A stretch of 42,579 nt of DNA from Bacteroidota bacterium. GTDB lineage: Bacteria; Bacteroidota; Bacteroidia; Sphingobacteriales; Sphingobacteriaceae. The position numbers were made by a program, and so were the translations under genes. The notes beneath the pieces are model-generated. The model did not search any database. It was given only the letters and a program-made list of their open reading frames with translations, and had not been told where the DNA came from. The stretch covers positions 1 to 42,579 of the forward strand of contig JAHJVW010000004.1 in assembly GCA_018828585.1 (NCBI GenBank). The letters run 5' to 3'. Numbering within the stretch: position 1 is the first letter of the stretch; every line of letters begins with the position of its first letter. Below are positions 1 through 42,579 of this stretch, piece after piece.

Positions 1-2
1 AC

Positions 3-35
3 AAAAAAGGCTTCGAAAATTTCGAAGCCTTTTTT
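3..35 (-). terminator. Intrinsic terminator of recA
   Basis: An 11-bp perfect stem (8-18 pairing with 20-30) is flanked by an A tract at 3-8 and a T tract at 30-35. Read on the minus strand it lies about 20 nt past the recA stop and ends in a U tract. Its symmetry means it could also act on the plus strand. Confidence 0.8.
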
Positions 36-54
36 GTTGCCTTATTTTGTAGAC

Positions 55-1071
55 CTATTCAGGTTCTACGGGTAAAGCAACACCAGAAACTGCACTTCTA
101 ATTTTTGCTTCTAACTCATCTGAAAGTTCAGGGTTATCCAATAATAATTGTTTAACGCCATCTCTTCCCTGCCCTAGTTTTGTATCTCCATAACTAAACC
201 ATGAACCTGCTTTTTTAACAATGCCATATTCTACACCTAAATCTATAATTTCTCCCACTTTTGAAATTCCCTGTCCAAACATGACATCAAACTCTGCAAT
301 TCTAAATGGTGGTGCAACTTTATTTTTTACAATTTTAACTTTTACTCTATTTCCAGAAACTTCATCAGAATCTTTAATCTGAGCAATTCTTCTAATATCT
401 AAACGAACAGAAGCATAAAATTTTAACGCATTACCACCTGTGGTGGTTTCAGGATTACCAAACATCACCCCAATTTTCTCTCTTAATTGGTTAATAAAGA
501 TGCAACAGCAGTTAGTTTTACTAATTGTTCCCGTTAATTTACGTAGGGCCTGAGACATTAAACGAGCGTGTAAACCCATCTTAGAATCACCCATTTCTCC
601 TTCAATCTCGCTTTTAGGTACCAATGCAGCTACAGAGTCAATCACAATCACATCTATCGCCCCCGAGCGGATTAAATTATCTGCAATTTCCAAAGCTTGC
701 TCTCCATTATCTGGCTGAGAGATCAATAAGTTCTCTACATCTACGCCTAATTTCTTTGCATAAAACTGATCAAATGCATGCTCCGCATCAATAAAAGCGG
801 CAATGCCTCCTTTTTTCTGAGCCTCTGCAATAATATGTGTAGCTAACGTAGTTTTACCCGACGATTCTGGTCCATATATTTCGACTACTCTTCCTTTAGG
901 CACACCGCCAATTCCTAGTGCAATGTCTAATCCTAAAGAACCTGTAGAGATAAAGTCAATAGCTTCAATTGGGGCATCTCCCAATTTCATGACTGCCCCT
1001 TTTCCGTAAGATTTTTCTAATTTATCTAAAGTTAATTGAAGGGCTTTTAATTTTTCAACGCTAGCGCTCAT
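55..1071 (-). CDS. recA: Recombinase RecA
   Basis: RecA is the cytosolic ATP-dependent strand-exchange protein of homologous recombination and the co-protease of the SOS response. The 338-residue product has the Walker A motif GPESSGKT at 67-74, the catalytic glutamate in FIDAEHAFD (Glu97), the Walker B segment [10 protein letters not shown] around 141-150, and the diagnostic stretch around [11 protein letters not shown] at 215-225 after the L2 loop. Its length is normal for the family and the C-terminal tail is short and acidic. The ATG at 1071 gives the expected N terminus. It is followed by its own terminator and is separated by 135 bp from nth on the same strand, so it is probably transcribed alone. 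I saw no convincing SOS box in the upstream gap. Confidence 0.98.
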
Positions 1072-1206
1072 GTATAATATTTTTAGTATTTATTGACTGA
1101 TTTAATTTATAATACGCAAAAATGCTAATATTTTTGGTAATTTGCTAATTATTATTTTAAACTTAATTAATGAGTGTCATTATTCAAATTATTGTGGATA
1201 AAAAGA

Positions 1207-1959
1207 CTAAATGAGCGCTCTTTTTTTTAATTCTTTAGCGATTTTATCCTTCTTTAATTTCTGAGCTTTTTGTTTTTGCTTTCTGATTTCAGCATTCTCC
1301 TTCTTTTTTAGTGCAGAAGGAGTATGCTGCTGCTCATCATATTTACAAAAATGACTGATTGGACAAAGTTCACATTTCGGACTACGGGCTAAACAAATAT
1401 AACGGCCATGTAAAATGAGCCAATGATGGGCTATATGAATTTTATCCTGAGGAAGGTATTTAACTAATTGTTTTTCTACTGCTAACGGAGTTTTGGCTGC
1501 TGTAGTTAACCCTAAACGATTAGAAACACGAAATACATGCGTATCAACTGCCATTGCTGGCGCATTAAAAACAACAGAAGCAATCACATTTGCAGTTTTA
1601 CGTCCTACGCCTGGCATTTTTTGTAAATCATTAATGTCTTCAGGAACAATACCTCCGAAATCTCCTAACAAGATTTTAGCCATTCCAACCAAATGCTTTG
1701 CTTTATTATTTGGATAACTTACCGACCGGATATAAGTAAAAACTTCATCAGAAGTTGAAGCTGCTAATGATTCTACTGTTGGAAAGCGTTCGAATAATTT
1801 GGGCGTAACCTGATTAATACGCTTATCGGTACATTGTGCAGAAAGTATCACCGCAATTAATAGTTCAAAAGGATTGGTATAATGCAATTCAGTTTCGGCT
1901 TGAGGCTGATGTTTTGAGAAATAATTTACAAAAGCTTCGTAACGGTCTTTTTTAAGCAT
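1207..1959 (-). CDS. nth: Endonuclease III, DNA glycosylase/AP lyase
   Basis: This enzyme removes oxidised pyrimidines and nicks the abasic site in base excision repair. The 250-residue protein has the helix-hairpin-helix MPGVGRKTAN with the catalytic lysine (Lys121), the catalytic aspartate in AVDTHVFRV (Asp139), and the Fe-S loop with cysteines 189, 196, 199 and 205 in C-x6-C-x2-C-x5-C spacing. It is about 40 residues longer than the E. coli enzyme because of a lysine-rich C-terminal tail from about 210, which may add DNA affinity (inference). The neighbour recA is also a repair gene. The upstream binding-protein gene ends only 25 bp before this start, so the two may be cotranscribed. Confidence 0.95.
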   Translation of the reverse strand: MLKKDRYEAFVNYFSKHQPQAETELHYTNPFELLIAVILSAQCTDKRINQVTPKLFERFPTVESLAASTSDEVFTYIRSVSYPNNKAKHLVGMAKILLGDFGGIVPEDINDLQKMPGVGRKTANVIASVVFNAPAMAVDTHVFRVSNRLGLTTAAKTPLAVEKQLVKYLPQDKIHIAHHWLILHGRYICLARSPKCELCPISHFCKYDEQQHTPSALKKKENAEIRKQKQKAQKLKKDKIAKELKKRALI

Positions 1960-1984
1960 GAATTTGATTTATGATTGACGAATT

Positions 1985-2911
1985 TTATGATTCAAATTTT
2001 ATCCAACCTTCCCCTTCATAGCCAAAGGTCAAGTATTTAGGGGTGATGATTTCAGCTAAAATCTCGATGCTGTCCACTATTCTTGGACCACTTCTATTAA
2101 AATAAGCATTTCCATCAGCAATATAAACTCGATTATTTTTTACAGCCTGTAAATCTCGCCAGCTGGGTAAATTCAATAATAAATCTATTTCTTGCAGAGT
2201 TCTACTGATACTAAATCCGCATGGAGCAACAATAATGACATCCGGGTTTTCATCATAAATTTGTTGCCACTCTACAAAAGGCGAATGTTTTCCGTTTTCA
2301 GCTAAAATAGATTTCCCTCCCGCTATCTCCACTAATTCAGGAATCCAATTTCCTGCAACCATCATCGGTGAAAGCCATTCTACCATGACAACTTTAGGCT
2401 TATCAGGGAAAAACTTTAGTTTATGCCGAACGATATTAATCCTTTCCTCCAATTCCTCAATTAACTCATTTCCTTTTTCTTCAACACCTAATGCAATGGC
2501 GATTTCTTTAATCTCTTTAAAAATATCAGCTAAAACATTTGGCTGTAAAGAAATAATTTGAGTGTCTGAATTTACCAAATCACTCAAAGCTTCTTCCACA
2601 TCTTTTAAAGAAACTGCACAAACTTCACATTGTGCTTGGGTGATGATGACATCAGGCTTCAAACTTTTAATCAATTCTTTATCCACTTTATAAATAGATA
2701 ATGCATCGGATAATATTTCCTTTACCTGTGCATCAATCTGAGAACTATCCGTACCAGAAATAAATTTCGCATCGGAACAAATAGGAAGATTTTTCACACT
2801 TGCGGGAAAATCGCATTCATGCGAGCGACCCACCAAACATTCTTCTAACCCCAAGGCGCAGATAATTTCAGTTGCAGCCGGCAATAAGGAAATGATTCTT
2901 CTTTGATTCAT
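1985..2911 (-). CDS. BtuF-like substrate-binding-fold protein without signal peptide
   Basis: This 308-residue protein belongs to the helical-backbone metal/cobalamin binding-protein family (BtuF/FepB-like, COG0614). It starts directly with RRIISLLPAATEIICALG, the usual first strand-helix of the mature domain. No signal peptide or lipobox precedes it, so it is probably cytosolic. The motif TQAQCEVCAVS near residues 111-121 carries two closely spaced cysteines; as I recall, a CxxC here is typical of the signal-less branch of the family. The second lobe ends with the VIIVAPCGF and NNRVYIADG segments. No permease or ATPase genes are adjacent, so a transport role is doubtful and the ligand is unknown. 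The start is ATG, and it is divergent from the lipoprotein gene that follows. Confidence 0.75.
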   Translation of the reverse strand: MNQRRIISLLPAATEIICALGLEECLVGRSHECDFPASVKNLPICSDAKFISGTDSSQIDAQVKEILSDALSIYKVDKELIKSLKPDVIITQAQCEVCAVSLKDVEEALSDLVNSDTQIISLQPNVLADIFKEIKEIAIALGVEEKGNELIEELEERINIVRHKLKFFPDKPKVVMVEWLSPMMVAGNWIPELVEIAGGKSILAENGKHSPFVEWQQIYDENPDVIIVAPCGFSISRTLQEIDLLLNLPSWRDLQAVKNNRVYIADGNAYFNRSGPRIVDSIEILAEIITPKYLTFGYEGEGWIKFES

Positions 2912-2936
2912 TTATAAAGCTTTTATCTTATTTTGG

Positions 2937-2944
2937 CAAAGATA
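2937..2944 (-). promoter_or_regulatory. Putative Bacteroidota -7 box (TATCTTTG)
   Basis: The minus strand reads TATCTTTG, a full match to TAnnTTTG, 25 bp before the ATG of the BtuF-like gene. No clear -33 TTTG was found. The 38 to 77-bp divergent gap must also hold the promoter of the plus-strand lipoprotein gene, so the two probably overlap. Confidence 0.4.
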
Positions 2945-2988
2945 AAAATTTGAACGTCTTGATAAGCTCAACATATTTTAATAACGCT

Positions 2989-4620
2989 ATGAAGTTGAAA
3001 ATTGTTTCTTTTTTCGGGTTAGCATTAGTTTTTCTTTCTTCTTGTAACGCTGGAAAAGTTAACTCTGATAAAACAGTTTTTAACTTAAATTTAGATCAGG
3101 GATTAACTTCTTTAGATCCTGCTTTTGCCCGAAACCAGAATGTCTTATGGATGACCAACCAAATATTTAATGGTTTAGTGCAGATTGATGATCATTTAAA
3201 TATAAAACCATGCGTAGCAAAAAGTTGGGACATATCCGAAGATGGGAAAACCTATACCTTTCATTTAAGAGACGATGTTTATTTTCATGATGATATTTTA
3301 TTTAAAAATGGAAAAGGAAGAAAAGCGGTATCCAACGATTTTAAATATAGTTTTTCTCGAATTATCGATCCTAAAATCGCTTCGTCTGGAGCTTGGATTT
3401 TTAATGATAAAGTTGATGATCAAGAAGCTTTTCAAGCGCCGAATGATTCCACATTTGTGATACAACTTAACAAACCTTTTCCACCGTTTCTTTCTATGCT
3501 TTCGGCGCAATACTGCTCCGTTATTCCGTTTGAGGTTGCTGAGCATTATGGTAAAGAGTTTAGAACTCACCCAATTGGCACTGGTCCATTTCAATTTAAA
3601 TACTGGAAAGAAAGTGAAGTCTTGGTACTCTTAAAAAATGAGCATTACTTTGAAAAAGACAGCACAGGAATTCAGTTACCTTATCTAGATGCTGTAAAAG
3701 CTACTTTTATTCCTGATAAGCAAACCGCCTTTATGGAATTTATTAAAAAGAAACTGGACTTCTTTAATAGTGTTGACGGAAGCTATCGTGATGACATCTT
3801 GACCAAAGGTGGTACCATGACCGATAAATATAAAGGAAAGTTTAAGTTAAGGAAAGGCTCTTATTTGAATACCGAATATTTAGGAATGCTAGTGGATAGC
3901 AGTTTAGCGATTGTGAAAAATTCGCCACTGAAATACAAAAAAGTAAGGCAGGCGATTAATTATGCAATCAATAGAGAAAGGTTAGTTAAATACCTGAGAA
4001 ACAGTATTGGAATACCAGGAAATTCAGGATTTATACCTGCGGGAATGCCTGGTTTTAATGCTAAAGCTGTGAAAGGATATCCTTATAATCCAGAAAAATC
4101 TAAAGAATTATTAGCTGAAGCTGGATTTCCGGAAGGAAAAGGAATGGGTGAAGTTACGTTAAGTACCACTACAACTTATAAAGATTTAATAGAATTTATT
4201 CAGGGCGAATTAAGCAACGTAGGGATAAAATCTAAAATAGAAGTCAATCAAAGTGCATCATTACGAGAAACAATTGCTAAAAGACAAGTAAACTTTTTTA
4301 GAGGAAGTTGGATTGCCGATTATGCAGATGGTGAAATTTATCTTTCTATGTTTTATTCTAAAAACTATGTTCCAATAGGTCCAAACTACACCAGTTTCAA
4401 TAATAAGGAGTTTGATAAAATGTACGAGCAAATCAATTACATTAAAAATGATCAAGAAAGGTATAAACTTTATCAAAAAATGGATCAATTGATGATGAAT
4501 GAATCACCTGTTGTTCCCTTATTTTATGATGAATTTGTGAATCTTTATCAGAATAACATTTCTGGCTTGAGTAATAATGCTCAAAATTTATTGGTTTTGA
4601 AAAACGTTAAGAAACAATAA
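2989..4620 (+). CDS. Family 5 (peptide/nickel type) substrate-binding lipoprotein
   Basis: This is an extracytoplasmic solute-binding protein of the SBP_bac_5 family (OppA/DppA-like). The ATG at 2989 is chosen over an upstream TTG at 2950 because it gives a clean lipoprotein signal, MKLKIVSFFGLALVFLSSC, with the lipid-modified cysteine at 19. The 543-residue protein has the family landmarks: LTSLDPAFARNQ near the mature N terminus, WDISEDGKTYTFHLRDDVYF, the GTGPFQFKYW segment, and the C-terminal lobe with VRQAINYAINRERLV. No permease or ATPase genes adjoin it, which I believe is common for these lipoproteins in Bacteroidota. The substrate is likely a peptide but is not shown by the sequence. 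It converges with the TonB receptor gene. Confidence 0.88.
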   Translation: MKLKIVSFFGLALVFLSSCNAGKVNSDKTVFNLNLDQGLTSLDPAFARNQNVLWMTNQIFNGLVQIDDHLNIKPCVAKSWDISEDGKTYTFHLRDDVYFHDDILFKNGKGRKAVSNDFKYSFSRIIDPKIASSGAWIFNDKVDDQEAFQAPNDSTFVIQLNKPFPPFLSMLSAQYCSVIPFEVAEHYGKEFRTHPIGTGPFQFKYWKESEVLVLLKNEHYFEKDSTGIQLPYLDAVKATFIPDKQTAFMEFIKKKLDFFNSVDGSYRDDILTKGGTMTDKYKGKFKLRKGSYLNTEYLGMLVDSSLAIVKNSPLKYKKVRQAINYAINRERLVKYLRNSIGIPGNSGFIPAGMPGFNAKAVKGYPYNPEKSKELLAEAGFPEGKGMGEVTLSTTTTYKDLIEFIQGELSNVGIKSKIEVNQSASLRETIAKRQVNFFRGSWIADYADGEIYLSMFYSKNYVPIGPNYTSFNNKEFDKMYEQINYIKNDQERYKLYQKMDQLMMNESPVVPLFYDEFVNLYQNNISGLSNNAQNLLVLKNVKKQ

Positions 4621-4649
4621 TTAAAACTTTTTAACTCCAAAAATTATCA

Positions 4650-4685
4650 AAAAAAAGCTTCACGAAAATTTGGGAAGCTTTTTTT
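4650..4685. terminator. Bidirectional terminator between convergent genes
   Basis: A stem formed by AAAGCTTC at 4654-4661 and GAAGCTTT at 4674-4681 has A and T tracts on its outer sides. It sits between the stop of the plus-strand lipoprotein gene and the stop of the minus-strand TonB receptor, so it can serve both. Confidence 0.7.
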
Positions 4686-4687
4686 AT

Positions 4688-7195
4688 TTAGTTATTTCCA
4701 GTACCGAGTCCGCCACCGCCGCCTTGGTCACCCTGTTTTAAGTCACTATTTTTAACTCCTTTTTCCTTTTGGCTTACTTTTAAAGATCCAAATCTCCAGC
4801 TAAAGTTCACACCCACAGATCTGAAAGGAATAGAGAAATTACTGTTCTGAGAGAATGAGGCTCCACTTATTTGAGAGTTAAAGTTTTTGCGCTCATTAAA
4901 TGGGTCTATCACATTTATACCAATGCTTCCTTTTTTATTGAAAAGATCCTTCTTCAATCCTAAATTCCACATATTGAATGATGGATTTTTTCCTTGGAAT
5001 GTTCTACGTGGTGAGTTAGTAATCAAAAATGTTTCGAAAGTAAACCCTTTAGGAAACAAATAGCTTGCACTAACAAATGCACTGTAAACAAAATAAGTTT
5101 TATTTGCCGCAGCAGAAGCAATTGTAGCATTTTGAGAATTCACATTAATATCATAAGAGTTAACATTGAAATTTCCGCGAAATGTTAGCGGCTTCACAGG
5201 ATTAACGGATCCAAAGAAATTAAATCCATAGGAGTTGTTTGTCCCTATATTTCCATAAGTGGTTAAAGATCCTACTTTATTATCTTCAGTTTTATAATTA
5301 CTTACTAAACTCTCTATTATATTTTTTGTGTTCCGATAATAAATTGCTGCATTGATGATTGTTGTTTTCACAAAAGTTGAATAACTGAATTCGTAATTAT
5401 CAGAAATTTCAGGTTTTAAGCTAGGGTTTCCCTGACTTGCATTATAAGGATCTGCTGAATTTCTGAAAGGATTCAAATAAAACAAGCTAGGCCTTGCAAT
5501 TCTTTTATTATAGCTCAGTTTTAAGGTTTGGAAGTTTTTGAAACTACGTGAAACAACAAAACTTGGTGTAAGATTTCCATAGTTATTAGAAAAAGGGGTG
5601 AAAATTGTTGTCCCAGTAGCTGCTCCCTTTATTTCAGTTGCTTCATATCTTGCCCCCAATTTAAATCCATATTTTTTAGCAAGTGTAAATCCAAATGTCG
5701 TATAACCTGCATATACATTTTGTGTATAATCATAAATGTAATTTCTATTTGGATTTACAAACGTTTTACCGTTAAATGGAATATATTGACTTTCTACTTT
5801 AGAGTCATTAGAGATATCTCTTAAAATGGTTTTTACGCCAAACTCCCAAACTATTTTTTTGAATGGTTGCACATAATCTACTTGAAAAGTTTTTTCCTTA
5901 TTTATTGCATCACTGTTTCCAATCTCTGTTGAATCTCTAAAGTTCGAACCCGATGGATAAATAAAATCCGAGTTAAAATCGTTTTTAAGATTAGAGTTCG
6001 TTAATTGAAATGCAAAGGAAATTTCTTGTCCTTCTTTCTTAAATTTATGTGTAAAATCATTATTCCAATCATAACCAATAACTTTATTTTTGTTGTAAGA
6101 GTCTCTGTTGAAACTGAAATTATTTCCGCTAAAAATATTTTGATTAAAGTTATTCCCGTCAGTTGAAAACTGGAACCAATTACCTTTTAAACTCGAGCTA
6201 AAAGAATTATAATTATTAAAATCGTAATCGGCACCTAAAGATCCGTTAGTTGCAATTCTTTTAGTTTCGTTTTGTCCTGATTGACTTAAAGAAAAAGAGT
6301 TGTCATTACTTAATTTATTGAAACTTAGAATTGATGTTTGTGGCCAAGAAGCATAACCACCTGCATTACCAGAGACAGTTAATCTTCCAGTTTTAATGTT
6401 CAAATTTCCGTTACCACTATTTTGACGCGTTCCAACACCTGCATTTATAGAACCGCTAACACCTTCTAAATTTGTTTTTTTGGTGATAATATTCACAATA
6501 CCTGAAGTACCTTCTGCATCATACTTAGCAGATGGCGATGTGATTACCTCTACACTTTTAATTTGATCCGCAGGGATAGCTTTAAGCGCATCCGCCATAT
6601 TTCCTGCCATCACACCTGATGGTTTTCCATTAATTAAAACTTTTACATTCGAACTTCCTCGAAGTGATAAATTTCCATCATAATCAACAGATAACAAAGG
6701 AACTTTTCTTAATACATCTGTAGAATTTCCACCAGAAATCGTGACGTCCTTCTCTGCATTGTAAACAATCTTATCAATTTTATTTTCTACTAAAGATTTT
6801 TCGCCAGTAACGGTTACTTCATTTAACATTTTAGCATTTGGAGATAAAATGATGTTCCCTAAATTTAAATCAAGCTTAGAACCTGTTGTCTCAACCGGAT
6901 CAATGATTTTACTATTATAACCAATAAAAGAAAGAGTTAATCTGTATTTACCAGGTTTGATATTTTCTAATTTAAAAGACCCCTTATCATCTGCCAATGT
7001 GCCATTCGTCGCTTTTGTTTGTCCACTTCTTGATAAAGAAATAGTTGCATAATCGACTGGCTTTTTAGTTAAAGAATCGATAATGGCACCAGTGATTTTA
7101 CCAGTAATTGTTGTTTGTGATCCTCCTCCTGGAAATTGCGCATAAATCATGTGCGAAATCAGGATAAAGCATATTAAAATGTATAAACGTTTCAT
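4688..7195 (-). CDS. TonB-dependent outer-membrane receptor, OMP_b-brl_3 type
   Basis: This is an outer-membrane beta-barrel transporter energised by TonB. The ATG at 7195 is chosen because it gives the signal peptide MKRLYILICFILISHMIYAQ; an in-frame start further upstream would run through the leuS terminator. The 835-residue protein has a carboxypeptidase-regulatory-like domain (about 28-115, TITGKITGAIID...ATISL), a plug domain (about 130-240, DVLRKVPLLSVDYDGNLSLRG, then VLINGKPSG), and a long barrel rich in aromatic strands. It ends in a Gly-rich tail after the last strand VGVNFSWRFG. This architecture is the PF14905-like family rather than SusC, and no SusD gene is adjacent. The substrate is unknown. 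It appears monocistronic. Confidence 0.9.
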   Translation of the reverse strand: MKRLYILICFILISHMIYAQFPGGGSQTTITGKITGAIIDSLTKKPVDYATISLSRSGQTKATNGTLADDKGSFKLENIKPGKYRLTLSFIGYNSKIIDPVETTGSKLDLNLGNIILSPNAKMLNEVTVTGEKSLVENKIDKIVYNAEKDVTISGGNSTDVLRKVPLLSVDYDGNLSLRGSSNVKVLINGKPSGVMAGNMADALKAIPADQIKSVEVITSPSAKYDAEGTSGIVNIITKKTNLEGVSGSINAGVGTRQNSGNGNLNIKTGRLTVSGNAGGYASWPQTSILSFNKLSNDNSFSLSQSGQNETKRIATNGSLGADYDFNNYNSFSSSLKGNWFQFSTDGNNFNQNIFSGNNFSFNRDSYNKNKVIGYDWNNDFTHKFKKEGQEISFAFQLTNSNLKNDFNSDFIYPSGSNFRDSTEIGNSDAINKEKTFQVDYVQPFKKIVWEFGVKTILRDISNDSKVESQYIPFNGKTFVNPNRNYIYDYTQNVYAGYTTFGFTLAKKYGFKLGARYEATEIKGAATGTTIFTPFSNNYGNLTPSFVVSRSFKNFQTLKLSYNKRIARPSLFYLNPFRNSADPYNASQGNPSLKPEISDNYEFSYSTFVKTTIINAAIYYRNTKNIIESLVSNYKTEDNKVGSLTTYGNIGTNNSYGFNFFGSVNPVKPLTFRGNFNVNSYDINVNSQNATIASAAANKTYFVYSAFVSASYLFPKGFTFETFLITNSPRRTFQGKNPSFNMWNLGLKKDLFNKKGSIGINVIDPFNERKNFNSQISGASFSQNSNFSIPFRSVGVNFSWRFGSLKVSQKEKGVKNSDLKQGDQGGGGGLGTGNN

Positions 7196-7224
7196 TATAT
7201 TGATTTTTTTTCCATGATAAGACA

Positions 7225-7238
7225 TTTGAAGCTTCAAA
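7225..7238. repeat. 14-bp perfect palindrome upstream of the TonB receptor
   Basis: TTTGAAGCTTCAAA is self-complementary and lies 30 bp upstream of the receptor ATG. Its position would suit a dimeric repressor or activator. No adjacent regulator gene points to a binder, and an AT-rich palindrome of this size could arise by chance. Confidence 0.3.
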
Positions 7239-7282
7239 ATGTTACGTCTTTTTTTTAAAAAATAGTACCATTTATATTTCAT

Positions 7283-7311
7283 AAAAAAAGCCACTATGAG
7301 TGGCTCTTTTT
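7283..7311 (-). terminator. Intrinsic terminator of leuS
   Basis: A 7-bp stem (AGCCACT at 7289-7295 with AGTGGCT at 7299-7305, loop ATG) is followed on the minus strand by a U tract from the A run at 7283-7288. It lies about 70 bp past the leuS stop. Confidence 0.75.
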
Positions 7312-7376
7312 ATGTCTAACTTTCTAATTAATAATTCCTGATGCGGGATCAAATTGACGTTTTATGGATTTATCAA

Positions 7377-10300
7377 TTAAATCACGATATTGATAATTCT
7401 TCCCTTTACGACAATTACCTTCTTAGGCGTTTTACCATCCAGATATTTAAGTATCTGATCATTAGCCATCACCTCCTTTTCTACTTCGGCAGGTTCTAGT
7501 GCTAAAGACAATAAAAAATTAGTCTTTGTTTTTCCGTTGACTGATACTGGATAGGCAAATTCATTTTCTATTAAATATTCAGCATTAAATTTCGGGAAAG
7601 ACGCATAAGATAAAGTTCCAGCTTCATTACCCAATAAAACCCAAAGCTCTTCACAAATATGAGGTGCATAAGGCGAAAGAATAATAACCAAATCCTGTAG
7701 GATTGATTTGTTATTAGACTTTAAATCTGTCAGTTCGTTTACGGCAATCATAAAACTAGAAACCGAAGTGTTGAAAGAGAAACGCTCCACATCATCTTCT
7801 ACTTTTTTAATGATTTTATGTAGCGATTTAAGTTCAGCCTTAGTTGGCTCTGTATCAGAAACTGTGAAATTCCAGCTATCATCATGAAACATTTTCCAGA
7901 ATTTTCTTAAGAATTTGAAAACGCCTTCAATTCCGTTGGTATTCCAAGGTTTACTTTGCTCTAACGGACCTAAGAACATCTCATACATTCTTAAAGTATC
8001 TGCACCGTAGCGTTCTACCAAATCATCGGGGTTCACCACATTGTATTTGGATTTAGACATTTTTTCTACTTCTGTTCCGCAGATGTATTTGCCGTTTTCT
8101 AAGATAAATTCGGCATTTGCATATTCTTCTCTGAACGCTTTAAATTTTTCTATATTAAGAATGTCGTTTTCAACGATATTGACATCTACATGTAATGCAG
8201 ATGTTGGGTATTGAGATTTTAAACCATTTGACACGAATTGATTTGTTCCCTTACCTTCTGCATCATTTATCCTATAAACAAAGTTAGATCTCCCCTGAAT
8301 CATCCCTTGATTAATCAATTTCTTAAAAGGTTCTTCTTCGGTTACATAACCTAAATCTTTCAAAAATTTATTCCAGAAACGGCTATATAAAAGGTGCCCG
8401 GTGGCGTGTTCGCTACCACCGATGTATAAATCCACATCTTTCCAGTAAGCGATTTTATCTTGAGCAGCGAAAGCGGTATCATTTTTTGCATCCATATAAC
8501 GGTACCAATACCAACTGCTACCTGCCCAACCTGGCATAGTACTCAACTCATATTCATAGGCCTCACCCCAGCCCTCTCCAAAGGAGAGGGAGTTTTTATA
8601 TTTCCAATCTTTGGCTCTTCCTAGAGGTGGCTCGCCACTTTCTGTAGGCAAATATTTATCTACTTCTGGTAACAGCAAAGGCAATTCATTTTCATCGATT
8701 AAATAAGGTAAACCGTTTTTGAAATAAACCGGAACAGGTTCGCCCCAATATCTTTGACGACCAAAAATAGCGTCACGCATCCGATAATTAATTTTACCAT
8801 AACCCATTCCCAATTTTTTCAATTCCGTAATGATAGTCGTAGTCGCTTCTTTATAACCCATTCCGTTAATGATTCCAGAATTGATGTACTTTCCTTCTTT
8901 TGTTGGGTCAGCTTCTTTGTCGATTTTTTGCGCATCCAAAATCTGGATAATCGGTAAATTGAAATGTTTAGCAAACAAATAATCACGTTGGTCACCAGAT
9001 GGAACCGCCATAACAGCGCCTGTTCCATAACCTGCTAAAACATAATCCGCAATCCAAACTGGAACTTTAACTCCGTTCAACGGATTGATGGCATAACTTC
9101 CCGTAAAAGCCCCTGAAACAGTTTTCACATCCGACATTCTGTCCAATTCGGATTTCTTTTTGGTTGCAAAAATATAAGCATCGATGTCTTCCTTTTGCTC
9201 TGGTGTAGTTAAAGAAGCCACCAACTCATGCTCAGGAGCAATCACCAAAAAGGAAACCCCGTAAGCGGTGTCTACACGAGTAGTAAATACTTCTATATAG
9301 GAAGCCTCATCCCCCGCCTTCTCCGAAGGAGAAGGAGCCACTTGCGTTGTGGATATATTTTGCGAGCTATCTGAAAAAGAAGGAGCTACTTGCGTTGTGG
9401 AAATACTTTGGAGGTTTTCTAACTTAATTTTAATTTGTGAAACAACGTCGTTTGTATGATTGATGACTTGTTCGTTAGTGAAACGAATCACTTCAAACCC
9501 TGCTGCATTCAAAAATTCTGTTCTTTGTTTATCATAAGCAATAGCCTCTTCACTGTTGTGGTAACCTCCATCAACTTCAATCACTAAACGCTTAGGCAAG
9601 CAAACAAAATCAGTGATATAACCTTCAATCACATGCTGCCTTCTGATTTTAAAACCGGTTTGACTATCCCTCAAGCTATTCCAAAGCACCACTTCCGCAT
9701 CTGTCTGATTCTTTCTGTTTTCTTTGGAGTTCTCCTTCAATAAATCCCAAACAAAAGAATTCGCAGTTTCATAACCCCTCTTCTCCTTAACTTCTATATT
9801 CACCTTGTTCTCTTGCGCTCCCTTCTCCTTCGGAGAAGGGTTGGGGATGAGGCTAAACCTCATCATCGCTCCCACACTTTTCCCAATCCAATTGCGCTGC
9901 ATTTCTTTCAGTGGTTCTGGCCAATCAATATCATTTAAACCTTGCAACAAACGTTCTGCATAAGCAGAAATCCGCATGCTCCATTGCATCATTTTCTTTT
10001 GCTCCACAGGATGTCCGCCACGTTCGCTAAAACCATCTTTCACCTCGTCATTAGCCAGAACTGTTCCCAATGCGGCGCACCAGTTCACCGTACTTTCTCT
10101 CAAATAAGTCAAACGATACTTCAACAATTCGGCTTGCTTTTCTTCGGCAGTCATGGTGCTCCAATCGCTTGGTAAAATTGAAAGCACATCTTCATCACAA
10201 ACCGCATTGATTTCTGCCGATGGCATGGTTTCCAATTTTTCAATCAGGGTAGAAATATGCTCGGCTTTGTCAGTATCCTTATTGTACCAAGAGTTGAACA

Positions 10301-10724
10301 ACTGCATAAAAATCCATTGTGTCCATTTATAATAGTCGGACGAACTGGTACGGATTTCTTTACTCCAATCGAAAGAAAAACCCAAATTATCTAATTGTTC
10401 GCGATAGCGATTGATGTTTGCCTCCGTAGTTTTTGCAGGATGTTGACCTGTTTGAATGGCATATTGCTCAGCCGGCAAACCAAAAGAATCATAACCCATT
10501 GGGTGCAACACATTAAAGCCTTTCAGCCTTTTGTACCTCGCGAAAATATCAGAAGCGATATAGCCCAGCGGATGCCCCACATGTAAACCCGCACCACTTG
10601 GGTAAGGAAACATATCTAAAACATAATATTTAGGCTTGCGTTCATCCGCCTCGGCTTTAAAAGTCTCGTTCACTGCCCAAAACTTTTGCCAGTCTTTCTC
10701 TATCTGCTTAAATTGATAATCCAT
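7377..10724 (-). CDS. leuS: Leucyl-tRNA synthetase with an internal DUF559 nuclease module
   Basis: This class I synthetase charges tRNA-Leu and edits mischarged tRNA. The ATG at 10724 gives the usual N terminus [16 protein letters not shown]; the upstream in-frame GTG-type extension is not family-like. The product is 1115 residues, against about 920 expected. HIGH is HVGH at 48-51, KMSKS is near 887, and the editing landmarks VFTTRVDT and [10 protein letters not shown] are intact. About 184 residues (291-474) are inserted between the first two strands of the CP1 editing domain, after [12 protein letters not shown] and before YIEVFTTR. They contain a DUF559 domain flanked by palindromic repeats. 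A second insertion of about 13 residues, [13 protein letters not shown], precedes [13 protein letters not shown]. The frame is open throughout, so an active enzyme is probable. Confidence 0.96.
8559..8594 (+). repeat. In-frame palindromic repeat, copy C (in leuS)
   Basis: This copy has a hairpin of CCCTCTCC (8572-8579), loop AAA, and GGAGAGGG (8583-8590), preceded by GGCCTCACCCCAG. It matches the layout of copies A and B around the DUF559 module and has the same orientation as copy B. It is translated in the leuS frame as part of [11 protein letters not shown], an extra segment between the domain carrying GRAKDW and the conserved [12 protein letters not shown]. Confidence 0.8.
9303..9340 (+). 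repeat. Palindromic repeat, copy B (left end of DUF559 module)
   Basis: The hairpin CCTTCTCC (9317-9324), loop GAA, GGAGAAGG (9328-9335) follows AGCCTCATCCCC. It is nearly identical to the reverse complement of copy A. In the leuS frame it is read as [13 protein letters not shown]. Confidence 0.85.
9331..9410 (+). repeat. Tandem 48-bp units with a decayed palindrome
   Basis: Positions 9331-9362 and 9379-9410 are direct repeats (29 of 32 bases identical, period 48). Each begins with GAAGGAGC and contains ACTTGCGTTGTGG. They encode the repeated peptide ISTTQVAPS. The stretch before the second unit (about 9366-9385) reads like a decayed copy of the same palindrome, so the left end of the module seems to have been duplicated. 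Confidence 0.7.
9819..9855 (-). repeat. Palindromic repeat, copy A (right end of DUF559 module)
   Basis: The perfect hairpin CCCTTCTCC (9820-9828), loop TTC, GGAGAAGGG (9832-9840) is followed by TTGGGGATGAGGCT. It is inverted relative to copies B and C. In the leuS frame it is read as [13 protein letters not shown]. Confidence 0.85.
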
Positions 10725-10751
10725 ATTCGCTCTGATTTTTATATCGTGTTG

Positions 10752-10759
10752 CGAAAATA
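10752..10759 (-). promoter_or_regulatory. Putative leuS -7 box (TATTTTCG)
   Basis: The minus strand reads TATTTTCG, one base from TAnnTTTG, 28 bp before the leuS ATG. The surrounding 14 nt, TTATTTTCGCAACA, also occur before ftsX. No -33 element was recognised. Confidence 0.3.
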
Positions 10760-10842
10760 AAAAATTTAACGTTAGGGACACGTTTTATTTGAAAAGCAAA
10801 GCTTGTGCAACTATTTCCTGATAGTCGGGTGCTTCGCTAGAG

Positions 10843-10861
10843 TCCCAATAAAATATTGGGA
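10843..10861. repeat. Inverted repeat in the leuS upstream gap
   Basis: TCCCAATA and TATTGGGA pair around AAA. It resembles the CCCGATAnnTATCGGG palindromes at 15616 and 19465 and sits in a more GC-rich patch (about 10800-10880, GTGCTTCGCTAGAG...GCCGCTTCGCC) that looks like a repeat remnant. The gap 10725-11122 otherwise holds a terminator, a tiny ORF and a promoter box listed separately. Confidence 0.45.
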
Positions 10862-10923
10862 GCTGCCGCTTCGCCCCCGTTTATTTAATATAATTCACCG
10901 CAATAGGGGAAGGTTCAAAAAAT

Positions 10924-10960
10924 AAAAACAGCCGGCCTATAATTAGCACCGACTGTTTTT
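10924..10960 (-). terminator. Terminator-like hairpin after a tiny minus-strand ORF
   Basis: The arms 10924-10935 and 10949-10960 pair. On the minus strand the single imperfect position becomes a G-U pair, while on the plus strand it is a C/A mismatch. A U tract follows on the minus strand. It lies 18 bp past the stop of the small ORF at 10978-11046, which supports a minus-strand transcript here. Confidence 0.55.
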
Positions 10961-10977
10961 CAAATTTTTCGTAGGAT

Positions 10978-11046
10978 CTACTTTACAAAGTACGAGTATA
11001 AGATTAGAACAATCAATACCACGAAAGGGGTATTTTTTATATCCAT
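10978..11046 (-). CDS. Tiny hydrophobic ORF, 22 residues
   Basis: An ATG-started frame encodes a short peptide with a polar start (MDIKNTP), a 13-residue hydrophobic run (FVVLIVLILYSYF) and a C-terminal lysine. It would form one membrane-spanning helix. The stop is followed at once by a terminator-like hairpin on the same strand, which is the main reason to think it is real. There is no Shine-Dalgarno sequence and no strong promoter box. It could be a small membrane subunit, a type I toxin-like peptide or a chance ORF; I do not recognise it. It lies between leuS (downstream, same strand) and a divergent lipoprotein gene. Confidence 0.35.
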   Translation of the reverse strand: MDIKNTPFVVLIVLILYSYFVK

Positions 11047-11081
11047 TTATTAAAATAGTATCTTAATTTTCAATCTGGCTT

Positions 11082-11089
11082 TATTTTTG
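11082..11089 (+). promoter_or_regulatory. Putative -7 box (TATTTTTG) of the lipoprotein gene
   Basis: TATTTTTG matches TAnnTTTG and lies 33 bp before the ATG at 11123. A clear TTTG at the -33 position is missing, so this is only a partial promoter match. Confidence 0.45.
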
Positions 11090-11122
11090 AAATAGTGTTA
11101 TCATCATTAAAAAATTATATAA

Positions 11123-11608
11123 ATGAAAAAGCTATTTAAAATATCAACCATCTTAATTTGTTCTATTCTAATTATAGGATTTACCTCATGCTCATCATCA
11201 CGTGGTACAACAACAAAGATTTCAAAAGGGAATATCTCTAATACATGGACTGTTAGCGATGTTTATCTAGAAGGTTTCCCAAGCGGATATGAAGTTAAAA
11301 ATGTATTTGATTTAGCTCCTTATCAAGATTTTAAAGGGAGTACTTGGAAATTGTATGGTGGCAATAGTGGAATGATTACTTTAACTGATGGTACAACCCA
11401 AAATATTTATTGGTCATTAGTTAATGATGGATTAAATCCTATTTTTCAATTTAAAAAAATTGATTCAGGTGAAAAAGCTAAAGATGTAAATGCAGGCTAC
11501 CAATTGGATATTGCAGCATCAACAAAAAACAGTTTGACATTACGCTCGCCATTCAAATTGCTAAATGGAAATGTGGCGTATATCGTATATAACTTGGTTA
11601 GTCAATAA
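11123..11608 (+). CDS. Small secreted lipoprotein of unknown function
   Basis: The 161-residue product starts with a lipoprotein signal, MKKLFKISTILICSILIIGF, ending at the lipobox FTSC with the lipidated cysteine at 23, then a Ser/Thr-rich linker. The mature part is a compact, probably beta-rich domain with the segments NTWTVSDVYLEGFPSGYEV, FKGSTWKLYGGNSGMITL and YQLDIAASTKNSLTLRSPF. The alternation of short strands recalls the small lipocalin-like lipoproteins common in Bacteroidota, but I cannot assign a family. It has its own -7 box and its own terminator, so it is probably a single-gene unit. It should be anchored in a membrane, facing the periplasm or the surface. Confidence 0.8.
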   Translation: MKKLFKISTILICSILIIGFTSCSSSRGTTTKISKGNISNTWTVSDVYLEGFPSGYEVKNVFDLAPYQDFKGSTWKLYGGNSGMITLTDGTTQNIYWSLVNDGLNPIFQFKKIDSGEKAKDVNAGYQLDIAASTKNSLTLRSPFKLLNGNVAYIVYNLVSQ

Positions 11609-11626
11609 TAGAACTCTAATATTTAG

Positions 11627-11660
11627 AAAAGGAGCAAATGATGAATCGTTTGCTCCTTTT
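11627..11660 (+). terminator. Terminator of the lipoprotein gene
   Basis: AAAAGGAGCAAA (11627-11638) pairs with TTTGCTCCTTTT (11649-11660), with the stem extendable towards a small loop. It ends in a T run 19 bp past the lipoprotein stop. Confidence 0.75.
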
Positions 11661-11708
11661 CATTTAATGTGTTTTAGGATTATGTAAAATAAAATCTACT
11701 TTTATGAT

Positions 11709-11960
11709 ATGAATACAAATAGTTCACCTCAAAAAAATAATCCCTTACATGGTTTAACTTTAGAAATTATTTTAACAGACTTGGTGACTTATGTGGGATG
11801 GGAAAAAATGGGTGAGAAAATTCCTATCAATTGTTTCTTGAAAGACCCAAGCATAAAATCGAGCTTAAGTTTTTTGCGGAAAACACCTTGGGCAAGAAAA
11901 AAGGTGGAAGTGATGTATGAGTTTAATATCAAAAGAATAGAAAAAGGAAAGACACAATAG
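11709..11960 (+). CDS. VF530-like (DUF2132) putative DNA-binding protein
   Basis: This 83-residue protein matches the VF530/DUF2132 family closely from memory. Landmarks are [16 protein letters not shown] (residues 11-26), the [11 protein letters not shown] stretch, [22 protein letters not shown] and the following basic helix. The family is a small all-helical fold reported as DNA-binding on structural grounds; its cellular role is not established. The length is normal, apart from a lysine-rich tail. The gene stands alone between the lipoprotein terminator and ftsX, with no obvious promoter match. Positions 11961-12118 downstream hold nothing I can identify. Confidence 0.85.
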
Positions 11961-12118
11961 AAAGCTGGAAGTTTACTGACGAATCTTTGTCAAACCTTAG
12001 CAATCTTAAATATGAATAATTAAAGACAAAAGCTTGGGGAAGGGCCACATTTAAAAGCTAAAAAATGTTAAATTAAATGCTTTCCACATAATCATGCTTA
12101 TATTCAACTGATGTTTAT

Positions 12119-12126
12119 TATTTTCG
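12119..12126 (+). promoter_or_regulatory. Putative ftsX -7 box (TATTTTCG)
   Basis: TATTTTCG lies 18 bp before the ftsX ATG. It sits in the same 14-nt string, TTATTTTCGCAACA, that occurs upstream of leuS. It differs by one base from TAnnTTTG, and no -33 box was found. Confidence 0.3.
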
Positions 12127-12143
12127 CAACATAATATTTGTTT

Positions 12144-13022
12144 ATGGAAGAATTTGAAGACAGCCAAGCAGCCCGAAAAACTAAAACTATTTATGTTTCT
12201 ACTGTAATTAGTATCTCTTTGGTACTTTTAATGGTTGGTCTATTGGGTTTAATTTTGGTACATGGGCAAAAGTTATCTAATTACGTGAAAGAAAATATCG
12301 TTCTAAACGTCATCATTAACGAAGGGACCAAAGAAGTAGATGTTTTACAATTACAGAAACAAATTGAAGCGAATAATTATGTGAAATCTACACAATATAT
12401 TAGTAAAGAGCTGGCCGCTCGCAACTTAACTCAGGATTTAGGTGAAGATTTTATCAAATTTTTAGGTTATAATCCTTTACTTTCTTCAATAGATGTTTAC
12501 ATGAAGGCAGATTATGCTAACATACAAAGCATTGATGTTTTAAGTAAACAATTACAGAAAAACCCATTGATTAACGAAGTTCGCTACCAAAAATCTTTGG
12601 TAGATATGATTAATCAAAACATTAGGACTATCTCTTTAGTGATTTTTGGTTTTGGCTCTGTTCTATTAATTATAGCAGTCGCTTTAATTAATAATACCAT
12701 TCGTTTAGCCATTTATTCACAACGCTTTTTAATAAAGAGCATGCAATTAGTAGGCGCAACCCGTGGTTTTATCAGAAAACCTTTCATTACTTATGGAGCG
12801 TTACATGGTTTAATTGCTGGTCTAATTGCGATTATCTTGTTAGTGCTCACCCTTTATTTTGCACAACAGCAAATTCCTGAATTAGTGATATTAACCGATT
12901 ATGCAGAATTTGGTGTTGTATTTTTAGGAGTAATTGCTGTAGGAATTTTCATTTCCTGCCTCAGCACCTATTTCGCGGTGACCAAATATTTAAGAATTAA
13001 AAGTTACGATTTATATAGATAA
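12144..13022 (+). CDS. ftsX: Cell division permease-like protein FtsX
   Basis: FtsX is the membrane partner of FtsE and links the divisome to control of peptidoglycan hydrolases. The ATG at 12144 is chosen over a TTG two codons upstream. The 292-residue protein has a cytoplasmic N terminus, a first membrane segment (about 19-40, VSTVISISLVLLMVGLLGLI), an extracellular domain (about 45-165) and three C-terminal membrane segments, with the family stretch IRLAIYSQRFLIKSMQLVGAT between them. ftsE is not adjacent. The gene heads a tight plus-strand series with DUF3098, uppP, truB and ribF, whose small gaps or overlaps suggest one transcript. Confidence 0.9.
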   Translation: MEEFEDSQAARKTKTIYVSTVISISLVLLMVGLLGLILVHGQKLSNYVKENIVLNVIINEGTKEVDVLQLQKQIEANNYVKSTQYISKELAARNLTQDLGEDFIKFLGYNPLLSSIDVYMKADYANIQSIDVLSKQLQKNPLINEVRYQKSLVDMINQNIRTISLVIFGFGSVLLIIAVALINNTIRLAIYSQRFLIKSMQLVGATRGFIRKPFITYGALHGLIAGLIAIILLVLTLYFAQQQIPELVILTDYAEFGVVFLGVIAVGIFISCLSTYFAVTKYLRIKSYDLYR

Positions 13023-13027
13023 CCATC

Positions 13028-13261
13028 ATGGCAAAAAAACAATCGAATATCAACGAAAACAGTCAAGTTCAATTTGTTTTCAAAAAACAAAATTACCAAA
13101 TATTGATTGCCAGTATCGTAATAGTAATTATTGGCTTTATATTGATGAGTGGTACTACTGACATTTATAGCTTTCGTAAAATAGTTTTAGCACCAATTGT
13201 GGTGTTATCTGGTTTTGCTTTAGGCTTTTTCGCAATTCTTAAAAAACCATCTACCAAATAA
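13028..13261 (+). CDS. DUF3098 membrane protein
   Basis: This 77-residue protein fits DUF3098, a small two-helix membrane family that I know only from Bacteroidota. Residues 16-25 (FVFKKQNYQI) precede a first membrane helix with IIGFILMSG, and the loop leads into RKIVLAPIVVLSGFALGFFAIL, the second helix. The function is unknown. It starts 5 bp after the ftsX stop, and its own stop codon directly adjoins the ATG of uppP. The conserved position between a division gene and the undecaprenyl phosphate recycling gene hints at an envelope role, which is inference. Confidence 0.85.
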   Translation: MAKKQSNINENSQVQFVFKKQNYQILIASIVIVIIGFILMSGTTDIYSFRKIVLAPIVVLSGFALGFFAILKKPSTK

Positions 13262-14056
13262 ATGAATATTTTCGAGGTTGTTGTATTGGCCATCATTGAG
13301 GGTATTACAGAGTTTCTTCCGGTTTCTTCCACCGGACATATGATTATTGCATCATCCTTAATGGGCATCCAGTCAGATGCTTTTGTAAAATTATTCACCG
13401 TTGCTATCCAACTTGGGACTATACTTTCTGTTGTTGTTTTATATTTAAAACGATTTTTCAGAAGTTTCGAATTCTATTTCAAGCTATTTGTGGCCTTTAT
13501 TCCAGCTGTCATCTTCGGCTTATTATTCAGTAAAAAAATCGACCAATTATTAGAAAGTCCACTAACTGTTGCTGTTTCCTTATTATTAGGAGGAATTATT
13601 TTACTATTTGTAGATAATTGGTTTAAAAATGCCGATGTGGATGATGCAGATAAAATCTCTTATCCAACTGCTTTAAAAGTTGGTATTTTTCAGTGCTTAG
13701 CCATGATTCCTGGAGTTTCTCGGTCCGGAGCTTCCATTGTTGGCGGTATGTCTCAGAAATTAACCCGCAAAGCAGCTGCCGAATTTTCTTTCTTTTTGGC
13801 AGTCCCAACTATGTTTGCTGCTACCGCTAAGAAATTATTTGACTTCTATAAAGATGGTCACACCATAAGTGGACATGAAATTAATTTATTGCTCATTGGT
13901 AATGCCATTGGTTTTGTAGTTGCTTTAATCGCTATCAAAAGTTTCATTGGGTTTTTAAGTAAAAATGGCTTTAAAGTTTTTGGAATTTACAGAATTATCG
14001 TTGGAGCTATTATCATTGTCCTTATTTTAAGTGGACATAGCTTGCAAGTGATTTAA
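13262..14056 (+). CDS. uppP: Undecaprenyl-diphosphatase
   Basis: UppP (BacA) dephosphorylates undecaprenyl pyrophosphate at the membrane so that the lipid carrier can be reused for peptidoglycan and other envelope polymers; overproduction gives bacitracin resistance in known cases. The 264-residue polytopic protein has both family signatures: [15 protein letters not shown] (residues 13-27) and [10 protein letters not shown] (about 149-158). The length is normal. It directly follows DUF3098 without a gap and overlaps truB by one base, so expression is probably coupled along the series. Confidence 0.96.
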
Positions 14057-14787
14057 TGATGAGTGAAGAAGCAACGAAAAGAGAATTTCCTAATTTTGAT
14101 TTCACTACTGGCGAGGTTTTATTAATCAACAAACCTTATACCTGGACTTCTTTTGATGTGGTTGGAAAAATCAGAAACTCCTTTAAACCGCTAAAGTTAA
14201 AAGTTGGTCATGCTGGTACTTTAGATCCTTTAGCCACCGGACTTTTAATTATTTGTACCGGAAAGCTTACTAAACAAATTGATACTTTTCAGGCTGAAGA
14301 AAAAGAATATATTGGAACCTTTACTTTAGGATCTACCACTCCATCTTATGATTTAGAAACTGAGGTTGATCAAACATTCGATACATCTGGTTTAACCGAA
14401 AAGGATATTTTAGAAACTACAAGATATTTTATAGGGGATTTAGACCAATATCCACCAGTCCACTCTGCCATTAAAGTAGATGGAGAAAGGCTGTACTTAA
14501 AAGCCAGAAGAGGGGAAGAAGTAGTTCTAAAAACAAGAAAAGTAACCATCTCTGAATTTGAAATCACTCGAATAGCATTACCCGAAGTTGATTTTAGAGT
14601 AATTTGCTCTAAAGGAACTTACATTCGTTCATTAGCTCATGACTTTGGCAAGAAATTGAATAATGGCGCTCATCTTTCTAAACTGCGAAGAACGCGAAGC
14701 GGAAACTTTAAAGTTGAAAGTGCGTTTGAAGTTATGGAGCTGGTTAACCATATCAGGGAAATTAAAACTCAGCCAGACTTTAAGTAA
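14056..14787 (+). CDS. truB: tRNA pseudouridine(55) synthase
   Basis: TruB isomerises U55 in the T loop of tRNAs. The 243-residue protein begins its domain with GEVLLINKPYTWTSFDVV. It has the catalytic motif GHAGTLDPLATGLL with the nucleophilic Asp57, and the later family segments YPPVHSAIKVDGERLY and CSKGTYIRSLAHDFG. The ATG at 14056 overlaps the uppP stop codon by one base; a second ATG follows immediately at 14059 and could be the true start. The RNA-binding C-terminal extension of longer TruB proteins is reduced. It belongs to the ftsX-ribF series. Confidence 0.96.
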   Translation: MMSEEATKREFPNFDFTTGEVLLINKPYTWTSFDVVGKIRNSFKPLKLKVGHAGTLDPLATGLLIICTGKLTKQIDTFQAEEKEYIGTFTLGSTTPSYDLETEVDQTFDTSGLTEKDILETTRYFIGDLDQYPPVHSAIKVDGERLYLKARRGEEVVLKTRKVTISEFEITRIALPEVDFRVICSKGTYIRSLAHDFGKKLNNGAHLSKLRRTRSGNFKVESAFEVMELVNHIREIKTQPDFK

Positions 14788-14806
14788 TTTTAAAATTTAG
14801 ATTCCT

Positions 14807-14840
14807 TAAATCGTAAATCAAAAATCGTAACTCGTAAATT
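14807..14840. repeat. Degenerate word repeat (ATCGTAAATC-like)
   Basis: The truB-ribF gap contains AATCGTAAATC, AATCGTAACTC and GTAAATT in tandem, an imperfect short-word repeat. Similar patches built from other words occupy several gaps in this window. No function is evident. Confidence 0.45.
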
Positions 14841-14846
14841 GAATTA

Positions 14847-15869
14847 ATGCAAATCTACCACCATATTAATGATTTTAAGCCTTTAAAAAATGCTGTGGTT
14901 ACCATTGGGACCTTTGATGGTGTGCATTTAGGACATCAAAAAATCATTACAAAACTGGTAGAAAAAGCAAAAGTTGACAAGGGTGAATCAGTAATTCTAA
15001 CTTTTTTCCCTCACCCAAGGATGATTTTGAATCCTGGGGATGACCAGTTAAGGATGATTAATACCATGGCTGAAAAGGCTCTTTTGTTAGCAAAATTAGA
15101 TGTAGACCATCTAATTATAACCCCATTTACTCGTGACTTCTCTAATCAAAGCCCTGAAGAATATATCAAGCAAGTTTTAATCGACCAGATAGGGATGAAA
15201 GCCATGGTGATTGGTTATGATCATCGTTTCGGTAAAGACCGTAGTGGAGGCATGGCTGAGTTACTTCAATTCGGAGACGTTCACAAATATCAAATTGATG
15301 AAATCCCTGAACAAGACATCCATGATGTAGCAATTTCTTCAACCAGAATTAGAAAAGCTTTGACGAAAGGCGATGTTGACGATGCGCATGAACTAATGGG
15401 ACACCCTTTTTCCTTATCGGGAAAAGTGATTAAAGGAGATCAAATTGGCAGGACCTTAGGCTATCCTACCGCAAACTTATTTATCGAAGAAAGTTATAAA
15501 CTCATTCCATTTGATGGTATTTACGCTGTTACGGTTGAGATTAAAGATACAAGAAACAAGAATCAAGAACTGCATAATCCCTATCAACCACTTAACTCTA
15601 AACTAACCCCTCTGAACCCGATAGCTATCGGGTCTAAACTGTATAAAGGTATGGCCTACATTGGTCACCGTCCAACTATTAATGGAATGAGTCAAAATAT
15701 TGAAGTGAATATTTTTGATTTTGCCGAAGACATCTATCATCAAACCATAAAAATGGATTTCCTACATTTCATCCGTCACGATGTGAAGTTTGAAGGATTA
15801 GAAAAATTGACGGAACAGTTGGGAAAAGATAAAGAAAGTACGTTAGAATTTTTTGAAAAAGAAAACTAA
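14847..15869 (+). CDS. ribF: Bifunctional riboflavin kinase/FAD synthetase with an internal insertion
   Basis: RibF phosphorylates riboflavin to FMN and adenylates FMN to FAD. The N-terminal adenylyltransferase domain has GTFDGVHLGHQ at 21-31 and SSTRIRKAL near 164-172. The C-terminal kinase domain has GRTLGYPTANL at 201-211 and YIGHRPTING at 271-280. The 340 residues exceed the usual 305-315. The excess is a segment of about 31 residues (about 234-264) between YAVTVEIK and LYKGMAYIGHRPT, which are normally joined by a short turn. The DNA of this segment contains an 18-bp perfect palindrome. The frame is intact and all motifs remain, so activity is likely retained. It is the last gene of the plus-strand series. 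Confidence 0.95.
   Translation: MQIYHHINDFKPLKNAVVTIGTFDGVHLGHQKIITKLVEKAKVDKGESVILTFFPHPRMILNPGDDQLRMINTMAEKALLLAKLDVDHLIITPFTRDFSNQSPEEYIKQVLIDQIGMKAMVIGYDHRFGKDRSGGMAELLQFGDVHKYQIDEIPEQDIHDVAISSTRIRKALTKGDVDDAHELMGHPFSLSGKVIKGDQIGRTLGYPTANLFIEESYKLIPFDGIYAVTVEIKDTRNKNQELHNPYQPLNSKLTPLNPIAIGSKLYKGMAYIGHRPTINGMSQNIEVNIFDFAEDIYHQTIKMDFLHFIRHDVKFEGLEKLTEQLGKDKESTLEFFEKEN
15597..15640. repeat. Palindromic insertion inside ribF with flanking direct repeats
   Basis: ACCCGATAGCTATCGGGT at 15616-15633 is an 18-bp perfect palindrome, translated as part of NPIAIGSK. The octamer TCTAAACT occurs on both sides (15597-15604 and 15633-15640). The same core, CCCGATAnnTATCGGG, recurs at 19465-19482 outside genes. 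Confidence 0.75.
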
Positions 15870-15876
15870 TGCATAA

Positions 15877-15904
15877 AAAAAGCTGGAGAATAGCTCCTGC
15901 TTTT
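15877..15904. terminator. Bidirectional terminator between ribF and yceI
   Basis: AAAAGCTGGAG (15877-15887) pairs with CTCCTGCTTTT (15894-15904) with one mismatch. A and T tracts flank it. It lies between two converging genes and can serve both. Confidence 0.7.
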
Positions 15905-15925
15905 CAATCTATATTTTTAACCTTA

Positions 15926-16465
15926 CTAAGCTGCCACTTCTTTAGCAAACTGAACGTTGATAGCTAATTTAATATCCTCACCCACTACAATCGCTCCTGC
16001 TTCTGTAATTCCGTCCCAAGTTAAACCAAACTCCTTACGTTTGATTTTTCCTGTTACTTCGAAACCAGCTTTTAAATTTCCGTAGAAATCAGTCGCAGTT
16101 CCACCAAATTCTACATTTAAAGAAACTGGTTTGGTTACATCCTTAATCGTTAAATGTCCGTCTAACTTATAATCATCTCCCCTTTTTGTGAAAGAAGTAG
16201 ACTTGAAATTAATTGCAGGAAAAACTTCTGCATTGAAGAAATCAGCTGATTTCAAGTGGTTATCTCTATCTGTTTGATTCGTATCAACGCTATTTACATC
16301 TAATACAAAAGTAATATCCGCACCAGAAAAATCTTCACTCTCGGTGGTTAAATTACCATTAAACATTTTGAATGTACCTGTTACGGTAGAAATAACTAAG
16401 TGTTTTACTTTAAATTGCACTTCTGAGTGCATGGGGTCTAAAACCCATTTTCCTTGATTTGACAT
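15926..16465 (-). CDS. YceI family protein
   Basis: YceI proteins are lipocalin-like beta barrels that bind isoprenoid-type lipids. This 179-residue example has the standard layout: KWVLDPMHSEVQFKVKHLV at the start, GTFKMFNGNLT, the NHLKSADFFNAEVFPAINFKST stretch, the DGHLTIKDVTKPVSLNVEF segment and a C-terminal KEFGLTWD. It has no signal peptide, unlike the E. coli protein, so it may be cytosolic. A strong 22-bp palindrome abuts its predicted promoter, which suggests repressor control. As I recall, such genes are often placed under MarR-type regulators; none is encoded nearby. Confidence 0.92.
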   Translation of the reverse strand: MSNQGKWVLDPMHSEVQFKVKHLVISTVTGTFKMFNGNLTTESEDFSGADITFVLDVNSVDTNQTDRDNHLKSADFFNAEVFPAINFKSTSFTKRGDDYKLDGHLTIKDVTKPVSLNVEFGGTATDFYGNLKAGFEVTGKIKRKEFGLTWDGITEAGAIVVGEDIKLAINVQFAKEVAA

Positions 16466-16502
16466 TATTTTATTTTTTAGATTGATATATTGATTAAAAA
16501 AT

Positions 16503-16534
16503 CAAATGTACAAATAGATGTTTAAACATCTATT
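16503..16534 (-). promoter_or_regulatory. yceI promoter box with abutting 22-bp operator palindrome
   Basis: The minus strand reads TACATTTG at 16510-16503, a full match to TAnnTTTG, 38 bp before the yceI ATG. Two bases upstream lies AATAGATGTTTAAACATCTATT (16513-16534), a perfect 22-bp palindrome covering the spacer and the expected -33 region. This is the arrangement of a repressor operator; the size and symmetry would suit a dimeric winged-helix protein such as MarR. Confidence 0.6.
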
Positions 16535-16601
16535 ATTTTAAATGTTAAAAATAGCTCTTTTGACAATCAAATGATTTTAGCAGTTTAAATCCTATAAAAA
16601 T

Positions 16602-17219
16602 TTAGAAAAATAGCTCTTTACAAGTTTGAAAAATAGCTAACGCAAAGAAAACCAAGGCAATACTTCGGTTGATGATCTTATTGCTGAAGGAAAAGCGATT
16701 TTGAATGTATTGGGCAAAATGAGCGAACAAATACAAACATAAAAACGACCCAATAGCAGCTCCTAAAGCAAACAGCTCTAAACCCGGCGTTTCAGTTGTA
16801 ATCCAATTTTTGGCGATCAGATACGTTCCGCCAATCATCCAAAAAGGAATGATCATAGGATTAAAAACACCTAAAAAAATTCCAGTTCTGATGCTATCTT
16901 TATTCCTGATATCATCATCCTTAAGCTTCGATTCTTTATGAGATTCTATCCAACTCAATAAACCCATCACAATAAAAACAGCTACTAAAATCCAACCCAA
17001 CCAATGCAAAAATTCCTTTTTTGTAGCAAACCACTCCGCAAAGCGCATCAGGATATAAGTAAATATTCCTTCTACAATCGAAAAAGCAGTGATGAATATG
17101 AGCGCCTGCTTCATTCCTTTATTAATGGAAATCTGCATGGAAGTTAAATTGATGTTCCCCAAAGGGATATATCCAACAAAGTTAACGACAATGGCTACTA
17201 AAAATGTAAGTAGAAGCAT
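16602..17219 (-). CDS. LysE-type membrane exporter
   Basis: This 205-residue membrane protein resembles the LysE/RhtB amino-acid exporter superfamily, with about six hydrophobic segments. After the first helix it has GYIPLGNINLTSMQISINKG, which corresponds to the PGP-like segment of the family, and later GIFLGVFNPMIIPFWMIGG. The ATG at 17219 is preferred, because an in-frame start at 17276 would lie inside the cysN terminator hairpin. A charged loop (SHKESKLKDDD) separates helices three and four. The substrate cannot be told from sequence. The next gene downstream, yceI, is 136 bp away and has its own promoter, so this gene is probably transcribed alone. Confidence 0.78.
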   Translation of the reverse strand: MLLLTFLVAIVVNFVGYIPLGNINLTSMQISINKGMKQALIFITAFSIVEGIFTYILMRFAEWFATKKEFLHWLGWILVAVFIVMGLLSWIESHKESKLKDDDIRNKDSIRTGIFLGVFNPMIIPFWMIGGTYLIAKNWITTETPGLELFALGAAIGSFLCLYLFAHFAQYIQNRFSFSNKIINRSIALVFFALAIFQTCKELFF

Positions 17220-17256
17220 AGAAGCTGTAAAGATAGATAAATTGATAAATTTTGAA

Positions 17257-17289
17257 ATAAAAAAAGCCCACAACAAAAAGTCATGGGCT
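17257..17289 (-). terminator. Terminator of the sulfate assimilation operon
   Basis: AGCCCA (17265-17270) pairs with TGGGCT (17284-17289) around a 13-nt loop. On the minus strand a U tract follows from the A run at 17257-17265. It lies 21 bp past the cysN stop. The stem is short, so confidence is moderate. Confidence 0.55.
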
Positions 17290-17309
17290 ACGATAAATGT
17301 CGTATACTT

Positions 17310-18557
17310 TTATAATGCCGCTCTCAACATCAGCGCACCAACAGTCACATTGGTTCTGCTATCAATAATGATGGCGCCACCGTTACGCTTGTTTTTATCG
17401 TAAGGATCAAAAGCCAATTCATCCGCGGTTTTAATTTCCACTCTACCAATGTCATTCAAACCAAAAGAGTCGGCATTTACCTTTTCTAAAGTATTGATGT
17501 TCACTTTGTATAATACCTCACGAATTTTACAACGTGTCACCTTACTTTGGTGTTGGATAAAGTAGGTGGTAGAAGTATCTAATTCGCGGGTATCCATCCA
17601 GCAAATATCTGCTTCAATCTCATTAGAAATAATGGGAGCTCTTTCAATTTCTCCAATCATATCTCCACGAGAAATATCAATTTCATCTGCTAAATGCAAA
17701 GTGATAGACTTACCTTCCTCAGCAATTTGTAAATCTCCATCAAAAGTTTCCAATCTAGCAATGGTAGATTTCATCCCACTAGGAAAAACCTTTACTTGCT
17801 TACCTACTTTAAAAGCGCCGCTCAAAACTCTCCCAGCATATCCACGGTAATCATGCAATGCATCCGTTTGCGGACGAACAACCCATTGTACTGCCATGCG
17901 GGCTGGTAATAAACTATCCACCTCATGTACCTTTACGGTTTCTAAGTGCTCCAATAAACTTTTGCCTTTGTACCAAGGCATAGCACTAGACTCATTAACA
18001 ATATTATCGCCCCTTAAAGCACTCACAGGAATAAAAGTAACTTCTTTGATTCCTAGTTTTGTTGCCAAAGTATGATAATCTGCATGGATTTTTTCAAAAA
18101 TGGCTTCGCTGTAATCTACCATATCCATTTTGTTGACACAAACTACTACATGTTCTAAAGCTAATAAAGAAACTAGGTAAGAGTGGCGAATGGTCTGCTC
18201 AATTACTCCTTTTCGGGCATCGACTAAGATGATGGCTAAATCAGCATTTGATGCCCCAGTAACCATGTTACGGGTGTATTGGATATGTCCTGGAGTATCT
18301 GCAATGATGAACTTTCTCTTTTCCGTTTGGAAATATTTGTAAGCTACATCAATGGTGATTCCTTGTTCACGTTCTGCTTTTAACCCATCGGTTAAAATGG
18401 CCAAATCTACCGTTCCATCATCATTTTTGCGATTTGATTTTTGGATAGCTTCTAATTGATCAGCCAGCACAGAACCGGTATCATATAATAATCGACCTAT
18501 TAAGGTACTTTTTCCATCATCTACACTCCCTGCTGTTAAAAATTTCAATATATCCAT
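17310..18557 (-). CDS. cysN: Sulfate adenylyltransferase GTPase subunit 1
   Basis: CysN is the GTPase subunit that drives ATP sulfurylase: ATP plus sulfate give APS and pyrophosphate. The 415-residue protein carries the EF-Tu-like elements GSVDDGKS (10-17), GITID (66-70), DTPGH (87-91) and NKMD (142-145), followed by two beta-barrel domains. It ends after GGAIIIDSRTNVTVGALML, so it has no C-terminal APS kinase (CysC) domain, which is fused to CysN in some other bacteria. Its start overlaps the cysD stop by one base (TAATG), suggesting coupled translation. It is the last gene of the sulfur operon and is followed by a terminator. Confidence 0.96.
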   Translation of the reverse strand: MDILKFLTAGSVDDGKSTLIGRLLYDTGSVLADQLEAIQKSNRKNDDGTVDLAILTDGLKAEREQGITIDVAYKYFQTEKRKFIIADTPGHIQYTRNMVTGASNADLAIILVDARKGVIEQTIRHSYLVSLLALEHVVVCVNKMDMVDYSEAIFEKIHADYHTLATKLGIKEVTFIPVSALRGDNIVNESSAMPWYKGKSLLEHLETVKVHEVDSLLPARMAVQWVVRPQTDALHDYRGYAGRVLSGAFKVGKQVKVFPSGMKSTIARLETFDGDLQIAEEGKSITLHLADEIDISRGDMIGEIERAPIISNEIEADICWMDTRELDTSTTYFIQHQSKVTRCKIREVLYKVNINTLEKVNADSFGLNDIGRVEIKTADELAFDPYDKNKRNGGAIIIDSRTNVTVGALMLRAAL

Positions 18558-19447
18558 TAAAAATACCCTCCTTTCTTACGGTCTTCCATGGCGGCTTCAG
18601 AAACCTTATCATCCATTCGAGCACCTCTTTCACTAATTTTTGACTGACTAATTTCTAAAATGATATCATCAATTTCTGTTTTTTCTGATTCTACAGCTGC
18701 AGTACAAGTCATATCGCCAACGGTGCGGAAACGTACACTTTTGGTATAAACTTGATCATCAGCATCCATATTTAAAAACTCATGAGCCGCCATCCAAACA
18801 CCATTTCTTTCAATCACTTCTCTATCATGAGAATAATAAATAGAAGGGATTTCAATGTTTTCTCTTTTGATATAATTCCAAACATCTAATTCGGTCCAAT
18901 TACTAATTGGGAAAACCCTTACATTTTCTCCTTTATGGATTTTACCATTGAAAGTGTTCCATAACTCGGGACGTTGACGTTTTGGGTCCCATTGGCCAAA
19001 CTCATCGCGAACGGAAAATATACGCTCTTTTGCTCTTGCTTTTTCTTCGTCTCTTCTTGCTCCGCCAATGCAGGCATCAAACTTATTTTTCTCAATCGTT
19101 TCTAAAAGTGTCACGGTTTGCAAAGCATTTCTACTGGCATTCTTCCCTTTTTGTTCCATTACTTTCCCACTGTCAATGGCATCCTGTACATGACCAATAA
19201 TCAGCTTTTCACCTATTTTTTCAATCATCCTATCACGGAATTCAATCACTTCAGGGAAGTTATGACCCGTATCAACATGTACTAATGGAAAAGGAAACTT
19301 ACCCGGACGAAAGGCTTTTTCTGCCAAACGCACCAAGGTGATGGAATCCTTTCCTCCTGAAAAAAGCAATGCTGGCTTTTCAAACTGCCCGGCTACCTCT
19401 CTTAATATCGCTATGGCCTCTGCCTCTAACTGGTCTAAATAATTCAT
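18557..19447 (-). CDS. cysD: Sulfate adenylyltransferase subunit 2
   Basis: CysD is the catalytic ATP-pyrophosphatase-fold subunit of ATP sulfurylase and works with CysN to form APS in the cytosol. The 296-residue protein has the PP-loop SGGKDS at 30-35, LVHVDTGHNFPEVIEFRD, the CIGGARRDEEKARAKERIFS region, and the C-terminal GDMTCTAAVESEKTEIDDII. Its length is typical. It overlaps cysN by one base and lies 144 bp after cysH; that gap contains an 18-bp palindrome that might be a repeat or a processing hairpin. Confidence 0.97.
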   Translation of the reverse strand: MNYLDQLEAEAIAILREVAGQFEKPALLFSGGKDSITLVRLAEKAFRPGKFPFPLVHVDTGHNFPEVIEFRDRMIEKIGEKLIIGHVQDAIDSGKVMEQKGKNASRNALQTVTLLETIEKNKFDACIGGARRDEEKARAKERIFSVRDEFGQWDPKRQRPELWNTFNGKIHKGENVRVFPISNWTELDVWNYIKRENIEIPSIYYSHDREVIERNGVWMAAHEFLNMDADDQVYTKSVRFRTVGDMTCTAAVESEKTEIDDIILEISQSKISERGARMDDKVSEAAMEDRKKGGYF

Positions 19448-19464
19448 TTTTTTATAGATATGAG

Positions 19465-19482
19465 TCCCGATAATTATCGGGA
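19465..19482. repeat. 18-bp palindrome in the cysH-cysD gap
   Basis: TCCCGATAATTATCGGGA is a perfect palindrome with the same CCCGATAnnTATCGGG core as the insertion in ribF. In the mRNA it could form a hairpin between cysH and cysD, but it lacks a U tract and is unlikely to be a strong terminator. Confidence 0.65.
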
Positions 19483-19591
19483 TGAGATGTGAGACTTTGC
19501 AAACCTCTCTCTAATACTTTATTTTTTCTTGTTATTAATTTTATAAGTCTTTAACTAAACTGCGGACTGCCGACTTAAAACATTCAGTAAA

Positions 19592-20296
19592 TTACTTCGG
19601 ACTCAAATCGTGTAAACCGCATTCTTTTTTACTTGCATCTTCCCACCACCATCGTCCTGCTCTAAAATCTTCTCCCGATGCTACTGCTCTAGTGCATGGT
19701 TGGCAACCTATGCTTGGAAAGCCTTTATCATGCAATGGATTAAAAGGAACATTATTTTCATTCACATAAGTTTTCACATTTTCTAAAGTCCAATTAAAAA
19801 TAGGGTGCACTTTAATTAACTGATGCGCTTCGTCCCATTCTACCCAATCCATATCCTCACGATTAGGAGATTGATCTGACCTTATACCTGTAATCCAAAC
19901 TTTTTGACCTTTTAAAGCTCTTTTCAAAGGTTCAACTTTTCTAATTCCACAGCATTCTTTACGGTTTTCTACCGATTCATAAAAGCTACTTGGCCCTTTT
20001 AAGGAAATCATTTCTTGCAATTTCTCCTCGTTTGGATAAAAAGCATGAATAGGCTTTTGATATTTTTCTAAAGTTCTGCTCCAGATATAATAAGTTTCGG
20101 TGAACATGCGGCCTGTATCCAAAGTAAAAACCTTAATGTTCAAATCCTGAGAAAAAATCATATCTGAAAGCACTTGATCTTCCCATCCAAAACTGGTAGA
20201 AAAAATCAACCCTTCTTCAAACTGTTGCGCTAAGTAAGCCAAAACTTCTTGTGGAGTTTTTCCCGCTATCGCCTTTTTAATTTTTTCTGTATTCAT
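19592..20296 (-). CDS. cysH: Adenylylsulfate reductase, assimilatory CysH type
   Basis: This thioredoxin-dependent enzyme reduces activated sulfate to sulfite. The ATG at 20296 is preferred over the adjacent upstream TTG, giving 234 residues. It has the family nucleotide-binding segment FSTSFGWEDQVL, the catalytic C-terminal cysteine in ECGLH (Cys226), and two extra cysteine pairs, ECCG (115-116) and GCQPC (198, 201). These pairs are the 4Fe-4S ligands of enzymes that use APS directly. Together with cysDN and the absence of cysC in the operon, this points to an APS rather than PAPS reductase. It follows the dehydrogenase/TauE fusion gene by 36 bp. Confidence 0.93.
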   Translation of the reverse strand: MNTEKIKKAIAGKTPQEVLAYLAQQFEEGLIFSTSFGWEDQVLSDMIFSQDLNIKVFTLDTGRMFTETYYIWSRTLEKYQKPIHAFYPNEEKLQEMISLKGPSSFYESVENRKECCGIRKVEPLKRALKGQKVWITGIRSDQSPNREDMDWVEWDEAHQLIKVHPIFNWTLENVKTYVNENNVPFNPLHDKGFPSIGCQPCTRAVASGEDFRAGRWWWEDASKKECGLHDLSPK

Positions 20297-20332
20297 CAAT
20301 CCTGCAAAATAATATATCTATTAGCTTAAGCC

Positions 20333-21853
20333 TTAAAAAGACAGTCCAAAAAACTTTAAAATTGACCTTAAACTCACTAAAATCACAATCACTCCTACCG
20401 AAACCATAATGGTTTTAGCAGAAATTCTATTAGAAACCCGAGCAGCAATTGGAGAAGCTACGGCACTTCCCAACACCAAACCAGCAACCGCATACCAGCG
20501 TAAGCCATCTAACATGGTTACAAAGGTTAAGGAACTCATCAAAGCGATAAAAAATCGGCTTAATTTTACGGTACCTAAAGAGTAGCGGGCATTTCTTCCT
20601 CCTGCTATTAATGAAGAAAGTACAATTGATCCCCAACCTCCTCCTCCAACTGCATCAATAAATCCTCCTGTAAAACCTAAAGTCCCAATTCTTTTTATTT
20701 TAGTAGTTGAGGTCTTTTTCTTCAATTTCAAAACACCTGATTTCCTTAAAATCACGATTCCCAAAATTAAGGTATAAACAGAAATTAAGGGCTTGGTATA
20801 TTGGGCGTATTCCTCTAAAGAGGATAATAAAAAAGCACCTAAAACTGCTCCTATAATTCCTGGGATTAACAATAATTTCAACAGCTTTTTGTTGATATTT
20901 CCCATGCGGTAATGCATCCAACCAGCAATACCATTACTAAAAATTTCCGAAATATGCACCGCAGTACTTGCCGAAGCGGGCGGAATTCCCATGGATAGTG
21001 AGAAGGTAGTAGAAGTGACCCCGTAAGACATGCCTATGGCACCATCTATCATGGCAAAAATAAAACCTGCCCCTAAAAACCAATAAAACTGAGGATTTAT
21101 GCTTTCCGCATAATCTCTAAATACTGGTTCCTGTTGCCAAATAGCATACAGGATAATCCCAGTAAAAATCACTACACTGCTCCATATCATCCAGCTTAAT
21201 GCTGCCGCTGATAATTTTCTTTCTGGTTGTTTTTCAGCCACTAAACTTGCCGTTGCTTGGTTTAATGCTTTTACCTTATATGCAAAATCCCCCGAAAGGG
21301 TTAATCTTAATTTGTTGATTTGTTCTAAAGTGTCGTCAATCTCGTCAGGGATATTTTCATTTAAAACTTCCTTAATACGCTTTGCAACCGTTGGGGATTT
21401 CCCGTTGGTAGAAATAGCAATTTTTAGATTTCCTTTTTTTACTATAGAACCTAAATAGAAATCGCAAAGCTCAGGAGTATCAGCAACATTTAACAATAAG
21501 CCTTTTTCTTTAGCGATATTTCTAATGTAAACATGTAAATCGCGACTATCTGTAGCTAAAATAACCAATTCAGCCCCCTCCAAATCTTGATCTTCAAACT
21601 TACGTTCAATAATTTTAACTGATGGATGATTGACAGCTAACTCCTTTAATTCAGTTAAAAATCTATCCGCAACCACCGTAACGTTGGCTTTTGGTGAATT
21701 GGCCAATAAAGCACTCAGTTTCTCGAGCCCAACATTGCCCCCTCCCACCAACAAAGTTTGGAAATTTTGTAGCTTAAGAAAAACTGGAAATAACTCGTTT
21801 CCGTTTTCTTCCGTTACTTTTATATTTTCCTTATTCTGCGTCAACAAACTCAT
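20333..21853 (-). CDS. Precorrin-2 dehydrogenase domain fused to TauE/SafE transporter
   Basis: This 506-residue protein joins two functions. Residues about 20-205 match the siroheme-synthesis domain of CysG/Met8: an NAD-binding LLVGGGNVGLEKL (34-46), the catalytic-type aspartate in LNVADTPELCDF (Asp125), and AISTNGKSPTVAKRI, followed by the helical dimerisation region. Residues about 218-506 are a polytopic membrane domain of the TauE/SafE (TSUP) family, with repeats around GAIGMSYGVTSTTFSLSMG and GFIDAVGGGGWGSIV. TSUP proteins are thought to move sulfite or organosulfur anions. The fusion ties siroheme supply to transport of a sulfur oxyanion, consistent with its place in the sulfur operon. 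It overlaps cobA by 23 bp. I cannot tell import from export. Confidence 0.88.
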   Translation of the reverse strand: MSLLTQNKENIKVTEENGNELFPVFLKLQNFQTLLVGGGNVGLEKLSALLANSPKANVTVVADRFLTELKELAVNHPSVKIIERKFEDQDLEGAELVILATDSRDLHVYIRNIAKEKGLLLNVADTPELCDFYLGSIVKKGNLKIAISTNGKSPTVAKRIKEVLNENIPDEIDDTLEQINKLRLTLSGDFAYKVKALNQATASLVAEKQPERKLSAAALSWMIWSSVVIFTGIILYAIWQQEPVFRDYAESINPQFYWFLGAGFIFAMIDGAIGMSYGVTSTTFSLSMGIPPASASTAVHISEIFSNGIAGWMHYRMGNINKKLLKLLLIPGIIGAVLGAFLLSSLEEYAQYTKPLISVYTLILGIVILRKSGVLKLKKKTSTTKIKRIGTLGFTGGFIDAVGGGGWGSIVLSSLIAGGRNARYSLGTVKLSRFFIALMSSLTFVTMLDGLRWYAVAGLVLGSAVASPIAARVSNRISAKTIMVSVGVIVILVSLRSILKFFGLSF

Positions 21854-22598
21854 AAGATGCCAATATTGGCTGAAACAATGGATGTAAACTTACTACTTCG
21901 CCTATAACGATAACCGCTGGCGCAGCAATTTTTTGCTCTTCAATCTGTTCAATAATGGTATTAATTACCCCAACTGCCGCCTTTTCTTTTGGTGTTGAAC
22001 CATTTTGTATAATAGCTACTGGCAATCTCCCCAAACCTTCTTTCTGATAAATTTCCACTATACTTTTGATCTTATTCACGCCCATTAAAATTACCACGGT
22101 AGCTTTTGTTTTCACTGCCACTTTTAAATCTTGGGAGATTTCTCCATTGGCTTTGGTGCCAGTAATTACCCAAAAACTTTCGCTAGTTCCACGATGGGTA
22201 AGCGGAATTCCCTGCAATGCAGGTACAGAAATAGAACTACTGATCCCGGGAATGACTTCCGTTTGGATATTATAAGAATGTGCAAAATCAATTTCTTCAT
22301 AACCTCTCCCAAATACAAAAGGATCTCCTCCTTTTAAACGTACCACATATCCGTATCTTAAGGCACTGTCAACCAAAAGCTGGTTAATTTCCTGTTGTTT
22401 TAAAGAATGTTGACCTGCTCTTTTACCCACAAATATCTTAATGGAATTTTCGGGTGCCATTTCTAACAATGCTTCATTTACCAATGCATCATACAACACC
22501 ACTTCTGCTTTTGCCAATGCTTTGGCTCCTTTTATACTGATCAAATCAGCATCACCCGGACCTGCACCTACTAATGTTATTTTTGGTTCTAATATCAT
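21831..22598 (-). CDS. cobA: Uroporphyrinogen-III C-methyltransferase
   Basis: This SAM-dependent enzyme methylates uroporphyrinogen III at C2 and C7 to give precorrin-2, the first committed step to siroheme. The 255-residue protein has ITLVGAGPGDADLISIKGAK at the start, VLYDALVN, VRLKGGDPFVFGRGYEE and the VIPGISSSISVPALQGIPLTHR segment. It corresponds to the C-terminal half of E. coli CysG, while the dehydrogenase half is the fused domain encoded by the next gene, which overlaps it by 23 bp. Its start overlaps the sulfite reductase stop by one base (TAATG). Its product is needed as the cofactor of that reductase. Confidence 0.97.
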   Translation of the reverse strand: MILEPKITLVGAGPGDADLISIKGAKALAKAEVVLYDALVNEALLEMAPENSIKIFVGKRAGQHSLKQQEINQLLVDSALRYGYVVRLKGGDPFVFGRGYEEIDFAHSYNIQTEVIPGISSSISVPALQGIPLTHRGTSESFWVITGTKANGEISQDLKVAVKTKATVVILMGVNKIKSIVEIYQKEGLGRLPVAIIQNGSTPKEKAAVGVINTIIEQIEEQKIAAPAVIVIGEVVSLHPLFQPILASYEFVDAE

Positions 22599-24694
22599 TA
22601 TTTTACTAATTCTGGGCTTGGCCTAAAAGCTTTCACCTCGTTTAAAAAATCATTTGCCAGTGCTAAATAGTGCTCTGCAAATTTTTGGGAAGGCTCATTT
22701 TTATTGATCTGTAATACCAAATCAGAAAAACTATCTATTTGAAACTCTGGAGCAAAATGCTCATCAAAAGCTTTGATGACCCCAGTCTGCGTACTCTGAT
22801 TCACTCCTTTATCTAGTAGTAAAGCTTTTGCGCCACTTACTAAAGTATTATAAGCATGGTAAATGGCATCTGCCCAAGCCTTTTGCTCATAAGCTTCTAA
22901 AGCCCAACCATATTTTTCCTCTGATTCATAAATTAAGGTCGCCACTAAATCAATCACTACTCCCGCACATTCTCCAACTCCAATCGCGGTCACAAAATTT
23001 TCCTCATGTCCCCAATCCACAAATTCCTCGTCCTTCACAGTAGATTGATCCGCAATGGGTTTCAATAACTGATAAAAATAATCTTTACCCAGATCATCAT
23101 AATAAGCATGAAAAGTTGGGTAGTTAGAAGCCTTAGCATGATAATCATCTAAAATAGCCCTTAAAACATGGGTAGCTCTTTTAGAAGGTACCTTTACTAC
23201 TTTGTCCGCTGCCCTGCCCACACCATCACCTACAATTCCACCTCCTAAAAGCACCTGCACCGCGGGCATTACTTTTCCGTTCACCTTCATGGAACTGCCA
23301 TGAAAACCAATATGCGCCAAGCCATGCTGTCCACAACTGTTCATACAGCCACTGATCTTGATTTTGATTTCTTTGTTATGGATAAAATCGGCATACTCCT
23401 CATAAATCAATGATTCCAACACCCTGGAAAGTTCCATAGAGTTGGAGATTCCCAAATTACAGGTATCAGTTCCGGGGCAAGTGGTCACATCCGCAACGCT
23501 GTCAAATCCGGGTGCCGCCAAATTCAATTCATCCAAGGCCAGGAACAAAGAAGGCAGTGCTTCCTTTCTTACAAATTTCAACAGCAAACCTTGATTAATA
23601 GTAATCCGGATCTCATCAGCAATGAGATGTTTCACGGCTTCTACAAATTTTCTTGCCTGATCTGTTGGAATATCACCGGTTTTCACCTTAATATACACTC
23701 CATAAAAATCTTTCTGCTTTTGCTCAAACACATTGGTAGCCAACCATAAATCGTAAGCTGATTTTTTAGGTAAAGGAACTTCTTCTTCAATAATAGCTAT
23801 TGGGATTTGAGGCTCCGCAATTGCCTCACGGTTTATTTTAAAGGTTTTCACCTTATTGGCGGTTTGTTCCTCTTCCACCAATTTCAGCACTTCCTCAATC
23901 CCCAGTTTGTTCACTAAAAATTTTAAACGGGCTTTATTTCTATTGTTACGCTCGCCATATCTGTCAAACACCCTTAACACCGACTCGGCATAGGGAATAA
24001 TTAAATCTTCATGCAATAACTCATGAACCACATGTGCCAAAGAAGGTTGTGCTCCTAGGCCACCGCCCAAAAGCACTTTAAAACCACGCACTTCTACTCC
24101 GTTTTCTATTTTCACTTTCGGAATAAACCCTAAATCATGAATAAAGGAAAAAGCGGTATCAGCTTCGCTGGAAGAAAAGGAAAATTTGATTTTTCTTCCC
24201 ATCTCCTGGCAAATCGGATTTCTCAGAAAAAATTCAAAAAATGCCTGAGCATAAGGGGAAACATCGAAGGGTTCCGAAGGGTCAATTCCAGCAGTAGGTG
24301 AAGCGGTTACATTTCTTACGGTATTGCCACAGGCTTCCCGTAAGGTAATATCGTCCTGCTCTAATTCAGACCATAATTCTGGCGTACGGTCTAAACTCAC
24401 ATAATGGATCTGTATATCCTGACGGGTAGTTAAGTGCAAATTGGAAGAAGCATATTTATCAGAAATATCGGCAATTTTCAGTAACTGATTAAAGGTCACT
24501 TTACCGAAAGGCAATTTAATTCGCACCATCTGCACCCCTGGCTGGCGTTGGCCATAAATGCCACGGGCCAAACGTAAGCTCCTGAATTTTTCTTCATGGA
24601 TTCTTCCTTCATGAAAAGCTCTGATCTTCTTCTCCAGGTCAATGATATCTTTTTCTACTATCGGATTTTCTAATTCTGTTCTAAAACTCTGCAT
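22598..24694 (-). CDS. Siroheme- and 4Fe-4S-dependent sulfite reductase
   Basis: This enzyme of the nitrite/sulfite reductase family should reduce sulfite to sulfide. The 698-residue protein has two ferredoxin-like/NiSIR repeats, LHLTTRQDIQIHYV (87-100), GNTVRNVTASP, and the cluster ligands Cys406, Cys412, Cys450 and Cys454 in TTCPGTDTCN and SGCMNSCGQ. The genes around it favour sulfite over nitrite as the substrate. It is longer than usual by about 130 C-terminal residues (about 565-698), a mostly helical tail resembling HEPN-like helices. It is the first structural gene of the operon. A terminator and a leader peptide ending in cysteine lie just upstream of its ATG, suggesting attenuation. 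The usual names cysI or sir would both be guesses. Confidence 0.92.
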   Translation of the reverse strand: MQSFRTELENPIVEKDIIDLEKKIRAFHEGRIHEEKFRSLRLARGIYGQRQPGVQMVRIKLPFGKVTFNQLLKIADISDKYASSNLHLTTRQDIQIHYVSLDRTPELWSELEQDDITLREACGNTVRNVTASPTAGIDPSEPFDVSPYAQAFFEFFLRNPICQEMGRKIKFSFSSSEADTAFSFIHDLGFIPKVKIENGVEVRGFKVLLGGGLGAQPSLAHVVHELLHEDLIIPYAESVLRVFDRYGERNNRNKARLKFLVNKLGIEEVLKLVEEEQTANKVKTFKINREAIAEPQIPIAIIEEEVPLPKKSAYDLWLATNVFEQKQKDFYGVYIKVKTGDIPTDQARKFVEAVKHLIADEIRITINQGLLLKFVRKEALPSLFLALDELNLAAPGFDSVADVTTCPGTDTCNLGISNSMELSRVLESLIYEEYADFIHNKEIKIKISGCMNSCGQHGLAHIGFHGSSMKVNGKVMPAVQVLLGGGIVGDGVGRAADKVVKVPSKRATHVLRAILDDYHAKASNYPTFHAYYDDLGKDYFYQLLKPIADQSTVKDEEFVDWGHEENFVTAIGVGECAGVVIDLVATLIYESEEKYGWALEAYEQKAWADAIYHAYNTLVSGAKALLLDKGVNQSTQTGVIKAFDEHFAPEFQIDSFSDLVLQINKNEPSQKFAEHYLALANDFLNEVKAFRPSPELVK

Positions 24695-24706
24695 ATTGTT
24701 TTTGAT

Positions 24707-24738
24707 AAAAAGCCCCTTCTTTTAAAGGAAGAGGCTTT
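24707..24738 (-). terminator. Attenuator-type terminator before sulfite reductase
   Basis: The arms 24709-24719 and 24728-24738 form an 11-bp stem. The one imperfect pair is U-G on the minus strand but C/A on the plus strand, so it is built for minus-strand RNA. A U tract follows. It ends about 13 nt before the sulfite reductase ATG, inside the operon leader. Confidence 0.75.
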
Positions 24739-24800
24739 ACTAACACACTAAAAGAAGACGCTAACAATTACCGTGGTTTAGGTTGATTATAAAGCGTCTT
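24707..24800 (-). promoter_or_regulatory. Leader RNA with alternative hairpins (predicted attenuator)
   Basis: Hairpin 1 pairs AAGACGCU (24800-24793) with AGCGUCUU (24762-24755). A competing 9-bp pairing joins CUUCUUUUA (24757-24749) to UAAAAGAAG (24724-24716), which includes the apical part of the terminator 3' arm. The competing pairing overlaps hairpin 1 by three bases, so the two exclude each other. The leader ORF (24805-24761) runs through hairpin 1. Pairings were read by eye; energies were not computed. Confidence 0.55.
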
Positions 24801-24805
24801 TCCAT
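24761..24805 (-). CDS. Sulfur operon leader peptide, 14 residues, ends in Cys
   Basis: The ORF encodes MERRFIINLNHGNC followed by UAG. Its only cysteine codon (UGU) is the last codon before the stop. The ORF begins at the 5' arm of an 8-bp hairpin and stops within the 3' arm; a terminator and the sulfite reductase gene follow. This layout fits a cysteine-sensing leader peptide, like the amino-acid attenuators of enteric bacteria and the cysteine-linked upstream ORFs described in mycobacteria. No Shine-Dalgarno sequence is seen, which is usual in this phylum. An overlapping 10-codon ORF at 24787-24819 in another frame has no cysteine and seems less likely. Translation is not proven. Confidence 0.5.
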   Translation of the reverse strand: MERRFIINLNHGNC

Positions 24806-24836
24806 TGAAAAACTAACATTTCAATCTTCTAGGAGG

Positions 24837-24844
24837 CAAATATA
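24837..24844 (-). promoter_or_regulatory. Putative -7 box (TATATTTG) of the sulfur operon
   Basis: The minus strand reads TATATTTG, a full match to TAnnTTTG, 32 bp before the leader-peptide ATG. No TTTG is found at -33, which suggests an activator or an overlapping operator. The rest of the 24845-25044 stretch holds only the inverted repeat listed next. Confidence 0.5.
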
Positions 24845-24847
24845 TAT

Positions 24848-24871
24848 AAAGTCTATGTATTTAGTAGATTT
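24848..24871 (-). promoter_or_regulatory. Possible operator upstream of the sulfur operon
   Basis: An imperfect inverted repeat (AAAGTCTA at 24848-24855 and TAGATTT at 24865-24871) lies just upstream of the -7 box, where -33 contacts would be. The Rrf2-family gene at 25543-25986 is a possible binder. The match is short and AT-rich, so it may be chance. Confidence 0.3.
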
Positions 24872-25044
24872 TATTTAAAAAAAATGATTTTACGCCTATT
24901 TATTGATCTAATTGAATGAAATCATATCTAGATCAAAAATTGAAATTAGGGCATTTCGTAATTCTTTCGCAGATAATGTTGACCTCAAAAGCTAAAAAAA
25001 ATATCGCTATCGCAAAAAATTAAACACGAAAAATGATATTATAA

Positions 25045-25437
25045 TTAAGCAGATTTTGGTGCTGGATGGAAAAAAGCGATAGAACCAAATGCGAATGCGA
25101 AAACCGTATAAACAAAAGCAACCACCCAATAAATGTAGGGTAAGTGTATATTAACGAATAATGCTTTAATTAAGGTAATGCTTCCTATAGAAAAATGAGC
25201 AAAGTTTGATATGGATGTTGGTTTATTATAAATTCCACCAATTATACTGTTTCTGCTCATCACATTTAACATTGCTAAAGCAAAATAAAGTACTCCGATA
25301 ATCTGAAAAACAAGTATTAGATTTTGCGTTCTCTCAAATTGTAAATATCCAATAACTTCATCTGGAAGAAATGAAAATATAATGCTTACTGACCCTAACA
25401 CGATAGCACTGGCTGTCATAATAATTTTTGTTTTCAT
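25045..25437 (-). CDS. Small four-helix membrane protein of unknown function
   Basis: This 130-residue protein consists almost wholly of four predicted membrane helices: about 6-25 (TASAIVLGSVSIIFSFLP), 40-60 (LILVFQIIGVLYFALAML), 78-97 and 102-125 (WVVAFVYTVFAFAFGSIAFF). A short polar loop (NVMSRNSIIGGIYNKPTS) joins helices two and three. I do not recognise a family. It lies between the sulfur operon leader and the Rrf2 regulator gene on the same strand, with gaps of more than 100 bp on the Rrf2 side, so it may be a separate unit. A link to sulfur metabolism would be guesswork. Confidence 0.7.
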   Translation of the reverse strand: MKTKIIMTASAIVLGSVSIIFSFLPDEVIGYLQFERTQNLILVFQIIGVLYFALAMLNVMSRNSIIGGIYNKPTSISNFAHFSIGSITLIKALFVNIHLPYIYWVVAFVYTVFAFAFGSIAFFHPAPKSA

Positions 25438-25542
25438 AAAGTTGATGATTTAAGAATTACAATTAGCCTAATTCAGTTTTCTTTTGAAGATTGATATATA
25501 ATTGATTAGAAATTCACACAAATTTAAAATTTGAAACTCATC

Positions 25543-25986
25543 TTAAATGTTAGGATGACTAGAAAGATCTTTTTCTTTAATAATCAAATCAGCAATGGTA
25601 GTTTCTATCAATATCTTTAAGGTTGCGTCACGCACATCTCTAAAGGTATCACGTATCCCGCAACTTTCTTCATCGCGACATTCCTCACATTTTTGATAGA
25701 AATTTAAGCTCACACAAGGCAGCTGAGCTATTGGGCCGCCTGTTAAACGCATGACTTGAACCAAATTGATATCTTTTGGATCTTTAAGTAAAGAATAACC
25801 TCCTCCAGCTCCTTTTTTACTAAACAAAAAGCCAGCATTACGCATTTCCAAAAGAATTTGCTCCAAAAACTTTTTTGGAATATTTTCTTTTTGGGCAATA
25901 GAAAATATATTCATAGAATCTCCACCAAAGTTTTCTCCCAATGCAATTAATGCCCTAATGGCGTATTTTGTCTTTTTGGATAACAA
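25543..25986 (-). CDS. Rrf2 family transcriptional regulator
   Basis: This 147-residue winged-helix regulator starts with MLSKKTKYAIRALIAL, the standard Rrf2 N terminus. That places the start at a TTG codon (25986), because an in-frame stop lies just upstream. The recognition region includes IPKKFLEQILLEMRNAGFLFSKKGAGGGYSL. Four cysteines follow at 91, 100, 103 and 109. IscR and NsrR bind an Fe-S cluster with three conserved cysteines in this region, whereas CymR of Firmicutes uses the same fold without a cluster to control cysteine genes. The proximity to sulfate assimilation, OsmC and metZ genes makes sulfur control plausible but unproven. Confidence 0.9.
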   Translation of the reverse strand: MLSKKTKYAIRALIALGENFGGDSMNIFSIAQKENIPKKFLEQILLEMRNAGFLFSKKGAGGGYSLLKDPKDINLVQVMRLTGGPIAQLPCVSLNFYQKCEECRDEESCGIRDTFRDVRDATLKILIETTIADLIIKEKDLSSHPNI

Positions 25987-26006
25987 ATCTCTTAATTATT
26001 ATGAGC

Positions 26007-26090
26007 ATAAAGCTAAATGCTTAAAGCTCAAAGCTTATTTTAGTTTAATTAGTAAATTAGCTTTATACCTTCGGCTTTAAGCTTTTTGCC
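26007..26090. repeat. Degenerate AAAGCT-word repeat with inverted halves
   Basis: ATAAAGCTAA at 26007-26016 recurs inverted at 26057-26066, and both halves are built of AAAGCT/CTTAAAGC words. It fills the gap between the OsmC stop and the Rrf2 start. The word CTTAAAGC also occurs in the hemL-hemB gap near 38263-38276. Confidence 0.45.
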
Positions 26091-26504
26091 TCAAGATATT
26101 TCTAAAGAATAAGTAATCTCAACACCCCCAGCAGCAAGCATATCATGAACTGAACAATATTTTTTTACTGCTAATTCAGCCGCTTTTTCTGCTTTTTCTT
26201 GATCAATCTTTCCTTTTAGACAGAATAAGATATGAATTTTTGTGAAAATTGTTGGAATCTTTTCACGTCTTTCTCCGCTTACCTCAACTGCAAAATCAGT
26301 TATTTCTTGCCTTTGTTTCTTTAAAATACTGATTAAATCTAAAGAACTACAAGACCCTAAAGCCATCAATACCAATTCCATAGGGCGAACACCTAAACCT
26401 TTTCCGCCAATGGCGTCTGACCCATCTATATGCACTTTTACATTACCGCTTCCTTTGGCTTCAAAATGCACAGCGTCATTTACTCTATTTAATTCTATTT
26501 TCAT
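26091..26504 (-). CDS. OsmC family protein, YhfA-like
   Basis: OsmC-fold proteins are thiol-based; the Ohr and OsmC branches reduce organic peroxides. This 137-residue protein keeps the two conserved cysteines, Cys52 in ALGSCSSLD and Cys117 in KKYCSVHDML. The PMELVLMALGSCSSLD stretch resembles the YhfA branch more than Ohr, and YhfA has no firmly assigned reaction. It lies between the Rrf2 regulator and metZ on the same strand. The flanking gaps of about 100-137 bp contain short-word repeats and no clear promoter. Confidence 0.88.
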   Translation of the reverse strand: MKIELNRVNDAVHFEAKGSGNVKVHIDGSDAIGGKGLGVRPMELVLMALGSCSSLDLISILKKQRQEITDFAVEVSGERREKIPTIFTKIHILFCLKGKIDQEKAEKAAELAVKKYCSVHDMLAAGGVEITYSLEIS

Positions 26505-26641
26505 TATTTTAGATATGAGTATTGAGAAGTGAGATACGAGAATCTTATCAACTCAAATAATTTTCAAATGATTTTAATTTATTAACAAGCCTAATGATCT
26601 TTTAAAATTCTAAAAACCTATTAAACTAACTACCTAACCAA

Positions 26642-27811
26642 CTATTTAGATTTCTCTAAAGCATTTACAACATCTCCAATAATATCTTCAATATTTTCTA
26701 ATCCAATAGAAAGTCTTATACTTCCCGGATAGATCCCAATCTGTGATCTTTCCTCTACTGACAATTTAGAATGAGTGGTAGAGGCAGGGTGCGTGGCAAT
26801 GCTTCTGCTATCCCCTAAATTAGAGGTAATTAAAAACATCTGCAAAGCATCCAGAAATCTTTTTGCCCTTTCAAAACCACCTTTAATTACAAAAGTGACA
26901 ATGCCACCACCTTGTTTCATCTGTTTTTTTGCCAGTTCATATTGTGGGTGGGATTTCAGGTGCGGATAACGTACTACTTCTACCTCCGTACTTTTTTCTA
27001 ATGCCTCCGCAACTGCTAAAGCATTTGCACAATGTCTATCCATACGTAATGGCATGGTCTCTAAACTTTTAGACAACAACCAAGCATTAAAAGCAGACAT
27101 TGCAGGACCGGTATGGCGGATAAAGAACATCATTTCTTTCATTAAATCGGCTCTTCCAACTACCACACCACCTAAAACACGTCCTTGTCCGTCCATATAT
27201 TTGGTAGCAGAATGACTCACGATATCCACTCCGTAAGCAATTGGTTTTTGCAGATAAGGTGTAGCAAAGCAATTATCTACATTGATAATGATATTTGGAT
27301 ATTTCTCTTTGATTTTACACAACCATTCTAAATCTACCAACTCTAAACCTGGATTAGAAGGTGTTTCCAAAAAAATCATCTTGGTATTCGGTTGAATAGC
27401 CGCTTCCAAAGCATCAGAGTTTGCCGCATCAATGTAAGTAGAGGTAATCCCCCAGCGTGGAAACAAAGTAGTCAATAGTTGATGGGTAGAACCGAAAATA
27501 GAGCGAAATGCCACAATATGGTCTCCCGATTTTAGTAATCCTGCAAAAGAGGCAAAAACACCTGCCATTCCAGAAGCAAAAGCTAAACCACCTTCAGCCC
27601 CTTCCATTTCACATACTTTGTCTATAAACTCAGTGGTATTGGGATTTGAATATCTTGAATAAATTATCCCTTCCTGCTCATCAGCAAAAATTGCTCTACC
27701 CTGTTCTGCATCATCAAAAATGAAGCTGGAGGTTAAATACATAGGAGTGGAATGCTCTCTGTTGTAAGACCTTGGTGTTTGCGTTCTGATGAGTTTTGAT
27801 TCTTCTTTCAT
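26642..27811 (-). CDS. metZ: O-succinylhomoserine sulfhydrylase (Cys/Met PLP enzyme)
   Basis: This PLP enzyme of the Cys/Met metabolism family should join sulfide to O-succinylhomoserine, giving homocysteine. The 389-residue protein has the PLP lysine in SHSATKYMDGQGR (Lys204), YSRYSNPNTTEF (51-62), FASGMAGVFAS and ETPSNPGLELVDL. The KYMDGQGR variant, rather than KYIGGHSD as in cystathionine synthases, is what I associate with MetZ. O-acetylhomoserine as substrate cannot be excluded. It would use the sulfide made by the nearby sulfite reductase. A short-word repeat (TCAGTAATCAGATGTCAG type, 27818-27850) precedes it. Confidence 0.87.
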   Translation of the reverse strand: MKEESKLIRTQTPRSYNREHSTPMYLTSSFIFDDAEQGRAIFADEQEGIIYSRYSNPNTTEFIDKVCEMEGAEGGLAFASGMAGVFASFAGLLKSGDHIVAFRSIFGSTHQLLTTLFPRWGITSTYIDAANSDALEAAIQPNTKMIFLETPSNPGLELVDLEWLCKIKEKYPNIIINVDNCFATPYLQKPIAYGVDIVSHSATKYMDGQGRVLGGVVVGRADLMKEMMFFIRHTGPAMSAFNAWLLSKSLETMPLRMDRHCANALAVAEALEKSTEVEVVRYPHLKSHPQYELAKKQMKQGGGIVTFVIKGGFERAKRFLDALQMFLITSNLGDSRSIATHPASTTHSKLSVEERSQIGIYPGSIRLSIGLENIEDIIGDVVNALEKSK

Positions 27812-27885
27812 TCTTTTTAGTTGTCAGTAATCAGATGTCAGAAATCAGATACTTATATAATGAATTATAAAATATTGATTTCTGT

Positions 27886-30696
27886 TCAACTTAATTGGTA
27901 TTTAAATCTCTCTTTTAAATAATGACCTGTAAAAGAGTTTTTATCTTTCGCCAAATCTTCTGGTGTTCCTTCAAAAATTAATTTTCCACCCTCATCGCCA
28001 CCTTCTGGGCCTATATCAATCACCCAGTCTGCGCATTTAATTACGTCCATATTATGTTCAATCACAACGATGGTGTTTCCTTGCTCTATCAAAGCATCGA
28101 AAGATTTCATCAATTTTTTGATATCATGAAAATGCAACCCTGTAGTCGGCTCATCAAAAATAAATAATGTTTGATGACTATTATTTCCTTTTATCAGAAA
28201 AGAGGCCAACTTAATTCTTTGTGCTTCACCACCTGATAATGTATTAGATGATTGCCCTAAATGAACGTATCCTAAACCCACATCCACCAAAGGTTGCAAT
28301 TTATTAACAATTTTATGCTCGTTGCTAAAAAATTCTAAAGCCTCATCAATGGTCATTCCTAGCACTTCCGAAACATTTTTATCCTGATAAGTCACATCTA
28401 AAACATGCTGTTTAAATCGTTTACCATCGCAAGATTCGCATGGCAAATAAATATCTGCCATAAATTGCATCTCAATTTTCACTTCGCCTTCTCCTTGGCA
28501 TACATCACATCTTCCACCCTCCACATTAAAAGAAAAAGCAGAAGGTTTTAATCCACTGGCTTTCGCCGATGCTTGTGAAGCGAACAAACTTCTAATTTCG
28601 TCCCAGGCTTTCACATAGGTTACTGGATTGGATCTTGAGGAACGTCCAATTGGATTTTGATCAACTAATTCAACAGATTGAATTTGATCTGTCGCTCCTT
28701 CAATACCGTCATAGGCGCCCGTTTGCTCTCCAGAATAATTACCGATTACCTTTTGCAATGCAGGATATAAAATTCTTTTTATTAAAGATGTTTTTCCCGA
28801 TCCAGAAACTCCGGTTACGGCTGTTAATATATGAAGTGGGAATTTCACATCAATATTTTGGAGGTTATTTTCTCTAGCTCCTTTGATCTCGATGTACTCT
28901 ATTCCTCTTCTTCTCTTTTTCGGGATTTCGATTTGTTCTTTGCCACTTAAATATTTCCCTGTTAAGCTATGCTCATCTTTTAAAATCTCTTGATAATTCC
29001 CGGCAAAAATTAATTCACCTCCCAAGGTCCCAGCCTCTGGACCAATGTCAATTAAATGATCAGCAGCTTGCATCATTTCTTCTTCATGCTCTACCACTAA
29101 AACAGTATTCCCAATATCTCTTAATGATTTTAAAACGCCTATTAATCGGTTGGTGTCTTTTGGATGGAGCCCAATACTGGGTTCATCTAAGACATATATA
29201 GAGCCAACGAGTGAACTTCCTAATGACGTTGCTAAATTGATACGCTGCGATTCTCCTCCTGATAAAGTATTAGATAATCGATTTAAAGTCAAATAACCCA
29301 AGCCTACTTCGTTCAAAAATAAAATTCTATTGCTAATTTCTAAAATCAATCGCTTTGATATTTTTTGATCCTGATCATTCAAATCTAAATTATTGAAAAA
29401 TATTAAAGCTTTTTTTAAGGGCATTAACACAATATCAGTAATCGAATGTCCAGCAATTTTCACATAGGTAGCATCATGTCTTAAACGACTACCTTGACAG
29501 TCTGGACAAGCAGTTTTTCCGCGGTATCGGGATAGCATCACACGATACTGAATTTTATAGGTTTGCTCTTCCAAATATTTAAAAAAATCATCTAAACCTT
29601 TAAAATATTTATTTCCTTTCCAAAGGAGTTTTTGCTCGGCTTTGGTGAGTTGATTATAGGAACGATGGATGGGAAAGTCGAATTTTGAAGAGTTTTTAAC
29701 TAAAACATCTAGCCATTCTTTCATTTTCTCACCTCGCCACGGTGCAATCGCTCCGTCATAAATAGATTTTGATTTATCAGGAATCACCAGATCCTCATCA
29801 ATACCAATTACTTTCCCAAAGCCTTCACATTTTGGGCAAGCGCCATAAGGGTTATTAAAACTGAAGAAATTAGGGGTTGGTTCTTCAAACTTAATTCCGT
29901 CTAACTCAAATCTATCTGAGAAAAGTTTACGCTCTCCATCAAAATCTACATAACAATCACCTTTTCCCTCAAAAAAAGCAGTTTGAACTGAATCTCCCAT
30001 TCGACTGATAGTCTCGTCTTCTTGGTTGGTCACAATCCTATCTATTAAGATCAGAATTTCATGTTCATCAACAATCTCTTTGTTCTCAATCGATTCGTCC
30101 TCTAAAACTGTCTCAACCTTTTTAATTTCTTTATTAATGACAACTCTAGAAAAACCTTTCTGCAATAGTACAGCTAACTCTTCCTTTAAAGTTCTTTGAT
30201 TGTGAGGATATAGCGGACAAAGAATAGTCACTATACTTTCATCTGGCAAAGCCGATAAATAATTTACCACGTCAGTTACTGAATCCTTTTTAACCATTTC
30301 ACCAGAAACTGGAGAAATAGTTTTTCCAATCCTGCTAAAAAGCAGCTTTAAATAATCGTAAATCTCTGTAGAAGTCCCTACAGTTGAGCGTGGATTAGAA
30401 GTAATCACCTTTTGTTCAATGGCAATAGCCGGAGCAATACCTTTGATATAATCTACTTCTGGCTTATTCATCCTGCCCATAAACTGTCGAGCATAAGAAG
30501 AAAGACTCTCCACGTATCTTCTTTGTCCTTCGGCATAAAGCGTATCGAATGCCAAAGAAGATTTTCCAGAGCCAGACATACCAGTAATAACTACCAGTTG
30601 ATTTTTTGGAATTGCAACGTCAATATTCTTTAAATTATGAACTCTGGCTCCTTTAATAAGAATGTTTTTTTGTGGATCTTGATCTTCTAGTTTCAT
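27886..30696 (-). CDS. uvrA: Excinuclease ABC subunit A
   Basis: UvrA is the damage-scanning ATPase of nucleotide excision repair; it loads UvrB on DNA. The 936-residue protein has two ABC modules: Walker A GMSGSGKS (39-46) and GVSGSGKT in the second half, with signatures LSGGESQRINLA and LSGGEAQRIKLA. The zinc modules are CPKCEGFGK with CPDCQGSR in the first half, and CDVCQGEGEV with CESCDGKRF in the second. The length is normal. The ATG at 30696 gives the usual lead-in to ILIKGARVHNLKNIDV. It is separated from neighbours by clear gaps and is probably transcribed alone. Confidence 0.98.
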   Translation of the reverse strand: MKLEDQDPQKNILIKGARVHNLKNIDVAIPKNQLVVITGMSGSGKSSLAFDTLYAEGQRRYVESLSSYARQFMGRMNKPEVDYIKGIAPAIAIEQKVITSNPRSTVGTSTEIYDYLKLLFSRIGKTISPVSGEMVKKDSVTDVVNYLSALPDESIVTILCPLYPHNQRTLKEELAVLLQKGFSRVVINKEIKKVETVLEDESIENKEIVDEHEILILIDRIVTNQEDETISRMGDSVQTAFFEGKGDCYVDFDGERKLFSDRFELDGIKFEEPTPNFFSFNNPYGACPKCEGFGKVIGIDEDLVIPDKSKSIYDGAIAPWRGEKMKEWLDVLVKNSSKFDFPIHRSYNQLTKAEQKLLWKGNKYFKGLDDFFKYLEEQTYKIQYRVMLSRYRGKTACPDCQGSRLRHDATYVKIAGHSITDIVLMPLKKALIFFNNLDLNDQDQKISKRLILEISNRILFLNEVGLGYLTLNRLSNTLSGGESQRINLATSLGSSLVGSIYVLDEPSIGLHPKDTNRLIGVLKSLRDIGNTVLVVEHEEEMMQAADHLIDIGPEAGTLGGELIFAGNYQEILKDEHSLTGKYLSGKEQIEIPKKRRRGIEYIEIKGARENNLQNIDVKFPLHILTAVTGVSGSGKTSLIKRILYPALQKVIGNYSGEQTGAYDGIEGATDQIQSVELVDQNPIGRSSRSNPVTYVKAWDEIRSLFASQASAKASGLKPSAFSFNVEGGRCDVCQGEGEVKIEMQFMADIYLPCESCDGKRFKQHVLDVTYQDKNVSEVLGMTIDEALEFFSNEHKIVNKLQPLVDVGLGYVHLGQSSNTLSGGEAQRIKLASFLIKGNNSHQTLFIFDEPTTGLHFHDIKKLMKSFDALIEQGNTIVVIEHNMDVIKCADWVIDIGPEGGDEGGKLIFEGTPEDLAKDKNSFTGHYLKERFKYQLS

Positions 30697-31145
30697 CTAA
30701 TCTCTTCCTGATTTCTCGTATTCAATATTAAAATGCGAGCTTTTTTATAGCGATTTGCAAAAATAAGGCTATTATCTGTCTTTTTAGTATTAAGTAGTAA
30801 TTTGACAGCGTATCGACTAATATTTTCAATGTCACTTGGTTGTAATTTAAGGAGTATCTTAAATTTGCGATTAAACTATTTTCAATTTATTGTATCACAT
30901 TAGAAATAAATCACGTAATTAGTTAATATTAACATTCAGTAAACAATTGATTAATTATCATTTCAATGTTATAAACAGTATTAAATATCTCAAAAAAAAC
31001 CTTTGACATTTTATTGTTTTGGTTTTTACAAAAAATTGAGTTTATTTGATTTTAAGATTTAGATTTAACAAAATAAACAAAGCTTATAGAAAAAACTTTA
31101 CTCACACAATTAACTGAATTAGTAGGAATTTAATTAGGAGTAATT
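30697..31145. other. Divergent gap between uvrA and the sigma factor gene
   Basis: This 449-bp stretch has no convincing ORF. A TATTTTTG box on the minus strand (30765-30758), 62 bp before the uvrA ATG, matches TAnnTTTG and is a candidate uvrA promoter. On the plus side the sequence is very AT-rich. A TTTGACA string at 31002-31008 lacks a matching downstream box. I see no hairpin or repeat of note. Confidence 0.4.
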
Positions 31146-31730
31146 ATGAGCTATCAAGTAAAAACTGACCAAGAGTTAGTGCACCTATATATTAAAGGAA
31201 AAGAACTTGCCCTTTCTGAACTCATTATCAGACACAAATCACGAATTTATACTTCTATTTATCTTTTAGTGAAAGATGAATATCTAGCCGAAGATATTTT
31301 TCAGGATACTTTTATCAAAGTAATTAAGACTTTAAAAGCAGGGAAATATAATGAGGAAGGAAAATTCTTGCCCTGGGTTTTAAGAATAGGTCATAATTTG
31401 GTGATTGATCATTTTAGACGTGAGAAAAGAAACCCAACTATTACCAATAGTGATGGCTTTGATATCTTTGATGTCTTAGGAATCTACGATGAAAGCATCG
31501 AAGAAAGGATGGTAAAACAACAAACTTATGATGATTTAAAAAAATTAATTCATCTTTTACCTTCAGAACAAAAAGAGGTACTGATTATGCGTCATTATGG
31601 AGAATTGTCTTTTAAAGAAATTGCAGACCTAACCGATGTGAGCATAAACACTGCTCTGGGTCGAATGAGGTACGCCTTGAACAATCTACGTAAGATGATG
31701 ACGGCTAAAGAATTAACTCTGAAAAATTAA
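31146..31730 (+). CDS. ECF-type RNA polymerase sigma factor
   Basis: The 194-residue protein has the two-domain layout of extracytoplasmic-function sigma factors. Region 2 (about 20-95) includes LIIRHKSRIYTSIYLLVKDE, AEDIFQDTFIKVIK and FLPWVLRIGHNLVIDHFRR. Region 4 (about 130-185) includes LLPSEQKEVLIMRHYGELSFKEIADL and the recognition helix with SINTALGRMRYALNNLRK. An AGGAG sequence 5 bp before the ATG is unusual for this phylum and supports strong initiation. No FecR- or RseA-like anti-sigma gene is adjacent; the next gene is a 64-residue acidic protein. It may belong to the constitutively free ECF factors of Bacteroidota. Target promoters are unknown. Confidence 0.93.
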   Translation: MSYQVKTDQELVHLYIKGKELALSELIIRHKSRIYTSIYLLVKDEYLAEDIFQDTFIKVIKTLKAGKYNEEGKFLPWVLRIGHNLVIDHFRREKRNPTITNSDGFDIFDVLGIYDESIEERMVKQQTYDDLKKLIHLLPSEQKEVLIMRHYGELSFKEIADLTDVSINTALGRMRYALNNLRKMMTAKELTLKN

Positions 31731-31805
31731 TTCGCTTTTTTTGTTTTAAATTTAAAATATTCAATTAGGATTGGCGTTTCATTATCATAAAAACTTTAAA
31801 AGCTT

Positions 31806-32000
31806 ATGATAGAAATCTCTACTCCTACTTCAGATTCAGTTTGTAACGATGAGACAGACGGTGACTCCATGTTTTCGAATTTTTCAAAATCAGAGGTTGA
31901 ATTTTATGAGAGTATTAAAGCTCCATTAAATTCATTAGTCAAAGAACCTTCGAAAGAAGTGATTGAAAACGTCTTGAAATTTTCCAAAAATTACACGTAG
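31806..32000 (+). CDS. Small acidic protein downstream of the ECF sigma factor
   Basis: The 64-residue product is acidic at the N terminus (DSVCNDETDGD) and helical at the C terminus (KEPSKEVIENVLKFSKNYT). It has no signal peptide or membrane helix. I recall small proteins with a similar PS-x-x-x-I-x-x-I/V-L-x-F/Y-S ending following ECF sigma genes in other Bacteroidota, but cannot verify this here. It lies 75 bp after the sigma gene and just before a strong terminator, so the two form one transcript. A partner or modulator role for the sigma factor is inference. Confidence 0.65.
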   Translation: MIEISTPTSDSVCNDETDGDSMFSNFSKSEVEFYESIKAPLNSLVKEPSKEVIENVLKFSKNYT

Positions 32001-32003
32001 CTT

Positions 32004-32040
32004 AAAAGGTTGTATCGTATAATATATGATACAACCTTTT
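32004..32040. terminator. Bidirectional terminator, 13-bp perfect stem
   Basis: AAAAGGTTGTATC (32004-32016) pairs with GATACAACCTTTT (32028-32040) around an 11-nt loop. It closes the sigma factor transcript on the plus strand and, being symmetric, also the GH5 gene on the minus strand, whose stop codon it touches. Confidence 0.85.
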
Positions 32041-33028
32041 ATTTATTCAATTCTCTTATTTGGTTTCTTATATAGGATCCAGCAGGCGTTAAATCATCTT
32101 GCTTCCACCTTCCTGTTATTGGTGCACCTGTACTTAAAATAGCTGTAGTTTCTTTTTTGTCAGTGATATTCCAGTTTACCCAACTCAACTTATTGTCTTT
32201 TAACCATTTCATCCAAACTGCATTTTTACCTAAATCGAAAACTCCATCGCCATTAGATTCGCCAACCCCCCATTCCGTTACAAAAAGAGGCAAGGCTTTA
32301 GCTAATGCTTTATCTGCTCTGCTTCTCAAATAATCTTGATGAGTTGGATCAGAAGCATAAAAATGAAATGAATAGGCTATATTTTCAAAGCCTTTCAATG
32401 GATCGTTCGCTACCGTATCCACATCTTGGTCCCAATGTGGAGAACCTACAATCACCAAATTTGAAGTATTTTTTCTGATTTGAGGAATCACTTGAAACGC
32501 ATAATTTTTTACTTCCTGCCAACTTTGTCTTTCAGGTTCATTCCAAATCTCATAAATCATATTTGGGCTATTGGCATATTTTTTTGAAACGTCAGCAAAA
32601 AAATCTTTAGCTTGATCGATATGTAAATTCCCATTATGGTCATGCCAATCCATCAATACATAAATACCATCAGCAATAGCCCTATCTATCACCTTAAAAA
32701 TTAACTCCTTTTGCAGTTTTGGATTTTGAAGATAGCCTCCATCTGGCTGAACAGCCATAGCAACCCTCAAGATATTGATTTTAAAATCTTTCACTAACCA
32801 ATCCACCACATCAGGATTATAATATTTCTGCCCAGCCCAGATGCTCCAAGAAAAGCTAATTCCACGAAGCTCAGGTGGCAAATTATTTTTATCGACTATA
32901 ATTCCATTTTTAACAGCTAAAAGTCCGTGTTTAAGAACGGCAGAATGCTGTGGATTAACCTTTATTTCCTGCGATTTACAACTGCTTAAAAAAATAACAC
33001 ATAAAAAAATGATCTTACATCTAGGCAT
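32039..33028 (-). CDS. GH5 family endoglucanase-like lipoprotein
   Basis: This is a secreted glycoside hydrolase of family 5 (cellulase type). The 329-residue protein starts with a lipoprotein signal ending in FLSSC (Cys17). The TIM-barrel landmarks are RGISFSWSIW, ILRVAMAV, DWHDHNG, the acid/base glutamate in YEIWNEPE (Glu164), SFHFYA, and the nucleophile in FVTEWGVGE (Glu252). Its substrate is probably a beta-1,4-glucan or related glycan. It has no carbohydrate-binding module and no SusC/SusD partners nearby, so it is not part of a visible polysaccharide-utilisation locus. It may act on exopolysaccharide or scavenged glycans. Confidence 0.92.
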   Translation of the reverse strand: MPRCKIIFLCVIFLSSCKSQEIKVNPQHSAVLKHGLLAVKNGIIVDKNNLPPELRGISFSWSIWAGQKYYNPDVVDWLVKDFKINILRVAMAVQPDGGYLQNPKLQKELIFKVIDRAIADGIYVLMDWHDHNGNLHIDQAKDFFADVSKKYANSPNMIYEIWNEPERQSWQEVKNYAFQVIPQIRKNTSNLVIVGSPHWDQDVDTVANDPLKGFENIAYSFHFYASDPTHQDYLRSRADKALAKALPLFVTEWGVGESNGDGVFDLGKNAVWMKWLKDNKLSWVNWNITDKKETTAILSTGAPITGRWKQDDLTPAGSYIRNQIRELNK

Positions 33029-33090
33029 AGTGAAATTATTAAATGAAATATCAACGATTCTTTTTTTGCAAAATAGGATAATAAAGGGAT

Positions 33091-33630
33091 CTAATTCGAA
33101 GCCTTCTCCCTTCTCCTTTTATAAATTTTTACAGCTATCATGATGATAATGGCAAAGGCTGCTAAACCCAACAAACCGTAAATCCAATCGATTGCAGATT
33201 TTAGAATGACAGTAAAAACTATTGCCACCAAAAATATAGTCGCTAACTCATTCCAAAGACGAAGTTGAGTACTTGTCATCCAGAATCTTCCTCGCTTTAA
33301 TTGAGAAATGATATTTTGACAAATGAAATGATAAATTAACAAACCAGCTACAAAAGCTAGTTTAACCCACATCCAATCTGTTTCTAATAGACTTGAATTT
33401 AATTGTAACATTCTCATTCCTGCTGCAACAGCCAATATCATGGCTGGGGTAGTAATGATATTCCAAAGCTTAGATTCCATCACTACGAATTGCTTTTGCA
33501 ATATCGTTCTATCGGGCTCAGGTTTTTCGTTAGCTTCAGTATGGTAAATAAAAAGCCGCACAATATAAAACAGACCTGCCATCCAGCTGACTACAAAAAT
33601 GATGTGAAGGGCAAGTATGTATTGGTACAT
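33091..33630 (-). CDS. hemJ: Protoporphyrinogen oxidase HemJ (UPF0093)
   Basis: HemJ oxidises protoporphyrinogen IX to protoporphyrin IX in organisms lacking HemG or HemY. This 179-residue membrane protein has about four or five helices and the family landmarks: LHIIFVVSWMAGLFYIVRL with a conserved His9, the MESKLW segment, WMWVKLAFVAGLLIYH with Lys90, and the LRLWNE segment. It ends in a basic tail. It is the last gene of the heme cluster, 107 bp after hemE; the gap is filled by a short-word repeat. The location supports HemJ over the related CopD copper proteins. Confidence 0.88.
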   Translation of the reverse strand: MYQYILALHIIFVVSWMAGLFYIVRLFIYHTEANEKPEPDRTILQKQFVVMESKLWNIITTPAMILAVAAGMRMLQLNSSLLETDWMWVKLAFVAGLLIYHFICQNIISQLKRGRFWMTSTQLRLWNELATIFLVAIVFTVILKSAIDWIYGLLGLAAFAIIIMIAVKIYKRRREKASN

Positions 33631-33632
33631 TT

Positions 33633-33735
33633 TTAGTTGTTTAGTTTTTAGTTTGTTAGATGGTTAGATGCTACTTAGTTGATTATAAAATTTTACATTT
33701 CTAAAAAACAATCCACCAAACAAACCAACCATCTA
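33633..33735. repeat. Short-word repeat with inverted halves (hemE-hemJ gap)
   Basis: One side is built of GTTTAG/GTTAGATGG words (about 33636-33678), and the other side carries their complement, AAACAAACCAACCATCTATC (about 33717-33736). Together they can fold into an imperfect hairpin. This is the same style of patch as seen in other gaps of the window. Confidence 0.4.
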
Positions 33736-33736
33736 T

Positions 33737-34762
33737 CTAGTATCTAAACTCTTTCACCACTTCAATGGCATATTTTACATGATCAAAAGGAATATCAGGC
33801 ATGATACCATGACCTAAATTAAAAATAAATCCCTCTTCGCCACGCATTCTTTCAAATAAACGATGAATTCTGTCCTTAATCACATGCTTTTCAGCATATA
33901 AAATATGTGGGTCAAGATTTCCTTGAACAGCAATTCCAGAAGGTAAACGATGTTTGATATCTTTTAAATCTGCATTCCAATCCACAGAAATCACATCAGG
34001 CTTTGCCTCGGCCATTAATGGCGCAAAAACAGAGCTCCCTTTACAAAAAGAAATTACTGGGACATCCTTACGATTTAGTTTAGAGATAATCTCAACATTG
34101 TATTTATGAGAAAACTCTTTATAATCATCCCAACAAAGTGCTAAAGCCCAACTATCGAAAAGCTGAACTGCATTTACGCCTGCGGCAATTTGCAAATTCA
34201 AATAATCAGCAGTTACAGATGCTATTTTACTCAATAATTGATGCGCTAATTTTGGTTCATTATGGATAAAAAGTTTTGTTTTCTTAAAATCTTTTGACGA
34301 ACCACCTTCAATTAAATAACTCATCACTGTAAAAGGAGCTCCAGCAAAACCAATCAAAGGGATAGTTCCGTTTAGTCTTTGTTGAATAACTTTTATCGCA
34401 TCTGCAACATATTGCAATTTATCAATACAATCAACGCGTAAATTATTGATGTCTTTTTCGTTTCTAACTGGGTTTGCGAATTTAGGCCCAACACCTTGTA
34501 TGAAATCTAAATCTCCCCCCATTGCTTCTCCTGTTACCAAGATATCACAGAATAGAATAGCAGCATCAATTCCTAATAAATCAACAGGTAACATGGTTAC
34601 ATCAGCAGCGATTTCTGGAGTTTTACACATCTCTAAAAAAGAGTATTTATTCTTAATCTCCCAATATTCTGGCATAAAACGTCCCGCTTGACGCATCATC
34701 CAAACTGGCGGACGTTCTGTTTTTTCTGAAAATGCAGCTTTGATAAATAAGGAATCTTTCAT
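33737..34762 (-). CDS. hemE: Uroporphyrinogen decarboxylase
   Basis: HemE decarboxylates the four acetate side chains of uroporphyrinogen III to give coproporphyrinogen III, at the branch away from siroheme. The 341-residue protein starts the domain with RPPVWMMRQAGRFMPEYW and has LFCDILVTGEAMG, FAGAPFTVMSYLIEGG and FNLGHGIMPD near the C terminus, all family signatures. Its start overlaps the stop of the TPR gene by 4 bp (ATGA), so it is translated from the same message as the two-component genes upstream. Confidence 0.97.
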   Translation of the reverse strand: MKDSLFIKAAFSEKTERPPVWMMRQAGRFMPEYWEIKNKYSFLEMCKTPEIAADVTMLPVDLLGIDAAILFCDILVTGEAMGGDLDFIQGVGPKFANPVRNEKDINNLRVDCIDKLQYVADAIKVIQQRLNGTIPLIGFAGAPFTVMSYLIEGGSSKDFKKTKLFIHNEPKLAHQLLSKIASVTADYLNLQIAAGVNAVQLFDSWALALCWDDYKEFSHKYNVEIISKLNRKDVPVISFCKGSSVFAPLMAEAKPDVISVDWNADLKDIKHRLPSGIAVQGNLDPHILYAEKHVIKDRIHRLFERMRGEEGFIFNLGHGIMPDIPFDHVKYAIEVVKEFRY

Positions 34763-35274
34763 TTAATTTGTCGTAATTCTTTCTCTATGTTTCTTAAAAT
34801 ACTCTTATATTTTTCGGTTAAAGGGAGTTTCTCGGTTTGATTTATCCAAATCATTCCTTTTTCTTTATCCTTATTTCGCAGACTGATATTTGCCAAATGC
34901 ATGAGCGCAACACCCAAATCACTCGCCCTTAAGCCCATGACTGCAGCTTTTCCTAAATGATATTCCGCATCGGAATAATCCATTTGATTTACAGCGATAT
35001 TTCCGAGTAAAAACTCATAATACGGCTTGCGTCTTTTATTTAAGTATTCAGGATTTTTGATAGTTAAAAGTAAATCCTTTGCTTTCTGATAGTTCTTCAA
35101 CTTATATTGCTTAGCTGCAAGGATTATCGGTCCTTCTTTAAAATAACCCCAAACTACTAAGCCAGCAAGCATAATCCCTAAAGCTGTAATTTCATAAACT
35201 TCGTAGTATCCGGCTAGGGCCGAAACCAAAAGCAACAAAATACAAACTAAAATTCTGGCCTGATTGGTAAACAT
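34759..35274 (-). CDS. Membrane protein with TPR-like repeats
   Basis: The 171-residue protein has two N-terminal membrane helices (about 8-22 and 26-45) and a soluble part with two or three TPR-like helix pairs, such as KNYQKAKDLLLTIKNPEYL, YYEFLLGNIAVNQMDYSDAEYHLGKA and ALMHLANISLRNKDKEKGM. TPR repeats usually mediate protein contacts. The gene starts a few bases before the response regulator stop region (6-bp gap) and overlaps hemE by 4 bp. It could be a scaffold for heme enzymes or for the sensor kinase; neither is shown. I do not know a named family for it. Confidence 0.75.
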   Translation of the reverse strand: MFTNQARILVCILLLLVSALAGYYEVYEITALGIMLAGLVVWGYFKEGPIILAAKQYKLKNYQKAKDLLLTIKNPEYLNKRRKPYYEFLLGNIAVNQMDYSDAEYHLGKAAVMGLRASDLGVALMHLANISLRNKDKEKGMIWINQTEKLPLTEKYKSILRNIEKELRQIK

Positions 35275-35280
35275 TGATAA

Positions 35281-35985
35281 TTAATGCCCGTCCGTAAATT
35301 TATAGCCAACTCCGCGAATAGAATGAAAATAAATAGGATTCTTTTGGTCAGGTTCGAAATACTTTCTAAAAGTCAAAATAAAATTATCAATGGTTCTTGT
35401 TGACGGATAAACATCATAGTTCCAAACGGTCTCCAAAATTTGCTCTCGAGAAACAGCTTCATTCTTTCGCTCAATTAAAAGCTTTAAAAGCATGGTTTCT
35501 TTTTTTGTTAAGGGAGTAATGCTTCCATCGTCATTCTTTAACTCGAAGGAATTGAAGTAGATGGTTTTATCTCCAATTTTATAAGAATTGATTTCTTTCA
35601 AATCATCACCTTTCATGCTTCTTTTAATCAAATTATTGACTCTCAATATCAACTCTTCTAAGTTGAAAGGTTTTGTCAAATAATCATCAGCACCTTTCTT
35701 CAAACCTGTAATTCTGTCCTCTGATGTATTTTTGGCAGTCAAAAACATAATGGGAACTTCACTGTTTTCTAAACGAATAGTTTCAGCTACCTGAAAACCA
35801 TCAATTTCTGGCACCATCACATCTAAAATAATCAAGTTAAATTTCTCTTCTTTATATACTTTAAGTGCTCTTTTACCATCGGTAACGGCTCTTACAAAAA
35901 AGCCCTCTAATTCTAGGTTTAGTTTGATGGCCTCGAGCAAATGCTCTTCGTCTTCCATCAATAAAATTCTTTGTTTAACAGACAT
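35281..35985 (-). CDS. OmpR-family response regulator
   Basis: The ATG at 35985 is preferred because it gives the usual MSVKQRILLMEDEEH start and does not overlap the kinase gene. The 234-residue protein has a receiver domain (1-120) with the acidic pair Glu11/Asp12, the phospho-acceptor Asp55 in LIILDVMVPE, Thr83 and Lys105. It also has a winged-helix output domain (about 135-232) with LTKKETMLLKLLIERK, SREQILETVWNYD and the C-terminal hairpin IRGVGYKF. It should be phosphorylated by the kinase encoded just upstream and bind DNA. Targets are unknown; its location suggests the heme genes. Confidence 0.95.
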   Translation of the reverse strand: MSVKQRILLMEDEEHLLEAIKLNLELEGFFVRAVTDGKRALKVYKEEKFNLIILDVMVPEIDGFQVAETIRLENSEVPIMFLTAKNTSEDRITGLKKGADDYLTKPFNLEELILRVNNLIKRSMKGDDLKEINSYKIGDKTIYFNSFELKNDDGSITPLTKKETMLLKLLIERKNEAVSREQILETVWNYDVYPSTRTIDNFILTFRKYFEPDQKNPIYFHSIRGVGYKFTDGH

Positions 35986-35998
35986 AATCTTTTTTGTT

Positions 35999-36868
35999 TT
36001 AGTTAAATGAAACTTCAAAAACCGTTCCTTTCGGTTGGTTATTTTTAACTTTTATTTGTGCTTGATGATGATCAAGCACCTGCTTCACAATGAACAACCC
36101 TAAACCTGTTCCTTTAGTTTTTCGGGTATCTTCACTCCCTACTCTATAAAATTTATCAAAAATCTTGGGTTTCTCTTCATCAGGAATTCCAATACCCAAA
36201 TCGGCTACTTTAAAACACACTTTTCCGTTTGATTTTCGATGCAGATCAATATGAACTGGCACACAATTACCAGAATATTTTACTGCATTCTCTATTAAAT
36301 TTGTCACTACAGAGGCCATAGCAAACTGATCTCCCGTAATATAAACATTAGGATCAACAGAAGTAATAATTGCTTCTTTGCTACAAACATGAATTTGCAA
36401 ACGAGAAACTATTTTATCAACCAACTCCGATAAATTAAGTTCTTCTTTTGGAAAACTATATGATTTATTTTCAATTTTTGTCGCCAGCAGCATATTCTCG
36501 ACTAAATCATCCAAACGCTCAATATCTAATAATGATTTTCCAATAAAACTCTTTTGCTGCTCTCTATCTAATTCTCGTTTATGAATAGTCTGTAAATAAA
36601 GTTTGATAGAGGCAAGAGGTGATTTTAACTCGTGTGTTACCGATAAAAGGAAATTTTTTTGCTGATGACTAATTTTCTTCTCCTTGTTAATAGCTTGATG
36701 AAGCTTGTAAATTCCAAAAGTCATCAAAGAAATAAATACTAACCCTTCGCCCATTACCATACCTCTTCTGGTAGGTTCTAATTCAATTAATAAAGTTGCC
36801 CACCAAAAAAGCTGAGCAAAAACATAAAAAACTAGACCATAGAATATGGTAATTGGCTTAAACGACAT
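35999..36868 (-). CDS. Sensor histidine kinase
   Basis: The 289-residue kinase has two N-terminal membrane helices (about 5-28 and 39-58) with almost no periplasmic loop between them (about 10 residues), so it probably senses a membrane or cytosolic cue. The phospho-acceptor His79 is in SVTHELKSPLASIKLYL. The ATP-binding domain has VTNLIENAVKYSG, ADLGIGIPDEEKP, FDKFYRV and KGTGLGLFIVKQV. The gene begins 1 bp after hemL ends and is followed by its regulator, so it is embedded in the heme operon. A kinase with such a small sensor region is often called an intramembrane-sensing type. Confidence 0.94.
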   Translation of the reverse strand: MSFKPITIFYGLVFYVFAQLFWWATLLIELEPTRRGMVMGEGLVFISLMTFGIYKLHQAINKEKKISHQQKNFLLSVTHELKSPLASIKLYLQTIHKRELDREQQKSFIGKSLLDIERLDDLVENMLLATKIENKSYSFPKEELNLSELVDKIVSRLQIHVCSKEAIITSVDPNVYITGDQFAMASVVTNLIENAVKYSGNCVPVHIDLHRKSNGKVCFKVADLGIGIPDEEKPKIFDKFYRVGSEDTRKTKGTGLGLFIVKQVLDHHQAQIKVKNNQPKGTVFEVSFN

Positions 36869-36869
36869 C

Positions 36870-38246
36870 TTATTTATTTTTGAACACGATATCTAATGAT
36901 TCAAATATAGCTCTTTTTGCTTTTTCTAAATCTACCTTAGAATGTGCTGCTGAAACAAAGCCTACTTCGTAACCAGAAGGACCTAAATAAATTCCACGAT
37001 TTAGAAGTTCACGGTGCATCAATTTAAATTTATTCATACTTTTTGGGTTTATAGCTTCGGAAGTTTGGATCTTCTCCTGATCTGTAAAAGCAAACCAAAA
37101 GATTGACCCTATTTGAAAAACTCTAAAGTGGTAGTTTTTAGAACTCGCATAACGTTGAATAGCATCAACAAACTGCTCGGTCTTTGTATTTAATTCCTTA
37201 TAAAACCCCGATTTAACTAACTCACTCAATTGAGCAATTCCTGCCGCCATTGCAACAGGATTTCCAGATAAGGTACCTGCTTGATAAACTCCGCCTTCTG
37301 GCGAAATATTAGACATGATTCCAGCACTTGCACCATAAGCACCCACTGGCAAACCACCGCCAATAATCTTTCCATAAGTGACAATGTCAGGTTTGACATC
37401 ATAATAACCTGCTGCCCCTTCAAAACCTACTCTAAATCCCGATATCACCTCATCAAAAATCAACAAAGTGCAGTTTTCATCACAAATCTCTCTCAAGTAT
37501 TCAAGAAAATCTTTATCCTGAAGTAATAAACCATTGTTGGCAGGAATAGGCTCAATAATAACACAAGCAATTTGTTCTTTAAATTGCTCAAAAGCAGCTT
37601 TTACAGCAGCTTTATCATTCAGTGAAATCACTATGGTTTCATCGGCGTAAGCCTTAGGAATTCCAGCCGAAGAAGTTTCTCCAAAAGTCACCAATCCAGA
37701 ACCAGCTTTTACCAATAATGCATCCGTATGCCCATGATAGCATCCTTCAAACTTGATGATTTTATCTCTTTTGGTTACTCCTCTAGCTAATCTAATCGCA
37801 GACATCACTGCTTCAGTACCTGAACTGGTAAATCTTATCTTTTCAATAAAACGATTGTTTTTAATAATCAGTTCCGCCAATTCACTTTCCAAAGCTGTTG
37901 GAGCACCAAAAGTTAAGCCATTTTGCATCACCTCAATTATTTTCTCTCTAATTTTAGGATGATTATGTCCTAAAATTAAAGGTCCCCAAGAACAGCAGAA
38001 ATCTATAAATTCATTTCCATCAGCGTCCCATAGGCGACAACCATCTCCTTTTTCAATAAATAATGGCGTTCCATAAACCGATTTGAAAGCCCTAACCGGA
38101 GAATTTACACCTCCTGGAAAATACTGCTTTGCTTTTTCGTATAATTCTGCAGATTTTTCTCTTGGTATATCTGGCTTATCTCCATAAACCAATTGAATTT
38201 CCTCGTTTTGATTAGCAGTAAATATTTTCTTTATCGAATCGAACAT
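36870..38246 (-). CDS. hemL: Glutamate-1-semialdehyde 2,1-aminomutase
   Basis: HemL converts glutamate-1-semialdehyde to 5-aminolevulinate in the C5 pathway and works directly after HemA. The 458-residue PLP enzyme has FPGGVNSPVRAF (43-54), FTSSGTEAVMSAIRLARG (139-156), LIFDEVISGFR and the PLP lysine in TYGKIIGGGLPVG (Lys293). It is about 27 residues longer than usual at the N terminus: MFDSIKKIFTANQNEE and the following residues precede the normal start around KSAELYEKAK. No internal ATG offers a shorter form near the expected start. It is followed after 1 bp by the histidine kinase gene. Confidence 0.96.
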   Translation of the reverse strand: MFDSIKKIFTANQNEEIQLVYGDKPDIPREKSAELYEKAKQYFPGGVNSPVRAFKSVYGTPLFIEKGDGCRLWDADGNEFIDFCCSWGPLILGHNHPKIREKIIEVMQNGLTFGAPTALESELAELIIKNNRFIEKIRFTSSGTEAVMSAIRLARGVTKRDKIIKFEGCYHGHTDALLVKAGSGLVTFGETSSAGIPKAYADETIVISLNDKAAVKAAFEQFKEQIACVIIEPIPANNGLLLQDKDFLEYLREICDENCTLLIFDEVISGFRVGFEGAAGYYDVKPDIVTYGKIIGGGLPVGAYGASAGIMSNISPEGGVYQAGTLSGNPVAMAAGIAQLSELVKSGFYKELNTKTEQFVDAIQRYASSKNYHFRVFQIGSIFWFAFTDQEKIQTSEAINPKSMNKFKLMHRELLNRGIYLGPSGYEVGFVSAAHSKVDLEKAKRAIFESLDIVFKNK

Positions 38247-38288
38247 TTTTATAAGCTTAACGCTGAAGGCTTAAAGCCAAAAGCGAAT

Positions 38289-39257
38289 TTAAATCCATTT
38301 ATTTTCTAAAACTTCTTTGGCATGATAAGTCAAAATCACGTCTGCACCAGCTCTTTTAATTCCCATCAAAGTTTCAGTAATCGCTCTTTCATCTAACCAG
38401 CCATTTTGAATTGCTGCTTTTACCATCGCATACTCACCACTTACATTGTAAGCTGCTATTGGTAAATCAAAATTATCTTTCATCAACTTAATGATATCTA
38501 AATAAGCTAAAGCTGGCTTTACCATCAGAAAATCTGCACCTTCTTGTGTATCCAAAGTACCTTCTAATAAAGCCTCTTTTTGATTTGCTGGATTCATTTG
38601 GTAAGTTTTTTTATCCCCAAACTTTGGAGCAGAATTTAGTGCATCCCTAAATGGTCCGTAAAAAGCACTTGCATATTTAGCCGTATAAGACATGATAGAA
38701 ATATTGGTAAAACCTTCATTATCTAATGCTTCACGAATGTATTGTACTCTACCATCCATCATATCTGATGGCGCAATAATATCTGCTCCAGCCCTTGCTT
38801 GAGCAACAGCCATATCAGCCAAAATTTGTAAAGTTTTATCGTTAACAACCTCTCCATTTTCTACCAACCCATCATGACCATCAGAGCTATAAGGGTCCAT
38901 AGCTACATCTGTCACTATACAAACTTCTGGAAAATGATTTTTCACTTCTTTAATTGCTCTTAAATAAAGTCCATTTTCATTCACACTCTCAGAAGCTATT
39001 TGATCTTTAAATGATTCCTCGAGATTTGGAAATAAATCAAAAGACTTTAACCCTAATTTTAAGCAGCTTTCAACCTCTTTCAAAAGATGATCAATAGAGT
39101 ATCTATAAATCCCAGGCATTGATTTTACATCAGTCTTTTTATTCTCCCCATCAATAATAAATAATGGAAAAATAAAATCAGAAGCATGTAAATGATGCTC
39201 TTGAACCATTTCCCTGATTACCTGCGATTTCCTATTCCTTCTTGGTCTATTTAACAT
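38289..39257 (-). CDS. hemB: Delta-aminolevulinic acid dehydratase
   Basis: HemB condenses two molecules of 5-aminolevulinate to porphobilinogen. The 322-residue protein has the two Schiff-base lysines, Lys194 in YTAKYASAFYGPFRDA and Lys247 in FLMVKPALAYLDI, and APSDMMDGRV at 162-171. The metal-binding loop is TDVAMDPYSSDGHDG (116-130), with aspartates in place of the zinc-binding cysteines of the animal and yeast enzymes, so a magnesium-dependent form is likely. The length is normal. It lies between hemCD and hemL with gaps of 34 and 42 bp; the latter contains a CTTAAAGC-word repeat. Confidence 0.97.
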   Translation of the reverse strand: MLNRPRRNRKSQVIREMVQEHHLHASDFIFPLFIIDGENKKTDVKSMPGIYRYSIDHLLKEVESCLKLGLKSFDLFPNLEESFKDQIASESVNENGLYLRAIKEVKNHFPEVCIVTDVAMDPYSSDGHDGLVENGEVVNDKTLQILADMAVAQARAGADIIAPSDMMDGRVQYIREALDNEGFTNISIMSYTAKYASAFYGPFRDALNSAPKFGDKKTYQMNPANQKEALLEGTLDTQEGADFLMVKPALAYLDIIKLMKDNFDLPIAAYNVSGEYAMVKAAIQNGWLDERAITETLMGIKRAGADVILTYHAKEVLENKWI

Positions 39258-39291
39258 CTTTTATCCTTGCTCTTTATTCCTTAATCTAAAA

Positions 39292-40878
39292 CTAAATATC
39301 TATTCCAAACACAACTTCTGCAAGTCCTATTTCATCAGGAGATGCTGGTAAAATATAACTGACGTCCATTTCATCAAATTTTTTTCCTGTAGACTTTCCT
39401 ATTGCCACTACCTTTTGCCCAGGATCTAATAAATTATCTTGAAAATATGCCTCAACATTAGAAGGACTTGTAAAGACCAATACATCAGCGAAGCTTTGTT
39501 GAATATTGTCCTCTAAAATAGTTTCATAAATGACCAAATCCATAATCTCAGTATCAGGAGATAATCCTTGTTGAATAGTCCTTAAAGATTCTTTTGCCGA
39601 AGGAAACAAAATCGATTTTCCGTTTGCAATAGTCGCGAATTCTTCTGCAACTTCAGCTGTATCACTGCTATCTCCAATAAAGGAAACTACTTTACCTAAC
39701 TGCTTTAAAGCTTCCTCTGAACCTCTTCCAACTACACCAAATTTCAATTCCTTAGGTAATATAGGGTCCAAAGCAAAGAAATACTCTATGCCATTTTTAC
39801 TACTAAAGAAAATCCAATCAACATGCTTGAAAATATACGAGTCAATTTTATGAATAGTAGGAACCGTTCTAATTAACGACCTCGCTTCTACCTCAACATC
39901 ATTCTTTTTAAGCGACTTGTGGAAATAACTATACTCACTCAGTTCTCTAGAAATAAATACTTTTTTAGGTAGATTTCTATTTCCTACATCAAATTTAGCT
40001 ACAATCCTTTCAGCCAAACCTTCTGTAGTTTCAGAAGTAATATATAATCGATCTGGAAAATCTTCCTGATCTAAAGCTTTAGTTGTCCAAACATGGAACA
40101 AACCATCTTCTTTTTTACAATAGCAGCCTAAAGGCATGTGACATCCTCCATCAAAAAGATTCAAAACTTTACGCTCTACACCAATTTCTTCTGCAATTTC
40201 CTTATTATGGATATGTTGAAGGATTTGATTTAATTCATCGTCATTTTCCCTGATTTGTACTGCTAAAACTCCTTGAGCAGGTGCTGGAACCAACTCAGCA
40301 GTGGGTTCAATTTCTTCTATATAAAATTCTGATAGATCTAACTTCAACCTATTAATTCCAGCTTTTGCCATGATAATAGCATCGTAATTTTCATCTCTTA
40401 ACTTTTGGATACGTGTATTTACATTCCCTCTCAAGTTTTCAAACTCTAAATCAGGCCTTACAGCAAAAAGTTGAGATTGCCTTCTGTTAGAAGAAGTTCC
40501 AACTGTAGCATTATGTTTTACAGATAGTTTTTTTGATGAATCAACACAATCTTTTAAAATCAAGATAACTTCTGAAGGGTCTTCCCGCTCTGAAACTGCT
40601 GCAATTATTAATCCAGGAGGATTTTTTGTAGGTAAATCTTTATGCGAATGAACAGCCAAATCTATGGAGCCCTCCAACAAATGTTCTTCTAACTCTTTAG
40701 TAAAGAAGCCTTTCCCTTCTAATTTATCTAAACGTAAATTTAGGATATGATCTCCCTGAGTTTTGATGATTTTTAGCTCAGCATTAATATTTATCTCAGC
40801 TAATTTATCTTTCACGTAATTAGCTTGCCATAAAGCTAAATCACTTCCTCTAGTACCAATAGTAATTGTTCTTTCCAA
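39292..40878 (-). CDS. Fused hydroxymethylbilane synthase/uroporphyrinogen-III synthase
   Basis: Two consecutive heme enzymes are joined in one 528-residue chain. Residues 1 to about 300 are HemC: TIGTRGSDLALWQA, LDKLEGKGFFTKELE, AVHSHKDLPT, NLRGNVNTRIQKL, and the dipyrromethane-cofactor cysteine Cys246 in DGGCHMPLG. Residues about 306-528 are HemD, which is weakly conserved as usual but retains FFSSKNGIEYFF, the GRGSEEAL segment and DVLVFTSPSNVEAYF. The product, uroporphyrinogen III, feeds both heme (HemE) and siroheme (CobA). The start is TTG at 40878; an in-frame stop lies just upstream and no nearby ATG fits. Symbols hemC and hemD both apply. Confidence 0.94.
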   Translation of the reverse strand: MERTITIGTRGSDLALWQANYVKDKLAEININAELKIIKTQGDHILNLRLDKLEGKGFFTKELEEHLLEGSIDLAVHSHKDLPTKNPPGLIIAAVSEREDPSEVILILKDCVDSSKKLSVKHNATVGTSSNRRQSQLFAVRPDLEFENLRGNVNTRIQKLRDENYDAIIMAKAGINRLKLDLSEFYIEEIEPTAELVPAPAQGVLAVQIRENDDELNQILQHIHNKEIAEEIGVERKVLNLFDGGCHMPLGCYCKKEDGLFHVWTTKALDQEDFPDRLYITSETTEGLAERIVAKFDVGNRNLPKKVFISRELSEYSYFHKSLKKNDVEVEARSLIRTVPTIHKIDSYIFKHVDWIFFSSKNGIEYFFALDPILPKELKFGVVGRGSEEALKQLGKVVSFIGDSSDTAEVAEEFATIANGKSILFPSAKESLRTIQQGLSPDTEIMDLVIYETILEDNIQQSFADVLVFTSPSNVEAYFQDNLLDPGQKVVAIGKSTGKKFDEMDVSYILPASPDEIGLAEVVFGIDI

Positions 40879-40978
40879 TATGCTAAGAGTTTATTCTCAA
40901 GCAAAAATAGGATTAAATGAAGGTTTTAAGGAATTGAAATTTTATTATTTCTAATTGATGACAAAGGGAAATGATAGG

Positions 40979-42208
40979 TTAGTCGTTATTGACTAAAATA
41001 TCTTTAGCCATGACCATGGGAACGCTAATATATTTTTTCTCCATATAATTCATCACTTTTTCCAATACAGCTCTGGAGTTTTCGTCTAGGGCATTTACTT
41101 CATCTGCAAAAACAGCATTTAATGCTAAATCCTTTATTTCTTTAATCTTTTGTGGGACTTCCTTCATCGCTAATTCAACTCTTCTTTGTTTAAGAATTGG
41201 CCTAAACTCTTTAATGTTCTTCTCTATAATAGATTCGCCGTTAATTAGCTCTTGATATCTTTCCTGTAAGTTTTTATTAGCAATATCTTGTAAAGATTTT
41301 ATCTCAATGTACTGCACTTTATTATTTTCAATTACTTCAGGTGCTGTATCGTAAGGAACTGCTAAATCAACAATCAATTTATTGGATTCTTCTCCTTTTA
41401 ATAGCTTCTGATAAATCTCGTTAGTTAAAATAGGCTCAGTGGCACTTGTACAAGTAATAATTACATCAAACCCTTTATTGAAACTTTTCAATTCATCTAA
41501 AGATAAAGCCTCACCTCCTAACTCTTTAGCCAAAGTTTGAGCTTTACTCAAAGTCCTATTAAAAACAAAGAAATTTGTAAAAGTATGCTTCTTCAAATAC
41601 TTAGCAATATTTTGATTAGTCTCGCCAGCACCTATAATCAATATTCTTGAATGCGAACACATCTTTAAAGCCTTAATCTTACGGTAAGCCAAAGAAACAA
41701 CTGAAATCGGATTCTTAGAAATATTAGTATAGGTATAAACCTCTTTTGCTGTCTTTACAACACGATTCATTACCATTCTAAGATAATCACCAGTGAACTT
41801 TTTCTCCCTACAATATTCGTATGCCTTTCTTACCTGAGCTAAAATTTCTTTTTCACCAACAACAAGACTCTCTAAAGAACTAGAAACTCTCATTAAATGA
41901 TTCAAAGCCTCTTCTTGTTCAAAAATTAAACTGTGTTCAACCACGTTTTCAATTCTCTGGCTCTCCAAAAACTCTCCATGTAAAACACTTAAGAAAGCCC
42001 TAACAAAACCTTTATCGATGGATTGTGAAGCTGTAAAAATAAATTCAACACGATTACAGGTAGCTAAATAAAAAATTTCAGGGATATCAAATTGACTCTT
42101 AACCAATTCAAGTCGACTATCAATTGCTTCGTTGCACAAAACCAAACAACCCAATTCTTTCAAATCAATTTGTTTATGAGTAAAAGCTATAACCTTAAGA
42201 TATTTCAA
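40979..42208 (-). CDS. hemA: Glutamyl-tRNA reductase
   Basis: HemA reduces glutamyl-tRNA to glutamate-1-semialdehyde, the first and normally rate-limiting step of the C5 heme pathway. The 409-residue protein has the catalytic cysteine Cys51 in YLATCNRVEF, EKEILAQVRKAYEYC, the NADPH-binding ILIIGAGETNQNIAKYL and FVFNRTLSKAQTLA, and a C-terminal dimerisation helix. The start is a TTG at 42208 placed directly after an in-frame stop. MKYLKVIAFTHKQIDL is the expected N terminus, so the TTG is probably real. It is the first gene of the heme operon, with a promoter match about 20 bp upstream. Confidence 0.96.
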   Translation of the reverse strand: MKYLKVIAFTHKQIDLKELGCLVLCNEAIDSRLELVKSQFDIPEIFYLATCNRVEFIFTASQSIDKGFVRAFLSVLHGEFLESQRIENVVEHSLIFEQEEALNHLMRVSSSLESLVVGEKEILAQVRKAYEYCREKKFTGDYLRMVMNRVVKTAKEVYTYTNISKNPISVVSLAYRKIKALKMCSHSRILIIGAGETNQNIAKYLKKHTFTNFFVFNRTLSKAQTLAKELGGEALSLDELKSFNKGFDVIITCTSATEPILTNEIYQKLLKGEESNKLIVDLAVPYDTAPEVIENNKVQYIEIKSLQDIANKNLQERYQELINGESIIEKNIKEFRPILKQRRVELAMKEVPQKIKEIKDLALNAVFADEVNALDENSRAVLEKVMNYMEKKYISVPMVMAKDILVNND

Positions 42209-42229
42209 TTAATTTATTTTAGAACATCA

Positions 42230-42263
42230 CAAAAGTAAAATAGCAAGGCTTAGTATGTGTCAA
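42230..42263 (-). promoter_or_regulatory. Putative hemA promoter
   Basis: The minus strand carries TTGACA at 42263-42258 and TACTTTTG (42237-42230), a full TAnnTTTG match. The spacing between TTG and TA is 23 bp, slightly longer than typical. It would give a very short 5' leader before the TTG start of hemA. The rest of 42264-42502 shows no convincing feature. Confidence 0.45.
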
Positions 42264-42502
42264 TCATTTGTCAATTGAAACTATTTAGAAGGAATATAAA
42301 TAGCACAATATTTAGGTGAAAATTATTAAGAAAACAGTTTTAATGTATCTATCAAGTGTCATTCCATTATTGCGTTCATAATTTACCCTCGTCTCCACCG
42401 CAAGAAGGTTTAGGTGGCAATATCAGTGTTTCATAACAAGCAATCCAAAGGCAGCAAATAGATAGTATCCCAAAAGTCACTTTCAGTAGATTTAGGAGTA
42501 AA

Positions 42503-42535
42503 CAAAAAACCCCTCATCTTATGGATGAAGGGTTT
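42503..42535 (-). terminator. Terminator of a gene entering from the right edge
   Basis: The stem 42507-42518 with 42524-42535 is complete on the minus strand (one G-U pair; C/A mismatch on plus). A U tract follows on the minus strand. It lies 5 bp past the stop of the partial frame at the window edge. Confidence 0.7.
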
Positions 42536-42540
42536 AAGCT

Positions 42541-42579
42541 TTACAGTCGTCTTGCAGACTTATAAAAGTTGGCACCGAC
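42541..42579 (-). CDS. C-terminal end of an unidentified gene (partial)
   Basis: An open frame enters from the right edge, encodes VGANFYKSARRL and stops at 42541-42543. The terminator directly after it supports a real gene end. Twelve residues are too few to name a family. Confidence 0.4.
   Translation of the reverse strand, partial: VGANFYKSARRL

Follow-up and report, generated by a model that had tools for sequence, protein, structure and literature searches.

A hairpin-ended DUF559 unit read in frame within leucyl-tRNA synthetase of Bacteroidota is probably a homing-like element retained without splicing

Inteins are in-frame passengers of conserved genes, patchily distributed at any one site, and in fungal mitochondria endonucleases are fused in frame to the ends of genes. 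To our knowledge, the palindromic elements of Rickettsia (RPEs) have no nuclease gene, and we know of no enzyme hitherto connected with the spread of protein-coding palindromes of the Rickettsia type. RPEs, like intragenic REPs, are short palindromes within housekeeping genes, and in REPtrons and TIRtrons a tyrosine transposase gene (RAYT or TIRYT) is flanked by inverted repeats that also occur elsewhere, singly and in pairs. RPE-1 is reported from the truB gene of R. conorii, and the motif GGGGWSAS for the TIRs of tyrosine transposases (PMC3733652). The EDxHD homing endonucleases, such as I-Bth0305I, are described as residing in self-splicing introns or free, with long DNA-binding regions (PMC3943268). 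NGO0050 and Caulobacter VsrA, which are DUF559/Vsr-like, are separate proteins, and the excerpts describing them mention no hairpin-bounded in-frame unit; what they have in common with the element studied here is the domain family or fold. In this work we have analysed a stretch of 42,579 nucleotides, called here the window, from a bacterium of the Sphingobacteriaceae, in which the leucyl-tRNA synthetase (LeuRS) gene leuS contains an in-frame DUF559 domain between two hairpins. The literature searched, partly in the form of excerpts and with most subscription journals outside its scope, yielded no description of hairpin-bounded in-frame DUF559 units. With the RPEs and the fungal mitochondrial endonuclease fusions as precedents, the class is nevertheless not wholly new in kind.

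The leuS open frame lies at 7377-10781 on the minus strand (1134 codons), its likely start codon is at 10724 with the conserved MDYQF, and the frame 7380-10724 gives a full-length LeuRS of about 1115 residues with the insert included. Positions 9303-9854 (minus strand) are 184 stop-free codons that are absent from other LeuRS; this whole unit of 552 bp, AGCCTCATCCCC...GGGGATGAGGCT, occupies in frame what we call site A of the editing domain. Over this very interval the preliminary description of this DNA had placed 184 extra in-frame codons for an apparently intact DUF559 domain, and it was right to the base: the frame is open, and the insert belongs to DUF559 (PF04480, at 9420-9740 on the minus strand) with an E value of 4.1e-34 and 117.2 bits against a cut-off of 20.6, covering profile positions 3-108 of 109. 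Its placement in the editing domain holds as well, for the Pfam match to PF13603 (8820-9305, minus strand; residues 474-635 of 7380-10724) restarts directly past the unit from profile position 20, and tRNA-synt_1 and Anticodon_1 lie on either side of the insert. In insert-free LeuRS, site A reads GA-x-V-x-F or similar, then 2 to about 40 residues, then IEVFTTR or similar. Structure modelling, which had also been suggested, succeeded in part: the AF2 model of the DUF559 domain is good (pLDDT 86.6), whereas that of the whole LeuRS is poor (mean pLDDT 58.9) and puts the insert between the predicted strands at 285-292 and at 476-481. In the window's own genome a single LeuRS match passed E<=1e-100 when six of the nine candidates from a first look were scored, so that no second leuS showed up.

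The domain model has the common core fold of the PD-(D/E)XK and Vsr nucleases, and NGO0050, I-Bth0305I and Vsr are among its structural matches (3hrl, Z 16.3; I-Bth0305I, Z 13.2; Vsr 1cw0, Z 11.7). A putative active-site stretch at 9531-9695 (minus strand) comprises E27, D55, E66, D68, H72 and D81 in the numbering of alignment A1. The putative catalytic E, D, E, D and D are identical in 80 of 80 aligned rows and the H in 79, the rows having been chosen by a pattern that requires part of the catalytic motif; in rows so chosen the catalytic residues are not absent, a point that the preliminary description had left to alignment. When the domain was aligned to 3r3p with HMMER, a comparison of sequences rather than of superposed side chains in which the crystallised protein was taken as it is, mutant or not, E66 and D81 alone faced an identical residue; D55, D68 and H72 faced A, N and W, and E27 lay outside. 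In six site-A pairs with a measurable host dS of at most 1.2, the dN/dS of the embedded DUF559 is 0.07-0.15, which is higher than that of LeuRS and far under 1, and on these ratios the DUF559 core is under purifying selection. The fold, the conserved putative catalytic residues and the low dN/dS favour a working nuclease, and we conclude from sequence and model that the insert probably encodes a DNA-cutting enzyme. Stops inside DUF559 do occur in some copies of the family (e.g. G084:C11, G126:C1 and G154) and in two of the best 80 loci from named genomes (L173 and L223). Searches of PADLOC and PHROGs gave weak matches at most, some of them to homing endonucleases, phage records held three weak relatives of the domain, and the weak matches among viral structures were to Vsr-like and DUF559 phage proteins. 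The likeness to I-Bth0305I extends to the fold of the catalytic domain and to recurrence at the same site of conserved genes, but no sign of splicing was seen here, and the DUF559 domain comes without a long DNA-binding region such as is described for that enzyme.

What marks the limits of the insert? It is bounded exactly by inverted repeats, each with a GC-rich hairpin, which the preliminary description had missed. The 5' end of the unit (9817-9854, minus strand) consists of the head AGCCTCATCCCC and the hairpin CCCTTCTCC-GAA-GGAGAAGGG, and the 3' end (9303-9339, minus strand) is its inverted copy, with the hairpin CCTTCTCC-TTC-GGAGAAGG followed by the head GGGGATGAGGCT; the termini form a perfect 12-bp terminal inverted repeat. 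Written as a pattern, one end is AGCCTCATCCCCAACCCTTCTCCGAAGGAGAAGGGAGC and the other a near copy, inverted. This one-end pattern is expected 0.00 times in the window (100 shuffles), and within 3 mismatches it occurs seven times in the own genome, the window's occurrence included, and the reversed pattern 0 times. The only other DUF559 match of that genome is free-standing and lies between repeats of the same type in direct orientation. The unit's 3' end is present twice at 9322-9410, with a spacing of 48 bp: the outer copy is intact, and the inner one (9370-9410, minus strand; 85% to 9322-9362) has decayed. Elsewhere in the own genome, at L007, L008 and L009, we observed lone hairpins or hairpin-like repeats with the head GGATGAGG just before or across the starts of genes that appear by eye to be murG, leuD and an AAA-type gene. 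Such a head may provide the gene with a start codon, or it may be a scar left by a unit once fused at the N-terminus.

Perfect 7-bp hairpins on both sides were found in 10 of 15 elements at site A, in all four at site B, in one of the two in L058, in 11 of 13 in the mutase, in two of three in the helicase, in both TruB elements, in the one in MetH and in 11 of 20 free-standing copies; the single type ISP and HisH elements and the 14 of the HisF class showed no such pair (0/1, 0/1 and 0/14). As a background, 556 of 3000 segments of 255 bases contain at least one perfect 7-bp hairpin. A looser hairpin finder, which was run without such a background and picked up host hairpins in some rows (e.g. 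L059 and L062), reported hairpins on both sides of 98 of 108 embedded elements. The stems vary by clade but remain paired (CCCTCTCC/GGAGAGGG, CCTTCTCC/GGAGAAGG, CCCTCCCC/GGGGAGGG), and stems and heads co-vary between clades. Left and right heads of the same element agree at 7.37 of 12 positions, compared with 6.17 for shuffled partners (0 of 500 shuffles, kinship uncorrected). Among six site-A units of the genus the identity is 97.5% at the left end, 91.5% at the right end and 74.4% in the DUF559 core, with 85% and 75% in the adjacent leuS; the ends of these six have diverged less than the coding core and are kept as DNA. An in-frame ATG ahead of the core is present in seven of 16 site-A units and absent in nine, so that the nuclease may, but need not, be made solely as a fusion. 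Headed hairpins, inverted pairs and genomic repetition are all REP/REPIN-like, the heads being of the CCTCA or GGGGTGAG type, not GTAG. Compared with the RPEs, with which it shares the truB host as far as the excerpt on them tells, the full unit encodes a nuclease between its two inverted hairpins. It resembles REPtrons and TIRtrons in having a gene between inverted repeats, lone and paired repeats elsewhere and GGGGWSAS-like heads, but its enzyme is a nuclease of the PD-(D/E)XK/Vsr type instead of an HUH tyrosine transposase, and the unit is translated in frame within host proteins. By Pfam, DUF559 alone is encoded in the unit, and no HUH tyrosine transposase of RAYT/TIRYT or of IS200/IS605 was found there.

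The leuS of the window has a second such place, site B, with a lone hairpin and head in frame (8559-8592, minus strand; CTCCCTCTCC-TTT-GGAGAGGGCTGGGGTGAGGCC) where some relatives have a full DUF559 unit. LeuRS is entered at two places, both of them in the protein of L058, and among relatives each site is found without this unit, with a single hairpin, with a pair of hairpins or with the unit complete; these states were assigned by regular expressions, which misnamed a few rows (e.g. L124 and L149 at site B). The preliminary description had proposed to align LeuRS with and without the insert at the same site, and the genus offers precisely this: DUF559 is present at site A in nine of 18 genomes and absent there in eight, and one genome gave no LeuRS match. 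One of the nine, G108, is a single 3.85-Mb contig. In another, G128, the leuS frame runs off the contig, and in G133 it is broken between DUF559 and the remainder: leuS stops just past DUF559 and LeuRS continues in another frame amid runs of C (L056), either through misassembly or through a true frameshift. Of the 66 rows in our LeuRS tree 15 are filled at site A, and as filled rows were sought out these are not frequency estimates. On this tree the full unit at site A requires 12 changes, 10 of them forced (shuffled mean 13.8), and that at site B three. The LeuRS of the genus form a starred clade, unlike its site-A elements, for which a single clade was rejected (p-AU 0.0003, with the group picked after the first tree); the site-A elements of three small genus genomes cluster with an element of a different genus. 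Labels in the 80-domain tree group by host site with 10 label changes, the minimum possible, whereas shuffles need 50, and the two L058 copies group with the site-A and site-B copies of other genomes respectively. Three of the 80 fetched regions have no row in it: L073, L097, whose motifs are kept by eye and were missed by the pattern, and L098, which has a stop in the domain.

Other material is found in the same loops of LeuRS, which seem to collect several repeat families. L167 (G021) has at site B a different in-frame insert of about 130 residues with a sub-threshold match to MTES_1575 (E 0.0099), which suggests that it is perhaps a second kind of nuclease in the same loop, and at site A or B of L119, L141, L143, L131 and L136 there are other in-frame, repeat-like inserts (GTCGGAAG-like and GGAGAGGGG-like). 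A third variable place of LeuRS, after QGRSNFVYR, was noticed in L139-L168, many of which have extra residues there that are dissimilar and by eye without hairpin peptides.

Any match to DUF559 was present in 125 of 201 genomes of the family and in 222 of 395 in a sample of the phylum. Around the family matches we chose 80 regions by hand so that long frames, frames of HisF size and free-standing genes were all represented, and added 20 LeuRS without DUF559, judged by frame length; named genomes were then scanned with an alignment of embedded domains as the query and the best 80 loci were used. These 80 are Bacteroidota by title and include MAGs, for example of Prevotellaceae, and isolates, for example of Flavobacterium and Mucilaginibacter. 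Site A of LeuRS is filled in 15 of them. By our own rule 14 are free-standing and the other 66 are part of longer frames, with a match to one of 17 host signatures in 57 of the 66; this does not bear out the earlier remark that DUF559 proteins are usually free-standing, in a sample that is skewed to embedded copies because the query was built from them. Pfam analysis of 23 chosen proteins gave 22 host families: LeuRS, IleRS, ValRS, methylmalonyl-CoA mutase, MetH (at two sites), an Lhr-type helicase, HisF, a type ISP enzyme, TruB, RecG, guanylate kinase, Ham1, a PolyA_pol/CCA enzyme, UvrA, RNase H, IspF, UDP-GlcNAc epimerase, DegT, ABC-F, chorismate synthase, an amino-acid kinase and an AAA helicase. 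The domain is an internal insert in some hosts and an end fusion in others (guanylate kinase, IspF, HisF). In the genomes compared, the in-frame architecture recurs across Bacteroidota, and the LeuRS case is one of a hairpin-ended class with many hosts. In many genomes of the family DUF559 is fused ahead of HisF (L079-L090, L092 and L094; HisH in L096), and as the HisF start codon appears by eye to be replaced (GG-L-S/A-KRIIPCLDV), this HisF is apparently synthesised as part of a fusion protein.

The mobility of the hairpin-bounded unit is well supported. In two Flavobacterium genomes (L242 and L246) the element is at two different metH sites, by signature in the B12-binding part and in the activation part; the similarity runs exactly from one hairpin terminus to the other, beginning with AGCCCCCCAACCCCCGAAGGGGG and ending with CCCCCTTCGGGGGCGGGGGGGGCTG, the 900-base slices compared match nowhere else, and the ends are identical over about 27 and 30 bases in an alignment of 76% as a whole. 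The nearest relative is at the same host site for 86 of 102 elements (shuffled mean 10.8, maximum 24, the shuffles ignoring kinship), a set from which five named loci equal to fetched ones and two with an internal stop were left out. The 16 cross-site cases include metH site 1 with site 2, LeuRS site B with TruB and LeuRS with the mutase. Gain, replacement and loss of the unit at fixed sites are also well supported, though not the share that gain has among them; the patchy occupancy can also be explained by many losses. G108 and G018, the latter without the unit, are 98.3% identical over the 300 bases past the site and 92.0% before it, and the elements of G108 and G091 are 95.8% identical, their leuS 88-89% over the same stretches. 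Are the elements, then, younger than their hosts? Four-fold sites do not show this in general: they are numerous enough in 120 of 198 pairs, and in only 37 of these 120 is the element the less diverged; three of the close pairs favour a younger element (P 0.0073, 0.0045 and 0.084) and others the opposite. By the NG86 method the element dS in four close pairs is 0.13, 0.25, 0.53 and 0.07, compared with higher or unmeasurable host values, and the others of the 12 pairs are less clear. With the four-fold sites mixed as well, we set aside synonymous divergence as an argument for homing. A target-site duplication could not be defined, the flanks being too diverged, and neither could a cleavage site.

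The element would work like a homing element, and by the features tested it is neither an intein nor a RAYT/TIRYT element. We think it rather probable that the insert is a homing-like mobile element with hairpin ends, translated in the host protein and retained there without splicing. The selfish, intein-like reading without splicing that the preliminary description had offered fits best in view of the exact ends, the patchy occupancy, the site-faithful lineages, the purifying selection and the lack of intein or intron signs; what did not hold is the picture of an isolated LeuRS case, in place of which there is a class with many hosts. Could the insert instead be excised by protein or RNA splicing? 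Its in-frame position in a conserved gene and its homing-endonuclease-like fold would suit an intein or an intron, but we hold this to be very improbable. The Pfam matches in the insert are DUF559 and a sub-threshold MTES_1575, with no intein module, and none of the 16 site-A inserts ends in HN, in agreement with the earlier statement that no intein splice junctions can be seen. The Rfam matches in 7300-10900 are three at chance level (E 0.72 or worse), none of them an intron, and the leuS frame is open throughout. With inteins the domain shares its in-frame residence in conserved genes and its patchiness at a single site, but it has no splicing module that we could find and seems to stay in the product. 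That the insert is an artefact of assembly or annotation has almost no probability: nothing in the window speaks for it, and the one case that may be an assembly error is the broken frame of the relative G133, whereas the same site is filled in half of the genus genomes, the single-contig one included, and in the 15 named loci. The insert is therefore real, as had been assumed.

It may also be that REP-like hairpins are spread by some other enzyme, for example a Y1 transposase, and that DUF559 is passive cargo between the repeats. Lone and paired hairpins free of DUF559 at the same LeuRS sites are consistent with this, as is the exact stem pattern, present in 68 of 201 family genomes with up to 81 copies (control 0), and the GGGGTGAG heads fit the GGGGWSAS of tyrosine-transposase TIRs reported in PMC3733652. 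However, none of the five Y1_Tnp matches in the own genome has a hairpin of this type next to it, which led us to reject a Y1 transposase as the mover; both DUF559 genes of that genome sit between such repeats, the ends track the DUF559 lineage and the site rather than the genome, and DUF559 is under purifying selection. We regard such hitch-hiking as unlikely, and a domesticated domain, captured long ago, put to use by the host (perhaps in DNA or RNA quality control), inherited vertically and frequently lost, as somewhat less likely again. The low dN/dS, the conserved putative catalytic residues and the sharing of a host site by nearest relatives would accord with domestication; many hosts work on tRNA or in DNA repair, and a mismatch-repair role is proposed for the Caulobacter DUF559 protein VsrA in the excerpt seen (PMC12907096). 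Yet hosts as unrelated as HisF, MetH, IspF and chorismate synthase, a presence that flickers among close relatives, ends conserved as DNA beyond the core and one unit at two non-homologous sites argue against it.

If the insert is indeed a homing-like element kept in the protein, it would be a compact one, a single Vsr/homing-type nuclease gene (DUF559) between two inverted hairpin ends, and we infer that its own nuclease drives the mobility of the unit. Once inserted into a host gene at a loop that tolerates it, the unit would be translated as an extra domain and remain in the protein; because one frame stays open through the whole unit and both its ends, splicing would be unneeded and the host enzyme would still be made. 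The nuclease borne by LeuRS would cut alleles without the unit or with a hairpin alone, and repair would copy the unit into the cut allele, mostly at the same site in relatives and rarely at a new one. The single and double hairpins seen at these sites would be either what is left of former units or spots at which new units can land. More tentatively, with the chances a little short of even, we propose a widespread homing class that needs no splicing, in which a hairpin-ended nuclease gene becomes a tolerated domain of a mature essential enzyme, is hard to silence or delete, and spreads itself to the same loop of orthologues and at times to new genes. Close relatives carry either empty or filled alleles, which makes direct tests possible. 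If the proposal is true, a mobile nuclease could inhabit essential enzymes without introns or inteins. It also suggests an enzyme behind protein-coding palindromes. Many core enzymes of Bacteroidota, including those of gut and rumen Prevotellaceae, may bear a nuclease domain that annotation has overlooked.
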